Shown here: piece by piece, positions 1 to 37,739 of the stretch | Layout: every line of letters begins with the position of its first letter | Numbering within the stretch: the first letter of the stretch is position 1 | Virus record (IMG/VR): IMGVR_UViG_3300048918_000580 | Span: 1 to 37,739 of that record | Reading direction: 5' to 3' (one strand) | DNA: 37,739 nt | Origin: a virus | Notes under the pieces: model-generated | Seen by the model: the letters and a program-made list of their open reading frames with translations, nothing else | Database searches by the model: none | Told to the model about the DNA's origin: nothing | Made by a program: the position numbers and the translations under genes

Positions 1-588
1 TCAGTGCAGCCGTGCGCCGAAGAGCACCAGGGCGGCCATGGCCGCATGTTTCTGGTCGGCTCCCCAGGGCGGACCGGCCCATTTCCCTAGCATGGCAATG
101 TCATCGGCCCACGGGCAGGCCTCGGGCTCCAACTGGTCCAGGGCGCGCTCGGGAATCAGTCCCAGCGGCAGGCCGCAGGCGGCCACGGCGGCGGCAAGGG
201 CATCGGGAAACAGCTTTCCTTCGGCCTGGTGCATGCGGATATGCACGGCCAGGATCTGGGCGGTGGTCCAGGTCGGCATGGGAGGCCCGGTCAGCACGGT
301 GCCGCCGGCGATATCGTGGCCGGCCTCGCGCAGCTGCTGCACCCAGCGGTCCACGCAACTGGCGGAGGCTTTTCTTGCGGCGGCGATCCCGCGCTGGACG
401 AGCGCGTCGGCCCGGCTCGGCGTCATGCCCTCGGCGGCATGGTAGGGCTGCCGGGCCCAGGTGGCGTTGCGGCTGTCCACCAGGGCGAGTCGCTGCCGGT
501 CGACCAGGTGCGGGCGTTCGTCCTGCAGTCCCACCGCTACGGCGGCAGCCCAGCCGGAGTGCGCCTTGAACCCGATCGCAACCTTCAT
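1..588 (-). CDS. conserved hypothetical protein, probable host flank
   Basis: A 195-residue protein whose stop codon is at the very edge of the window. I chose the ATG at 588 because GGGGAG lies 7 bases upstream; an in-frame ATG at 603 has no such site. The N-terminus (MKVAIGFKAHSGWAAAVAV) looks like the first beta hairpin of an actin/RNase H-like fold, but I cannot name the family. The rest is a mixed alpha/beta cytoplasmic protein without membrane segments. It lies outside the integrase end of the prophage and faces away from it, so it may be a chromosomal gene beside attL. The open frame continues upstream of 603 to 1464, but that part is antisense to the integrase and not coding. Confidence 0.6.
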   Translation of the reverse strand: MKVAIGFKAHSGWAAAVAVGLQDERPHLVDRQRLALVDSRNATWARQPYHAAEGMTPSRADALVQRGIAAARKASASCVDRWVQQLREAGHDIAGGTVLTGPPMPTWTTAQILAVHIRMHQAEGKLFPDALAAAVAACGLPLGLIPERALDQLEPEACPWADDIAMLGKWAGPPWGADQKHAAMAALVLFGARLH

Positions 589-939
589 GGCCTCGCTCCC
601 CATGCTGTCGCGCATGGTCAGTGAATCCGGGGCCGGTATAGCACGGCGGGCTGTGAGGAAATGTCGTGGTTGCTGCAGTGCGGCGCGGGTTTGAGCACAA
701 TGCAGGTTCCGGCGCCGCCTTCGGCCCGGGCACTCAATTCCTACGTTGGCGTCCCCATGCTCTTGATGATCGAAAAGCAGCAGGCGGGTTTTTGACGGTT
801 CGCAATTGTCCACGAAATAGCCAGCAAGCCCCGTGCCAGCGCGGTTTTCTGTTCGCAAGAGTCCACGCCTAGCCGTAGGTCTCCGCTCTTTTTGGGGGTA
901 TCGTTGGGGGTACCGACGGCCCGATACCCCCAGCACCGA
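589..939. other. non-coding gap, probable attL zone
   Basis: No convincing gene lies here. The stretch holds the upstream region of the leftward gene ending at 588 and of the rightward integrase. I looked for a tRNA or tmRNA 3' end, the usual target of P4-type integrases, and saw none on either strand. The only clear structure is the G-rich inverted/direct repeat at 894-931. The attL core cannot be defined without the other end of the prophage. Confidence 0.4.
894..931. repeat. inverted repeat before integrase start
   Basis: GGGGGTATCG (894-903) is repeated with one change at 906-915 (GGGGGTACCG) and occurs as an exact inverted copy, CGATACCCCC, at 922-931, ending 8 bases before the integrase ATG. 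It could be an integrase arm or core site, or an autoregulatory operator. The function is inferred only from position and symmetry. Confidence 0.5.
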
Positions 940-2166
940 ATGCCACTGAACGAAGCGAAGATCCGTGCCGCCAAACCTGGTGCAAAGCTCTACAAAATGG
1001 CCGACGGCGGAGGCCTTTATCTGGCAGTGAAGCCCAACGGCGCAAAGCTGTGGCGGTACAAGTACCGCTTGCAGGGTAAGGAACAGACGTTTTCCATCGG
1101 AGACTATCCGCGCATCGGCATCATCGACGCGCGGCGTGAGCATGTACTGGCCCGCGACCAGGTACTTAAAGGCGAGCATCCGGTGGCCGCGCGCCGTGCC
1201 GCGACGGCCGCGAAAAAGCTGGCTACGGAGACCACTTTCCGCGCGATCGCCGAAGAGTGGTACGCGGCAAAGACGGACGCGGAGGCCTGGTCGCCCTATT
1301 ACGCCGACCAGGTGCGAGCGGGCCTGGACAATGACCTTCTGCCGGCGATCGGCAAGCGCCCGATCGAGGACATCACGCCCATGGAGGTCCTTAACGTGCT
1401 CAACGGCGTGGTCAATCGAGGCGCCCCAACCGTGGCAATCAACTTGCGGCAATGGGCCTCGCAAGTGTTCCGCCTGGCGGTGCGATCGGGACGATGCAAC
1501 ACGGATCCCGCGGCGAACCTCAAGGGCGTCGTGCTACGACCGCCAGTGCAACACGCGAAGGCGCTGGGACGCGACGGCGCCGGTGTGCTCCTGGCTAGGA
1601 TCAACGCCTATGGCGGCAACCTGGTCACGAAGTGCGCGTTGCAGCTGATGGCCTACACGTTCGTGCGCACGGGCGAAATGCGCCGTGCGGAGTGGTCCGA
1701 GTTCGACCTGGTCGATATGGTCTGGACGATTCCGGCCGAGAAGATGAAAAAGCGGAGGATCCACCTGGTCCCGATCGCGCCGCAGGTGAAGGGGATCCTC
1801 GATGCGCTGCGCCCGATGTCGGGCGCTGGCCGGTTCCTATTTCCTAACACCCGTCGAGCGCATGACGTGATGAGTGCCACGACGATCAATCGCGCCTTGG
1901 AGCATATGGGCTACGCCAGCAGCGAGGTCACCGGACATGACTTCCGCGCGACAGCATCGACCATGCTTTACGAGAAGGGTTACCGCGAGGAAGTCGTGGA
2001 AATGCAGTTGGCACATGTGGAGCAGAAAAAAACCAAGCGCTCCTACAACCACGCGAAATACCTGGACGAACGGCGAGACATGATGCAGTGGTTCGCCAAT
2101 GAACTCGACGCCAGCGCGGCCGAGCAAGCCGCGCTGGTGCTTTCGCGCAAAGTCATGAAGGATTGA
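940..2166 (+). CDS. int: P4-type tyrosine integrase
   Basis: A site-specific recombinase of 408 residues that integrates and excises the prophage. The N-terminal arm-binding domain (roughly residues 1-90; LNEAKIRAAKPG and GGGLYLAVKPNG) is the DUF4102 type of P4-like integrases. It is followed by a SAM-like core-binding domain (about 100-190) and the catalytic domain. The visible catalytic residues are Arg243 (FVRTGEMR), His333 and Arg336 (HDFRATA), His359 (LAHVEQ) and probably Tyr369 (SYNHAKY). The ATG at 940 starts at the conserved N-terminus; a TTG extension to 892 is possible but would run through the repeat. Its 3' end overlaps the convergent alpA by 14 bases. Confidence 0.96.
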   Translation: MPLNEAKIRAAKPGAKLYKMADGGGLYLAVKPNGAKLWRYKYRLQGKEQTFSIGDYPRIGIIDARREHVLARDQVLKGEHPVAARRAATAAKKLATETTFRAIAEEWYAAKTDAEAWSPYYADQVRAGLDNDLLPAIGKRPIEDITPMEVLNVLNGVVNRGAPTVAINLRQWASQVFRLAVRSGRCNTDPAANLKGVVLRPPVQHAKALGRDGAGVLLARINAYGGNLVTKCALQLMAYTFVRTGEMRRAEWSEFDLVDMVWTIPAEKMKKRRIHLVPIAPQVKGILDALRPMSGAGRFLFPNTRRAHDVMSATTINRALEHMGYASSEVTGHDFRATASTMLYEKGYREEVVEMQLAHVEQKKTKRSYNHAKYLDERRDMMQWFANELDASAAEQAALVLSRKVMKD

Positions 2167-2356
2167 GCACGCGGCCAAGCACGCGGTCGACGGCGATTTC
2201 CGACCAGCGTGATGCCTTGCCAAACTTTCCGGGTGCAGGGAACTCGCCGGCCTTGATCATCGCGTAGATCTTCGTCTTGCCGAGGCCGGTACGGTCCTTC
2301 ACTTCATGAATGGTGAGGCCGCGGTCGTGGGTCTGCTGTTGCTGGTTGTGCTGCAT
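2153..2356 (-). CDS. alpA: AlpA/Vis-like DNA-binding regulator
   Basis: A 67-residue winged-helix protein of the AlpA family (MerR-like helix-turn-helix). LTIHEVKDRTGLGKTKIYAMIKAGEFPAP followed by RWSEIAVDRVL is typical, with the HTH at about residues 16-40 and the hallmark Trp near 51; the longer quoted pieces are here split by function only. P4 Vis and CP4-57 AlpA act as excisionase or transcription regulators, so this is the likely recombination-directionality factor for the convergent integrase. AGGA lies 8 bases before the ATG. It is the last gene of the leftward early operon. Confidence 0.9.
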   Translation of the reverse strand: MQHNQQQQTHDRGLTIHEVKDRTGLGKTKIYAMIKAGEFPAPGKFGKASRWSEIAVDRVLGRVLNPS

Positions 2357-2409
2357 GGTTCTATTCCTGAGTGAAGCGGATCCGTGTGGTGTTGTGGTGG
2401 GTAACTCGG

Positions 2410-2625
2410 CTAGTGCGGCGGACCGGTGGCATCCCCCATCCACTCGTGTCGGGTCTTCCATTGCTCGCGCATGTCCTGGACGAGCTGGTCGGCCGCAGGC
2501 TGACCGCGCTTTTTCGCAACGCGCGTAGCAAGGTCGGCGACCTTTTCCCTGGTGTCGAACCCTTCCCGCAGGCGGGCGCGTGCCTCCAACACGCGCCGCT
2601 GCAATTCCTGTTCCGATGCGCTCAC
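2410..2625 (-). CDS. hypothetical small helical protein
   Basis: A 71-residue, highly charged protein predicted to be nearly all helix. It starts with GTG at 2625, and this GTG overlaps the TGA of the preceding gene (GTGA), which indicates translational coupling and supports the non-ATG start. No family is recognised. Helical charged repeats of Arg, Glu and Gln suggest a soluble protein-protein or nucleic-acid binding role; this is only a guess. Confidence 0.65.
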   Translation of the reverse strand: MSASEQELQRRVLEARARLREGFDTREKVADLATRVAKKRGQPAADQLVQDMREQWKTRHEWMGDATGPPH

Positions 2626-2999
2626 GCGTGGGCATCCAAGTCGGCGACCGTATGCAGCGGCCTGGCTGGCACATCGACCAGGTTGTCTCTGGCCACCTGG
2701 TGCACGGCCATCGCCCAGTAGAAGGCATCGGCGCGCTGGTCAGCGGTCCAGGCCTTCACCTGGTCATCGGTGATGTGCTCGGTCCCGTCGACCAGGCACA
2801 AGGCAGTGACGGTCTGGTCGACATCGGGCGTGCAAGCGCTGCAGAGTGTTTCACCCGTCCAGGCGCATCCACCCGGGCAGGCCTGGTGTTCCGTGCAGCT
2901 GCAATAGCGGCATGCGCGCCGCAGTTTCGACACGGCGTCGAGGAAGTTGCGGGCCGCCTGGCCACGCAACCGAATCATGCGGCCTGCTGCCTTAGCCAT
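2622..2999 (-). CDS. Cys-rich hypothetical protein
   Basis: A 125-residue protein with eight cysteines, most between residues 30 and 58 (CRYCSC, CPGGC, CSAC), which probably bind zinc. The N-terminus is Arg/Lys-rich (MAKAAGRMIRLRGQ). It starts inside the 3' end of its upstream neighbour (8-base overlap) and ends in the GTGA overlap with the next gene, so it belongs firmly to the early operon. Function is unknown; zinc-ribbon proteins of this size in phage early regions are often DNA-binding or host-takeover factors. Confidence 0.75.
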   Translation of the reverse strand: MAKAAGRMIRLRGQAARNFLDAVSKLRRACRYCSCTEHQACPGGCAWTGETLCSACTPDVDQTVTALCLVDGTEHITDDQVKAWTADQRADAFYWAMAVHQVARDNLVDVPARPLHTVADLDAHA

Positions 3000-3297
3000 G
3001 GGCGCGCTCCTTTGCCGATCGGCGCGTAAGGCGTACGACGCGGGATGTAGGCGCGGGGAGATCGAGCGGGATCTGGCTGTAGCGCTTGCCCCAGTCGGCC
3101 TCGGCGGCGTCGATCGTGGGGCAAAGGCCCGTAGAACGGCCGCAGCGGCATTCCAAGCTGTGCCGGCAGGTCGAGACATCGGCCTGCATGGTCTCGCGCT
3201 TAGTGCGGCCGTTGTGCTCGATGTGGCGGGGCTCGGTTTTGCACTCGCTGCACACCAGGAAGGTGCCTGCAGGGTGACGGATCTGCTGTTGACGCAT
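2992..3297 (-). CDS. hypothetical protein with Cys/His clusters
   Basis: A 101-residue protein starting MRQQQIRHPAG. Cys/His pairs (CSEC near residue 17, then HIEHNGRTKRET, and CRHSLECRC) suggest one or two structural zinc sites. I took the ATG at 3297 because it lies one base after the stop of the upstream gene; the open frame could extend to 3348 only by reading into that gene. The C-terminus is basic. Part of the coupled early operon; no function assigned. Confidence 0.75.
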   Translation of the reverse strand: MRQQQIRHPAGTFLVCSECKTEPRHIEHNGRTKRETMQADVSTCRHSLECRCGRSTGLCPTIDAAEADWGKRYSQIPLDLPAPTSRVVRLTRRSAKERAHG

Positions 3298-3298
3298 C

Positions 3299-3796
3299 TC
3301 ACACCTCCGCAGCGCGCAGGGCGCAGTGACCGAAGATGTCGGGCTCACCGACGATGCCGTCGGCGCGAAGGCGGTCGAGCATTTCCCGCGCCTTCGTCGT
3401 GCCCAGGTCAGCCATCTCGGGCGGGTTGGTGAGCGACGCGCCGGCGGCGCGCCGCACGGCGACGATGATGCGGGCGTAAGCGGGATCGATGGCGGCCGCC
3501 TCCGATGTCGGCAGCGGCGTGCCGGTCATCATCTGGCCGCAGGCTTTGCGCAGCTGCATGGCGCGGTCCTCCGTGAGAATGCCAAGGGATAGCGCCATGC
3601 CTATGGCGCCGTTGACGTGGGCGATGTGCGTGTTGAGCGTCACCGGGTTGCGTGCCGCGTCGCGGCTGAGCGTTTCGGCCAGGCGCAGGGCGGCAAACTC
3701 AGCGGCGCTGGCCAAGGCCGTGCGAAGGAAGGTCTTCCCCGCCTTGCGCGGGTGATAAACCACCACCGCGCGACTCGTGCTGGCGTGGTTGCGCAT
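3299..3796 (-). CDS. hypothetical early protein
   Basis: A 165-residue, mostly helical soluble protein. The first half (about residues 20-90) is Ala/Leu-rich helix and the C-terminal third (PPEMADLGTTKAREMLDRLR) resembles a helix-turn-helix or winged-helix segment, so a DNA-binding role is possible but unproven. It begins 2 bases after the rdgC stop and ends 1 base before the next start, as expected for a polycistronic early transcript. Confidence 0.75.
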   Translation of the reverse strand: MRNHASTSRAVVVYHPRKAGKTFLRTALASAAEFAALRLAETLSRDAARNPVTLNTHIAHVNGAIGMALSLGILTEDRAMQLRKACGQMMTGTPLPTSEAAAIDPAYARIIVAVRRAAGASLTNPPEMADLGTTKAREMLDRLRADGIVGEPDIFGHCALRAAEV

Positions 3797-3798
3797 GG

Positions 3799-4716
3799 TC
3801 AGGCCTCCGCAGGGCGGGGCAGCTGGAACGTTTGCTCGAGGAACCCGAGCAGGCGACGAACCTCCAGGCTGGCCAGCGCCAGGTCACTCTCGACCTGGGC
3901 GTCATGGCTTTCCGATTCCTCTCGCGTTTCGTTGAGCACGTCCAGGGCTTTGAGGCGCTTCACGCTCATGTCGTCGGCCAACACCAGGCTCATGCGGTCG
4001 TCGTACACCAAGCCGAGCTGCAGCACCTGCTTGCCGTTGCGCAGGTGCTCCCTCATCTCCTCGCTGTCGAGATCCTGGTTACGGCATCGCATTACCGCGC
4101 CGGCGCGGCTGGCCAAGTCGCGCATCTCGCATTCGTCACCTAGGGCGATGCCGGCGGGGATGGTGTCGTTGGCCAGCCAGTCGGTCATCAGCAGGCGCGG
4201 GCCTTCCTCGGGGGCGAGTGGCACGGCCGGGAACGAACCGAAGGCCTCACGCAGCGCTTTGAGCGTGGTCTCGGCAGTCCGGCGGCTCGGCGTGTCGATC
4301 ACCAGCCAGCCATCAGCGCTGTCGATCCAGCCACGCACGCGGCGCACCACGATCGGGGCATTGGGTAGCATCTCGGTGAGCACGTCCTCGCGGATCCGCT
4401 TACGCTCGCGGTTGCCTACGCGGCGGCCCTCGTCGTCGGCGATCTTCTTGACCTTCTTGGCGACGGCATCGTTGAGCACCGACGCGGGCAGCAGGCGATC
4501 GCTCATCTGGAACACGAAGCCGACGCAATCATTGCTGACGATCGCCATACGGTCATCGCCGATCGCGTAGGGCGAAGCGAAGCCGGCGGCGCTCATTTCC
4601 ATCGGGCCAGGCTCGCGCGCCGGATGCTCGGCCAGCTGGTGACCAATGCCGCGTGCGATCAGGTCGTTGGCCACAGTTGCGCTGAAACGAAAAAGGGAAA
4701 GGTTACAGGGCAGCAT
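3799..4716 (-). CDS. rdgC: RdgC-like recombination-associated protein
   Basis: A 305-residue protein of the RdgC family, full length for the family. Family features include the N-terminus (MLPCNLSLFRF), the central KKVKKIADDEGRRVGNRERK block near residues 86-105 and the acidic C-terminus. Chromosomal RdgC forms a ring dimer around double-stranded DNA and limits RecA loading. A phage copy in the replication operon could protect replicating DNA or channel recombination; that role is inferred. GAGG precedes the ATG. It is followed after 2 bases by the next gene and preceded by a small membrane protein. Confidence 0.93.
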   Translation of the reverse strand: MLPCNLSLFRFSATVANDLIARGIGHQLAEHPAREPGPMEMSAAGFASPYAIGDDRMAIVSNDCVGFVFQMSDRLLPASVLNDAVAKKVKKIADDEGRRVGNRERKRIREDVLTEMLPNAPIVVRRVRGWIDSADGWLVIDTPSRRTAETTLKALREAFGSFPAVPLAPEEGPRLLMTDWLANDTIPAGIALGDECEMRDLASRAGAVMRCRNQDLDSEEMREHLRNGKQVLQLGLVYDDRMSLVLADDMSVKRLKALDVLNETREESESHDAQVESDLALASLEVRRLLGFLEQTFQLPRPAEA

Positions 4717-4725
4717 GTGGTGACC

Positions 4726-4992
4726 TCAGAAGGAAAGGCGGGGCAGGAAGGGGACGAACACGCAGGCAGCGATGACGATGCCTCCGACGAAGGCGAGGTA
4801 GATCTCGCCGTCGCCGTACCGCTTGGCCGTCAGGCTGCGCATGCGGGCGCGCAGCGCGCGGTGGGCACGAAAGGCGACCGCTACCAGCGGCTTCGGCGCC
4901 GGCGGCGTGTAACCGCGTGCCAGGGGCAGCGCGGCTCGCGTAGACTGTGTGCGGGGTTCGAGCGCCGAACCGGCGCCGATTGGGAATGTCAT
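4726..4992 (-). CDS. small single-span membrane protein
   Basis: An 88-residue protein with a basic, Arg/Ala/Pro-rich N-terminal two-thirds and one hydrophobic helix near residues 66-84 (IYLAFVGGIVIAACVFVPF) that ends the protein. The ATG at 4992 has a strong AAAGGAG site about 8 bases upstream. The predicted topology puts the basic part inside the cell. It sits between the primase-helicase and rdgC. The function is unknown; it might tether replication proteins to the membrane or act in superinfection exclusion. Confidence 0.75.
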   Translation of the reverse strand: MTFPIGAGSALEPRTQSTRAALPLARGYTPPAPKPLVAVAFRAHRALRARMRSLTAKRYGDGEIYLAFVGGIVIAACVFVPFLPRLSF

Positions 4993-5042
4993 GTTCCGTT
5001 CTCCTTTGGTTGGTGTCGGGCGGTGCGTGGGGAGTGCTGCAA

Positions 5043-7754
5043 TCACTCCCCCGAGCCCCGCTTCTTACGCGCCGGCGTCGCCGGCGATTCGTTCGGCCCA
5101 CGCTGGAACACCCAGCACTTGACCGTGCGGCCACGGCTTTCGTCGGTGTTGTCGTGCAGCCAGATGCTGCTGTTCACCGCCTTCACGTCGACGAACTTCC
5201 GCGAGCGTGAGCTGCGCAGGTACTTTTTCAGGTCGGCCAGCGGCGGCACGTCCAGGCGGTGAGTAGCCGCCACTTCCTCGAAGTGGTTGAGGTTGACGGC
5301 GATCTCGCCCGGGTTACGGCTGTGGTTGAGCGACGACGCGGCCGCATTCCAGGTGTCCAGGTAGTCGAACCGCTCCCAGAAGATCTGCACGACCTTGTGG
5401 TCGCTGCTAATGGCCTCCTGGCGCTCGATCGCCATGGACTGCACTTCTCGCGCTACGGCGTCGCGCTGCTCATCGGTGAAGCTCACCACCTGGCCAAGCG
5501 CCGCGAACACGGCCAGCAGCTGGCCATGGTTCTTCGCGATACGGGTGGTTTTCACCTCCGGGTGTTCAAGGATGGCCTGCTCGTACTCGCCGGCCTTGGT
5601 CAGGATGGTCTCCATCACCTTGGCTTCGGCGCGCGTGGCCAACAGCAGGAAGTGACTGAGCTGGTCCACCGGCATCTGCTCAAGCTTCAACGCCGCGGCG
5701 CGGGTCTGTGACGTATGCGCCGAACGGTCGACGGTGATGTGGCAGATGCGCTGCATGATCGCTTCGCTTGCCTCCACCTTCGCGTTCTGCGAAATCACGA
5801 CCGTGGCGCGGAAAGGCGGCTCGCGCGTCTCGTTGCCGGAGTTCTTCACGCCGACGGCGCGCACGCTGCGGCCGTTGTAGGCGGTCTTGAGCTCGTCCCA
5901 GTCAAAACGCTTCTTGGCATCGTCGTCGCGATCGCTTTCGATCAGCACGACGGGCAGGTTGGACACCTGGGCAAAATTGCGGGCGCGGGCGGCCAGCGTT
6001 GCCTTGGATGGGTCGAAGCCCTCGTAGTCGCGGCGGCCGAAAAGCTTCCACATGAACTCGATCAGCGTGGATTTGCCGGCGCCGGCCTCGCCGACCAGCT
6101 CAAGGAACGGATAGCTCTTTTGCACATGGCGGATCTGCTCGGCGAACAAGCTGCCGAACCAGAACGACAGGGCGACCAGGCCTTTGGCGCCGAAGCACTG
6201 CCACACCAGGTCGAGCCAGTCGGCCCGGTACTCGCTGCGGTCGCGGTTAATGGTGAGCTGCGGCGAGGCGGTCAGCGTTTTCAGGTTGAGCCGGCCCAGC
6301 TCGAAGTAATCCTCGTCGTTGAGCGCATGCACCACGCCGTCCTTGATGGCGATATCGCCCATCACGTAGGCCGCGTGCTCTTTGCTGTAGCCGATGTAAT
6401 CGATCGTATCGACAGTTTTGATGTTGAACAGCTGCCGCTGGATGATGCGATCGAGCTGCTGGCTGGTACCGGTGAACACCGCACCTGGTGCGATGCTGAG
6501 CAGGCGCTTCTTGAACTCGCTGGCACTGGCCAGGCTGCCACCCGCAAAGGTGTTCTTCACCGACCCGCCGTTATGCGGGAAGCTGATGCGGTAGTAGTAC
6601 CAGGACTCATCCGTGACGGCGTTTGCCTGGTAGTACAGGGGTTGCGGGTTGCAATTGGCGATCTCGATGTTGTCGCACGACTCGGCAAGGGCCTGCTTGC
6701 GGCGCTCGCCTTCGTCCTGGTCGGGATCCTTTTCTTGAAGCTGCTGGGCGGCCTTGTCGTAGGCCTTGATGTCCAGGTCGAACCAGTAAAGGCGATCGCC
6801 GAAGTCGTAGAAGAACGTCGCCATGCTGGTCCGGTTGTAGATCAGCAGCGCCTTTTCCTGGTGATTGCGCGCGATCAACAGGGAGCCTTCGTAGCGGCAG
6901 TCCTCGATGTCGCGGGTGCCGAGCTTGTCGGCGAGGTGCAGATCGTTCCAGTCCTGCTTGCCCTTGGTCGTCTGCTTGACCGTGGCGGCTTCGCACTTCC
7001 AGGCGTCCTTTTGGCCACGCTTCACCCAGCGCTGCGTGTAGTCGCGGCCTGCAGCATCGCCATCGAGCGCCCACACCAGCAACGGGAGATCCTTGCCGCG
7101 TGCGAGTGCAAGGCGACGCAGGAAGTCGCCCGGGTAGTTGTTGCACGTCATGGCTGACACGGCGGTGATGCCGTGATGGCCCAGCGCGATCGCGTCGAAG
7201 ATGCCCTCGACGATCCACAGTTCGGTGCATTTGGCCAGCACTTCGCCCGTCACAGTCGGCGGCACCCACACTTCGCCGGCGTAGCTTTTGCCCGGCGCAA
7301 ACCGCGCCTTCATCTTGCCGAAGCGATGCGGCCGATCGATCAGGCGCTCCCAGTAGCCACCACCCGGCAGCGGGAAGCGCACCGTGGCCGTCGTCGCCTG
7401 GCTCTCCGGATCCTTGAACCACTCCTGCGTGTAAGCGTTCTGCACGCGGCTGAGGTTGAAGCCGCGCGAGTTCTTGAGGTACGCGTCGGCCGCGGCGTGC
7501 GGGTTGGCCTCGGTCTTTTTGAAACGCTCGGACCAGTCCTCGAACAGGTCGGGGAACAGATCCTTGACCGATGCCTCGAAGCCGCAGTTTTTCAGGCGGC
7601 CGCAGCGCACTACCCACGGCGCGCTCGCCTTGGCGTAGAGCTCGGGCTTGCCGCACTGCGGGCACTTGCCACCGCGCAGGAAATCCTTCCGCGGCTTGCA
7701 GCCGTAGCGGTCGGTCAGCTCGCGGGTGATGTCGTGGAGAAGTTCCGGCGTCAT
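5043..7754 (-). CDS. TOPRIM primase with P-loop helicase-like ATPase
   Basis: The phage replication protein, 903 residues. The N-terminus has a zinc-binding module (CPQC at residues 31-34 with further Cys about 22 and 28 residues on), as in DnaG-type primases. A TOPRIM domain follows at about 175-240 (WIVEG with the catalytic Glu, then DGDAAG with the paired Asp). Near residues 553-562 is a clear Walker A motif (GEAGAGKST), followed by an ATPase region with VVLIESDRDD as Walker B. It should prime and unwind DNA at the phage origin, like P4 alpha or P2-satellite primases. The ATG at 7754 forms an ATGA overlap with the upstream gene. Confidence 0.93.
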   Translation of the reverse strand: MTPELLHDITRELTDRYGCKPRKDFLRGGKCPQCGKPELYAKASAPWVVRCGRLKNCGFEASVKDLFPDLFEDWSERFKKTEANPHAAADAYLKNSRGFNLSRVQNAYTQEWFKDPESQATTATVRFPLPGGGYWERLIDRPHRFGKMKARFAPGKSYAGEVWVPPTVTGEVLAKCTELWIVEGIFDAIALGHHGITAVSAMTCNNYPGDFLRRLALARGKDLPLLVWALDGDAAGRDYTQRWVKRGQKDAWKCEAATVKQTTKGKQDWNDLHLADKLGTRDIEDCRYEGSLLIARNHQEKALLIYNRTSMATFFYDFGDRLYWFDLDIKAYDKAAQQLQEKDPDQDEGERRKQALAESCDNIEIANCNPQPLYYQANAVTDESWYYYRISFPHNGGSVKNTFAGGSLASASEFKKRLLSIAPGAVFTGTSQQLDRIIQRQLFNIKTVDTIDYIGYSKEHAAYVMGDIAIKDGVVHALNDEDYFELGRLNLKTLTASPQLTINRDRSEYRADWLDLVWQCFGAKGLVALSFWFGSLFAEQIRHVQKSYPFLELVGEAGAGKSTLIEFMWKLFGRRDYEGFDPSKATLAARARNFAQVSNLPVVLIESDRDDDAKKRFDWDELKTAYNGRSVRAVGVKNSGNETREPPFRATVVISQNAKVEASEAIMQRICHITVDRSAHTSQTRAAALKLEQMPVDQLSHFLLLATRAEAKVMETILTKAGEYEQAILEHPEVKTTRIAKNHGQLLAVFAALGQVVSFTDEQRDAVAREVQSMAIERQEAISSDHKVVQIFWERFDYLDTWNAAASSLNHSRNPGEIAVNLNHFEEVAATHRLDVPPLADLKKYLRSSRSRKFVDVKAVNSSIWLHDNTDESRGRTVKCWVFQRGPNESPATPARKKRGSGE

Positions 7755-8017
7755 GCCTGGTCGCCTTCGATGGGCGTCCACATCGCGCCGCGCGGACCGC
7801 AAGTGGCGCCCATGCGGCGCATCCGGTCGCAGTCAGTTCCCAGATACGTGCCGCCGCGTTCGTCGATAGCGCGCCTGTCATCGATGAACACGTCCATTTC
7901 CTCGACGGTGGCCGGCACCGGGCCGCATTCGGGCGGCAGGGTGCAAAGGAGAAAGCGCGCACCCGGAAGACGCGTATGAAACGCGCAGGTGGAGCAGGTG
8001 GGATAGGCGATGCTCAT
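7751..8017 (-). CDS. Cys-containing hypothetical early protein
   Basis: An 88-residue protein starting MSIAYPTCSTCAFH. The six Cys (C8, C11, C25, C31, C63, C73 approximately) with a leading CxxC suggest a bound metal or Fe-S cluster. Both ends are ATGA overlaps: with the primase start downstream and with the previous gene stop upstream, so it is translationally coupled to the primase. No family is recognised; a primase accessory role is possible from position only. Confidence 0.75.
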   Translation of the reverse strand: MSIAYPTCSTCAFHTRLPGARFLLCTLPPECGPVPATVEEMDVFIDDRRAIDERGGTYLGTDCDRMRRMGATCGPRGAMWTPIEGDQA

Positions 8018-8271
8018 GCCGCCACCCCGCGCACCGGCATGCCGAGCACATCGGCCACCCACTTGAGGTGGGCGAACGCGAGCGGGAAGTGAGCGCCGCC
8101 AACGGCGAGGCACGGCGTGCCGGCAGCCAACACGCACACCTGGTCGCGCGGAGCACTGGCCACGGCGACGTGCATGCCGCGCAGCGTGATCGCCGCGGTG
8201 ACGTAGCCGGTCGTGCTGTTAACGACGACCAGGTCGAGGCCGATGTCCTCGCGCAGGGGCAGCGTGCTCAC
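8014..8271 (-). CDS. hypothetical early protein
   Basis: An 85-residue protein with beta-rich pattern and no charged coil. It starts with GTG at 8271; the codon overlaps the TGA of the preceding gene as GTGA, which is the reason for this start. Its stop overlaps the next ATG. The function is unknown. Confidence 0.7.
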   Translation of the reverse strand: MSTLPLREDIGLDLVVVNSTTGYVTAAITLRGMHVAVASAPRDQVCVLAAGTPCLAVGGAHFPLAFAHLKWVADVLGMPVRGVAA

Positions 8272-8528
8272 GCCACACCGCCCTTACCGGTGACGGCGAT
8301 GTCGAGCTGGGAAATAGCGCGGTCGAGCCTATCGAATACGCTATTGAGCAGCTCGTAGACCTCGTCGGGGCCGACCATCTGCGCGTGCAGGCCTGCCGTG
8401 ATGCAGGCGTTGGCGGCGAAGAGAGCGACTTTCGCGGAGCGCAGTTCGTTGAGGCTCGACGCGATGTTGTTCTGGCGTTGGCTCTGGGCGCGCAGGTGTG
8501 CGCGTGCGACACGGTGACGTGCAGTCAT
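8268..8528 (-). CDS. first gene of early operon, C4-controlled hypothetical
   Basis: An 86-residue, largely helical protein (RVARAHLRAQSQRQNN then SLNELRSAKVALFAANA). The ATG at 8528 has an AGGA Shine-Dalgarno sequence at 8537-8540, and this site lies inside the 10-base segment complementary to the loop of the putative antisense RNA. The protein is therefore the probable direct translational target, and through the chain of overlapping genes so is the rest of the replication operon. The frame stays open upstream to 8852, but that stretch is the structured leader. Position is analogous to the first genes under P4 CI or P1 C4 control; function unknown. Confidence 0.75.
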   Translation of the reverse strand: MTARHRVARAHLRAQSQRQNNIASSLNELRSAKVALFAANACITAGLHAQMVGPDEVYELLNSVFDRLDRAISQLDIAVTGKGGVA

Positions 8529-8535
8529 GGGGCAA

Positions 8536-8580
8536 TTCCTAAGTCGGGTTATGCCCGACACCCCAACGCCAATTAGGGTG
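8536..8580 (-). promoter_or_regulatory. downstream antisense target over the RBS
   Basis: On the minus-strand RNA, TTGGCGT (8566-8572) sits in the loop of a CACCC/GGGTG hairpin (8559-8563 with 8576-8580). It is followed by a perfect 6-bp hairpin (8543-8548 with 8554-8559) and then GACTTAGGAA (8536-8545), which includes the AGGA ribosome binding site for the ATG at 8528. Both heptamer and decamer are exact complements of the two single-stranded parts of the putative C4 RNA. This is the layout of the b'/a' targets in P1 C4. Confidence 0.75.
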
Positions 8581-8589
8581 ACGGACGAC

Positions 8590-8645
8590 GCAAGGTTGGC
8601 GTACCGGGGACTTAGGAACCCGGCAGGCCCGAAGGCCTCCCTGCG
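8590..8645 (-). ncRNA. C4/CI-like antisense immunity RNA
   Basis: On the minus strand a UUCG-tetraloop hairpin (AGGCC/GGCCT, 8625-8629 with 8634-8638) is followed by a second hairpin with stem CCGGG/CCCGG (8604-8608 with 8619-8623). Its 10-base loop, TTCCTAAGTC, is the exact complement of the RBS segment 8536-8545 and of most of 8739-8747. After it comes unpaired ACGCCAA (8596-8602), complementary to TTGGCGT on both sides. Two hairpins and two short pairing regions between two target copies is the hallmark of the P4 CI and P1 C4 antisense RNAs. Ends are approximate; such RNAs are processed from the leader, in known cases by RNase P. Confidence 0.8.
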
Positions 8646-8738
8646 CCGCCCGCCATAGAGCGAACTGCGCTGCGTGCAAGCGTACGCCGAAGCCAGACGA
8701 AAAAAATGCGCCTGCATCGGTCGATGGGCGCTTGCGCG

Positions 8739-8764
8739 CCTAAGTCCATTGATCGGGACGCCAA
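8739..8764 (-). promoter_or_regulatory. upstream antisense target copy
   Basis: In the minus-strand transcript this precedes the antisense RNA. It carries TTGGCGT (8758-8764) in the loop of a GGGA/TCCC hairpin, and GGACTTAGG (8739-8747). These are the same two target words found over the RBS at 8536-8572, in the same order, so the antisense RNA could pair with either copy. In P4 the equivalent elements are seqA and seqC around seqB. Confidence 0.7.
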
Positions 8765-8796
8765 TCCCGGTCGCCGATTTGGCGGCGACGGCCGAA

Positions 8797-8825
8797 GCAT
8801 CCCTCCGGTGTGGGGCGAGTGTCAA
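8797..8825 (-). promoter_or_regulatory. candidate promoter for early leader
   Basis: A perfect TTGACA (-35, 8820-8825) with a poor -10 (GGATGC, 8797-8802) at 17 bp spacing. Transcription would start near 8790, just before the first target element. The -35 is convincing, the -10 is not, so the start is uncertain. Confidence 0.4.
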
Positions 8826-8933
8826 CGGTTGTTCGCGCTTTTTCGTGGTCATAAGGCAAGCCGTATCCGTTCCGGCCGTCGCAGGGACAGCCGGTCAAGG
8901 TGAGAACGAGGGTCGAGCGCTACGGCGCGGGTG

Positions 8934-9326
8934 TTAGAGCGCCGCGCTGCGTCCGCACTGGTGGATGCTGTGGGCCGGATCCGGTGGCGCGTCGTTGTGT
9001 GCCCGGGCGAGCTGCAACACGTCGCTGGCCGTCAGCTGGTAGACGTTGCCGGTGCGCGGATCCACGACGCGAACCACGTAGGACGTGCTGTGGTTCATGT
9101 CGATGTATGCGGGCAGGTGCTTGGCCTGGAGGTCGGCCAGGGCGTGCATCGTGTAGCTCGCGGCGGCGGACTCGGTGATGCCGGCGGTGGCAACCAGGTG
9201 CGCCGCGCAGCGCTTCACGAGCTGGTCGCTGTCCAGGTGCTCGGCCTGGTGCTGTTCGAGAAACTGCGACGCCTGGAGCGTGAGCATGGCGGCGTAACCA
9301 GGTTCTTTGATAGTGGCTGGTGACAC
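8934..9326 (-). CDS. hypothetical protein
   Basis: A 130-residue protein. I chose GTG at 9326 because AGGGGG lies 5 bases upstream; the internal ATG at 9287 has no ribosome binding site. The first half is helical (LTLQASQFLEQHQAEHL), and the second half is predicted as a beta-rich domain (STSYVVRVVDPRTGNVYQLT). It follows the Ogr-like gene by 14 bases in the same leftward transcript. No family recognised and no metal-binding or membrane features. Confidence 0.72.
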   Translation of the reverse strand: MSPATIKEPGYAAMLTLQASQFLEQHQAEHLDSDQLVKRCAAHLVATAGITESAAASYTMHALADLQAKHLPAYIDMNHSTSYVVRVVDPRTGNVYQLTASDVLQLARAHNDAPPDPAHSIHQCGRSAAL

Positions 9327-9340
9327 GAGACCCCCTGCGG

Positions 9341-9679
9341 TCAGTTGAGCGCCATGGGCGCGTAACGGGTGGATCCGGCCTCGGTGCTGGGCGGCGTAGT
9401 CGAGGACGGGGGAAGCTGGCCAGCGCCCGACTGGGCCGCAGGCACGACGATGTCGTTGGAGCGGCGCTCCACGATGGGGAGAGAGACCGCGCGGGAAGGG
9501 GTGAGGCTGGGCACCAGCGTGCGGACGATGCCGAGATGCGCCACGCAGCGGTGGCCACACTCGACGTTCATGCAGTCGAGGTAGATCTCGCGCACCAGGT
9601 TGCTGAGCTGCCGCGATGTGATGGTGCGCATGCGGCCTTGGCAGTGCGGGCAGGCGATCGTATTCCGGATGGCTGTCAT
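9341..9679 (-). CDS. ogr: Ogr/Delta-like zinc-finger late activator
   Basis: A transcription activator of 112 residues. The four Cys at 10, 13, 36 and 41 give exactly the C-X2-C-X22-C-X4-C finger of P2 Ogr and P4 Delta, and the surrounding sequence (CPHCQGRMRT, YLDCMNVECGH) fits the family. Ogr proteins bind a dyad about 55 bp upstream of late start sites and contact the RNA polymerase alpha subunit. The protein is longer than Ogr (72 aa) because of a Pro/Ser-rich tail. Here it lies early in the repressor-controlled transcript rather than after gene D as in P2. Its likely targets are the dyads at 23917-23940 and 30860-30883. Confidence 0.9.
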   Translation of the reverse strand: MTAIRNTIACPHCQGRMRTITSRQLSNLVREIYLDCMNVECGHRCVAHLGIVRTLVPSLTPSRAVSLPIVERRSNDIVVPAAQSGAGQLPPSSTTPPSTEAGSTRYAPMALN

Positions 9680-9711
9680 AACCGTTTAGTCCTTGTACAC
9701 CGCTTCTACGC

Positions 9712-9942
9712 TTACTTAGGCTCAAGGCCGCCCACGGGCGGCCTTGCTGTTGCATGCGCCGCCTGACCTTCGAGGTAGACGGCCAGCACGTAGCCCGCAA
9801 CGGTGGTTTTCTTGTGCCCGGCACAACGGACCGCCTCAGCGTGCTGCGCAGGGGACAAGGAAATGCCGACACGGACACCCTTGCCAGGGTTTCTTGGCGC
9901 ATAGGACCGACGGCTGCGGCCACAGACAGGAGAGTTATTCAT
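9712..9942 (-). CDS. small basic protein, possible ribbon-helix-helix
   Basis: A 76-residue, Arg-rich protein and the first leftward gene opposite the repressor. The middle (GKGVRVGISLSPAQHAEAV followed by two short helices) resembles a ribbon-helix-helix DNA-binding fold, as in Cro/Arc-like regulators, but similarity is weak. The only ATG is at 9942; no clear Shine-Dalgarno precedes it, so the start is uncertain. By position it could be the Cro or Cox equivalent of this phage. Confidence 0.55.
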   Translation of the reverse strand: MNNSPVCGRSRRSYAPRNPGKGVRVGISLSPAQHAEAVRCAGHKKTTVAGYVLAVYLEGQAAHATARPPVGGLEPK

Positions 9943-9980
9943 GGCTATGGGTTACGATGCCGAAGTGTCACACAAAACGA

Positions 9981-10009
9981 ATGCTATCCCACGTATTGTG
10001 GGATTACAA
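9981..10009 (-). promoter_or_regulatory. leftward early promoter
   Basis: A -35 TTGTAA (10004-10009) and a -10 TAGCAT (9981-9986), each 4 of 6 matches, are separated by exactly 17 bp. The spacer is filled by the first operator palindrome, so repressor binding would block polymerase. Transcription would begin near 9974 and run into the 9942 gene, ogr and the next gene. Confidence 0.6.
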
Positions 10010-10024
10010 CCCACAGACAGTGGG
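9986..10024. promoter_or_regulatory. twin repressor operators
   Basis: Operator 1 is ATCCCAC-GTATT-GTGGGAT (9986-10004, perfect 7-bp arms). Operator 2 is CCCAC-AGACA-GTGGG (10010-10024). Their centres are 22 bp apart, about two helical turns, on one face of the helix. They lie in the divergent region between the leftward early gene and the CI-like repressor start, so they are the probable binding sites of that repressor. The inner half-sites also form a GTGGG-N7-CCCAC palindrome. Confidence 0.75.
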
Positions 10025-10048
10025 ATCATCTCAGTGCAGGGTAAAAGC

Positions 10049-10453
10049 ATGGAAGTGATCACCGACGACGTGGTGGATCGACTGCAAAAGGTGTTCGGCG
10101 TGACCACGGATGTCGCCCTCGCCTCGGCGCTCGGACTCTCGAAGAATGCGCCGGGCAACTGGCGCAAGCGCAGCGCACCGCCTTACGAAATCTGCGCTCA
10201 GGTGGCCGCGGCGCACAGCGTCTCGCCGACCTGGTTGCTCTTCGGCGTCGGCAGCCAAGATTTAGAGGCCTGCCGTGCAGCGGCGGCCCAGCCTGACCAC
10301 AAACTGACGCCACCGGCAGAAAGAATCACTCAATTTGTGGGCCAGTGGGACGCATCCCGTGCGGCTGATGAGGTCGTGTGGCTTGAGCAACAGCTCAAGC
10401 GTTCCGTTCCCGAATACGCCGACTGGCTGGTCGCGTCAGGAAACCGGATCTAA
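10049..10453 (+). CDS. CI-like phage repressor
   Basis: A 134-residue protein with the N-terminal helix-turn-helix domain of the phage CI repressor family (Phage_CI_repr): DDVVDRLQKVFGVTTDVALA, then LGLSKNAPGNWRKR as recognition region, then PYEICAQVAAAHSVSPTWLLFG. The C-terminal part (about 80-134) is short and lacks the LexA-like Ser/Lys peptidase, so simple RecA-induced self-cleavage is unlikely. I start at 10049, with AGGG 7 bases upstream; the open frame begins at 9941, but that would put both operators inside the gene. It should maintain lysogeny by closing the leftward promoter. Confidence 0.85.
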   Translation: MEVITDDVVDRLQKVFGVTTDVALASALGLSKNAPGNWRKRSAPPYEICAQVAAAHSVSPTWLLFGVGSQDLEACRAAAAQPDHKLTPPAERITQFVGQWDASRAADEVVWLEQQLKRSVPEYADWLVASGNRI

Positions 10454-10481
10454 TCCGAGCGCAGTTATAAACCGCGTCTTT

Positions 10482-10519
10482 ATGCAAATTTGCATTGTGT
10501 GACGCTTCGTCTTTATTAT
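10482..10519 (+). promoter_or_regulatory. promoter with 14-bp palindrome
   Basis: ATGCAAATTTGCAT (10482-10495) is a perfect palindrome, and its right half forms the -35 TTGCAT (10490-10495). A -10 TATTAT (10514-10519, 5 of 6) follows at 18 bp. The A/T-rich promoter stands out from the GC-rich surroundings. The palindrome over the -35 suggests a dedicated regulator. Transcription would start near 10526. Confidence 0.65.
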
Positions 10520-10525
10520 TACGAT

Positions 10526-10589
10526 CAACACACCCGCCACGCCTCTGCAGCTGTTCATTGCTGTAAGCGCAAATAGGCGGGTTTTTTTT
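10526..10589 (+). ncRNA. short structured RNA upstream of Abi gene
   Basis: From the predicted start near 10526 to the T run at 10582-10589 the transcript would be about 64 bases. It can fold into an outer stem CCCGCC/GGCGGG (10533-10538 with 10576-10581) and an inner stem-loop TGCAGC/GCTGTA (10546-10551 with 10560-10565). A small RNA with its own promoter and terminator directly in front of an Abi_2 HEPN gene matches the known arrangement of AbiF loci, in which a noncoding RNA controls the toxin. The exact fold and ends are inferred. Confidence 0.6.
10533..10589 (+). terminator. terminator between small RNA and Abi gene
   Basis: CCCGCC (10533-10538) pairs with GGCGGG (10576-10581), followed by eight T. 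The loop is long but contains its own stem. It would end the small RNA and also the repressor transcript, and leave the Abi gene to read-through transcription. Confidence 0.65.
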
Positions 10590-10610
10590 GCCTGGAGTAC
10601 GGGGGGAGGG

Positions 10611-11522
10611 ATGCGGTACACCAAGGGACCGTTGACCTACGCGGAGCAGCTGCAGCTGTTGCGCGACCGAGGCATGCAAATCGAAGATGCGCAGCGCGCC
10701 ATGCGCTACCTCGAACGAGTCGGCTATTACCGGCTCATGGGCTACTTTTTCCCGTTCCGCAAACCTGGCCTCGACGACTATATAGATGGAGCATCGTTTG
10801 AGCGCTCGGTGCAGCTTTATGAATTTGACCGTGGCCTCCGTGCCCTCGTGTTGGATGCCATTAGCCACGTCGAAGTAGCGGTGCGCACGTCGGTCACCTA
10901 CGAAATGGCCCACGCCTACGGCGCGTTTGGTCATTGTGATCCCGCGAACGTGGCATTCCAAAAAAACGACTGGCACGCCCGTTGGATTGATGACGTTCAT
11001 CAGGAAACGGAGCGGGCGCGGGAGACCTTCATTGATCACTATCGAAACAAGTACGACGACTTCCCCAAGCTGCCCATCTGGATGGCCACCGAGGTCATGT
11101 CGATAGGCACCGTGTCGAAGCTCGTGAAGGCAATGCATCCGGTGGATCAAAAGCGTATCGCCGATCGCTTTCAGCTACATGCCCCCGTCTTCAGCAGCTG
11201 GCTGCATACCATCGTCGTGGTTCGGAATATTTGTGCGCATCACGGGCGGTTCTGGAATCGCGTCTTTGGTGTGCAACCGGTTCGACCGCGCGCCGGCGAA
11301 TGGCAATACATGACCGATCAGCTTCCGAGCGATCGCTCGTTCTTCATGCTCCTAGTGCTGCGCAAGCTCTTGAGAAGCACAACCGAAGATGGCGAGGCAT
11401 GGCGTGACCAGGTCACCGCCCATCTGGTACCAATGCTTCAGGATCCAGGTCACCTTTTGTCGATGGGCGCGCCAAAGGATTGGGAGAACCATCCATTGTG
11501 GCGAGCCAAGCGCCGACCCTAA
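10611..11522 (+). CDS. Abi_2 family (AbiD/AbiF-like) HEPN abortive infection protein
   Basis: A 303-residue protein of the Abi_2 family. Typical segments are the N-terminal LTYAEQLQLLRDRGM and YLERVGYYRLMGYFFPF, the middle LYEFDRGLRALVLDAISHVEVAVRT (quoted in parts by helix), and the C-terminal HEPN RNase motif RNICAHH (Arg205, His210). HEPN nucleases of this class cut RNA and stop growth when a phage infects. The gene lies between the repressor and the tail gene D, and has its own promoter, so it should be expressed in the lysogen as defence cargo. GGGGAGGG precedes the ATG. Convergent with gpD. Confidence 0.9.
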   Translation: MRYTKGPLTYAEQLQLLRDRGMQIEDAQRAMRYLERVGYYRLMGYFFPFRKPGLDDYIDGASFERSVQLYEFDRGLRALVLDAISHVEVAVRTSVTYEMAHAYGAFGHCDPANVAFQKNDWHARWIDDVHQETERARETFIDHYRNKYDDFPKLPIWMATEVMSIGTVSKLVKAMHPVDQKRIADRFQLHAPVFSSWLHTIVVVRNICAHHGRFWNRVFGVQPVRPRAGEWQYMTDQLPSDRSFFMLLVLRKLLRSTTEDGEAWRDQVTAHLVPMLQDPGHLLSMGAPKDWENHPLWRAKRRP

Positions 11523-11676
11523 TCACGTACCGTTCGCTGTACCTGTTGCCTATGTTCGGCCAACAAAGTCGCCACAGCGCCTAGCAGTGAGCGCGGGATC
11601 CGCATCGGTGTCGTGGGCTCGCGATAGGGGCCGCGCGGCCGTGGCGGCTGTTTGGCAGTCCGCGGTCCAGGGGTTT

Positions 11677-12750
11677 TCATGAGGCGTCGCCCTCCGCTTC
11701 GTAGGCTGCGTCGTCATTGGACTCTGTCACCGCGGCATGATCGGCGGCTGCGGCCTTGTTTTCGAGGCGCAACGCGGTGGTGTAGCCGCCTTCGCCGTCG
11801 AGCTTGTGCGTGGCGCTCGCGACGATCCAGTCGATGGCCGCAATGTCCGCTTTCCAGCCCTTCAACACCACCGGCATTTCCGGGTAGACGTCCGGACGAC
11901 CAACGGCCAGCTCGACGTCAAACGTGGCCGCACCACGCTGCACGCGCGCAAACTCCGCCTCGGCTGCACGCTTGGCGTCTTCCTCGCTGGCGTAGTCACC
12001 GCGCATGATCTTGACGTGTCCGTTCTTGCCGGCGAGCGCCATGTGACCACGGGCGGCGCCCACGTCGTGCCAGCGCGCACGCACGCCGGTGTAAGCGCTG
12101 CGATCGACGCTCTGGAAGTGGTGGCGATCGCCGGCGGCACGCGTCAGCGTCAAAGTGGCCAGCTCCGTGCCGCCGGCCGTTTGCACCTGGCCGATCGGCG
12201 CGAAGATCAGGCAGCCATGTTTCACGGTGGCCACCGCATCCCATTGCTTGCCCAGGCGGCGCAGCAGGGCCATGTCGCTTTCCGTCTGGTCGATCTGTCC
12301 GACGGCGCGGCTGGCCAGCTTGGCCGATACGCGCGGCGTGAGACCGTGCTCGCCGGCGATGATGTTCACGACATGGCCGATCGTGGTGTTGCTCCAGCTG
12401 CGTTCTTTGCGGGTTGCCAGGCCGGTGGAGACGCGCGCGCTACGACCACGCACATGGATCTTGTCCGGTGCGCCGGTGTGCTCGACTTCGTCGATGGTGA
12501 AGCTGCCCTGCAGGCTGATGCCTTCGCCTTCAAAACCAATCATCACCTCCGCAACGACACCCTTGCGCGGCAGCGCGATGCGTCCATCGGTGTCCTCGAA
12601 TTCCAGGTCGAGTTGGTCGGCGTGGTCCTCCCGGCTCGCGGCGATCGACAGCGACGACAGGCGGGGGCGCAGCCGGTCGGTGATGTCTTTGCCCTCGATG
12701 GTGACGGTGAACATGGGGCGCAGCATGGTGGTGCTTGCGGACAGCGTCAT
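11677..12750 (-). CDS. D: gpD-like tail protein (late control D)
   Basis: A baseplate hub/tail protein of 357 residues, the GPD family, related to the VgrG/gp27 fold. Characteristic parts are the N-terminal FTVTIEGKDITDRLRPRL, then LDLEFEDTDGRIALP and SDMALLRRLGKQWDA in the middle. In P2, gpD joins the tail tube end to the baseplate spike region. It is the last gene of the leftward tail operon and starts in an ATGA overlap with gpU. The C-terminal 20 residues are Ala/Asp-rich. There is no ogr gene behind it as in P2; 154 bases without a gene separate it from the convergent Abi gene. Confidence 0.94.
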   Translation of the reverse strand: MTLSASTTMLRPMFTVTIEGKDITDRLRPRLSSLSIAASREDHADQLDLEFEDTDGRIALPRKGVVAEVMIGFEGEGISLQGSFTIDEVEHTGAPDKIHVRGRSARVSTGLATRKERSWSNTTIGHVVNIIAGEHGLTPRVSAKLASRAVGQIDQTESDMALLRRLGKQWDAVATVKHGCLIFAPIGQVQTAGGTELATLTLTRAAGDRHHFQSVDRSAYTGVRARWHDVGAARGHMALAGKNGHVKIMRGDYASEEDAKRAAEAEFARVQRGAATFDVELAVGRPDVYPEMPVVLKGWKADIAAIDWIVASATHKLDGEGGYTTALRLENKAAAADHAAVTESNDDAAYEAEGDAS

Positions 12751-13196
12751 GGCTGCGCCCCATTCGTGCTGCGATCGGTGTTGATCGGCGTGTCGGTTGG
12801 CAGGCTGTCACTGCGCTCCAAGGTGAGCGAGAAATCGACGCGGCGCGGCGTGCCGTCTGCCAGGTGGTAGCGCTGCGTCGTTTCCATCGAGTCGATGTAG
12901 AAGGTGCCGTACACGTAGCCCGTGCCGTCGACCAGGACATAGGCATTGCCGTTGCGACCCATCTGCTCCAGCTGCGTGATGGACGCGAGTTGCCCGGTAA
13001 TTTCAGGGGCTACCGTTCCCGACAACGTCAAGGATTCCGAGCCGGGGCCCAGATACTGGAACGAATCGCGAGCGCCAATGCGCACGGCGGCGCCGTGCTT
13101 GAACTGCATCTGCCGTCGCAGTTCGTCGAATGCGGCTGTATTCATGCCGAAGGCAAAGGGGCCGAGAGCCAGCAAGGTGTAAGCCATCATGATCAA
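12747..13196 (-). CDS. U: gpU-like tail terminator/assembly protein
   Basis: A 149-residue GPU family protein (YTLLALGPFAFGMNT, ELRRQMQFKHG, QYLGPGSESLTLSG). In P2 it caps the tail during completion and interacts with tube and sheath. The ATG at 13196 overlaps the TGA of the tape measure gene (ATGA); another ATG at 13187 would also fit. It sits between T and D exactly as in P2. Confidence 0.93.
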   Translation of the reverse strand: MIMMAYTLLALGPFAFGMNTAAFDELRRQMQFKHGAAVRIGARDSFQYLGPGSESLTLSGTVAPEITGQLASITQLEQMGRNGNAYVLVDGTGYVYGTFYIDSMETTQRYHLADGTPRRVDFSLTLERSDSLPTDTPINTDRSTNGAQP

Positions 13197-15976
13197 TGGT
13201 CCGAATAGGCGGAGCGATTACGTGCTTGCTGTTGGCGATCGCGTTCGTTAAGTGCGTCGCTCACGGCCTTCTTCACCTGGGCCGGATCCGAGCCTCGGGC
13301 GTCGATGTGAATCGTCGTGGGGCCCGCGGCGGTCGCGGCAGCTGCCGCCGGCGGCGCTACCGGCGTATTCGGTGCGATAACGCCATTGCCGGCGGCGTTG
13401 GGCTGATTGCCGGGCAGCGGCGTGCGCCCGATCGCTTCCCGGATTTGCCGGTGCCTTTCGGTATCCCACGGCATGACCCAATCGATCGGTACATTGCCCG
13501 GCGCCGCCGGCGTCGGCGACTGGCCGAAATTGCGAATGCGCTGGATCAGATCCGATACGCCTTGGAGCTTGGTCGAGATCCACGTGAGCGCATTGCGCGC
13601 CGCGTCTTCCACGCCACGCCACATGTCGGTGAACCACGTCTTCACCGGATCCCAGTGGGTGGTCACGTAACCGGCGGCATTGCCGATCGCCTCACCCAGG
13701 CCGACGAATATGCGTGCGCCGAACGAGACTGCGGCGATCACGCCATTGAGCACGGTGCCAATCACCTGGCCGAAGGTGACACCGCTCTCGCGCGCGCCGT
13801 CGAGCTGTTGCGTGGTCGCCTGCATCGGAGCGAGCAACTGGACGAACCATTGCCACGCCGCGCTGAGCCCCGAGGCGACCAGGTCAAAGGCCGGCTTCAA
13901 CGGTGCCAGGGCATTCATGAGGTCGGCGAACGCGGGGCGTACCGTGCTGGTGATGCCCTGGCCGACACCTTCGAACCAGGCGGCGATCACCTGCCAGTAG
14001 TGGCGCACCACGACGATGACGGCGGCGATCACCGCGACCAGGGCGAGCACGGGCCAACTCAGTCCGGCGATCGCAACGCCGGCAAGGCGGGCACCGGTCG
14101 CGATCATCGGAAACACGGGGGCCAGAGAGAGCACGCCGCCGGCGCCGCCCAGGCGACCGATAAAGCCGAATAGGAAGCGCAGCATGTTGAGCTGCGATAG
14201 CACGCCGCCCAGCGCGATCATCATGCCGCCGGCGGCAGTGGAGAGGATGCCAAACGCTCCGGCGGTCACGAGCGCGCCCTTGGCCAGCACGGGGTGACGT
14301 TGCGACCAGGCTGACAGCGTGCGCATGACGCCCACGAGCTTCTGCAGGCCGGTGACGTAGAGCGGTAGCAGCTGTGTCCCCAGCTCGCGGTAGAGATCCG
14401 CCTTCTTTGCCTGGAGCTCCGCCTCCTGGCCCGCGGCGGTCTGTTGCGCCTCGTTGTAGAGGGCGTCGACGCCGTAGGCGCGTGGGGCGGCCGCCAGGTG
14501 CTTGGCGATGCTCGCGCGCTCCATGAACAGAGAAGAAAAAAGGTCACCGCCCTTACGGCCCGAGAACAGGGCATTGATCTTGCTGACTACCTGCTTGTCG
14601 GTGAGCGTGCCGTCCGGGTTGATCTTCGGAATCACCTTCTGCATCAGGAACTGGAACGGGTTCGCGCGATACAGCTCGCCGTCCTTGAGTGCATCGGGTA
14701 GCAGCTTGGTGACATGCCCCGTTTTGCCGTACTTCACGGCGTTGTTGTTGAGCAGGCCGAGCTGCGCCAGTTCTTCGGCGGCCTGCTGCGTGGTGCGCCC
14801 GGCCGCCCAGTTCTGGTAGGCGGTGGCCAGGCCGGTACCGGTGCGATGGCCACCCATTTCCTGCACGGTGTGCAGCAAGCCGAAGAAGAACGATGTGTCA
14901 TCCAGCTGTTTAGCTGCGACGCCGCCGGTCTTGATCATGTTGAGCAGATCTTCGGACTTCACCAGGCCGCCGGAGGCCACGTAGGCCTGCGTGGCGAAAT
15001 CCAGCACCCGCTTGAGGCTTTCCGGGTTCTTGGCCGCGCCGCGCAGCTCGGCGACCTTGAGCAGATCCATAAACATGGCTTCGGCGTTGTCGCCGTGGCC
15101 CTCACCGTGGCCGCCCTGCGCCATCACGGTCTCAATGCCGAACTTCATGCGTGCCAGGTAGGGCGTCACCGCCTCGGCCTCGTGCATGTCGCGCAGCACG
15201 CTGTAAGACTCTTTCAGGAGCTTCAGGTTTTCCGTCGCGCTGGTGCCCATTACATCCATGCCGCGGGCGAACTTCACCGCGTCGGACACCATCGCGTCAC
15301 CGATGCCCAAGGCGCGTAGCTGCGCCATCTGCATCTGGAAGGCCTTGGCCTCCTGAAGGGTCGGATCCAATGCGCCGAGCACATGGCGGCCCGTTTCCAT
15401 AGCCGCGTAACCACCCACGACCAGGTGCGACGCCGCGGCCTGCCCGCGTTCGTAGGTGTGGCGCGCCGCGGCTGCGCGCTGCTGCTGCTGCGAGAGCTTC
15501 TGCAGCTGAGCCTGCTGACCGGACATCTGGCGGGTGGTGGCCGCGATGTCGTTGCGCAGCTGCACCTCGTGCTGGGACAGGTTGCGGGTGTTGATGCCTG
15601 CGGCGCCCAGCGCCTGGCGCATCGTCTGCAAGCGCTGGACGTTCTGGCCGTACTGGCGTTCAAGCGTAGATGCCTGGCGCTTGGCCGCGGCGAACTCGCG
15701 CTGCTGCGCCCGGGTAGGGGCCGTGGTGGCGGCGATCGCTCGACCCAACGCCGTGGCGCGCTGCTTGGCCGTGTTGAGTTCGCCGTGAAGCTTCGCCGTG
15801 CCCGCCTTGAGTTCGCGGAAGCCCTTGAGGTCGTCCTGGGCTTTCTGCAATTCCTTGAGGCGCTGCTTGGTCTCGCGCAGCGCCTTGGAAGTTGCCGATG
15901 AGCTGCCGGTGATGGAACGGAGCGGGGCGGTGGCCTTGTCGATCATGCCCAGCAGTACGCTCAACTTCAGATCCAT
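13193..15976 (-). CDS. T: tail tape measure protein (gpT)
   Basis: A 927-residue tape measure protein that sets tail length and is ejected during infection. The first 190 residues are coiled coil with Gln/Lys/Ala-rich heptads (LRETKQRLKELQKAQ). Residues about 190-530 form the conserved TP901-type core (VGGYAAMETGRHV, FHTRTQAYVA-like region). Hydrophobic segments lie near 570-680 (GILSTAAGGMMIALGG; LVAVIAAVIVVVRHYW). The C-terminal tail is Ala/Pro-rich. Its ATG overlaps the stop of E' by one base (TGATG). Confidence 0.95.
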   Translation of the reverse strand: MDLKLSVLLGMIDKATAPLRSITGSSSATSKALRETKQRLKELQKAQDDLKGFRELKAGTAKLHGELNTAKQRATALGRAIAATTAPTRAQQREFAAAKRQASTLERQYGQNVQRLQTMRQALGAAGINTRNLSQHEVQLRNDIAATTRQMSGQQAQLQKLSQQQQRAAAARHTYERGQAAASHLVVGGYAAMETGRHVLGALDPTLQEAKAFQMQMAQLRALGIGDAMVSDAVKFARGMDVMGTSATENLKLLKESYSVLRDMHEAEAVTPYLARMKFGIETVMAQGGHGEGHGDNAEAMFMDLLKVAELRGAAKNPESLKRVLDFATQAYVASGGLVKSEDLLNMIKTGGVAAKQLDDTSFFFGLLHTVQEMGGHRTGTGLATAYQNWAAGRTTQQAAEELAQLGLLNNNAVKYGKTGHVTKLLPDALKDGELYRANPFQFLMQKVIPKINPDGTLTDKQVVSKINALFSGRKGGDLFSSLFMERASIAKHLAAAPRAYGVDALYNEAQQTAAGQEAELQAKKADLYRELGTQLLPLYVTGLQKLVGVMRTLSAWSQRHPVLAKGALVTAGAFGILSTAAGGMMIALGGVLSQLNMLRFLFGFIGRLGGAGGVLSLAPVFPMIATGARLAGVAIAGLSWPVLALVAVIAAVIVVVRHYWQVIAAWFEGVGQGITSTVRPAFADLMNALAPLKPAFDLVASGLSAAWQWFVQLLAPMQATTQQLDGARESGVTFGQVIGTVLNGVIAAVSFGARIFVGLGEAIGNAAGYVTTHWDPVKTWFTDMWRGVEDAARNALTWISTKLQGVSDLIQRIRNFGQSPTPAAPGNVPIDWVMPWDTERHRQIREAIGRTPLPGNQPNAAGNGVIAPNTPVAPPAAAAATAAGPTTIHIDARGSDPAQVKKAVSDALNERDRQQQARNRSAYSDH

Positions 15977-16092
15977 CAGTCCTCTCCGCCGTTACGAATG
16001 CGCGCTTGCTCGCGCCACTCCATCAGTTCGATCAGCTCCATCGCGTCCATCACGGGGGGCGCCCAGTGGAACACCACCGCGATGTCGGCCAT
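15976..16092 (-). CDS. E': gpE' tail assembly chaperone extension
   Basis: A 38-residue frame (MADIAVVFHWAPPVMDAMEL...) of the GpE family. It is probably expressed mostly as the C-terminal part of an E+E' fusion made by -1 frameshifting at 16140-16146: 89 residues of E are followed by 54 residues in the -1 frame, including these 38, for 143 in total. No stop occurs in the -1 frame between the slip site and this ORF. An independent start at 16092 is also possible but has no good RBS. Too short for ordinary ORF calling. Confidence 0.88.
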   Translation of the reverse strand: MADIAVVFHWAPPVMDAMELIELMEWREQARIRNGGED

Positions 16093-16100
16093 GGCGTCCT

Positions 16101-16406
16101 CTACGCGGGCTGGAAGCCCTCGCGGTTCGCTTTCGTCAACAAAAAACCGGCCACCTCCATGCCGAACTGGGTCATGTCGGCCGGATCGAGGTTGGACACC
16201 TCGGGCTTGGTGAGCGTCGGCGACGTGATGCGAGGCAGCACCACTTCCAGTGCAGCGACATCCATGTGCAGCAGGTTCACCAGCTGCGTGCCGCGCAGCT
16301 CGCCCGCCTTGGGCTTGCGCACGGTGACGTGGGTGATCTTGGTATCGCCGCGGACGATGGGTTCCTCGAGCGTGATGGTGGCGACGGTGGCGTTGCGATC
16401 GGACAT
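16101..16406 (-). CDS. E: gpE tail assembly chaperone
   Basis: A 101-residue tail assembly protein of the P2 gpE (phage TAC) family. Features are ITLEEPIVRGDTKITHVTVR, KPKAGELRGTQLVNLLHMDV and the C-terminal half with LPRITSPTLTKPEV. It coats the tape measure protein during tail assembly. A slippery heptamer T TTT TTG at codons 88-89 gives the long E+E' form. AAGGA lies 9 bases before the ATG. A hairpin separates it from FII. Confidence 0.93.
   Translation of the reverse strand: MSDRNATVATITLEEPIVRGDTKITHVTVRKPKAGELRGTQLVNLLHMDVAALEVVLPRITSPTLTKPEVSNLDPADMTQFGMEVAGFLLTKANREGFQPA
16140..16146 (-). promoter_or_regulatory. programmed -1 frameshift site
   Basis: The minus strand reads GGT TTT TTG in frame, so T-TTT-TTG is a canonical X-XXY-YYZ heptamer, the same as described for P2 E/E'. 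A -1 slip joins E to the E' frame without an intervening stop. The ratio of short to long chaperone is important for tail assembly in P2, lambda and others. Confidence 0.9.
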
Positions 16407-16437
16407 GAGAAGGTTCCTTGGAAGGCGGTTGAAGACA

Positions 16438-16457
16438 CGCCCCGATAACTCGGGGCG
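16438..16457 (-). terminator. hairpin between FII and E
   Basis: An 8-bp GC-rich perfect stem with a 4-base loop (CGCCCCGA-taac-TCGGGGCG on plus). There is no T run behind it on the minus strand, so it is more likely an RNA stabiliser or partial attenuator that keeps tail tube mRNA abundant relative to E and T than a full terminator. Confidence 0.45.
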
Positions 16458-16480
16458 CACCTGGTCAATGCGGAGCGGGA

Positions 16481-16993
16481 TTACCAGTGGCCGATGGCGG
16501 CGCGCTGGGCGGCGAGGATGTCGATACCGTCGACGATGAACACGTTGTTCGGGACGTCGATCTCGATCAATGGCACACCATTCACCGTCTCCTTGTAGTA
16601 CGACACCTGCATGGTGAACTTGTGCTCGGTCGTGTCACCGGGCTTGGCATCGCCGCGATCGATTTCGCTGTAGCGGCCACGGGCCACGATTTCCACGGAC
16701 TCATAGATGCCGGTGTCCTCGGCCTGGTAGGCGCCCGCCCAGCGCAGCATCACGCCGCCAACGCTGGTCGCGCCGAACTTTCGCAACGCTTCGCGCAGGT
16801 AGCCACCGGCGGTGAAGCCCAGCTCCATTGCATCGGCGCCGGTGTCGAGCTTGAGCGTTCCATCCATGCCGGCGCCGCGGAAGTCTTCCATCTTGCGCGC
16901 GAGCTTGGGCAGGGTGACGGAGCGCACCTGGCCCATGAACGACACGCCGTCCTGGAAGGTGTCGAAGTTCTTGAGGGTCTTGGGGAGTGCCAT
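16481..16993 (-). CDS. FII: major tail tube protein FII
   Basis: A 170-residue tail tube protein of the P2 FII family (MALPKTLKNFDTFQDGVSF, VTLPKLARKMEDFRGAGMDG, MQVSYYKETVNGVPLIEID). Copies stack as hexamer rings inside the contractile sheath. The ATG at 16993 has GAGGA about 9 bases upstream; a TTG at 16999 is in frame but not needed. It lies between FI and E as in P2. Confidence 0.96.
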   Translation of the reverse strand: MALPKTLKNFDTFQDGVSFMGQVRSVTLPKLARKMEDFRGAGMDGTLKLDTGADAMELGFTAGGYLREALRKFGATSVGGVMLRWAGAYQAEDTGIYESVEIVARGRYSEIDRGDAKPGDTTEHKFTMQVSYYKETVNGVPLIEIDVPNNVFIVDGIDILAAQRAAIGHW

Positions 16994-17023
16994 GGGCAAA
17001 TTCCTCGATCAGCAGAGAAGGAA

Positions 17024-17045
17024 GCCGGCGACGGTGGCCGCCGGC
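17024..17045 (-). terminator. hairpin between FI and FII
   Basis: GCCGGCG (17024-17030) and CGCCGGC (17039-17045) form a 7-bp stem with an 8-base loop in the 58-base gap between sheath and tube genes. No T run, so a role in mRNA stability is more likely than termination. Confidence 0.35.
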
Positions 17046-17051
17046 CAAAGA

Positions 17052-18236
17052 TCAGCCGTTGTTGGTCGACGTCACCGCGGCGACCAGGTTGGCCACGTAG
17101 GTGTCGGTGAAGGTCTGGCGCAGCGTGAGGTCTTCCAGCGGCGGCACCGGCGTGTAGTCGTAGGACAGCGTCAGTGCGCCGGCCTTGAGCGTCGAGGTGT
17201 CGTTGAGCGACGGATCGAACCAGCAACGGCCGCCGAGCAGCATGCCCTGAGCGGTAAGGTCGCGAAGCTTCGCGTTGATCGATTCGACGATGTCGCGCAC
17301 CAGACTGGCGTGCATGGGCTTGTCGCTGTACGCGAACACGCCATCCCCGATGGTCGCCGCGACCACCTGCGCCGTGCGCGTATAGCTCTCGAAGACGAAG
17401 TCACCGTCGTCGCACGTGCGCGAGCCCCAGAAACGGAAGCCGTTACGGTTGATCAGGGTGGTGACGCCGGCCTCGTTGAGGATGTCAGCGTCGGTGCCTT
17501 CGGTGAGGTAGTCGAAAAACACGTCGGCGCTGATGCCCGTCACGTTGTTCACCGGCACGTTCGAAAGCACCTTGTGCCAGCCGGTAGTTTGGTCAATCTG
17601 GGCGCGCAGGCCGAGCGCGATCGCCACCGTCATCGCCTTCGCGGACGCATTGGCCGTGGTGTCCCACGCCGTGAAGTCCGGCCAGATCAACATCAGTTCG
17701 CGAGCGCTGAAACCCTGACGGAACGTCTTGGCGTCGGCGATGGTGTCCGCGTCGGCGCAGGTGGCATAGGCGAACGCGCCCAGTTGCTTGGCGACGGTCG
17801 CCAAGGCCTGCGTGACGGCCTCACTGTCGTGGCCGGGAACGCCCAGGATGCGCGGGCGCAGACCCACGCGCTGCTCAGCCGTCAGTAGCGCCTTCATGCC
17901 GGTGTAGCGGCCGGTGGCATCGGTGGTGCCGATGATGTTGGAAGTGGTGGCCGCCTCATCGACGCCTTCGGTGACGCGCACCACGACGACAGGGCACGAG
18001 ACCTGGTCGGCTATCGCCTGCAAGGTCTTGGCCAGCGTGCCGGCGATGCCCGCCTTGGCAATGCCATCCTGCGGCCGCGTGAGCAGCACCGGCGTGTCGA
18101 TCGGGAAAGCGGCGGCATCCGCATCGGCGGCGGTAACGACGACGCCAATCACAGCGGTGGAGATGGTCTTGAGAGAAAGGGCGGCATCGCTGCTTTCGAG
18201 GATGCGGGCGCCGTGGTGGTATGCGGTGCTGGTCAT
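17052..18236 (-). CDS. FI: contractile tail sheath protein FI
   Basis: A 394-residue tail sheath protein of the P2 FI type. Visible family features are the N-terminus with HHGARILESSDAALSLKTI, the VIGVVVTAADADAAAFPI block, ILGVPGHDSEAVTQAL in the middle and the C-terminal GGRCWFDPSLNDTSTLKAG region. It forms the outer sheath that contracts on infection. FI and FII together are expected to be among the most abundant late proteins. In P2 a separate promoter PF serves this operon; I saw no copy of the Ogr-type dyad upstream here. Confidence 0.96.
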   Translation of the reverse strand: MTSTAYHHGARILESSDAALSLKTISTAVIGVVVTAADADAAAFPIDTPVLLTRPQDGIAKAGIAGTLAKTLQAIADQVSCPVVVVRVTEGVDEAATTSNIIGTTDATGRYTGMKALLTAEQRVGLRPRILGVPGHDSEAVTQALATVAKQLGAFAYATCADADTIADAKTFRQGFSARELMLIWPDFTAWDTTANASAKAMTVAIALGLRAQIDQTTGWHKVLSNVPVNNVTGISADVFFDYLTEGTDADILNEAGVTTLINRNGFRFWGSRTCDDGDFVFESYTRTAQVVAATIGDGVFAYSDKPMHASLVRDIVESINAKLRDLTAQGMLLGGRCWFDPSLNDTSTLKAGALTLSYDYTPVPPLEDLTLRQTFTDTYVANLVAAVTSTNNG

Positions 18237-18296
18237 GGTGGCCTCACGGTGTGGAAAGGTGGCGCGGCGTCGTGCCGCCGGGTCGAACGATCGGTG

Positions 18297-18950
18297 TTAC
18301 ACGGAGCCCTCCGTGCCGGCGTGCAGCCCGATGTTGCTGTTGGAAATGCTCGCGCCGCTGGCGTTGAAGAACTTGATGTTCACGGAATACAGACGCCCAC
18401 GCGTGCCCGACGATGGGCCGTAGGTGGACGTCGTGTAATGCGTGTCGGGGTTGGAGCTAAGCGAAGTCGGCGACGGCATCGCATTGGTGATGGAGCCGCC
18501 GGAATCCGCGTTGTCGATCGTGTAGCTGCCCCATGTGACCTGGACCGAAGCCGCGCCCGCCGGAACGCCACCGGAGGTGAACAGGTGGAAGCTCGTGCTC
18601 GGGTCGGCGTAGTACACCTGGTACGTGTTTCCACCGGTGATCCGGAAGCCAATGGTGCAGAAGCCGGTGCCTTGTGCCGGAATGACGTAGGCACGCGTGA
18701 ACTGCTGACCGTTGATCGGCAGGGCATAGCTCGCCGTACCTTTGCGCGCCCACTGGGGGCCCATGTCGTTGCCGGCGGCGTCGCGCATGCCCAGCGCCGG
18801 CCCTGGCTGGCCATATTTAGCCGCGGCATAGCGCAAGGGCGAGCCATCAGCTCGCCGCAGGAAAGTGGCAACGGGACCGTCGCCAACGACGTCCTGATCG
18901 AACAGGTCATCGGTGTCCCCGATCGCGACATTGCTGAACTTACTTGTCAT
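18297..18950 (-). CDS. hypothetical tail-associated protein
   Basis: A 217-residue protein rich in Gly, Ser, Thr and aromatic residues and predicted as mostly beta sheet, without signal peptide. Its ATG overlaps the stop of the 120-residue gene (ATGA). It lies between the tail fibre gene and the sheath gene, where P2 has the tail fibre assembly gene G. The composition (SFHLFTSGGVPAGAASVQV) suggests a structural adhesin, collar or receptor-binding part, not a chaperone. No family is recognised. Confidence 0.75.
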   Translation of the reverse strand: MTSKFSNVAIGDTDDLFDQDVVGDGPVATFLRRADGSPLRYAAAKYGQPGPALGMRDAAGNDMGPQWARKGTASYALPINGQQFTRAYVIPAQGTGFCTIGFRITGGNTYQVYYADPSTSFHLFTSGGVPAGAASVQVTWGSYTIDNADSGGSITNAMPSPTSLSSNPDTHYTTSTYGPSSGTRGRLYSVNIKFFNASGASISNSNIGLHAGTEGSV

Positions 18951-19309
18951 GCCTGCGTGCTTTGGGCAGCAACTGCGGCAGCGCGCTCGTTGTAGAGCGT
19001 GTCGTAAGCCGCTTTGATGATGAGGGCAATACCGGCGGCGGAGAGCTGTGAGAGGTCAGCACCGGTAACGGGATCCGCGCCCGAGCCAAAGCAGCGCGCG
19101 GCGATATCGGGAATGGTGACCTGCAGGACGTCGTAGCCGCCGGCAAGTGGCTGGTACGCATCGTTGACGAAAAGCGACTCACGCGCCTGAAAGGAAATGG
19201 TGCCGCCTCCCGTGAGCGGGTCGTAAAACAGGTGCGTTTGCTCGGCGATCATCTCGGCGGTCACGCCGGGGGCGATCTCGCGGATGCGGGCGTTCGTGGT
19301 ATCGGTCAT
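18947..19309 (-). CDS. hypothetical protein in tail fibre module
   Basis: A 120-residue protein beginning MTDTTNARIREIAPGVTAEM. It is coupled at both ends by ATGA overlaps to the tail fibre gene and to the 217-residue gene. The first 85 residues look beta-rich (THLFYDPLTGGGTISFQ), the C-terminus is an Ala-rich helix. Position suggests a tail fibre chaperone or a small structural part replacing P2 gpG, but there is no visible similarity to gpG. Unknown. Confidence 0.75.
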   Translation of the reverse strand: MTDTTNARIREIAPGVTAEMIAEQTHLFYDPLTGGGTISFQARESLFVNDAYQPLAGGYDVLQVTIPDIAARCFGSGADPVTGADLSQLSAAGIALIIKAAYDTLYNERAAAVAAQSTQA

Positions 19310-21402
19310 GCCGCTTTCTCCAACTTCTCGATGCGGCGCAGGAGCGCCGCGAAGGTACGTTCGTGATCCTGCAAGTGCAGGGCGTTGTCCAAGGAGCACT
19401 CAAGCGCAAGGCCTGCTTTGTCGACGCTCAGCATCGTTGGGCCGCGCTTGCCCATCTTGACGCCCTTGCGGACGTACCATGGCGCGAAGCGGCGCAGCGT
19501 CTGTGCAACAACACCCACGTCGTGCTGATCATTTGCGATCAGCTCCCACTCGCGGAAAATCCTTGCGCAACGGAGGGCGATTCCGCGCAGCACTTCGCGC
19601 TTGCGGATATTCTTTTTCAGGCGGCGGTCAGAGCCGACTTGGAACCCACCATTCGCAACAACAGCGCCGACCGCTGAAATCTGGTTGTTGGACGGACTGC
19701 AGCTGAGCATCGATGCCATGTAGCCGCCGCTCGAATTCTTCGAGCAGATGGTGAACCCGCCGCTGTTTGCCGCCAGGTAGTAACCGTTGGCACCGCTATT
19801 GTTGTAGTTGAAAGCAACATCGCATTCGTTGCCGGGCGCAGTGAAGGTGCCTCCCGTGCTGCTGATAGCGTTTGCGGTGATGCTTCCGTAACGGTCGATG
19901 TAGAAAACACGGTTATAGGTCGTTCCGTCGGTGTCGTAGAAGCCCCATCCGCCGGAACCACCGCCGTGATGATTGATGAACGACATGTCGCCCCAGCCGT
20001 TCGTCACGTTCCACGACAGGTACGAGCCCTGCCCTTGCGTGCCGGGGAGAGTCTGGCCTCCTATTACATGAAGGCCACCGGTCGTATTGAACGAGCCGCG
20101 TTGGGAGGTGTTGCCGTTATCGTCGACCGACCAGTTCCACGTGCTGCCTGCCTTATTGATTATTCCGACAATGCCGGAAGGGTCGGCGCGCATCGTCGCC
20201 CAATAGCTGCCGCTATTGAGTTGCATGCCCGAGCCCGAGATACCAAGCAGGCCAGACAGGTTGCCGCCGGTCAATGAAAGCTTGCCTGCCAGCGCATTCG
20301 TCACCGTCGCAGCGAAATTCGGATCGTCGCCCATCGCGTCGGCCAGCTCTTTCAGCGTATCGAGCGCGCCAGGTGAGCCATTGATCAGCGCATTGACGGC
20401 TGTGGTGATCTGCGCGCTGACGCTGGCTGGCGTCGACTTTCCATCGAGTGCCGTCTGTAGACCGATGATGTCGCTGATGGGGTGCGAATGCGCCTTAGGT
20501 GCGGCTCCGATGTCGGTGAGCACGTCGGCTGCGGTTTTGGTTTGCAGTGCGTTCGTGCCGTTGCCGACCAGGTAGGCGCCGATTGGAATCGTGGCCAGCC
20601 CCGTGCCGCCGCGCGCAACGACGAGGGTTCCGCTGGTGATGTCGGCAGCGCTGTGCGTATGCGCACTTGGCGGGAAGCTACCAGGAACCCCTTGCAGGTT
20701 GGCCCATTGTTGGTACCAGGCGCCGTCCTTGCCGTCGAGCAGATCCGCGTCCAAACCATTGCCCGAGCCAGTGTCATATTGCGCGGCGCCGCGAATGCCA
20801 AGCGCGGTGCAGAAGGCCAGCACGCTGGCCTTGGTCAGGAGTGTTTTGACGAAGGCGGACGGTGCACCGGCGCCGAGCCGATCGGTCAGCACGGCGAGCA
20901 AGTTCTTCGCCGTGAGTGCTTTCTGCGTGTCGGTGCCGGTGATCGCCTCGGCGTCACTGGCGAGGCGCACTACGCCGAGCGTATCGGTGGTGGCCGCGGG
21001 GTTGCTGAAATTGGAATCGCCGAAGGTCACTTGCGTGGCGTCGATCGCCGCGAACTTGACGTCCACGGCCAGCATCATGGTGGCCTGGGCTGACTTCTCC
21101 ACGATCACGTTGGCCTGGCCATACGAGGCAAACAGGCTTCCGTCCGCCAGGTAGAAGCCGAAACCGCGGACGCTGTACACGTCGGCACCGGTATCGCTCA
21201 CCGTGACGTGAATCGTGTCCGGCGAGGTCGCGCCTCCGGCGATAGTCGCGATGCGCTTGATCTCCGCCGGCAACGGTCCCCCCGACACGAAGGCGGTGGC
21301 GGTGACACCAACCGATGCGATGCGGACGGCATTGGTGCCATCGCCCTGGGCGTTGCGGAGCGCGGCACGGCCGGCGTCGGTGACGGTGAGCGTTAGTGCC
21401 AT
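19306..21402 (-). CDS. H: tail fibre protein with C-terminal S74 chaperone
   Basis: A 698-residue tail fibre. Residues 1-160 are the P2 gpH-like attachment domain (MALTLTVTDAGRAALRNAQG). They are followed by Ala-rich fibre repeats with HTHSAADITSGTL and HSHPISDIIGLQTALDGK motifs, then a Gly/Asn/Ser-rich beta region. The last 110 residues contain GSDRRLKKNI, the start of the intramolecular chaperone (peptidase S74), in which a Ser/Lys pair self-cleaves after trimerisation. The C-terminus has a coiled coil (ALLRRIEKLEKA). It determines host binding. It starts one base after the gpI stop. Confidence 0.93.
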   Translation of the reverse strand: MALTLTVTDAGRAALRNAQGDGTNAVRIASVGVTATAFVSGGPLPAEIKRIATIAGGATSPDTIHVTVSDTGADVYSVRGFGFYLADGSLFASYGQANVIVEKSAQATMMLAVDVKFAAIDATQVTFGDSNFSNPAATTDTLGVVRLASDAEAITGTDTQKALTAKNLLAVLTDRLGAGAPSAFVKTLLTKASVLAFCTALGIRGAAQYDTGSGNGLDADLLDGKDGAWYQQWANLQGVPGSFPPSAHTHSAADITSGTLVVARGGTGLATIPIGAYLVGNGTNALQTKTAADVLTDIGAAPKAHSHPISDIIGLQTALDGKSTPASVSAQITTAVNALINGSPGALDTLKELADAMGDDPNFAATVTNALAGKLSLTGGNLSGLLGISGSGMQLNSGSYWATMRADPSGIVGIINKAGSTWNWSVDDNGNTSQRGSFNTTGGLHVIGGQTLPGTQGQGSYLSWNVTNGWGDMSFINHHGGGSGGWGFYDTDGTTYNRVFYIDRYGSITANAISSTGGTFTAPGNECDVAFNYNNSGANGYYLAANSGGFTICSKNSSGGYMASMLSCSPSNNQISAVGAVVANGGFQVGSDRRLKKNIRKREVLRGIALRCARIFREWELIANDQHDVGVVAQTLRRFAPWYVRKGVKMGKRGPTMLSVDKAGLALECSLDNALHLQDHERTFAALLRRIEKLEKAA

Positions 21403-21403
21403 G

Positions 21404-21949
21404 TCAGGCGGCCTCAGCAAGCTGCAGACGCGCGTAGGACACGGGGCGGGCAACGGCCATCAGGCCGACGCCACCCAGCGCCTGGGCGCCTTGGGTGAAA
21501 GAGAAGTGCGAGCGCACGGGTTTGGTGCGGATGACTTCCGCGATCACGTCGTCGACGTATTGCGCGGTGGCTTCGGTACCACCATCGCCCGACAAGGTGA
21601 GCACCAGGCCAAAGGTGTGGGGCACGCCCTTGGGCTGCATCTGCCACCATTCGCGGATCTCGACGTGACCACCAAAGGCCTGTACCACGTCGCGAACAGA
21701 CTTGGCCGTGCCCTGGTGCCGCGCGATGTCGATCGCTGTCTGCACACGATTGCGTTTCACCGTGTCGGACCAGTAGGACTTCCAGCTCGATACGGACAGC
21801 GACCAGGCCAACCAGGCCAGTAGCTTGCTATCGATCAGCGTGGGGTTCCACAGGGTGGCCAGTGGCGTGGGGATATCGAGCAGAGACAGGCCCACTTTCT
21901 CGAGCGCGCGTTCCAGGCCGGTGCTGTTAGGCGGGAGCAGGCTAGGCAC
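21404..21949 (-). CDS. I: gpI-like baseplate/tail protein I
   Basis: A 181-residue protein of the phage tail protein I family (SLLPPNSTGLERALEKVG, NPTLIDSKLLAWLAWSLSV, SYWSDTVKRNRVQTAID, ARHQGTAKSVRDVVQAFGG). In P2 gpI is a baseplate component bridging wedge and fibre. No ATG is available; I prefer GTG at 21949 with GGGGG 5 bases upstream over the TTG at 21952. It overlaps the end of J by 8 bases. Confidence 0.94.
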   Translation of the reverse strand: MPSLLPPNSTGLERALEKVGLSLLDIPTPLATLWNPTLIDSKLLAWLAWSLSVSSWKSYWSDTVKRNRVQTAIDIARHQGTAKSVRDVVQAFGGHVEIREWWQMQPKGVPHTFGLVLTLSGDGGTEATAQYVDDVIAEVIRTKPVRSHFSFTQGAQALGGVGLMAVARPVSYARLQLAEAA

Positions 21950-22928
21950 CAATGCCCCCGTAGTTCAGCGTGACGGATCGGCAATAGGCGGCCTGGGTGT
22001 CGCCGACCACGAGGGTTTCCGTGGGCGAAGCCAGTTCCACATTCTGGATACCGGCGACTTGCAGCGCCGCATAGATGCCCGACAGCGTGATGTCACGACC
22101 CAGGCGCCGCGCGCCGGCGAGATAGGCATCCAGACTGGTGCGCGCAGCCGCCAAGACGATATCGGCATCGGGGCCGGCGAACGTGTAGAGCGTGGCGACG
22201 ATGTCGAACGGCAGGATCTGCGCCGACTGCACCGTGACGTGGTCGGTCAAGGGGCGCACGCTTTCCGCGCTGACCGTGGCGGCGACCGTGTCGAGTAGAT
22301 CCTGCGGCGCGGTACCGTCGCCATTGCGGGACAGCACGGCCACGGAGACGTCACCCGGCCATGAGGCTGCCTCCAGAGTTGCCGCCATGTCATCGACCAA
22401 CGCCTGCGCCGCGCCGTGCGCAGCAAGCACGCTGGCAACCAGTGCTTTGATGTCATCGGGGTCGGGACTGGTCGCGCTGGCATCGAGCACGTCACCGGAT
22501 GCACTGCGTGCGTGGAAGATGTACGCATCGGCAGGGCCGGCGACGGAGAACGACGCCGGTGCGAGCGTGATGCGGTCGCGGTAGTCGTCGTCATCTTCCA
22601 TGACAGCCGCAATATCGAGCTCCGGCTGGGCCGCGATGATGGTCAGGCGCGAGACGCCGAGCAGGGCGCCCAGGTTGTCGAGGTCGTTCTTCTTCGCCGT
22701 GGCAAGAAAGCAGGCGCGCGCGGCGTCGTTGACGCGCTGCCGGAGACCCATAGCGATGTAGGCCAGCGTTTGGAGGATGGCGTTGGCGGGCTCCGATTCG
22801 AGATCCGCGTTGAACGTCGGCCACAGGCCCAGTAGCAACGCCTTGGCTTGGGCGTAAAGGGCCTCAAAGCTGAGCGTTTCCACGACGTCGGGTGGTGGCA
22901 ACTTGCTCAGCTGAATGGCAGACGTCAT
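21942..22928 (-). CDS. J: baseplate assembly protein J
   Basis: A 328-residue baseplate wedge protein of the gpJ/gp47 family (QLSKLPPPDVVETLSFEAL, LIGVRLTI-like segment as LLGVSRLTIIAA, and DDDYRDRITLAPASFSVAG). It forms the wedges with W and I. The ATG at 22928 overlaps the W stop (ATGA), and the order V-W-J-I is as in P2. Confidence 0.95.
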   Translation of the reverse strand: MTSAIQLSKLPPPDVVETLSFEALYAQAKALLLGLWPTFNADLESEPANAILQTLAYIAMGLRQRVNDAARACFLATAKKNDLDNLGALLGVSRLTIIAAQPELDIAAVMEDDDDYRDRITLAPASFSVAGPADAYIFHARSASGDVLDASATSPDPDDIKALVASVLAAHGAAQALVDDMAATLEAASWPGDVSVAVLSRNGDGTAPQDLLDTVAATVSAESVRPLTDHVTVQSAQILPFDIVATLYTFAGPDADIVLAAARTSLDAYLAGARRLGRDITLSGIYAALQVAGIQNVELASPTETLVVGDTQAAYCRSVTLNYGGIGA

Positions 22929-23281
22929 ACCGGTGCCCCTGTGCGCACGTCGACGCTCAGCGATGCGTCGGCGCCGGTGTCAACGAGGCGCCCCGTGATG
23001 GTGAGAATCCAACGCCCGGCCATGGCGTCATCGGCCGACAGAGCCACCCGCTTCACCTCGATGCGAGGTTCCCAGCGGATCAAAGCCGCAGCGGCGGCGG
23101 CGTAGAGTAGGACGAGGGTGGCGGGATTCGCCGGTGCGTCGATGAGGTCGGGAAGCTGGCTGCCAAAGTCACGCCGCGCGATGCGGCTGCCCAGCGGCGT
23201 GGAGAGAATGACGCCAATGGATTGCGCCAGGTGCGCGGTTCCCGACAGCGGTTCACCGGTGGTGCGGTCCATGCCGTTCAT
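22925..23281 (-). CDS. W: baseplate wedge protein W (gp25-like)
   Basis: A 118-residue protein of the GPW/gp25 family, with TAHLAQSIGVILSTPLGSR, RRDFGSQLPDLIDAP and the conserved RWEPRIEVKRV segment that carries the EPR motif. In contractile tails this lysozyme-related small protein nucleates sheath assembly at the baseplate. Both ends are ATGA overlaps with V and J. Confidence 0.95.
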   Translation of the reverse strand: MNGMDRTTGEPLSGTAHLAQSIGVILSTPLGSRIARRDFGSQLPDLIDAPANPATLVLLYAAAAAALIRWEPRIEVKRVALSADDAMAGRWILTITGRLVDTGADASLSVDVRTGAPV

Positions 23282-23880
23282 GACGCCACCGGCTTGCCGC
23301 TGATACCGCTGCCCGGCTGCACCTTGTCGTGGGGGTGGTTCTTGAGACTGATGGGCCCGGCCTTGACGTCGGCATCGGTGGTGATGTCGCTGTCGGCGTG
23401 CAACGTGCTGTCGAACGTGACCGCCTCGGAGACATGGAGCTTGCCGGCGATGTCGACGTCGCCTGTCAGCTTGAATCCGTCAGGCGCAATGGCCTCAACC
23501 CGTCCACCGGCAGGCAACGAGGCCTTCAGGAGGTGAGTGGCCATGTCGTACAGGAGGACAGCGCCATCGCCGAAAGCCATGACGACGTTGTCGGCGTTGG
23601 CGTCGTCCGGCTTCGGTAACGCGTTGGAGAACAGCGCCGGCATCGCAACACCAGCCGCCAGGTCGCCATTGGGCGAGACCACCATGACTTGCTCGCCGAT
23701 CGACGGCGGATTCCAGATACGTACGCGGCCCGCGCGAGGTGTGATCCAGGGCAGGGGCTTGGTCGTGACGCCGCCGGTCTTGATCGTGACCCGCTGGATG
23801 TCCACGTCGACAGTCGCCACGGTGCCGTAGCGGATCAGGTTCGCGAGAATGCGCAGGGCGTCGTCAAGCATGCCCGCCAT
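23278..23880 (-). CDS. V: baseplate spike protein V
   Basis: A 200-residue baseplate assembly protein of the gpV/gp45 spike family: an OB-fold domain (RYGTVATVDVDIQRVTIKT; WNPPSIGEQVMVVSPNGDL) followed by a beta-helix tip in which the ending with DVDIAGKLHVSE and HADSDITTDADVKAGPI repeats and the HPHDKVQPG Fe-binding-like tip are visible. It is the membrane-piercing tip. The start is uncertain: ATGs at 23880 and 23871 both lack an RBS. The Ogr-type dyad at 23917-23940 predicts transcription starting close to these codons. Confidence 0.92.
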   Translation of the reverse strand: MAGMLDDALRILANLIRYGTVATVDVDIQRVTIKTGGVTTKPLPWITPRAGRVRIWNPPSIGEQVMVVSPNGDLAAGVAMPALFSNALPKPDDANADNVVMAFGDGAVLLYDMATHLLKASLPAGGRVEAIAPDGFKLTGDVDIAGKLHVSEAVTFDSTLHADSDITTDADVKAGPISLKNHPHDKVQPGSGISGKPVAS

Positions 23881-23916
23881 GCTGCGCACACGCCGCACAA
23901 CGCGCAGCAATGGCGC

Positions 23917-23940
23917 GTTCTGTACACACCGTGGCAGAAC
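23917..23940 (-). promoter_or_regulatory. Ogr-type late activator site, PV
   Basis: GTTCTG-N12-CAGAAC dyad in the 62-base gap between S and V. It shares GTTCTGTACAC and CAGAACAA on the plus strand with the dyad between O and P. The dyad position and the 12-base spacing parallel the TGT-N12-ACA Ogr sites of P2. It should drive V, W, J, I, H and the following tail genes. Confidence 0.7.
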
Positions 23941-23942
23941 AA

Positions 23943-24413
23943 CTAGCGGGCCAGGTGTTCCAGCAATAGATCACGCACGAGGGCGCGATCGCGTTCACTG
24001 AATCCCAGCAAGGGCCGCTCGGGGTAGCGGATCATCTTGCCCCCAGGTGCGGCGCGATCCTGCAAGCCTTCTTGGTGCACGCGCGCCAGGCGCGCCACGC
24101 GTCCGACAAACCCTACCTCCGCACCGTCGGCGGTGGCATTGGCCTTTAACCAGCGTGCCGTGCGCAGCTTCACGAACATGGCGCCCTGTTTCCGCCGGAT
24201 CTGCCCTCGCTTATCACGCAGGCGATCGCCCTGATTCTTGCGTGCCGCGTACGGCGTACCGTCCGGCGCGACCTGGCTGGCGATGCGCTGCTGCTGGGAG
24301 CGACGAAGTGCGCGGGCGATCGAGGTGGCGAGCTGTCGACGTGCCGCCGGTGCGAGCTTCGCCAGGAGAGGGGCGGCCCATGTCTCGAGCTGGATTAGGT
24401 CGTCGGCTGCCAT
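23943..24413 (-). CDS. S: gpS-like tail completion/virion morphogenesis protein
   Basis: A 156-residue protein of the virion morphogenesis (gpS) family. Typical elements are SQQQRIASQVAPDGTPYAAR, then LRDKRGQIRRKQGAMFVKL and a C-terminal RPLLGFSERD. In P2, gpS is needed with gpR to complete the tail. It starts within the 3' end of R (19 bases of overlap). ATG at 24413 or GTG at 24419 are possible starts; neither has a clear RBS. It ends two bases before the PV dyad. Confidence 0.92.
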   Translation of the reverse strand: MAADDLIQLETWAAPLLAKLAPAARRQLATSIARALRRSQQQRIASQVAPDGTPYAARKNQGDRLRDKRGQIRRKQGAMFVKLRTARWLKANATADGAEVGFVGRVARLARVHQEGLQDRAAPGGKMIRYPERPLLGFSERDRALVRDLLLEHLAR

Positions 24414-24826
24414 AGCCACGCGGCCGTCGGATCGGCCGGCGGTTCGGCAGGGTGATCAAACTGCGTACCGTCGGCGTTCGGGTAGACCGCTTCCGTGAGG
24501 TCGATCTCGATCGCTACATCGGCCAGCTCGTTGGAGATCAATTCGCACTCGAAGCGAATGCCCCGCTTGTTGGTCGTGTCGTTCTTGAGCAAGTCGGGCT
24601 GTTCGAGTTCCACCCACTGCGTGACGGCCATCGCCAGCGTATCCATGTCGCCGGCGAAATCCTGCAACACGGCGGTCAGCTGGTAGGCATACAGCCAGCC
24701 CCGGCCAGGCGCACCGGTGGCTACCAGGTGGCCACGCTCGACGTAGATCGACAGGCGATGCGGATCCCGCGCGATGTCGGGAAGGGCGGCTAGCAACGCG
24801 GTACGGAAGCGCCCCGGCTTGTTCAT
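24395..24826 (-). CDS. R: gpR-like tail completion protein
   Basis: A 143-residue GPR family protein (MNKPGRFRTALLAALPDI, RLSIYVERGHLVATG, WLYAYQLTAVLQDFAGD, QWVELEQPDLL). It completes the tail with gpS. The ATG overlaps the TGA of the Rz gene (ATGA). Its C-terminus is Pro/Ala/Trp-rich (PPADPTAAWLWQP). Confidence 0.94.
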   Translation of the reverse strand: MNKPGRFRTALLAALPDIARDPHRLSIYVERGHLVATGAPGRGWLYAYQLTAVLQDFAGDMDTLAMAVTQWVELEQPDLLKNDTTNKRGIRFECELISNELADVAIEIDLTEAVYPNADGTQFDHPAEPPADPTAAWLWQPTT

Positions 24827-25371
24827 GGCGTCCGGGCCTGCATGTCCTGGTAGTCACGGACCAGCTGCTGCTGAAACTGGGCGTCTTGCGCCTCCCGCTT
24901 CCGTTCCCAGTCTTGCAGGGCGGTCAGCTGCTCGGCGATTTCGTGGCAGGTGCCGTAGTTGCCGACGATGACACTGGAGGCTGCAGACGCTGTAACGGCC
25001 GAGGCTTGCGCATCAGCGGCTCCGGGGCTTGGTAGCTCGGACAGATCAGCCGCGGCGTCGTGCAGGCGCACAAAGCCAAGAGGCAGAGGGAAATCACGAT
25101 CAACGCTCGGCGGCACATAGTCGGGCACCTTCAGCTGGATGGAATGGGTGGTGTCATGCACGACGATGAGGCGGTCGACGAAGTGCGTGACCGTCACCAC
25201 GGTGAGGCTGGCTGCCTGCGCGTCGAACTGCGCCGTAATGGCCTGCGTTTGGGCGAGCGTGAGCTTTCCCCGAAGCGAGCCCAGCTCGATGTGTTGCCAT
25301 CCGGCGACGACAGCGGCGGCGATCAGGAGCACGCCCAGGAAGATCAGCAACGGCTTAAGCAGAAAGTTCAT
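24823..25371 (-). CDS. lysB: inner-membrane spanin Rz (LysB-like)
   Basis: A 182-residue i-spanin. A hydrophobic N-terminal anchor (FLLKPLLIFLGVLLIAAAVVA, about residues 3-23) is followed by a Gln/Ala-rich periplasmic helix (GSLRGKLTLAQTQAIT) and a C-terminal coiled coil (QLTALQDWERKREAQ). It fuses inner and outer membranes together with the embedded Rz1. It is longer than lambda Rz by a Pro/Asp-rich insert around 80-110. It starts in an ATGA overlap with the methyltransferase. Confidence 0.88.
   Translation of the reverse strand: MNFLLKPLLIFLGVLLIAAAVVAGWQHIELGSLRGKLTLAQTQAITAQFDAQAASLTVVTVTHFVDRLIVVHDTTHSIQLKVPDYVPPSVDRDFPLPLGFVRLHDAAADLSELPSPGAADAQASAVTASAASSVIVGNYGTCHEIAEQLTALQDWERKREAQDAQFQQQLVRDYQDMQARTP
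24924..25118 (-). CDS. lysC: embedded outer-membrane spanin lipoprotein Rz1
   Basis: A 64-residue frame lying entirely inside the Rz gene in another reading frame. It has a short basic N-terminus, a hydrophobic stretch and a lipobox (LALCAC, with cleavage before the second Cys at about residue 19), then a Pro-rich mature protein (TAPATKSPSS end). These are the classical features of Rz1-type o-spanins, which reach the outer membrane and bind Rz. The ATG is at 25118. Confidence 0.88.
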   Translation of the reverse strand: MCRRALIVISLCLLALCACTTPRLICPSYQAPEPLMRKPRPLQRLQPPVSSSATTAPATKSPSS

Positions 25372-26111
25372 GCGGCGTGTTCCTCGCGTTGGGTGGAGGC
25401 TTCGGCCATGCGGCGCATGGCGACCTGGGCGTTGACCTGGTCAAGCTCGGCGCCGATGAATCGGCGGCCTTCCAGGAGCGCAGCGACGCCGGTGGTACCG
25501 GATCCCGCGAACGGATCGAGCACGATGCCGCCCGGCGGACAGCACTTGACCATTTCGCGCATCAGTTTCGTCGGCTTGCCGGTGACGTGATGCTTGTCCG
25601 ACTGGCGGATGGATTCGACGTGATAGCCGGGCAGGTAGCCGACGTCCTCGCGCGGTGGCATGTCGCCATTGCTGCCCCATACGGCGTACTCGGCGCCGTT
25701 GCGGAATCGGCCAGGTCCGCTGGGGCGACCGGCAGGCTTGAGCCAAGGGAACACACCGCGCCAGGTAGCGCCGGCCGTCTGCAGCGCGTCTGTCGTGCTT
25801 GGCAGCTGTCGCCAGTCGGTAAACAGCACGACCGGCGCGCCAGGCTTGGCGATGCGCAGGCACTCGGACAGCCACAACGTGACCCATAGCGTCCAGCTTC
25901 GCTGGTCGCGGTTGTCGCCGCTGAAGTTGCGGTGTTCGCGCTTTACGTCGCTGCCGACGTACTTGGAGACGGTGGACTGTTGCGTGCGGGCGGTCATATG
26001 CAGGCCGCCGGAGCTGTACGGCGGATCCGTGATCACCGCATCGACGGAGGCATCGGGAAGGGAACGCAGGAAGGCAAGGCATTCGCCCTGATGAAGCTGA
26101 AACGGGGGCAC
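25368..26111 (-). CDS. DNA N6-adenine or N4-cytosine methyltransferase
   Basis: A 247-residue DNA methyltransferase of the beta class. The catalytic motif DPPY is at residues 29-32, and the S-adenosylmethionine binding motif DPFAGSGTT comes near the C-terminus at about 195-203. The target-recognition region lies between (GDNRDQRSW; WLKPAGRPSGPGRF). No restriction partner is present, so it probably protects phage DNA from host enzymes or marks it. It starts with GTG and sits inside the lysis cassette, between endolysin and Rz, with an ATGA overlap to Rz. Confidence 0.93.
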   Translation of the reverse strand: MPPFQLHQGECLAFLRSLPDASVDAVITDPPYSSGGLHMTARTQQSTVSKYVGSDVKREHRNFSGDNRDQRSWTLWVTLWLSECLRIAKPGAPVVLFTDWRQLPSTTDALQTAGATWRGVFPWLKPAGRPSGPGRFRNGAEYAVWGSNGDMPPREDVGYLPGYHVESIRQSDKHHVTGKPTKLMREMVKCCPPGGIVLDPFAGSGTTGVAALLEGRRFIGAELDQVNAQVAMRRMAEASTQREEHAA

Positions 26112-26112
26112 G

Positions 26113-26682
26113 CTAGTGGATCTCCACGCGGTTGAGGATCCAGCCGAAGAGATACTTCCGCTGGGAGGGCTTGGCTTCGGTGATTTCGAGGTAGCGGGTG
26201 GCCTGCACGCCGTTGAGGCCGCGCATCATGGCGGTGATGCCCTGGGGACCACGCCAAGCAAGGAAGGCGCGCAGAGCATCGAGCGTGACGTTGCCGATGC
26301 GCCCATCGACGTGCAAGTCGCCGTAGCGGCTGCCGGTATCGTTGAAGCCGTTGAGCCAGCGCTGCAGAAACATGGATGCCATGCCGGTACCCATGTTGGC
26401 GCCGGTGTCGATCAGCTCGGCGCCGATGTTCGGTTCGATCCAGAACACGTCACCGAAGCGCGGTTCATCGACGTAGCGCTTGCGGTAGATCGCCCGGGCC
26501 GTGGCCTCGGGCAGATCCTTCATCGGTCCGGTGTAGCCGAAGGCTCGCGCGGCGGCGATGGTGATCCCCCAGCGCGTTTCCTTGCCGGCGTCGTCAGGGT
26601 CGTTCGTGTAAGCGTCCCAGCCTTCGGCCTTCATCACACCGGTGATGATTTGGTCGAGACGCTGCTCCGGCAGGGTGATCAC
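26113..26682 (-). CDS. endolysin, glycoside hydrolase 108 family
   Basis: A 189-residue muramidase-type endolysin. The N-terminus has KAEGWDAYTNDPDDAGKET, the catalytic motif of GH108 with Glu20, followed by RWGIT. The peptidoglycan-binding 3 domain lies in the second half (GRIGNVTLDALRAFLAWRG). There is no signal peptide, so the holin must release it. I take GTG at 26682, which gives a GTGA overlap with the holin stop, like other joints of this operon; a GTG at 26685 is also possible. It replaces the P2 lysozyme K. Confidence 0.92.
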   Translation of the reverse strand: MITLPEQRLDQIITGVMKAEGWDAYTNDPDDAGKETRWGITIAAARAFGYTGPMKDLPEATARAIYRKRYVDEPRFGDVFWIEPNIGAELIDTGANMGTGMASMFLQRWLNGFNDTGSRYGDLHVDGRIGNVTLDALRAFLAWRGPQGITAMMRGLNGVQATRYLEITEAKPSQRKYLFGWILNRVEIH

Positions 26683-27032
26683 CACGATCGCCCCCGGAAC
26701 CGCATGACCAGGTGCTGGAACACGCGCGTCGCAGCCGCGGTGATTGATCGCATCAGGTGGGCGGTGTTGCCGCGGTGGTAAAGGAATAGCCACGCGATCG
26801 CGAAGGTGGCCAAGGCTTCAAAGGGTCCCGGCGGCGGTTTGATGCCGAACACCAGCTTGATCGCCACCGCGGTGCACACCACGACGTAGACCCAGGAAAT
26901 CCACGCGTACAGGTGCCGGTGCCGCGACTCGCCACGACGGAAGGTCAGGACGCTCAGGATGATGGCCAGGCAGGACACAAGCTGGAGGAACGGCCAGATG
27001 CCAAGCTGCGCGACATGGGTGAGGAAGTGCAT
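26679..27032 (-). CDS. phage holin, three transmembrane segments
   Basis: A 117-residue membrane protein with hydrophobic helices near residues 9-29 (LGIWPFLQLVSCLAIILSV), 41-63 (LYAWISWVYVVVCTAVAIK) and 72-88 (EALATFAIAWLFLYH). The basic C-terminus (RVFQHLVMRFRGRS) is typical for holins. It overlaps the endolysin start and follows the second membrane protein by 2 bases. It is the probable pore-former that times lysis; resembles putative 3TM phage holins (Phage_holin_3 types). Confidence 0.85.
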   Translation of the reverse strand: MHFLTHVAQLGIWPFLQLVSCLAIILSVLTFRRGESRHRHLYAWISWVYVVVCTAVAIKLVFGIKPPPGPFEALATFAIAWLFLYHRGNTAHLMRSITAAATRVFQHLVMRFRGRSW

Positions 27033-27034
27033 GG

Positions 27035-27391
27035 TCAGGCTCCGCTCTTGGAGGAGAAGGTGGAGAGGTCGAAGTTCTTGGCGCGCTCGACCACCTGCGT
27101 GGCGATCGTGATGATCGTGGCGCCGCCCAGAAATGCGGCGAGTCCGATGCTTTGCAGGGGAAGATGGGCGAGGACGTCAGGGGCGGCCACATAGCCGCCC
27201 ACGGCACTCACGCCGAGATAAACCGCACGACGCCATAGGGGCAGATCCTTGGCCATCGTCACGAACAGCGCGCCGCCGGCGAGGGCGCCGACCAGCGCAT
27301 TGCCATCCACGCCAGGGATCAGCGCGGTGGCGGTCGCGGCGCCGGCGACGGCGGCAGTGGTGGCGAGCGTGGCGAGAGTCGGCTCGGGCAT
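27035..27391 (-). CDS. second holin-like membrane protein
   Basis: A 118-residue membrane protein with about four short hydrophobic segments rich in Ala and Gly (ATLATTAAVAGAATATALI; ALVGALAGGALFVTMAK; VYLGVSAVGGYVAAP; SIGLAAFLGGATIITIAT). It occupies the place of P2 gene Y (holin), directly behind X. Because another holin-like gene follows, one of the two may be an antiholin. ATG at 27391; gap of 2 bases to each neighbour. Confidence 0.82.
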   Translation of the reverse strand: MPEPTLATLATTAAVAGAATATALIPGVDGNALVGALAGGALFVTMAKDLPLWRRAVYLGVSAVGGYVAAPDVLAHLPLQSIGLAAFLGGATIITIATQVVERAKNFDLSTFSSKSGA

Positions 27392-27393
27392 CG

Positions 27394-27606
27394 TCAATCC
27401 CAAAGTTGAAGGGTGGGGAGGATTGGCGCGGTGGCGGCGCTGCGCTCGGGCAGCGTCACGAGCGTGCCTTCGGGGAGAATCGGGCCGAGACTGGCCAGCC
27501 CGCGATTGAGTTCGAACACCTGCGCAACAACGTCGGCGGTGGTGCCCAGCTCGCGCCAACAGATGGCGTCGACGGTGTCGCCCTGCCGTGCGCGGATGGT
27601 GGCCAT
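27394..27606 (-). CDS. X: tail protein X (LysM-like)
   Basis: A 70-residue protein of the P2 gpX family, a LysM-like domain (ATIRARQGDTVDAICWREL and FELNRGLASLGPILPEGTL). It is a small tail/baseplate hub component. It starts in a one-base overlap (TGATG) with the L stop. Same position as in P2, between L and the holin. Confidence 0.94.
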   Translation of the reverse strand: MATIRARQGDTVDAICWRELGTTADVVAQVFELNRGLASLGPILPEGTLVTLPERSAATAPILPTLQLWD

Positions 27607-28085
27607 CAGACGAGTTCCACCACGTTGCGTGGCTTGCCGAGAATGTCGGCAATGGCCCACCAGGCGTTACGACGGAAGTCATCTGCGCTGGTGTCCTCGC
27701 CCATGGCGCGGTAGTTGCCCGCCTGGGTGTTGTCCCAGTCGCGTGACTTTTCAGCGACGTCAGCCTGCACGGTGGATGCCACCGCGCGCAGGTAGCGGTG
27801 CACGATGGCCGAATGGTTGGCCACGGTTTCACCAATGTCTTCTGCCGTCGTCCAGCCCGCGGCAACCTGCGTGGCCTTGAACACGGCCAGCTGGCCATTC
27901 ACGTCGAGCATCGCCTCGATGGCGCTGGCCTTGAGGCGTTCGTCGGTGACGTTGCCCGTCAGGCGCGTGCTTGCACGCAGGTTCATCAAGTCGAGGTCGG
28001 GCCAGAAGCCGTCGTTCGTGATGATCGTGGGGCTGGGCGCGGGTGGTGAAGCTTGGGCGCCGCCGTTGGCAATCAAACTGCCCAT
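27606..28085 (-). CDS. L: head completion/stabilisation protein L
   Basis: A 159-residue head completion protein of the GPL family (PDLDLMNLRASTRLTGNVT, DERLKASAIEAMLDVNGQL, SRDWDNTQAGNYRAMGE, RRNAWWAIADILG). It stabilises packaged capsids at the connector. It is separated from M by a 95-base gap with a long hairpin. Confidence 0.94.
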   Translation of the reverse strand: MGSLIANGGAQASPPAPSPTIITNDGFWPDLDLMNLRASTRLTGNVTDERLKASAIEAMLDVNGQLAVFKATQVAAGWTTAEDIGETVANHSAIVHRYLRAVASTVQADVAEKSRDWDNTQAGNYRAMGEDTSADDFRRNAWWAIADILGKPRNVVELV

Positions 28086-28102
28086 GGGTACCTCGAATAA
28101 AT

Positions 28103-28164
28103 CCGGCGGTGGACGGGTGGTTCACTGCATGCCTTTCGGCATCGATCGCCACCCGTGCCGCCGG
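28103..28164 (-). repeat. long hairpin between M and L
   Basis: CCGGCGG (28103-28109) pairs with CCGCCGG (28158-28164) and CGGGTGG (28114-28120) with CCACCCG (28149-28155); the loop holds a further ATGCC-TTTC-GGCAT stem. There is no T run. Probably an RNA processing, stability or attenuation element between head genes; function inferred. Confidence 0.5.
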
Positions 28165-28180
28165 GTGCGGTGGGGGTCGC

Positions 28181-28888
28181 TCAGGTGCCGCCTTCCGGCA
28201 GCTGTTTGGTACCGGTGTTGCCGGATGCGTTGCGCAGCTTGCGCTCCAGCTGCTCGATGTCCTTCTTGGCGCCGACTTTCTCGTTGAGCTCGACGGCGCG
28301 GCGCAGATGTTCCAGCGCGCCTTGGTCGTCGGTTCCCGCCTTGGCCAAGTGTCGGCCGATGGCGAAATGCAGCTTGGCGCGCACCTGGTCAGGCATGTCG
28401 CGCGGCTCGGTCAGGGCGAACACCTCGCGCAGTACGTCCAGGTCGAAGGGCTTGTCGGCAGCGAAGGCCTTGAGTGCCTGTTCGGCCGGTTCCTCGGCGA
28501 TCAGCGTGGCCGGCGTGCGCTCGAAGCGATCGGGCAGCGCCAGGTTGTGGTCGAGCACGTAGCGGGCCACGTCGATCGCGCCGGCGAAGTCGCCGACATC
28601 GATGCGCCAGGTCAGCACGTAGCCGAGCACGTCGTCCTGCACACCGTTGCCCGAAGCCAGCACGCCCTTCACGTAGTCGGCGTAGTCGGGAAGGACTTCG
28701 CGCTTGACGTCGATCTTGCGCTCGATCGACTGCACATCCTTGAGGCGTCGGCGATCGGTGTCCAGTTTCGCGCGCATGAGCGCGTGCGCCTGGGATGTGG
28801 AGCGGGTGACTACTGCGCCGGGCGCCGCGTTAGCGGTCGCCCGGGCAGCCTGCACACGCATCAGGTGACGTTGTGCGGGGGTGGACAT
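28181..28888 (-). CDS. M: terminase small subunit M
   Basis: A 235-residue terminase endonuclease subunit of the GPM family (MSTPAQRHLMRVQAARAT, KLDTDRRRLKDVQSIERK, LPDYADYVKGVLASGNG, DDVLGYVLTWRIDVGDF). It cuts cos and works with gpP. The C-terminal third has TPR-like helices (QGALEHLRRAVELNEKVG), a bit longer than P2 gpM. It ends with an acidic/Gly-rich tail before the hairpin region. Confidence 0.94.
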   Translation of the reverse strand: MSTPAQRHLMRVQAARATANAAPGAVVTRSTSQAHALMRAKLDTDRRRLKDVQSIERKIDVKREVLPDYADYVKGVLASGNGVQDDVLGYVLTWRIDVGDFAGAIDVARYVLDHNLALPDRFERTPATLIAEEPAEQALKAFAADKPFDLDVLREVFALTEPRDMPDQVRAKLHFAIGRHLAKAGTDDQGALEHLRRAVELNEKVGAKKDIEQLERKLRNASGNTGTKQLPEGGT

Positions 28889-28893
28889 GTCGA

Positions 28894-29907
28894 TCAGGCC
28901 CAGTTGCCGAACTCGATGTTCTCAACCAGGACCGCGAGACCGTTGTCCTCGACCACATACGCGTCATTGCTCGACTCGTAGTTGGCGATGCGGTCCCGCT
29001 TGGCCTCGTCCACCATCTGGCGGCGACGTGCGCCATTCTGGAAGTAGACCGACAGGTTGTCCGGTCGGGTGATCAACAGCGAGTTCGACGGGAAGTACGG
29101 CACCAGCAGGCCCTGCAGGCCGCCAATGGTCTTCTGGCTCACCAGCAGTTGGGTGGCCAACTCATCCTGCGCACCCTGGGAGCGGTTGACCAGGGGGAAG
29201 TACTTGTCGTGCATCAGCTTGCGGCCCACGATGGCGCGCAGGCCGGTGTCTTCCTGATACCAGGGATCCAGCAGGGTGATGGCGTCCACCACCAGGGCGT
29301 CCAGGTTCTCGTAGTCGCCGCCCGGACCAACGCGGACCTTGCCGGATGCCGCCACCACTTCGTGCATGACGCGTTCGGGGGCCTGCTCGCGCAGGTTCTG
29401 CAGCCAGCCTTTGTTGACGTCCTGCAGCAGCGGGTGGGCGCTGAGATCGGTGTCGGCGGCGACGCTCGTGCCGTTCCAGCCGATCATCATGCGATCGAGA
29501 CCCTGCTGGTTGAGGATGGCAGTGGCCAGTCGCTTCTGGAAGTCCGGGAACTTGGCCCAGGCATCGAGCAGCGCATACGGGAAACCCGTGTCGAAGTTGG
29601 TTTGCTCGCAGACGTAGCCCGCATCCGTGAGGTTGGACACGTCGCGCGGGTTGCGATCCTTCAGCGCGGTATTGGTGCGGCTGGCCACGGGGCCAGAGAC
29701 GCCCAGGCGCAGCTTCGCGCCGGATTTCTCATCCACACCGATCATGTTGATCAGCTTGAGGAAGGCGCTCGACTCCTGGATGGCATTCTCCAGCTTCTGC
29801 TGGATCGTCGGAGCCACGGTGAATTTAACCGTGGCGTCGGGCACGCTGTTGAGCGTGGCCAGGTGCACGGCCAGGGCGATGAACTTGAGGCGGGTAGCGT
29901 TATGCAT
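28894..29907 (-). CDS. N: major capsid protein N
   Basis: A 337-residue HK97-fold major capsid protein of the P2 gpN family: KVSPTIQQ-like segment (KFTVAPTIQQKLENAIQES), FLKLINMIGVDEKSGAKL, TNFDTGFPYALLDAWAKF, QQGLDRMMIGWNGTSVA. In P2 the N-terminal 31 residues are cut off by the protease gpO, which probably applies here too. AGGGA lies 5 bases before the ATG at 29907, so the longer frame to 29991 is not used. Confidence 0.96.
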   Translation of the reverse strand: MHNATRLKFIALAVHLATLNSVPDATVKFTVAPTIQQKLENAIQESSAFLKLINMIGVDEKSGAKLRLGVSGPVASRTNTALKDRNPRDVSNLTDAGYVCEQTNFDTGFPYALLDAWAKFPDFQKRLATAILNQQGLDRMMIGWNGTSVAADTDLSAHPLLQDVNKGWLQNLREQAPERVMHEVVAASGKVRVGPGGDYENLDALVVDAITLLDPWYQEDTGLRAIVGRKLMHDKYFPLVNRSQGAQDELATQLLVSQKTIGGLQGLLVPYFPSNSLLITRPDNLSVYFQNGARRRQMVDEAKRDRIANYESSNDAYVVEDNGLAVLVENIEFGNWA

Positions 29908-29962
29908 GGTTCCCTCGGGAGGCGGTGGTTCGGGTGGGGCGGGTTCGCTCGGGTCGGCGGCG

Positions 29963-30778
29963 TCAGAACTCGGTGAGCAATTCGTTGCCACCGGTGGCCA
30001 CCGGGCGGGTGGTGGCGCCGGCCGGGGTCTTGCTGAAGGCCTCTTCCAGAACCTTCAAGCGCGCGTCGATGGCATCGCTCTGCTGCTTGGTAGCGTTGAC
30101 GGTCTGCTCGACCTGCTGCAGCTGCTGGGCGGTCTGTGTGCTCTGCGTCTGGCCGTGTTCGGCGACTTCCTCGAGCGCAGTTTCGATGTCACTGAAGCGC
30201 TTGTTATCGTCCGTTTCCTTGCGGGCAAACAGCTTCTTGACCCTGTCCAGGATGTTCGGCGCTTCCGTGACATCGACGAACTCGATGGCGGTCTCGGTGG
30301 CAACGCTGAAATGGTTGTCGGCGTGCTGCTTGCGCGGGGTGAGCGGGCTGCTGTCCGGCTTGTTGGCCGTGAACTCCAGCATGTCGGTGCCCAGGCTGGC
30401 CGGGCTATCGGTAACGGCCAGGCCCTGCAGGTAAGCCTTGCCGGTGTCGGCGAACTTCGGGTTCACCTCGATCGAGGTGAAGGTCTTCTGGTAGCCATTC
30501 ACCAGCTTGACCAGGGCGTCGGACGGGTTGATCTCGGCCAGCAGCTGCAGCTTGCCGTCGCTGTTTTCCTGGGTGCTCAACGATTCGACGTAGCCGTAGT
30601 TCTTGAACGGGCTGTCCGGCGAGACGCCACGGATGTGCTCGATGTTGATGCCGGCCTTGTACGTGGCCGGGTTGTAGCTCGCGGCCATCTGCTCGATCCA
30701 CGAGCGTTCGATGGTGCGACCGTCGACGGTGGCGCCTTCGGTGGCGATGACGAACTTCTTGGACTTCTTGCCGGCCAT
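29963..30778 (-). CDS. O: capsid scaffold and protease O
   Basis: A 271-residue scaffold of the GPO family: N-terminal serine protease and C-terminal coiled-coil scaffold. Asp19, His48 (NIEHIRG) and Ser102 (TFTSIEVNP) match the catalytic triad of P2 gpO (Asp19, His48, Ser107). The scaffold coil is at about 190-250 (IETALEEVAEHGQTQ; QQLQQVEQTVNATKQQ). It shapes the procapsid and then digests itself. It is the first leftward late gene next to the divergent O/P promoter region. Confidence 0.95.
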   Translation of the reverse strand: MAGKKSKKFVIATEGATVDGRTIERSWIEQMAASYNPATYKAGINIEHIRGVSPDSPFKNYGYVESLSTQENSDGKLQLLAEINPSDALVKLVNGYQKTFTSIEVNPKFADTGKAYLQGLAVTDSPASLGTDMLEFTANKPDSSPLTPRKQHADNHFSVATETAIEFVDVTEAPNILDRVKKLFARKETDDNKRFSDIETALEEVAEHGQTQSTQTAQQLQQVEQTVNATKQQSDAIDARLKVLEEAFSKTPAGATTRPVATGGNELLTEF

Positions 30779-30859
30779 GGTGTGCCTCGATGCGGGTGGG
30801 TGTCTGAACGTGTAGGTCGCCAGCATCGAGAGAGGGGCGCGTAGCGTCCACGCGGCGCG

Positions 30860-30883
30860 GTTCTGTACACCTCGGCTCAGAAC
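30860..30883. promoter_or_regulatory. Ogr-type late activator site, PO/PP
   Basis: GTTCTG-N12-CAGAAC dyad in the 150-base divergent gap between O (start 30778) and P (start 30929). Read leftwards it shares GTGTACAGAAC and a following GCGCC with the PV copy at 23917-23940, so the main orientation is probably towards O. One dyad could serve both directions, since its centre is about 55 bases from plausible start sites on either side (near 30817 and 30926). No strong -10 is visible, as usual for activator-dependent late promoters. Confidence 0.7.
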
Positions 30884-30928
30884 AAGCCACGGCAGGAAGG
30901 GGCCGGTTGCGTCCCTACGCTGTCGGCC

Positions 30929-32704
30929 ATGCTCATTCCCGCCATCGGTACCGATCCCCGCACGCTCGCCCGCAGCCTGTTCTTTCAGGGGTGGAGCATC
31001 ACCACCATTGCCGACCACATCGGCCAGGCGCGATCGACGGTGGAATCGTGGAAGCAGCGCGACGGCTGGGCGAACGCCAAGCCGATCGACCGCGTCGATG
31101 CGGTGCTGGAGGCGCGGCTATGCCAGCTGATTGCGAAGGATCGAAAGGACGCGCACGACTTCAAGGAGATCGACCTGCTTGCCCGCCAGGTGGAGCGCAT
31201 CGCGCGCGTGCACCGCTATGAGGCGCCCGGTGGCCACGAGGGTCACCTCAACGACAAGGTGGCGAACCGGAACGCCGGCCCGAAGAAGCCCGCGGCGCGC
31301 AACGAGTTCAGTCCCGAGCAGGCCAAACGCCTGGTCGACGCCTACATGGACAGCATGTTCGGCTACCAGCGCCACTGGCATAACGCGCTGTCGCATCGCA
31401 TCCGCAACATCCTGAAGTCGCGCCAGATCGGCGCCACCTTCCATTTCGCACGTGAAGCCCTGGTCGATGCGATTCGCACCGATGGCAACAACCAGATCTT
31501 CCTGTCGGCAAGCCGCGCCCAGGCCAACGTGTTCCGCCAGTACATGCAGCAGTTCGCGCGAGACGCGGCGGACATCGAGCTGAAGGGCGGGCGCGACTCG
31601 CCTATCGTGCTACCCAACGCGTCCGAGTTGATCTTCCTGGGCACCAATGCGCGCACCGCGCAGAGCTACCACGGCAATCTGTACTTCGACGAATATTTTT
31701 GGGTCCACAGCTTCCAGGCGCTGCGCAAGGTGGCGTCGGGTATGGCCATCCATAAGCGGTGGCGGCAGACCTACTTCTCTACGCCGTCGGCCCTGAGCCA
31801 CGACGCCTACCCTTTCTGGTCGGGCGCGCTGTTCAACAAGGGGCGCGCCAAGGCCGACCGCGTCGACGTGGACATCAGTCATGCCGCCCTGGTGGCCGGC
31901 CTGCTGTGCGCCGACGGCCAATGGCGCCAGATCGTGACCGTGCTCGATGCGCTGGCTGGTGGCTGCGACCTGTTCGATATCGACCAGCTGCGCATGGAGT
32001 ACAGCGAGGAAGAGTTCCGGCAGCTGTTGATGTGCGAGTTCATCGATGACGGCCTGTCGGTGTTCGCCTTCGCCTTGGTGAAGCGCTGCCTGGTCGACAG
32101 CTGGGATGTGTGGGAGGACTTCCGTGCCGACGCCCCGCGGCCGATCGGCAATGCTGAGGTGTCGATCGGCTACGACCCGTCCAAGGGTGCCGGCGGCGGT
32201 GATCCATCCGGACTGACGGTCAATTCGCTGCCTACCGCGCAGTACGACCGCTTCCGCGTGTTGGAGAAACACCAGCTGGCCGGGCAGGACTTCGATGGCC
32301 AGGCGGGCTTCATCAAGGCGCAGTGCGATCGCTACAACGTCGTCGACATCGCCATCGACACCACGGGTATCGGCACGGGCGTGCATCAGCTGGTGAAGCA
32401 ATTCTTCCCGGCTGTGCGGGCGATCCAGTATTCGCCCGAGGTGAAGCAGCGCATGGTGATGAAGACGCACGACGTCATGACCAAGGGCCGCCTCGAATTC
32501 GACGCCGGTTGGACCGACTTGGCCGCGGCTTTCATGGCCATCCGAAAGACCGTGACGGCAAGCGGCCGCCACGTGACCTATGACGCCAGCCGATCCGCCG
32601 ATGTCGGCCACGCGGATCTCGCCTGGTCGGTGATGCACAGCCTGATTTACGAACCGCTGGAAGGCCGTCAGGCCAACGGCAACAACGTCCTGGAGATCTA
32701 CTGA
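30929..32704 (+). CDS. P: terminase large subunit P
   Basis: A 591-residue ATPase/nuclease packaging motor of the P2 gpP family. The N-terminus holds an HTH (IGTDPRTLARSLFFQGWS; TTIADHIGQARSTVESWK). The Walker A equivalent is SRQIGAT at about 163-169, Walker B and catalytic Glu are DEYFW with Asp254 and Glu255. The RNase H-like nuclease begins near 410 with GYDPSKGAGGGDPSGLTV and has DTTGIGTGVHQLV further on. It packages DNA from cos. The 3' end overlaps Q by one base (TGATG). Confidence 0.96.
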   Translation: MLIPAIGTDPRTLARSLFFQGWSITTIADHIGQARSTVESWKQRDGWANAKPIDRVDAVLEARLCQLIAKDRKDAHDFKEIDLLARQVERIARVHRYEAPGGHEGHLNDKVANRNAGPKKPAARNEFSPEQAKRLVDAYMDSMFGYQRHWHNALSHRIRNILKSRQIGATFHFAREALVDAIRTDGNNQIFLSASRAQANVFRQYMQQFARDAADIELKGGRDSPIVLPNASELIFLGTNARTAQSYHGNLYFDEYFWVHSFQALRKVASGMAIHKRWRQTYFSTPSALSHDAYPFWSGALFNKGRAKADRVDVDISHAALVAGLLCADGQWRQIVTVLDALAGGCDLFDIDQLRMEYSEEEFRQLLMCEFIDDGLSVFAFALVKRCLVDSWDVWEDFRADAPRPIGNAEVSIGYDPSKGAGGGDPSGLTVNSLPTAQYDRFRVLEKHQLAGQDFDGQAGFIKAQCDRYNVVDIAIDTTGIGTGVHQLVKQFFPAVRAIQYSPEVKQRMVMKTHDVMTKGRLEFDAGWTDLAAAFMAIRKTVTASGRHVTYDASRSADVGHADLAWSVMHSLIYEPLEGRQANGNNVLEIY

Positions 32705-33741
32705 TGAGCAAGCGCACCCGCGCCGAACGTTTCGCTGCACGCCGAGCCGCCGCAGCCGCGGCCCCGGTTGCCCCACCGCCGGCGCCGATCGAGGCCTTTT
32801 CGTTCGGCGATGCCGAATCGATCGACCGCACGTCGCTTTTCGATTACGCCCAGGTCGTGCGCAATGCCCAGTGGTACGAGCCGCCGGTCTGCGTGCGCGG
32901 CTTGGCCAACATGACGCGCTTGTCACCGCACCATGCCTCGGCCATTCGCGTGCGCCGCAACCTGCTGGTCGCTTCGTTCCAGGCCACGCGCTATCTGTCG
33001 GTGGGTGAGTTTTCCGCGTTTGCCAACGACTACATCACCTTCGGCTGCGCCTACTTCGAGCAGAAGCGATCGATCCTCGGCCAGCTGCTCAGCGTCAAGC
33101 GATCGCCGGCGATGTATACCCGGGTCGGCCTGTTGCCGGGTGAGCATTGGTTTGTGCCGGACGACGCCCAGGCGTATCGCTTCGAGTCGACGGTGACGTC
33201 GCTGATGGATGCCGACGTTGCCCAGGAGATCTACGGCGTGCCGGAGTACCTGGCCGCGCTGCACGCGGCGATGCTCAATCGATCGGCCACGCTGTTTCGC
33301 CGGCGCTATTACGACAACGGCAGCCATGCCGGCTTCATCCTTTACGTGTCGGATCCCGCGCAAAGCCCGGGGGACATCGACGCCATGCGCGATGCGCTGA
33401 AGAAGTCGAAGGGACCGGGCAATTTCCGCAATCTGTTCATGTACTCGCCCAACGGAAAGAAGGATGGCATCCAGCTCATCCCGATCAGTGAGGTGGCGGC
33501 CAAGGATGATTTCGCGGCGATCAAGAACACCAGCCGCGATGACATCCTCGCGGCGCACCGCGTGCCGCCGCAGTTGCTGGGCGTGGTGCCGGTCAATGCC
33601 GGCGGCTTCGGCGACATCGCCACCGCTTCCAACGTGTTCGTCGCCAACGAGATCGCGCCTCTGCAGGCGATCATGCTGGGCATCAACGACCAGGTCGGCG
33701 CGGAGGTGATCAAGTTCAAGCCGCCGGTGGTGCCGACGTAA
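32704..33741 (+). CDS. Q: portal protein Q
   Basis: A 345-residue portal of the PBSX/P2 gpQ family (PPVCVRGLANMTRLSPHHAS, FGCAYFEQKRSILGQLL, PEYLAALHAAMLNRSATLFR, RRYYDNGSHAGFILYVSD, HRVPPQLLGVVP). Twelve copies form the DNA entry vertex. The N-terminus is Ala/Pro-rich. It is followed after 25 bases by a strong terminator, which ends the rightward P-Q operon. Confidence 0.96.
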   Translation: MSKRTRAERFAARRAAAAAAPVAPPPAPIEAFSFGDAESIDRTSLFDYAQVVRNAQWYEPPVCVRGLANMTRLSPHHASAIRVRRNLLVASFQATRYLSVGEFSAFANDYITFGCAYFEQKRSILGQLLSVKRSPAMYTRVGLLPGEHWFVPDDAQAYRFESTVTSLMDADVAQEIYGVPEYLAALHAAMLNRSATLFRRRYYDNGSHAGFILYVSDPAQSPGDIDAMRDALKKSKGPGNFRNLFMYSPNGKKDGIQLIPISEVAAKDDFAAIKNTSRDDILAAHRVPPQLLGVVPVNAGGFGDIATASNVFVANEIAPLQAIMLGINDQVGAEVIKFKPPVVPT

Positions 33742-33766
33742 CACCAGGCGATCAGGCAACGCACAC

Positions 33767-33790
33767 AGCCCCGCCTAGGCGGGGCTTTTT
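33767..33790 (+). terminator. Rho-independent terminator after Q
   Basis: A perfect 20-bp palindrome, AGCCCCGCCT/AGGCGGGGCT (33767-33786), runs into five T (33786-33790). A strong intrinsic terminator for the rightward packaging operon. Confidence 0.92.
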
Positions 33791-33933
33791 CGTGCGCGTG
33801 ATTCAGACCATAGCGGCGGTCGACCTGATGCAGGCGCGGCCGGCTGGCGAGCGCAGGCGCAGCCACGCGGGCTGGCCAGCCAGTCCGGCCCCTGGCTCGG
33901 CCGGCCCGGGGTGCCGCTGCCCTCGGCGCGCGC

Positions 33934-33953
33934 GGTCGTCCCCCCTCCTCGCC
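33934..33953 (-). other. cos: candidate cos site
   Basis: The minus strand reads GGCGAGGAGGGGGGACGACC, which is close to the P2 cohesive end as I remember it (GGCGAGGCGGGGAAAGCAC). It lies about 190 bases beyond Q, where cos lies in P2. The surrounding 240 bases have no gene and are very GC-rich. Confidence 0.5.
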
Positions 33954-33974
33954 TGCGTCCTTCTCCCCTCTCTT

Positions 33975-34063
33975 TTGATGCGGTTGATGCAGAGCCCCAA
34001 ACCGCGCCGCCTATGGCTCGGATACACGGATGGTCATAGTCGACTTTGATGCGCTTTGATGCA
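33975..34063 (+). repeat. paired TTGATGC direct repeats beside cos
   Basis: Two tandem pairs: TTGATGCGG/TTGATGCAG (33975-33992) and CTTTGATGCG/CTTTGATGCA (34044-34063). The four copies of TTGATGC share orientation and alternate G and A after the C. They may be terminase-binding sites (cosB-like) or operator/iteron elements for the accessory genes; only the repeats themselves are certain. Confidence 0.6.
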
Positions 34064-34117
34064 CCTGACGCGGGTTCGGCTAGGCTTGGTCTTATGGTCA
34101 GGCCTTGGGGGGCGAAA

Positions 34118-35011
34118 ATGGATTGGACTTCAACAGCAGGTGTGGCATTGCTGGGCAGTATGGTGGGCGCCGGTGCCGCATTGCTCGGCGTTTTGATTAC
34201 AAATGCCTTCAATACCATTGGGCAATGGCGACAGCGCAAGCACGATGCCACACAGAAGGCGATAGACCGAATTTCCATAATGCGCCGTGAGGTCTATTTG
34301 GACGCGGTGGATATGTGCGTTGCAGCGCTTAGCGAGCTGCCTTCATTAATCACGGAAGGCAATCAGGCGAAGCGGCAGGAAATTTTGGGTGGCGTCGGTT
34401 TGGCGATGACAAAAGTGCAGGTGGTTTGCGCACCTTCTACGGCGACGGCCGCCCAGGTGTACGGAGCCGAATTCGCGGCGGTCTACCAACGGCTGATTCT
34501 TGCTGCCAATGATGCTAGAAACTTGGAAATCGACATTGGCCTACGACAGCAGCTGGTGGATGAGGCGGCCAGGAAGATGCGGGGACTTGAGGAGTTGATG
34601 CATCAATACAACGTGGCCCAGCGGAATGAACCGCAGTATTTGCAGGGTCTGCTCTCGGTACATGGCGCGGAGTTGGCTCAGCATCGCCAGTATGCGGCTG
34701 AAGTGAGCGGCTTGCACGACTCACGTAACCGGGCTATGGGCATCTATCAGGGTGTGATGCTAAAGGAGCTGGCCGCGCTCAACGAGTGTCAGCGTGTCTT
34801 GCTGGATTGCATTCGAGATGAGCTGGGCTTGACGCCCCAGTCAGCCAGTGACGTTGCGAAGCGCTTGGAACTTGAGGCTGCGACGAGAGCACAACTTGCG
34901 AAGCTTTCCGACGCCTTTGCTGCGCAGGGCAACGCAGCACTCGATGTGTTGGCCGAAGAGGCGGTAGGAAAGGCATCTGCCGGGAAGCCCTTGCCGGGCA
35001 GTAGTACTTGA
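34118..35011 (+). CDS. accessory membrane-anchored coiled-coil protein
   Basis: A 297-residue protein unlike any phage structural gene. One N-terminal hydrophobic segment with Gly zipper pattern (GVALLGSMVGAGAALLGVLI, about residues 8-27) anchors it, followed by a long, helical cytoplasmic body (RQRKHDATQKAIDRISIMRR) with coiled-coil stretches to the end. The ATG at 34118 has GGGGGG 6 bases upstream; the frame extends to 34046 through the repeats. Codon use is clearly lower in GC than the structural genes. It forms a pair with the next gene (10-base gap). Function is unknown; position suggests a moron, perhaps a defence sensor or membrane effector. Confidence 0.85.
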   Translation: MDWTSTAGVALLGSMVGAGAALLGVLITNAFNTIGQWRQRKHDATQKAIDRISIMRREVYLDAVDMCVAALSELPSLITEGNQAKRQEILGGVGLAMTKVQVVCAPSTATAAQVYGAEFAAVYQRLILAANDARNLEIDIGLRQQLVDEAARKMRGLEELMHQYNVAQRNEPQYLQGLLSVHGAELAQHRQYAAEVSGLHDSRNRAMGIYQGVMLKELAALNECQRVLLDCIRDELGLTPQSASDVAKRLELEAATRAQLAKLSDAFAAQGNAALDVLAEEAVGKASAGKPLPGSST

Positions 35012-35021
35012 GGCTGGTGCC

Positions 35022-36248
35022 ATGGGACCAATTACGCTCTTCGATAAATCGTTTCTTCAGGGGTTAAGCGTAGACGAGGCAGTCTGGTTCGACCATTTCT
35101 TTTATCCGGTGATTGCGCCGCTATTCTACATAGAGACCTTGGCGGATCTTCAAAAGCTCGACAAGAATGGGAGGACAGCAGAGCAGGTCGTGGCGACCAT
35201 AGCGGCAAAAACTCCTCAGATGTCGGGAGGGCCTGTCTACTTTCACCAAGGACTAGCTCAGGGGGCGCTGCTTGGCTATGCCGTTCCAATGGATGGGCGT
35301 ATTCCCATCGCATACGGCCGGACGGTGAGCTATAACGGCAAAAAGGCTGCCTACATTGACCAGCCGCCGGAATACGTGGCGTTTCAACGCTGGCAACAAA
35401 GTCGATTCGACCAGGTTGAGTACCAGTACGCAAAGGCGTGGCGCGAGTACCTTGCGAGGATCGATCTGGAGCCATTACGCGGGGCTATCAAGGCCAATGG
35501 CGGCGTTCGGTGTCGCGATTTGAGCGAAGCCATGGCGAGAGCCGTTGCAGTCGTCAACACGCTTCATAAGAGTTCCGGTCGCTTCAATATTTCCCTCGAC
35601 ATCCTTGGCATTGAAGGGCGCGAACGTGAAATCGTAAAGGATCGGTGGAAGCACGGCGGTCGGCCGTCATTCGCTCGATTCGCGCCCTATGCCGCGTACG
35701 TTCTTACTGTTGAAGTGTTCTTCTTCCTCGCTGTTGCGTCCGACTTGATCGCTAGCACGCGGCCATCGCACCGTATCGACATCGGTTACCTGCATTACCT
35801 TCCGTTCTGCCATATTTTTGTCTCGACGGACAAGCTGCATCGAGCCTGCGCGCCACAGTTCCTGCGGGAGGGTCAACGCTTCGTGTGGGGGTTGGATCTG
35901 AAGGCCGACCTCGCCGCGATCAATGCCCATTACGTCACACTTGATGATGCAGAGCGAGCACGGGGCATCTATCGCTTTGCGAACCGCTTGCCCGAGATCG
36001 ATCTTCCGACCATCAGGCCACTATTCGAGCAATTCACCCCATCACTTTTGCTACCACCTGAGCACACATCTCTACCGCCGGACCTTCACAGTCGGCACAT
36101 TGCTGACCTGGAAGCCATCCGTACGGCGCCACGAATCAGCGATTCAGAACCGTTGGAAGATCTCGACCAACTGGTTATCGAACGCCGCCTTGATCGACAT
36201 CGCGGATCTTGGACCGTGGTCCCGCCGGAAATTCCAGACAACGATTAG
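35022..36248 (+). CDS. accessory protein with PIN-like pattern
   Basis: A 408-residue protein I cannot assign to a named family. The N-terminus ITLFDKSFLQGLSVDEAVWF followed by PLFYIETLADL looks like the first strand-helix of a PIN nuclease with Asp8 and Glu38. Near the middle, DIGYLHYLPFCHIFVSTDKLH supplies Asp253 and Asp270, the other two acids of a PIN active site. A large insert (about 50-240) separates the halves, including a hydrophobic helix near 225-245 (YVLTVEVFFFLAVASDLIA). It follows the membrane protein in one operon and has similarly low GC. A toxin-like RNase effector is a reasonable inference. Confidence 0.82.
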   Translation: MGPITLFDKSFLQGLSVDEAVWFDHFFYPVIAPLFYIETLADLQKLDKNGRTAEQVVATIAAKTPQMSGGPVYFHQGLAQGALLGYAVPMDGRIPIAYGRTVSYNGKKAAYIDQPPEYVAFQRWQQSRFDQVEYQYAKAWREYLARIDLEPLRGAIKANGGVRCRDLSEAMARAVAVVNTLHKSSGRFNISLDILGIEGREREIVKDRWKHGGRPSFARFAPYAAYVLTVEVFFFLAVASDLIASTRPSHRIDIGYLHYLPFCHIFVSTDKLHRACAPQFLREGQRFVWGLDLKADLAAINAHYVTLDDAERARGIYRFANRLPEIDLPTIRPLFEQFTPSLLLPPEHTSLPPDLHSRHIADLEAIRTAPRISDSEPLEDLDQLVIERRLDRHRGSWTVVPPEIPDND

Positions 36249-36257
36249 GTGCGCGGG

Positions 36258-37250
36258 CTATTTGTCCTCATCTCTCTTCGTCACAAGTTCGTGCTGGTAG
36301 TAGGCATCTATGGGGTCGTCGAGGATCGCGTACGAACTAGATAGATTTGTTGGATCAGGATCGAGCCATGGATCGATATTCTCGGCCTTGATCGCAATGA
36401 TGCATCGGTCGTGCCCGGCCTCTTGCACTTCGGGCGGAGGGTCGCGCGTGATAGCCGCAAATCCATAGAAGCCCGGGCGATCGCCTTCCGGCTCGACGTA
36501 GCGCCAGAGGCAAGCAAGCACCATGTCTTGGTGCGGCTCTGGCGTAAAACCGATTTCAACCTTCAGCTCACGCTCTCCAGGCACCAAAGAACGCCGCTCA
36601 TTGTCGTGTAGGTTCACGCTCTCGAAAAAGCGGCTCGCAACGACGATGCCGTGCTGATAGCCGAACAGGCCCTTCCAAACGTGACGCAAGCTGTCTTTGC
36701 GTGCGTTGTAGCACCCAGGCTTGGCTTTTTCGTCGGTCTCGGTCCATCCGATGGGACGGGCGCGATAGCGCATGGGCACAATCAAGCGCTCGCCTGTCGC
36801 CGGGTCGCGAATGAGTACTGGGCAGTAGTGTCCTGGCCAGATACGGCCGAAACCTTCACCCTTGGCCATGGTGCCCAGTTCTTCGAGCTTCTCCCGGGCT
36901 GCTTTGATCTTGTTGTTTGCGACGCGCTGGTCGTTCGCCGCCTTCTTGGTCGGCTTGTGCGATGCGAGGACGGCCTCAGCTTTCATCAGGCGTTCCGTCT
37001 GCTCGGCGATTTCCTTTTCGAGCACCAGGGATACGCTGCGGTAAGCATCTACTACGGCGTCCCTGACTTGCCGTTCGCCATCGTTGCGCGGATCCATGAA
37101 TGCATCGGCCATCGCCTTGGGCATGATCTTCACCAAGTCGCCGTTGGCCTTGCGCTCCCAAAACAGTTGCACAAAAGCTTTGATGTCGAGCTTGCCGCCG
37201 AAGCGCTCGTATTTTCGATAGTCCGCGTAAACCTGCGCCGAATAGCACAT
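36258..37250 (-). CDS. SRAP/YedK-like abasic-site DNA-protein crosslinker, long variant
   Basis: A 330-residue SOS response-associated peptidase family protein. The invariant Cys2 follows Met1 (MCYSA in place of MCGR), the Asn of GCYNAR lies at about 180, the Glu of SRFFES near 206 and the His of AGHDRC near 278, so all four catalytic positions of YedK/HMCES are present. Canonical SRAP proteins have about 220 residues; this one has an extra helical coil of about 100 residues after the first strand (EKEIAEQTERLMKAEAVLA). SRAP proteins crosslink to abasic sites in single-stranded DNA. It is convergent with the PIN-like gene (9-base gap). Cargo or host. Confidence 0.88.
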   Translation of the reverse strand: MCYSAQVYADYRKYERFGGKLDIKAFVQLFWERKANGDLVKIMPKAMADAFMDPRNDGERQVRDAVVDAYRSVSLVLEKEIAEQTERLMKAEAVLASHKPTKKAANDQRVANNKIKAAREKLEELGTMAKGEGFGRIWPGHYCPVLIRDPATGERLIVPMRYRARPIGWTETDEKAKPGCYNARKDSLRHVWKGLFGYQHGIVVASRFFESVNLHDNERRSLVPGERELKVEIGFTPEPHQDMVLACLWRYVEPEGDRPGFYGFAAITRDPPPEVQEAGHDRCIIAIKAENIDPWLDPDPTNLSSSYAILDDPIDAYYQHELVTKRDEDK

Positions 37251-37310
37251 TGCGATTGCCTCGCGTTGCCGCTGGTTGTCTTTTGAAGGTTACACCGCAC
37301 GCGGCTCCAC

Positions 37311-37739
37311 CTAGGTTGCCTTCCACCATTCCTTCCGGCGCGGTCTCCGGCTTGGATGCGTGGTCTGTAATGGCGGCAGGTCGTCGGATCGGCGCGTGTG
37401 CGAGGAAGGACAGATCGGAGCCGTTTCATCAGCTATTCCCATGCCCTTGATGGGCGGGCCGGCGAGACGTGACTCGCGTGATTCGAGATAGCGGCAGACC
37501 TGCGCCTTGGCCTTTTGGAAGCTTCGGTACCAATAGGGGCCGGGGTTAGCGGCGCCTCGATAGAAATAGAGCAGCCACCAATCGCCGCACTTGGCCACTT
37601 CACAAATGGGTGTGCGGCCGTAGTGCGAGCGGAAGTAATAGACCTCGCCCGGCTCCCATTGGAATCGTTCGTACACGATCACTGCGGAGTCCCAGATCAG
37701 CACGCCAGAACAGCCAAAGCCTACAGCGCGCTGGCTCAT
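37311..37739 (-). CDS. hypothetical protein at window edge
   Basis: A 142-residue protein starting at the last base of the window, so an upstream start cannot be excluded. The first 95 residues are rich in Tyr and Trp (VYERFQWEPGEVYYFRSHYG; GDWWLLYFYRGAANPGPYW) and predicted as a beta-rich small domain; the rest is a Pro/Arg/Ser-rich, probably disordered tail (SHTRRSDDLPPLQ). No family is recognised. It points the same way as the SRAP gene, 60 bases upstream of it, and may share its promoter. Confidence 0.6.
   Translation of the reverse strand: MSQRAVGFGCSGVLIWDSAVIVYERFQWEPGEVYYFRSHYGRTPICEVAKCGDWWLLYFYRGAANPGPYWYRSFQKAKAQVCRYLESRESRLAGPPIKGMGIADETAPICPSSHTRRSDDLPPLQTTHPSRRPRRKEWWKAT

Follow-up and report, generated by a model that had tools for sequence, protein, structure and literature searches.

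The C4 RNA of phage P1 is processed from a longer transcript by RNase P, and in the satellite P4 the CI RNA stimulates a terminator lying between the CI promoter and the cI gene, in a manner that depends on CI and seqA. The P1 reference has the order a1, b1, C4, a2, b2, Shine-Dalgarno (SD) sequence and icd (73 aa), icd overlaps ant1 by 4 nt (ant1 1089 / icd 1092 in L345) and the record annotates a2 and b2 as the C4 targets, with the remark 'repression of icd ant translation'. The P4 reference has a 65-aa kil with its ATG at +55 and a 9-nt b2 over the kil SD, and the kil frame is open to ATGs giving 199, 198 and 197 aa. C4 and c4-a1b1 have been described as RNAs of Proteobacteria and phages (Weinberg et al. 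2010, PMC2864571, in excerpt). PMC5320573 ascribes specificity to a' and describes ribosome-binding sites as occluded in part by the b' loop, and PMC4825925 has CI acting via seqA and seqC. For P4, PMC10111431 describes a promoter internal to eta and Kil as a truncated form of Eta; the full-length protein comes solely from the upstream late promoter, and translation of eta prevents termination.

The DNA analysed here is a 37.7-kb IMG/VR virus record, taken whole (37,739 nt, hereafter the window). Late genes for tape measure, sheath, baseplate, major head protein, scaffold/protease and terminase are present, and the primase belongs to family phrog_1139, with relatives that include Stenotrophomonas phage Smp131 (Peduoviridae) and Pseudomonas phage Dobby. 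Judged by this late-gene set and primase family, the window is a P2-like temperate myovirus. The protein genes discussed below are as follows.

5043-7754, minus strand: DNA primase, 903 aa (phrog_1139, 1155 bits; Toprim_2)
7751-8017, minus strand: gene C, ATG start at 8017, 4-nt overlap (ATGA) with gene B
8014-8271, minus strand: gene B, GTG start at 8271, 4-nt overlap (GTGA) with gene A
8268-8528, minus strand: gene A, 86 aa, start ATG 8528, first gene after C4 and in the kil/icd position
9941-10453, plus strand: CI-type repressor ORF, divergent from the leftward operon (PF07022, 5.9e-10, residues 43-104)

The primase ATG at 7754 in turn shares an ATGA with gene C. The leftward chain A-B-C-primase thus contains three 4-nt overlaps, and the initial annotation was right that the genes overlap by 4 bases down to the primase. 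Gene A had no match in Pfam or PHROGs, and when it was used as bait in viral contigs 36 stretches fitted the pattern, none of which was confirmed as a relative. Genes B and C were likewise without a family match, and no antirepressor of the kind that marks P1/P7 immI was found among these genes. Inverted repeats CCCAC...GTGGG, seen by eye at 9980-10030, lie between the leftward operon and the HTH part of the repressor. They are likely operators, in which case the real repressor start is perhaps near ATG 10050. Adjoining the repressor is an abortive-infection RNA-protein pair carried in the phage, namely an abiF RNA (10533-10582, plus strand, RF03085, 40.2 bits) directly 5' of an Abi_2 family gene (10611-11522, plus strand).

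Between gene A and the sequence upstream lies an antisense RNA with its target words.

8574-8660, minus strand: C4 antisense RNA (Rfam RF01695, 85.3 bits, E 1.3e-15)
8609-8618, minus strand: b' loop TTCCTAAGTC, 10-nt complement of b2 and 9-nt complement of b1
8596-8602, minus strand: a' segment ACGCCAA, 7-nt complement of both a1 and a2
8566-8572, minus strand: a2 target word TTGGCGT, 7/7 complement of a'
8536-8545, minus strand: b2 target word GACTTAGGAA, overlapping the Shine-Dalgarno AGGA 8540-8537

The C4 score is well over the cut-off of 45, and the match spans model positions 1-87 with the three-stem fold. Alignment to the annotated ends of P1 C4 predicts mature ends at about 8654-8577; the GG with which P1 C4 is annotated to begin is conserved as part of ATGG. 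The Rfam matches to C4, c4-a1b1 and isrK are in the right order and on the right strand. All Watson-Crick runs of at least 6 between C4 and 8900-8450 were scanned. The longest were b' 8618-8609 with 8545-8536 (10 nt) and b' 8616-8608 with 8747-8739 (9 nt), and a' (8602-8596) paired over 7 nt with both 8572-8566 (a2) and 8764-8758 (a1). Thus the a2 and b2 words are repeated upstream as a1 and b1. The antisense decamer proposed initially is borne out, with 10/10 Watson-Crick pairs on the minus strand over 8545-8536, including AGGA 8540-8537, which stands 8 nt before the gene A ATG at 8528. The other proposal, that a second target word lies in a hairpin loop just upstream, holds in part. In a predicted hairpin (8585-8550, -18.6 kcal/mol) the GGCG of a2 forms the 4-nt apical loop but the flanking letters are paired. 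A second predicted hairpin (-10.2 kcal/mol) includes the first letters of b2 in its 3' arm, and the SD of gene A is partly paired in the predicted fold without C4. The exact C4 loops of the window were found in no viral contig. A search with the target words (16 fixed bases and a gap) returned at least 119 stretches, too many to mean anything, and was set aside.

Whether the b' loop covers an SD more often than expected was examined across C4 loci gathered from virus records, from 50 of 80 whole genomes reached by a primase profile and from a Pseudomonas phage record. A covariance model gave 47 matches over 53 sources and, after two with identical C4 sequence were dropped, 45 distinct loci; these are the best-scoring matches, include relatives and are not independent. 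P1 and P4 are both recovered by a covariance model that had neither in its training set. A start was counted as callable when a start codon 38-62 nt after C4 was accompanied by an SD-like word, and 39/45 loci had one. A run of at least 6 pairs between the locus' own b' and the SD window was seen at 32 of these 39, against 257/1709 (15%) when b' loops were swapped between loci. For runs of at least 8 the figures were 25/39 and 51/1709 (3.0%), and for runs of at least 10 they were 8/39 and 8/1709. At seven of the 39 loci b' did not reach a run of 6 over the SD, and six of the 45 lacked a callable start. Given that there are 42 different b' strings among the 45 loci, loops and targets change together, and on this basis immunity groups would be predictable from the sequence by itself. 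Since b' often carries a UUCCU core, it might mimic the anti-SD and match any SD by chance, and swapped loops do reach a run of 6 in 15% of pairings. However, the excess of own over swapped loops at runs of at least 8, together with covariation in the half of b2 that is not SD (below), already contradicts this explanation, which we regard as highly improbable. The initial claim of RBS occlusion by an antisense loop therefore gains from the own-versus-swapped pairing, the covariation, the Rfam C4 and a1b1 matches and the P1 record, and it is well supported that the C4 b' loop is placed to cover the RBS of gene A, an occlusion predicted from base pairing. C4-like RNAs can also be numerous: four bacterial genomes (G042, G058, G074 and G075) have 14-19 each, L131 has three within about 0.9 kb, and a Silanimonas MAG (L044/L138) has two identical copies about 1.26 kb apart, downstream of a primase.

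Covariation was examined in nine C4-bearing relatives (the window, L015/L031, L013/L032, L007/L033, L010/L036, L018/L035, L004/L037, L165 and L160), all with the same arrangement upstream of a related primase. Both a1 and a2 pair 7/7 in all nine. In a common register b1 pairs 8/8 in eight of the nine, and L035 has 8 pairs in a register of its own. Pairing of b2 extends over at least 9 letters in 6/9 relatives. In the other three (L033, L036 and L037, all of one loop type) two U-U mismatches interrupt b2, leaving 7/10 pairs, while b1, a1 and a2 are perfect; perfect pairing to the SD is thus not always kept. The pattern in these three resembles the outcome of a swap of C4 and b1 that left the RBS target in place. 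In the nine-sequence alignment 25 cells are changed on both sides and still keep the a'/a2 and b'/b2 pairs, compared with a mean of 8.3 after shuffling, and none of 500 shuffles reached 25. Overall 92.2% of cells are paired, falling to 32-50% when the partner is slid by 1-3 columns. The covariation sits in columns 232-236, the non-SD half of b2.

Upstream of C4 the second pair of target words is embedded in the following elements.

8796-8825, minus strand: candidate internal promoter, TTGACA 8825-8820, 18-nt spacer, GATGCT 8801-8796
8739-8802, minus strand: a1/b1 target region (RF03163 c4-a1b1, 48.7 bits, covering 8802-8750)
8701-8789, minus strand: isrK-like short RNA up to an intrinsic terminator (RF01394, 51.8 bits, marginal against a cut-off of 50)
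8727-8740, minus strand: candidate antiterminator hairpin GGCGC-GCAA-GCGCC, -9.2 kcal/mol, its first two G within b1
8700-8731, minus strand: intrinsic terminator, t1-like, GCGCC...GGCGC followed by T7, -12.7 kcal/mol

The GATGCT hexamer is poor (3/6 letters) and this promoter is absent from the output of the consensus scan. The spacing from ATG 8852 to TTGACA is 27 nt in 7/7 relatives examined by script, the window included, and TTGACA is also at that place in L165 and L160. The a1 word is at 8764-8758, and b1, at 8747-8739, is just outside the c4-a1b1 model. The middle GCGCC arm can pair with either neighbour, so that the 3' arm of the antiterminator is the 5' arm of the terminator. This sharing was sought in 51 loci, 40 of which have a b1 of at least 7 and 34 of those a terminator stem. 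Hairpins sharing at least 3 nt, the first starting no more than 4 nt from the 3' end of b1, were found in 27 of the 34. When the start window was shifted the count was 2, 0, 0 and 10 of 34, and the shifted window giving 10 adjoins a1, whose GGC may explain them. P1 passes with different letters (TGCGG/CCGCA) and P4 fails. This suggests, from the geometry of the hairpins, that C4 bound at b1 would remove the foot of the antiterminator and favour termination, i.e. that the leader is an antisense-controlled attenuator. Searches of open-licence full text showed no description of such a shared-arm design. A foot in b1 would be a testable explanation for the two kept target pairs and for early termination by C4 and, if true, the arm-sharing in 27/34 loci, P1 included, would make attenuation a general and so far unstated part of C4 control.

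Two other readings of the leader have to be weighed here. C4 might act mainly at the upstream target by attenuation, with the match to the RBS secondary or a relic. The arm-sharing at the foot of b1 points this way, as does a b1 intact over 8 pairs in 9/9 relatives (L035 in its own register) while b2 is interrupted in 3/9. However, b2 lies over the SD in 32/39 loci with their own loops and covaries, and the P1 record gives repression to a2/b2; we consider this reading rather unlikely. Alternatively, the wiring might resemble that of Gifsy-1, where, in an excerpt of PMC4825925, the short IsrK binds the read-through RNA and orf45 becomes translatable. The short a1/b1 RNA would then serve as activator or sponge, binding C4 sequences so that the RBS of the read-through transcript is freed. 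The isrK match over 8789-8701 and the presence of the same words in a1/b1 as in a2/b2 are consistent with such wiring, but the match is barely above its cut-off, the region also fits the C4 and a1b1 models and no gene annotated in the window is named as antQ- or anrP-like, which leaves it unlikely. A third arrangement, which we rate as somewhat less likely than not, is that one C4 loop would work two switches from the same word, a trans-acting attenuator at b1 and the cover of the SD at b2. A leader ORF kept open, with its amino acids free to vary, would let ribosomes on the transcript under protein-repressor control override both.

That leader ORF is the following.

8268-8852, minus strand: 194-aa open frame in phase with gene A, eta-like, spanning the promoter, a1, b1, the terminator and C4

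Because the GC content of the window gives many long chance ORFs, the other frames and the relatives served as the only yardsticks of openness. No stop interrupts the gene A frame in the 7/7 relatives examined by script (total lengths 182-198 aa), and the other two frames contain 0-6 stops, with at least two in 13/14. In L165 and L160 the gene A frame likewise runs open to an ATG at the corresponding position, making it open in 9/9 C4-bearing relatives. Applied to P4, this analysis recovers kil within its longer open frame. When chimeras were made of sites drawn at random from the seven relative sequences, which are not independent, 47% had no stop. It is therefore likely, though not certain, that openness of the frame is kept in close relatives. 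Values of pN/pS were 0.78 over C4/a2b2 and 0.71 in gene A. A leader peptide selected for its amino acids was considered and is unsupported, with pN/pS of 1.23, 1.19 and 1.04 in the leader segments. That a nested frame is general to C4 RNAs was also rejected; outside the clade the gene frame was open through C4 in 19/32 loci, against 14 and 15 for the other two frames.

Ribosomes on an upstream transcript could thus pass the block at the gene A RBS. Since gene A sequence is translatable from ATG 8852 through the same open frame, AGGA 8540-8537 is not safely the 'only RBS' of this gene, as had been supposed. The first ATG is also found in relatives that lack C4: at 11 of 19 C4-less primase loci, some of which are near-identical (e.g. 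L011 and L012), a conserved GGCTTGCC...ATG opens an ORF of at least 47 aa before the primase. The C4-less loci that keep the leader ATG upstream of the primase are L002, L003, L005, L006, L008, L009, L011, L012, L017, L020 and L163. These close relatives show that the C4 module can be lost or swapped. At the leader ATG these C4-less relatives begin a different small gene, often with a CxxC-type pattern. In L002 the leader start appears, by eye, to be fused in frame to the end of gene A, suggesting that the C4 module was deleted in frame.

How closure of one RBS might silence replication remains to be considered. Of the two routes put forward in the initial annotation, early termination is backed by the intrinsic terminator between b1 and C4, and strict translational coupling is the weaker. 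The calculated SD-like pairing is -8.7 kcal/mol for gene B, -6.3 for gene C, -4.3 for the primase and -4.2 for gene A. Each of the three downstream genes thus pairs at least as strongly as gene A, which weakens the case for strict coupling, although the 4-nt overlaps would allow it as far as the primase. A closed RBS is more likely to silence the primase through termination and the resulting loss of message. The start of gene A is C-rich and G-poor (from 8549, C about 40% and G about 24%), a composition that weakly suggests a Rho-loading region.

Given the observed parts, pairing, covariation and frame conservation, we regard it as very probable, taking the explanation as a whole, that an RNA immunity module of the P1-C4/P4-CI kind lies in the leader of the replication operon of this P2-like temperate phage. 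From these observations we infer promoter use, processing, repression, termination and bypass as follows. In the lysogen the CI-type repressor (9941-10453) would presumably shut the early promoter, so that the internal promoter (TTGACA 8825) alone fires. The short internal transcript would mostly end at the intrinsic terminator just after a1/b1, and RNA reading through would be processed to C4 RNA. C4 could then act, in cis or in trans, on later transcripts through a' and b'. Pairing with a1/b1 would favour the terminator, and pairing with a2/b2 would cover the SD of gene A. Without translation of gene A, Rho-type polarity, and perhaps lost coupling, would cause loss of the message before the primase. 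C4 would thus probably silence replication during dormancy, in a way similar to P1 and P4. In the lytic state transcripts from the upstream early promoter, which CI represses, would carry ribosomes from ATG 8852 across C4 in frame, allowing escape from the block. Such a module would place C4/CI-type RNA immunity over the replication operon of P2-like phages that also have a protein repressor.

Compared with the known systems, the window shares with P1/P7 immI the order of elements, a small first gene, a 4-nt overlap with the next gene, the C4 fold, a separate protein repressor and a shared-arm terminator after b1. It differs in that the frame of the P1 first gene is closed right after C4 whereas that of the window is open through C4, and in that the P1 operon makes an antirepressor whereas that of the window leads to the primase. 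Because its operon lacks an antirepressor, the window 'works like' immI but 'is' not immI. With Gifsy-1 IsrK/STnc1160 the likeness lies in a short terminated leader RNA followed by a stable RNA and then a small ORF; the downstream genes differ. With P4 immunity (CI RNA, seqA, seqC, kil/eta) the window shares an operon leading to a replication primase (in the window by position only), a nested in-frame ORF through the RNA (197-199 aa in P4 and 194 aa in the window), a small inner gene with its SD under b2 and an intrinsic terminator between b1 and the RNA. In contrast to P4, which is a satellite, the window is a phage and carries a CI-type repressor of its own; no family match was obtained for gene A in Pfam or PHROGs, and arm-sharing is seen in the window and not in P4. 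The block by C4 at the RBS of gene A would appear to be the documented mechanism of P1/P7 C4 and P4 CI, here in another P2-like phage, and the parts worth testing are the P4-like nested frame and the attenuator reading.

Follow-up and report, generated by a model that had tools for sequence, protein, structure and literature searches.

A probable P4-kind C4 antisense RNA switch ahead of the primase-helicase of a P2-like temperate phage

In this P2-like temperate phage the early operon carries a C4 antisense RNA with two paired targets, nested in a long open frame ahead of the primase-helicase gene. The cassette is with good confidence considered a functional termination and translation switch of the P4 C4/CI kind, added to a CI-type repressor. 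The window, i.e., the whole stretch of DNA analysed (37,739 nucleotides), comprises positions 1 to 37,739 of the virus contig IMGVR_UViG_3300048918_000580. L numbers designate the loci and phage contigs compared with it.

P2-type virion genes of the window are Terminase_5/6, P2 GpR, GPD, sheath, baseplate J and gp25 (Pfam); the portal match is weak and lies under the Pfam cut-off. An integrase gene is encoded. The assignment to P2-like phages made in the preliminary description is thus borne out by terminase, tail and baseplate genes. Of two hits in genomes, one is to a MAG with the label Eremiobacteraeota, which may reflect a binning error, and therefore no host is taken from that hit. Genes for RdgC-like protein (3799-4716, minus strand), SRAP (36258-37250, minus) and DNA methylase (25368-26111, minus) are also present. 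The leftward early operon consists, in order, of a 76-aa protein, an Ogr/Delta-like zinc finger, a phrog_3461 protein, the C4 region, three small ORFs and the primase-helicase. Features in and next to the operon, outside the C4 region, are as follows.

9941-10453, plus strand: CI-type repressor (Phage_CI_repr, PF07022, E 5.9e-10); the true start is probably ATG 10052.
9981-10009, minus strand: putative leftward early promoter, -35 TTGTAA and -10 TAGCAT, proposed from sequence and palindrome search.
9341-9679, minus strand: Ogr/Delta-like zinc-finger gene of the early operon (PF04606, E 3e-18).
8014-8271, minus strand: small ORF of 85 aa in the putatively controlled operon; it overlaps the ORFs on either side and has homologues in L002 and L122.
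7751-8017, minus strand: small Cys-rich ORF of 88 aa in the same operon; in C4-less relatives the homologue starts at the ATG that starts the eta-like frame here.
5043-7754, minus strand: primase-helicase, the replication gene proposed to be under control (Toprim_2, weak DUF5906, phrog_1139).

The antisense RNA and its targets are all encoded on the minus strand and occupy the following positions.

8574-8660, minus strand: C4 antisense RNA (RF01695), 85.3 bits against a cut-off of 45, E 1.3e-15, full length of the model (1-87).
8609-8618, minus strand: antisense loop a', TTCCTAAGTC, with a 10-nt exact complement in target 2.
8596-8602, minus strand: antisense tail b', ACGCCAA, with a 7-nt exact complement in each target.
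8739-8764, minus strand: target 1 (equivalent of P4 seqA), b1 TTGGCGT at 8764-8758 and a1 GGACTTAGG at 8747-8739, exact complements of the C4 tail and loop.
8750-8802, minus strand: c4-a1b1 target structure (RF03163), 48.7 bits against a cut-off of 46.7.
8536-8572, minus strand: target 2 (equivalent of P4 seqC), b2 TTGGCGT at 8572-8566 and a2 GACTTAGGAA at 8545-8536, exact complements.

Search with the Rfam covariance model confirms the C4-type antisense RNA named in the preliminary description, full length and above cut-off. The two-hairpin RNA placed there at about 8645-8590 is real, though with bounds too short: the model structure extends over 8660-8574 and comprises a 17-bp closing stem, two inner hairpins and a single-stranded tail. 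The GG at the C4 5' edge agrees with the RNase P processing site described in PMC5320573. Coordinates of both target pairs (b1/a1, b2/a2) and the target-antisense-target order on the minus strand hold as first given. Exact complementarity of loop and tail to the targets likewise stands, with 9 and 10 nt for a' and 7 and 7 nt for b'; the 9-nt complement in target 1 belongs to CCTAAGTCC (8616-8608).

Chance complementarity is ruled out by shuffles together with co-variation. Mononucleotide shuffling of the window flanks, repeated 20,000 times, never gave all four complements together. In seven phages aligned at the C4 region the targets are conserved as pairs, and a'/a1/a2 and b'/b1/b2 change in concert: loops are, for example, TTCCTAAGTC, TTCCTGTATC and TTTTCCTTTTGC with matching targets GACTTAGG, GATACAGG and GCAAAAGG, and tails are ACGCCAA, CTGCTAA and CCGCCAA with respective targets TTGGCGT, TTAGCAG and TTGGCGG. 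The sole partial exception in the clade is formed by L004, L007 and L010. Their loop (CTCCTTTGGC) fits a1 but is mismatched to target 2 (GCCTTAGGAA) at two internal positions, perhaps the trace of a recent loop exchange. Pattern scan of viral contigs yielded 118 unique C4 loci (L047-L165) with 42 loops. Averaged over 60 distinct loop/tail combinations, complementary runs measure 7.1 and 7.7 nt in the case of the loop, and 6.9 and 6.9 nt in that of the tail; re-assignment of antisense to flank (500 times) gives at most 5.6, and 0/500 reach the observed value for a or b, upstream or downstream. Loop a' and tail b' are freely combined in the 118 loci, 10 loops occurring with more than one tail and 8 tails with more than one loop.

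The segment from the putative promoter of the C4 transcript to the C4 RNA contains the following elements.

8795-8824, minus strand: putative promoter of the C4 transcript, -35 TTGACA at 8824-8819 and -10-like GATGCT at 8800-8795.
8701-8789, minus strand: isrK-like leader RNA (RF01394), 51.8 bits against a cut-off of 50, a marginal match.
8700-8731, minus strand: predicted t1-like intrinsic terminator, GCGCCCATCGACCGATGCAGGCGC-A-TTTTTTT, hairpin of -12.7 kcal/mol followed by seven T.
8727-8740, minus strand: alternative hairpin GGCGC-GCAA-GCGCC, sharing its 3' arm with the terminator and overlapping a1 by 2 nt; 5 of 5 pairs invariant in 7 sequences.

The putative promoter has a weak -10, and both hexamers are invariant across 7 aligned sequences. 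It is not listed by a sigma-70 consensus scan, nor is the hairpin 8731-8700 by a simple consensus terminator scan; both scans are uninformative here. The terminator-like hairpin, which was not part of the preliminary description, separates target 1 from C4 in the manner of P4, and its outer 4 and inner 4 pairs are kept in all relatives. The P4 t1 and eta/kil experiments are reportedly those of Forti et al. (1999) and Briani et al. (2000). The isrK-like leader is probably a short terminated transcript. The terminator 5' arm can pair alternatively with GGCGC 8740-8736, and the arms are nearly invariant in relatives. In computed folds of the leader the minimum-energy form uses the 8727-8740 hairpin, and occupation of the targets gives the terminator form. 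The alternative hairpin is thus a possible antiterminator, and the modelled change of fold suggests antisense-promoted termination. The antiterminator idea is not uniform in the clade, because the unbound leaders of L007 and L018 already fold as terminator; in these two phages C4 may only strengthen it.

The whole region, also missing from the preliminary description in this respect, lies inside one reading frame whose ATG is located upstream of the proposed C4 promoter.

8268-8852, minus strand: eta-like ORF of 194 aa with ATG at 8852, in frame with the kil-like ORF and spanning targets, terminator and C4; the frame is open in the window and 7 relatives.
8268-8528, minus strand: kil-like ORF of 86 aa (ORF analysis), the terminal part of the eta-like frame, with its start codon 7 nt past a2.

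The kil-like ORF is without match in Pfam, PHROG and PADLOC; its Shine-Dalgarno-like AGGA is included in a2. No strong Shine-Dalgarno sequence is found at the eta start. Just ahead of this start, C4-bearing and C4-less relatives alike retain a hairpin CCGGC...GCCGG (8884-8862, minus, in the window). Across the window and seven relatives (8 sequences) the frame is 182-195 aa long. Upstream of kil these sequences contain 0 stops in the kil frame vs 35 and 26 in the other two, and indels are multiples of three. Three null models expect 9.3, 8.7 and 6.6 stops, and stop-free runs were obtained in 0 of 5,000 trials with each. No amino-acid conservation is found in the eta part upstream of kil. Ribosome passage, not protein, seems to be selected there, because the codon positions are equally variable; to judge from these sequences, it is apparently translation that is kept. 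In a set of 38 non-redundant C4 loci, 22 have a kil frame that is open far past C4, as against 4 loci for each of the other two frames. The P4 record has C4 (8507-8420) inside a frame of 197, 198 or 199 aa, depending on the start codon, with an in-frame kil of 65 aa. P4-like loci, as grouped by spacing and loops rather than by full annotation, and the clade of the window read through the same RNA in different phases.

The CI-like repressor named earlier is confirmed by the PF07022 match. Ahead of the early operon the palindrome TCCCACAATACGTGGGA forms exactly the 17-nt spacer of the TTGTAA/TAGCAT promoter and is, from its sequence and position, a plausible CI operator. CI homologues are found in C4-bearing and C4-less relatives alike, and the protein layer is therefore independent of the RNA layer. 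Of the two immunity layers suggested in the preliminary description, both components are present; the layers are not simply redundant, and the main effect of C4 would be silencing of its own internal promoter, which is outside the coverage of the CI operator. Adjoining the repressor, at 10533-11522 (plus), is an abiF RNA (RF03085) directly ahead of an abortive-infection gene of the Abi_2/AbiD type.

In the proposed mechanism the CI-type repressor of a lysogen would block the upstream early promoter, and the internal promoter 8824-8795 would keep firing. Its transcript would begin past the eta start codon, and for this reason the leader would be untranslated. The transcript would be cut to C4 RNA. 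Pairing with target 1 would favour the terminator 8731-8700, and pairing with target 2 would cover the ribosome-binding site of the kil-like ORF. Transcription would stop ahead of the primase, which would thus be off. C4 would act in trans, so that incoming phages with the same loop and tail would be silenced. Upon infection or induction the early promoter would be on, and ribosomes starting at 8852 would translate the eta-like frame through targets, terminator and C4, keep these structures open and allow transcription to reach the primase.

The cassette is missing from about half of the close relatives. Among relatives whose primases are about 84% identical, it is present in L004, L007, L010, L013 and L015, in part in L014, and absent in L002, L003, L005, L006, L008, L009, L011, L017, L020 and L031. 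In most cassette-less relatives the Cys-rich ORF begins at the eta ATG. L002 has an in-frame deletion that fuses the first 24 eta codons to the kil end; C4 and targets are lost there, and the -35 has decayed to TTAAGA. The primase tree requires 8 cassette changes by parsimony, at least 5 of them on well supported branches, and the cassette is no more clustered on it than shuffled labels. L122 has the loop and early region of the window (64-86% protein identity) with a different tail and a different primase (47%). Since relatives swap or lose the cassette, it looks like an exchangeable second immunity switch. The primase frame of L006 stops after 495 codons, unlike in its relatives, by frameshift or sequencing error.

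Three other explanations were weighed against the termination and translation switch. C4 might control translation only, as in P1: the site of the 86-aa ORF would be covered, the downstream genes would fall by coupling or Rho polarity, and the T-run hairpin and the long frame would be idle. This agrees with the AGGA of a2 ahead of the ATG, with the predicted C4 duplexes, stronger for target 2 (-37.3 kcal/mol) than for target 1 (-27.8 kcal/mol), and with the tight overlaps of the downstream ORFs, which suit coupling. The conserved terminator between target 1 and C4, matching the isrK model, and the eta frame kept stop-free argue against translation-only control, which is regarded as unlikely. 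The cassette might also be a decaying remnant, or a passenger captured from a P4-like satellite, that plays no regulatory role at present. Absence of the cassette from about half of the close relatives, which retain the primase, and the decay seen in L002 would be expected of a remnant; the open frame, the -35, both hairpins and all four of the pairings are nevertheless intact and co-vary across relatives, and a remnant is hardly credible.

Activation of the IsrK type would make the leader 8789-8701 act in trans on the longer mRNA or titrate C4, as an induction trigger and not an immunity device. The isrK match above cut-off and the precedent of Gifsy-1 IsrK (PMC4825925) point in this direction; the Gifsy-1 IsrK/orf45/anrP region shares with the window an isrK match and a terminated leader RNA, with a processed RNA and a small ORF after it. 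It differs in that for the short RNA of Gifsy-1 translational activation of an antirepressor operon was demonstrated (PMC4825925). In the window no anrP-like antirepressor gene is recognised downstream, the conserved pairing is that of C4 with its targets, and P4, nearest in layout, uses the same region as termination target. An induction trigger of this type is accordingly rated very unlikely, and the switch of P4 kind is retained.

Comparison with both P4 and P1 had been drawn before from the target-antisense-target order. The order holds; P4 fits better than P1 because of the terminator between target 1 and C4, the eta-like frame, the replication gene downstream and the lack of a recognisable antirepressor. 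P4 and the window share the sequence target 1, terminator, C4-family RNA, target 2, kil-like ORF and replication operon; the P4 record matches the C4 and isrK models above cut-off in the same order, and both have a kil frame that reaches back past the promoter, for a total of about 194-199 aa. Unlike in P4, the cassette of the window sits in a P2-like phage with its own structural genes and with a CI-type protein repressor and promoter upstream. The eta-like frame reads C4 in another phase, with 133-nt spacing vs 143 in most P4-like loci, and shows no detectable protein similarity to P4 Eta, so that homology of the two was rejected. The primase-helicase is only remotely similar to P4 alpha (E 0.003), and its designation as a clear alpha homologue finds no support past this weak match. 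The P4 mechanism of CI RNA, seqA and seqC is summarised in PMC4825925.

P1/P7 C4 belongs to the same RF01695 family (P1 match 68.8 bits) and likewise has two antisense segments and two targets, target 2 being at a ribosome-binding site; P1 C4, however, controls the antirepressor ant, whereas the operon of the window leads to primase. P1-type antirepressor control was rejected, as the ORFs ahead of the primase are without Pfam or PHROG match and no antirepressor is recognised among them. The first description of C4 RNA, in P1 and P7, dates from 1990; in 2010 it was reported to be a widespread motif (PMC2864571). C4-like RNAs are seen in Acinetobacter, Burkholderia and Xylella. Those of Acinetobacter baumannii and Burkholderia cenocepacia have the C4 structure and a variable a' loop, and their processing was seen by RNA-seq (PMC5320573); a joint isrK-C4 transcript is reported in PMC4603805. 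In the accessible parts of these sources they differ from the present case in that they are presented as genome-encoded sRNAs, and neither phage targets nor an overlapping frame are analysed. Within the incomplete coverage of the literature searched, nothing was found about P2-like phages with C4, about an overlapping frame outside P4 or about loop and tail codes that recombine. C4 RNA itself is known; what sets the present case apart is its context, nesting and modularity.

In a wider reading, put forward tentatively and rated at somewhat below even chance, P2-like phages carry an exchangeable P4-type cassette with the antisense RNA inside a gene kept open for ribosome passage and not for its protein, and loop and tail specificities are shuffled combinatorially as a two-part immunity code common to P2-like phages and P4-like satellites. 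RNA-based cross-immunity or cross-talk between these two groups would then be possible. P2 is the classic helper phage and P4 its satellite. P4-style RNA immunity in self-sufficient P2-like phages, added to a protein repressor and swapped among close relatives, would mean that immunity changes through the exchange of cassettes and not only through divergence of repressors. The same structured RNA held open in two reading phases suggests that the P4 eta/kil translation switch is a general design. Because each phage's specificity can be read from 12 + 7 bases, predictions of exclusion between phages are directly testable.

The earlier statement that P2-like phages normally use protein repressors alone holds in part. 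No C4 match is obtained in P2, 186, HP1, Dobby and Smp131; P2, 186 and HP1 resemble the window in that a protein repressor (C/CI, operators) faces the early operon, and differ in having no C4 match. Several other P2-like lineages do carry C4 (L028, L032, L039/Bracchivirus U2F1, L081/L146, L112 and L163), and for this reason C4 in P2-like phages is described here as unreported in searchable papers, not as unique. The P2-like contig L028 has two C4 modules, at 410-497 and 8788-8873, differing in loop and tail specificity; one is located ahead of the primase and the other ahead of a gene with an antirepressor-looking N-terminus. One bacterial genome contains four tandem C4 matches within 1.4 kb (G285:C9:1700-3092).

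What the first reader, a model, noticed from the sequence alone, without database searches (positions are those of the whole stretch)
23917..30883. Two matching GTTCTG-N12-CAGAAC dyads at the expected late promoters
Identical 6-bp arms with identical 12-base spacing occur in the V upstream gap (23917-23940) and in the O/P divergent gap (30860-30883), with shared flanks. They match the geometry of Ogr sites (TGT-N12-ACA in P2) but have a different arm sequence, suggesting an activator with altered specificity.
Basis: partly seen in the sequence, partly recalled or inferred. Interest (0 to 1): 0.75.

Follow-up and report, generated by a model that had tools for sequence, protein, structure and literature searches.

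The report
Clade-specific Ogr operators, phage late promoters
The two matching inverted repeats are real and conserved: they are very probably the two landing sites for this P2-like phage's late-gene activator (Ogr), in a spelling that differs at one base from that of P2, and across relatives that base follows one amino acid of Ogr, which suggests a simple and testable DNA-reading rule.

Summary
Confirmed. GTTCTG-N12-CAGAAC occurs exactly twice in the window, in the O/P divergent gap and just upstream of V. Within the window alone this is modest evidence. Conservation decides: in 15 related virus records and one sequenced bacterial prophage, exact GTTCT-N13/14-AGAAC occurs twice per phage, once ~90-115 bp upstream of O and once upstream of V. 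All 19 clade loci that contain the V gap carry it. Its outer edge lies 32 nt from a -10-like hexamer in 18/18 P, 18/18 O and 19/20 V promoters, which puts the operator centre near -57 (P2: about -55). The most likely reading is the operator of the phage's own Ogr (PF04606). Other Peduoviridae have lineage-specific half-sites at the same place. The invariant core here is GTTCT, one base from the GTTGT of P2 and AP3. The C state arose at least twice. Residue 11 sits on the strand whose counterpart reads DNA in NrdR. P and V mRNAs look leaderless, and no F operator exists. Ogr binding, the start sites and the code are inferred, not measured.

The parts
30860..30883 (.). Operator 1 (shared by the divergent P and O promoters): GTTCTGTACACCTCGGCTCAGAAC; core GTTCT-N14-AGAAC
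   Evidence: Exact match. Same position in 16 other phages or prophages with an O gene, exactly two copies per phage
23917..23940 (.). Operator 2 (V promoter): GTTCTGTACACACCGTGGCAGAAC, directly downstream of the S stop codon
   Evidence: Exact match. Present in 19 of 19 clade loci containing the V gap
30916..30921 (+). Inferred -10 hexamer of the P promoter, TACGCT, 32 nt from the operator edge, 7 nt before the P start codon
   Evidence: Same hexamer at the same offset in 18/18 distinct P promoters
30822..30827 (-). Inferred -10 hexamer of the O promoter, GATGCT, 32 nt from the operator edge; about 37-nt leader before O
   Evidence: Same hexamer at the same offset in 18/18 distinct O promoters
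23879..23884 (-). Inferred -10 hexamer of the V promoter, CAGCAT, 32 nt from the operator edge, 7 nt before the V start codon at 23871
   Evidence: CAGCAT or GAAGCT at offset 32 in 19/20 distinct V promoters
9341..9679 (-). ogr: Ogr/Delta zinc-ribbon protein, CX2CX22CX4C, residue 11 after the first Cys = Ile20
   Evidence: PF04606, E 3.1e-18; clade tree; structure model
29963..30778 (-). gene O, capsid scaffold protease, first gene of the O operon
   Evidence: PF05929, E 4.3e-93
30929..32704 (+). gene P, terminase large subunit; start codon at the predicted +1 (leaderless)
   Evidence: PF03237/PF17289/PF06056; spacing
23278..23871 (-). gene V, baseplate spike; true start probably ATG at 23871, not the TTG at 23910
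   Evidence: PF04717; only this ATG is kept in L006, L104 and L120

Best explanation
The two dyads are the operators of the phage's own late-gene activator, an Ogr/Delta-family zinc-ribbon protein encoded at 9341-9679. After induction Ogr is made as an early gene, next to and divergent from the CI-like repressor (inferred). It binds the inverted repeat GTTCT-N14-AGAAC, presumably one zinc ribbon per half-site. From there it recruits RNA polymerase to promoters whose -10-like hexamer lies 32 nt from the operator edge. Operator 1 serves the divergent P(Q) and O(NM...S) operons; operator 2 serves V through to D. There is no separate F operator, so the FI-to-D genes are probably read from the V promoter. 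The half-site is a clade-specific version of GTTGT in which one G has become C. SHOWN: the sites, their conservation, fixed spacing, two-per-genome count and co-occurrence with an Ogr clade. INFERRED: Ogr binding, activation, start sites and leaderless P and V mRNAs.
For: Sites exact and unique in the window. Same dyad at O/P and V in relatives. Exactly two GTTCT-N13/14-AGAAC per phage in 15 related virus records (single sites in two shorter fragments) and in the prophage of G272, the reversed control pattern giving 0 in all but one virus record. Fixed 32-nt spacing to -10-like hexamers in 55 of 56 promoters while the DNA between them varies. P2's annotated activator sites lie at the same places, one shared by O and P, centred about 55 nt from the annotated starts. 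AP3, KS14, FLC5, Dobby and other lineages carry different half-sites at the same positions. A PF04606 protein lies in the window and in relatives. Published precedent: TGT-N12-ACA late promoters and Ogr in P2 and predicted in Smp131 (PMC3931495).
Against: No binding or transcription data. The -10-like hexamers (TACGCT, GATGCT, CAGCAT) are poor sigma-70 matches. P2 has an F operator and this clade does not. The half-site does not meet the literal TGT-N12-ACA consensus. In the window alone, some same-arm dyad pair arises in about a quarter of shuffles.
Confidence: 0.88

Rival explanations
1. The dyads bind another regulator, for example a host or phage repressor such as LexA (CTGT-N8-ACAG in enterics), rather than Ogr.
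For: Several sites contain CTGT...ACAG (for example GTTCTGTAGGCACGTGTACAGAAC), and repressors often use palindromes.
Against: Spacing is N10 where CTGT...ACAG exists at all, and many sites have no TGT/ACA (GTTCTGAACTCCTCATCACAGAAC). The sites sit only at the late P/O and V promoters, twice per genome, not at the repressor or early promoter. The half-site follows Ogr sequence across lineages.
Confidence: 0.07
2. RNA-level or structural element: transcription terminator after S, or a processing hairpin.
For: Operator 2 lies directly after the S stop codon and could form a 6-bp stem.
Against: No T run follows. Operator 1 lies between divergent genes with nothing to terminate. Loops vary completely while arm sequence, spacer length and distance to the -10 hexamer are fixed, as expected for a DNA site.
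Confidence: 0.03
3. Chance coincidence of two dyads.
For: 53 of 200 shuffles hold some same-arm pair at this spacing.
Against: Conserved at both positions in every relative tested. The arm is far more frequent in the loci than the other orderings of its letters: 37 hits against at most 11.
Confidence: 0.01

Closest known systems
Phage P2 Ogr-dependent late promoters (PP, PO, PV, PF)
   Same: One shared operator for the divergent O and P operons and one upstream of V; centre about 55 nt from the start; Ogr_Delta zinc-ribbon activator (PMC3931495)
   Different: Half-site GTTCT instead of GTTGT; spacer N14 instead of N11/N12; no F operator; P predicted leaderless; ogr lies in the early region, not after D
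Burkholderia phage AP3-type operators GGTTGT-N13-ACAACC
   Same: Same position and distance to the -10 region, strongly palindromic
   Different: G where this clade has C; N13; also an F operator; Ogr has Arg at residue 11
L028 prophage-type operators GGTTCT-N13-AGAACC
   Same: Same GTTCT core at both O/P and V
   Different: Spacer N13; its Ogr (Thr11) belongs to a different, Arg11-rich clade, so the GTTCT core was reached independently
Smp131 (Stenotrophomonas) predicted late promoters
   Same: Shared P/O site, Ogr homologue (PMC3931495)
   Different: TGT-N12-AC(A/G)-type sites, Arg11 Ogr, rearranged V/J operons
NrdR zinc ribbon
   Same: Closest solved fold to the Ogr model (43 residues, rmsd 1.1-1.3, Z 5.5-6.8); NrdR reads bases with D15 and R17 of this ribbon (PMC9110341)
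   Different: NrdR is a nucleotide-sensing repressor with an ATP-cone; only the ribbon fold is shared

Membership tests
Ogr/Delta-activated late promoters of Peduoviridae (general architecture) | An Ogr/Delta C4 zinc-finger gene in the same genome (CX2CX22CX4C) | tested here: met
   PF04606 at 9341-9679, C10/C13/C36/C41
Ogr/Delta-activated late promoters of Peduoviridae (general architecture) | Inverted-repeat operator upstream of O/P (shared) and of V | tested here: met
   Window and all testable relatives
Ogr/Delta-activated late promoters of Peduoviridae (general architecture) | Operator centred about 55 bp upstream of the transcription start | tested here: inconclusive
   Centre about -57 from an inferred start with fixed spacing in 55/56 promoters; no start has been mapped
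Ogr/Delta-activated late promoters of Peduoviridae (general architecture) | Transcription depends on Ogr binding the dyad | not testable with these tools
   Needs footprinting and reporters
P2-type consensus TGT-N12-ACA | TGT-N12-ACA half-sites | tested here: not met
   Core is GTTCT-N14-AGAAC (N13 in G272/L120 at V); TGT/ACA is not conserved
P2-type late operon set | Separate F operator upstream of FI | tested here: not met
   Only two copies of the dyad per genome, none upstream of FI
LexA box | CTGT-N8-ACAG spacing (enteric LexA) | tested here: not met
   Spacing differs and TGT/ACA is absent in many orthologous sites

The most novel reading that the evidence does not exclude
Ogr-family activators read their operators with a near one-to-one code: residue 11 after the first zinc cysteine sets base 4 of the GTTxT half-site (Arg=G, Gln=A, Lys=T, small, hydrophobic or Tyr residues=C). 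The window's clade switched specificity, and so insulated its late genes from other P2-like phages and satellites, by losing Arg11. The same switch arose independently in the L028 lineage.
Probability: 0.6. Interest if true: 0.68.

Novelty: new variant of a known kind. Interest (0 to 1): 0.55.

Why it matters
The kind of element is known from P2, but the spelling, the fixed promoter geometry and the two-operator layout of this clade appear undescribed in the open literature searched here. More important, comparing lineages turns a single odd dyad into a testable rule for how the Ogr/Delta zinc ribbon chooses its operator. Ogr/Delta specificity decides which helper phage a P4-like satellite can exploit and which co-resident prophages can switch on each other's late genes. 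A readable code would let helper-satellite pairs and cross-activation be predicted from sequence, and would suggest how the ribbon fold shared with NrdR achieves base-specific reading.

Tried and rejected
Chance and terminator readings: rejected. LexA-type box: spacing and conservation do not fit. A third operator upstream of FI: none found. A universal rule 'no Arg11 means C' is wrong: Ogrs with Ala/Val11 plus Lys12 use GTTGATA-N7-TATCAAC (L311/L312) or GTTGG..., and L086 (Val11, Lys12) goes with GGTTTGC-N9-GCAAACC. Unresolved: L267 (Tyr11) and L098/L277 (Gln11, Arg12), where no paired site was found. The Gln11=A case (L439) rests on a single V site; its O/P site was not found and no O gene was seen in the DNA fetched around it. 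The automatic site table has three apparent exceptions: two Arg11 rows read in a shifted register, and L246, whose finger has a one-residue insertion so that its Arg falls at 12; it could call a site in only 67 of 145 loci. Sequence search of the PDB with Ogr gave no clear hit. The classical Ogr/Delta papers are not held, so earlier mutational data on residue 11 could not be checked. Host: one sequenced genome (G272) in the order of Stenotrophomonas carries the clade's prophage; the window's own host is not established.

Full report
OBSERVATION. The dyad GTTCTG-N12-CAGAAC is exact at 23917-23940 and 30860-30883 and has no other perfect match in the window. The window is an IMG/VR virus record of 37,739 bases with a P2-like (Peduoviridae) layout: O, N, P, Q, V, S, FI, D, I and an Ogr_Delta protein were identified by Pfam. 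Operator 1 lies in the O/P divergent gap. Operator 2 lies between the S stop codon and V. Taken alone, the pair is moderately unusual: no shuffle of 200 gave a GTTCTG pair, but 53 of 200 gave some pair of same-arm dyads at this spacing.

CONSERVATION. Relatives of gpO in IMG/VR with 56-85% identity (L003-L006) have the same dyad at the same place upstream of O, and more distant ones (under 50%) do not, apart from L028 discussed below. A second collection anchored on the sheath protein FI gave many closer relatives; all 19 clade loci that contain the V gap, the window included, have GTTCT-N13/14-AGAAC there. Over whole records the exact pattern occurs exactly twice in 15 virus records of the clade, once in two shorter fragments, and twice in the unrelated L028 record; the reversed control pattern gives 0 in all of these except G834 (1). 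G272 is a bacterial genome and has further matches elsewhere, but two lie in its prophage. Wherever an O gene is present, one site lies about 90-115 bp upstream of it.

PROMOTER ANATOMY. Aligning 18 distinct P, 18 O and 20 V promoters shows a hexamer exactly 32 nt from the operator edge in 55 of 56: TACGCT (P), GATGCT (O), CAGCAT or GAAGCT (V). The sequence in between varies. In P (16/18) and V (19/20) the start codon follows 7 nt after the hexamer, so the predicted +1 coincides with the ATG, and no Shine-Dalgarno sequence is possible: leaderless mRNAs are predicted. In the annotated P2 record the V start site is also the first base of V. The operator centre is about 57 nt from this predicted start; in P2 the distances from annotated site to annotated start are 55-56. 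In the O and V promoters a TTGCCG- or TGC-like element lies 17 nt upstream of the hexamer. All of this is inferred from sequence; no start has been mapped.

WHAT THE SITE IS. P2 has one annotated activator site for O and P, one for V and one for F. Other Peduoviridae have their own half-sites at the same places: GGTTGT-N13-ACAACC in AP3 (O/P, V, F), GTTTGT-N13-ACAAAC in KS14 and FLC5, TTGTA-N11-TACAA in Dobby, GTGTAA-N10-TTACAC in vB_BpuM-ZY1, and similar pairs in many prophages. The window's clade fits this series with GTTCT. Aligned on GTTxT the spacer is N14 here (N13 at V in G272/L120), N13 in the AP3 type and N11-N12 in P2.

SPECIFICITY. With the first zinc cysteine as residue 1, Ogr residue 11 is Arg in P2, AP3, KS14 and most others, and their half-site has G at base 4 (GTTGT, TTTGT, CCTGT and so on). 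In the window's clade it is Ile, Leu, Met or Tyr, and base 4 is C. L028's Ogr (Thr11) lies in a strongly supported clade of Arg11/GTTGT Ogrs yet has GTTCT at both O/P and V; the tree needs at least two origins of the C state even if only starred branches are trusted. Lys11 Ogrs go with GTTT(G/A), at V and in two cases also upstream of FI. One Gln11 Ogr (L439) goes with GTTAT. In the automatic table base 4 was G in 28 of 30 Arg11 sites, C in 9 of 9 Ile/Leu/Met/Tyr/Thr11 sites once L246 (a one-residue insertion, Arg at 12) is set aside, T in 4 of 4 Lys11 sites and A in 1 of 1 Gln11 sites; the two Arg11 exceptions are register errors. Arg-G and Gln-A are textbook pairs (established knowledge). 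Limits: few independent origins (C at least two, T one, A one); sites were callable in 67 of 145 loci; Ogrs with Lys12 use other half-sites; L267 and L098 are unresolved.

STRUCTURE. The AlphaFold2 model of the window's Ogr is confident for residues 11-50 (block pLDDT 95-97). Its five best structural matches are NrdR zinc ribbons (43 residues aligned, rmsd 1.1-1.3, Z 5.5-6.8), above unrelated rows at Z 4.5 and below; Z under 8 may still mean only a common arrangement. Ends of the alignment place C10 on NrdR C3, so Ile20 (residue 11) falls at NrdR position 13, or 15 if the two-residue length difference lies before it. Either way it is on the same strand face as D15 and R17, the residues reported to read bases in NrdR (PMC9110341). 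This supports, but does not prove, that residue 11 touches DNA.

MECHANISM, with status. Shown: two conserved operators, fixed spacing, co-occurring Ogr clade, no F operator. Inferred: Ogr is an early product (its gene lies beside and divergent from the CI-like repressor), binds the two half-sites, and recruits RNA polymerase to P, O and V; V transcription runs on through FI to D; P and V messages are leaderless.

VERDICT. A new variant of a known kind: a clade-specific Ogr operator. The interest comes mainly from the residue-11/base-4 relation, which makes Ogr/Delta specificity directly testable with natural variants.

Noticed in passing
window 30916-30929 and 23871-23884; L322-L338, L196-L272: P and V start codons lie 7 nt after the -10-like hexamer in 16/18 and 19/20 genomes: leaderless late mRNAs for the terminase and the baseplate spike are predicted.
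   Followed up: partly
L311:3990, L312:4835, L356:4737 (prophages G442, G852): Another operator spelling, GTTGATA-N7-TATCAAC, goes with Ogrs having Val11-Lys12; a further specificity class.
   Followed up: partly
L439:5734: Gln11 Ogr with a 29-bp palindrome AAAGTTATCCTCGATGTGAGGATAACTTT upstream of V; no O gene found in the fetched DNA where it was expected, so it may be a defective or tailocin-like element.
   Followed up: partly
L073, L319 (Sphingomonas MAG): Prophage operators AATCGT-N13-ACGATT at O/P and AATGGT-N13-ACCATT at V: half-site differs between the two operators of one phage.
   Followed up: no
window 10611-11522 (+): Abi_2 (PF07751) abortive-infection-like gene sits as cargo between D and the CI-like repressor.
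   Followed up: no
window 36258-37250 (-): SRAP (SOS-response-associated peptidase) gene near the right end; also present in AP3 and Smp131.
   Followed up: no
L115 (OR820920, 'Bacillus phage vB_BpuM-ZY1'): A Peduoviridae genome labelled with a Bacillus pumilus host, with a proteobacterial-type Ogr and operators GTGTAA-N10-TTACAC; the host label looks doubtful.
   Followed up: no
L267: Ogr with Tyr11 in a rearranged P2-like element; no operator could be identified, a possible exception to the residue-11 rule.
   Followed up: partly
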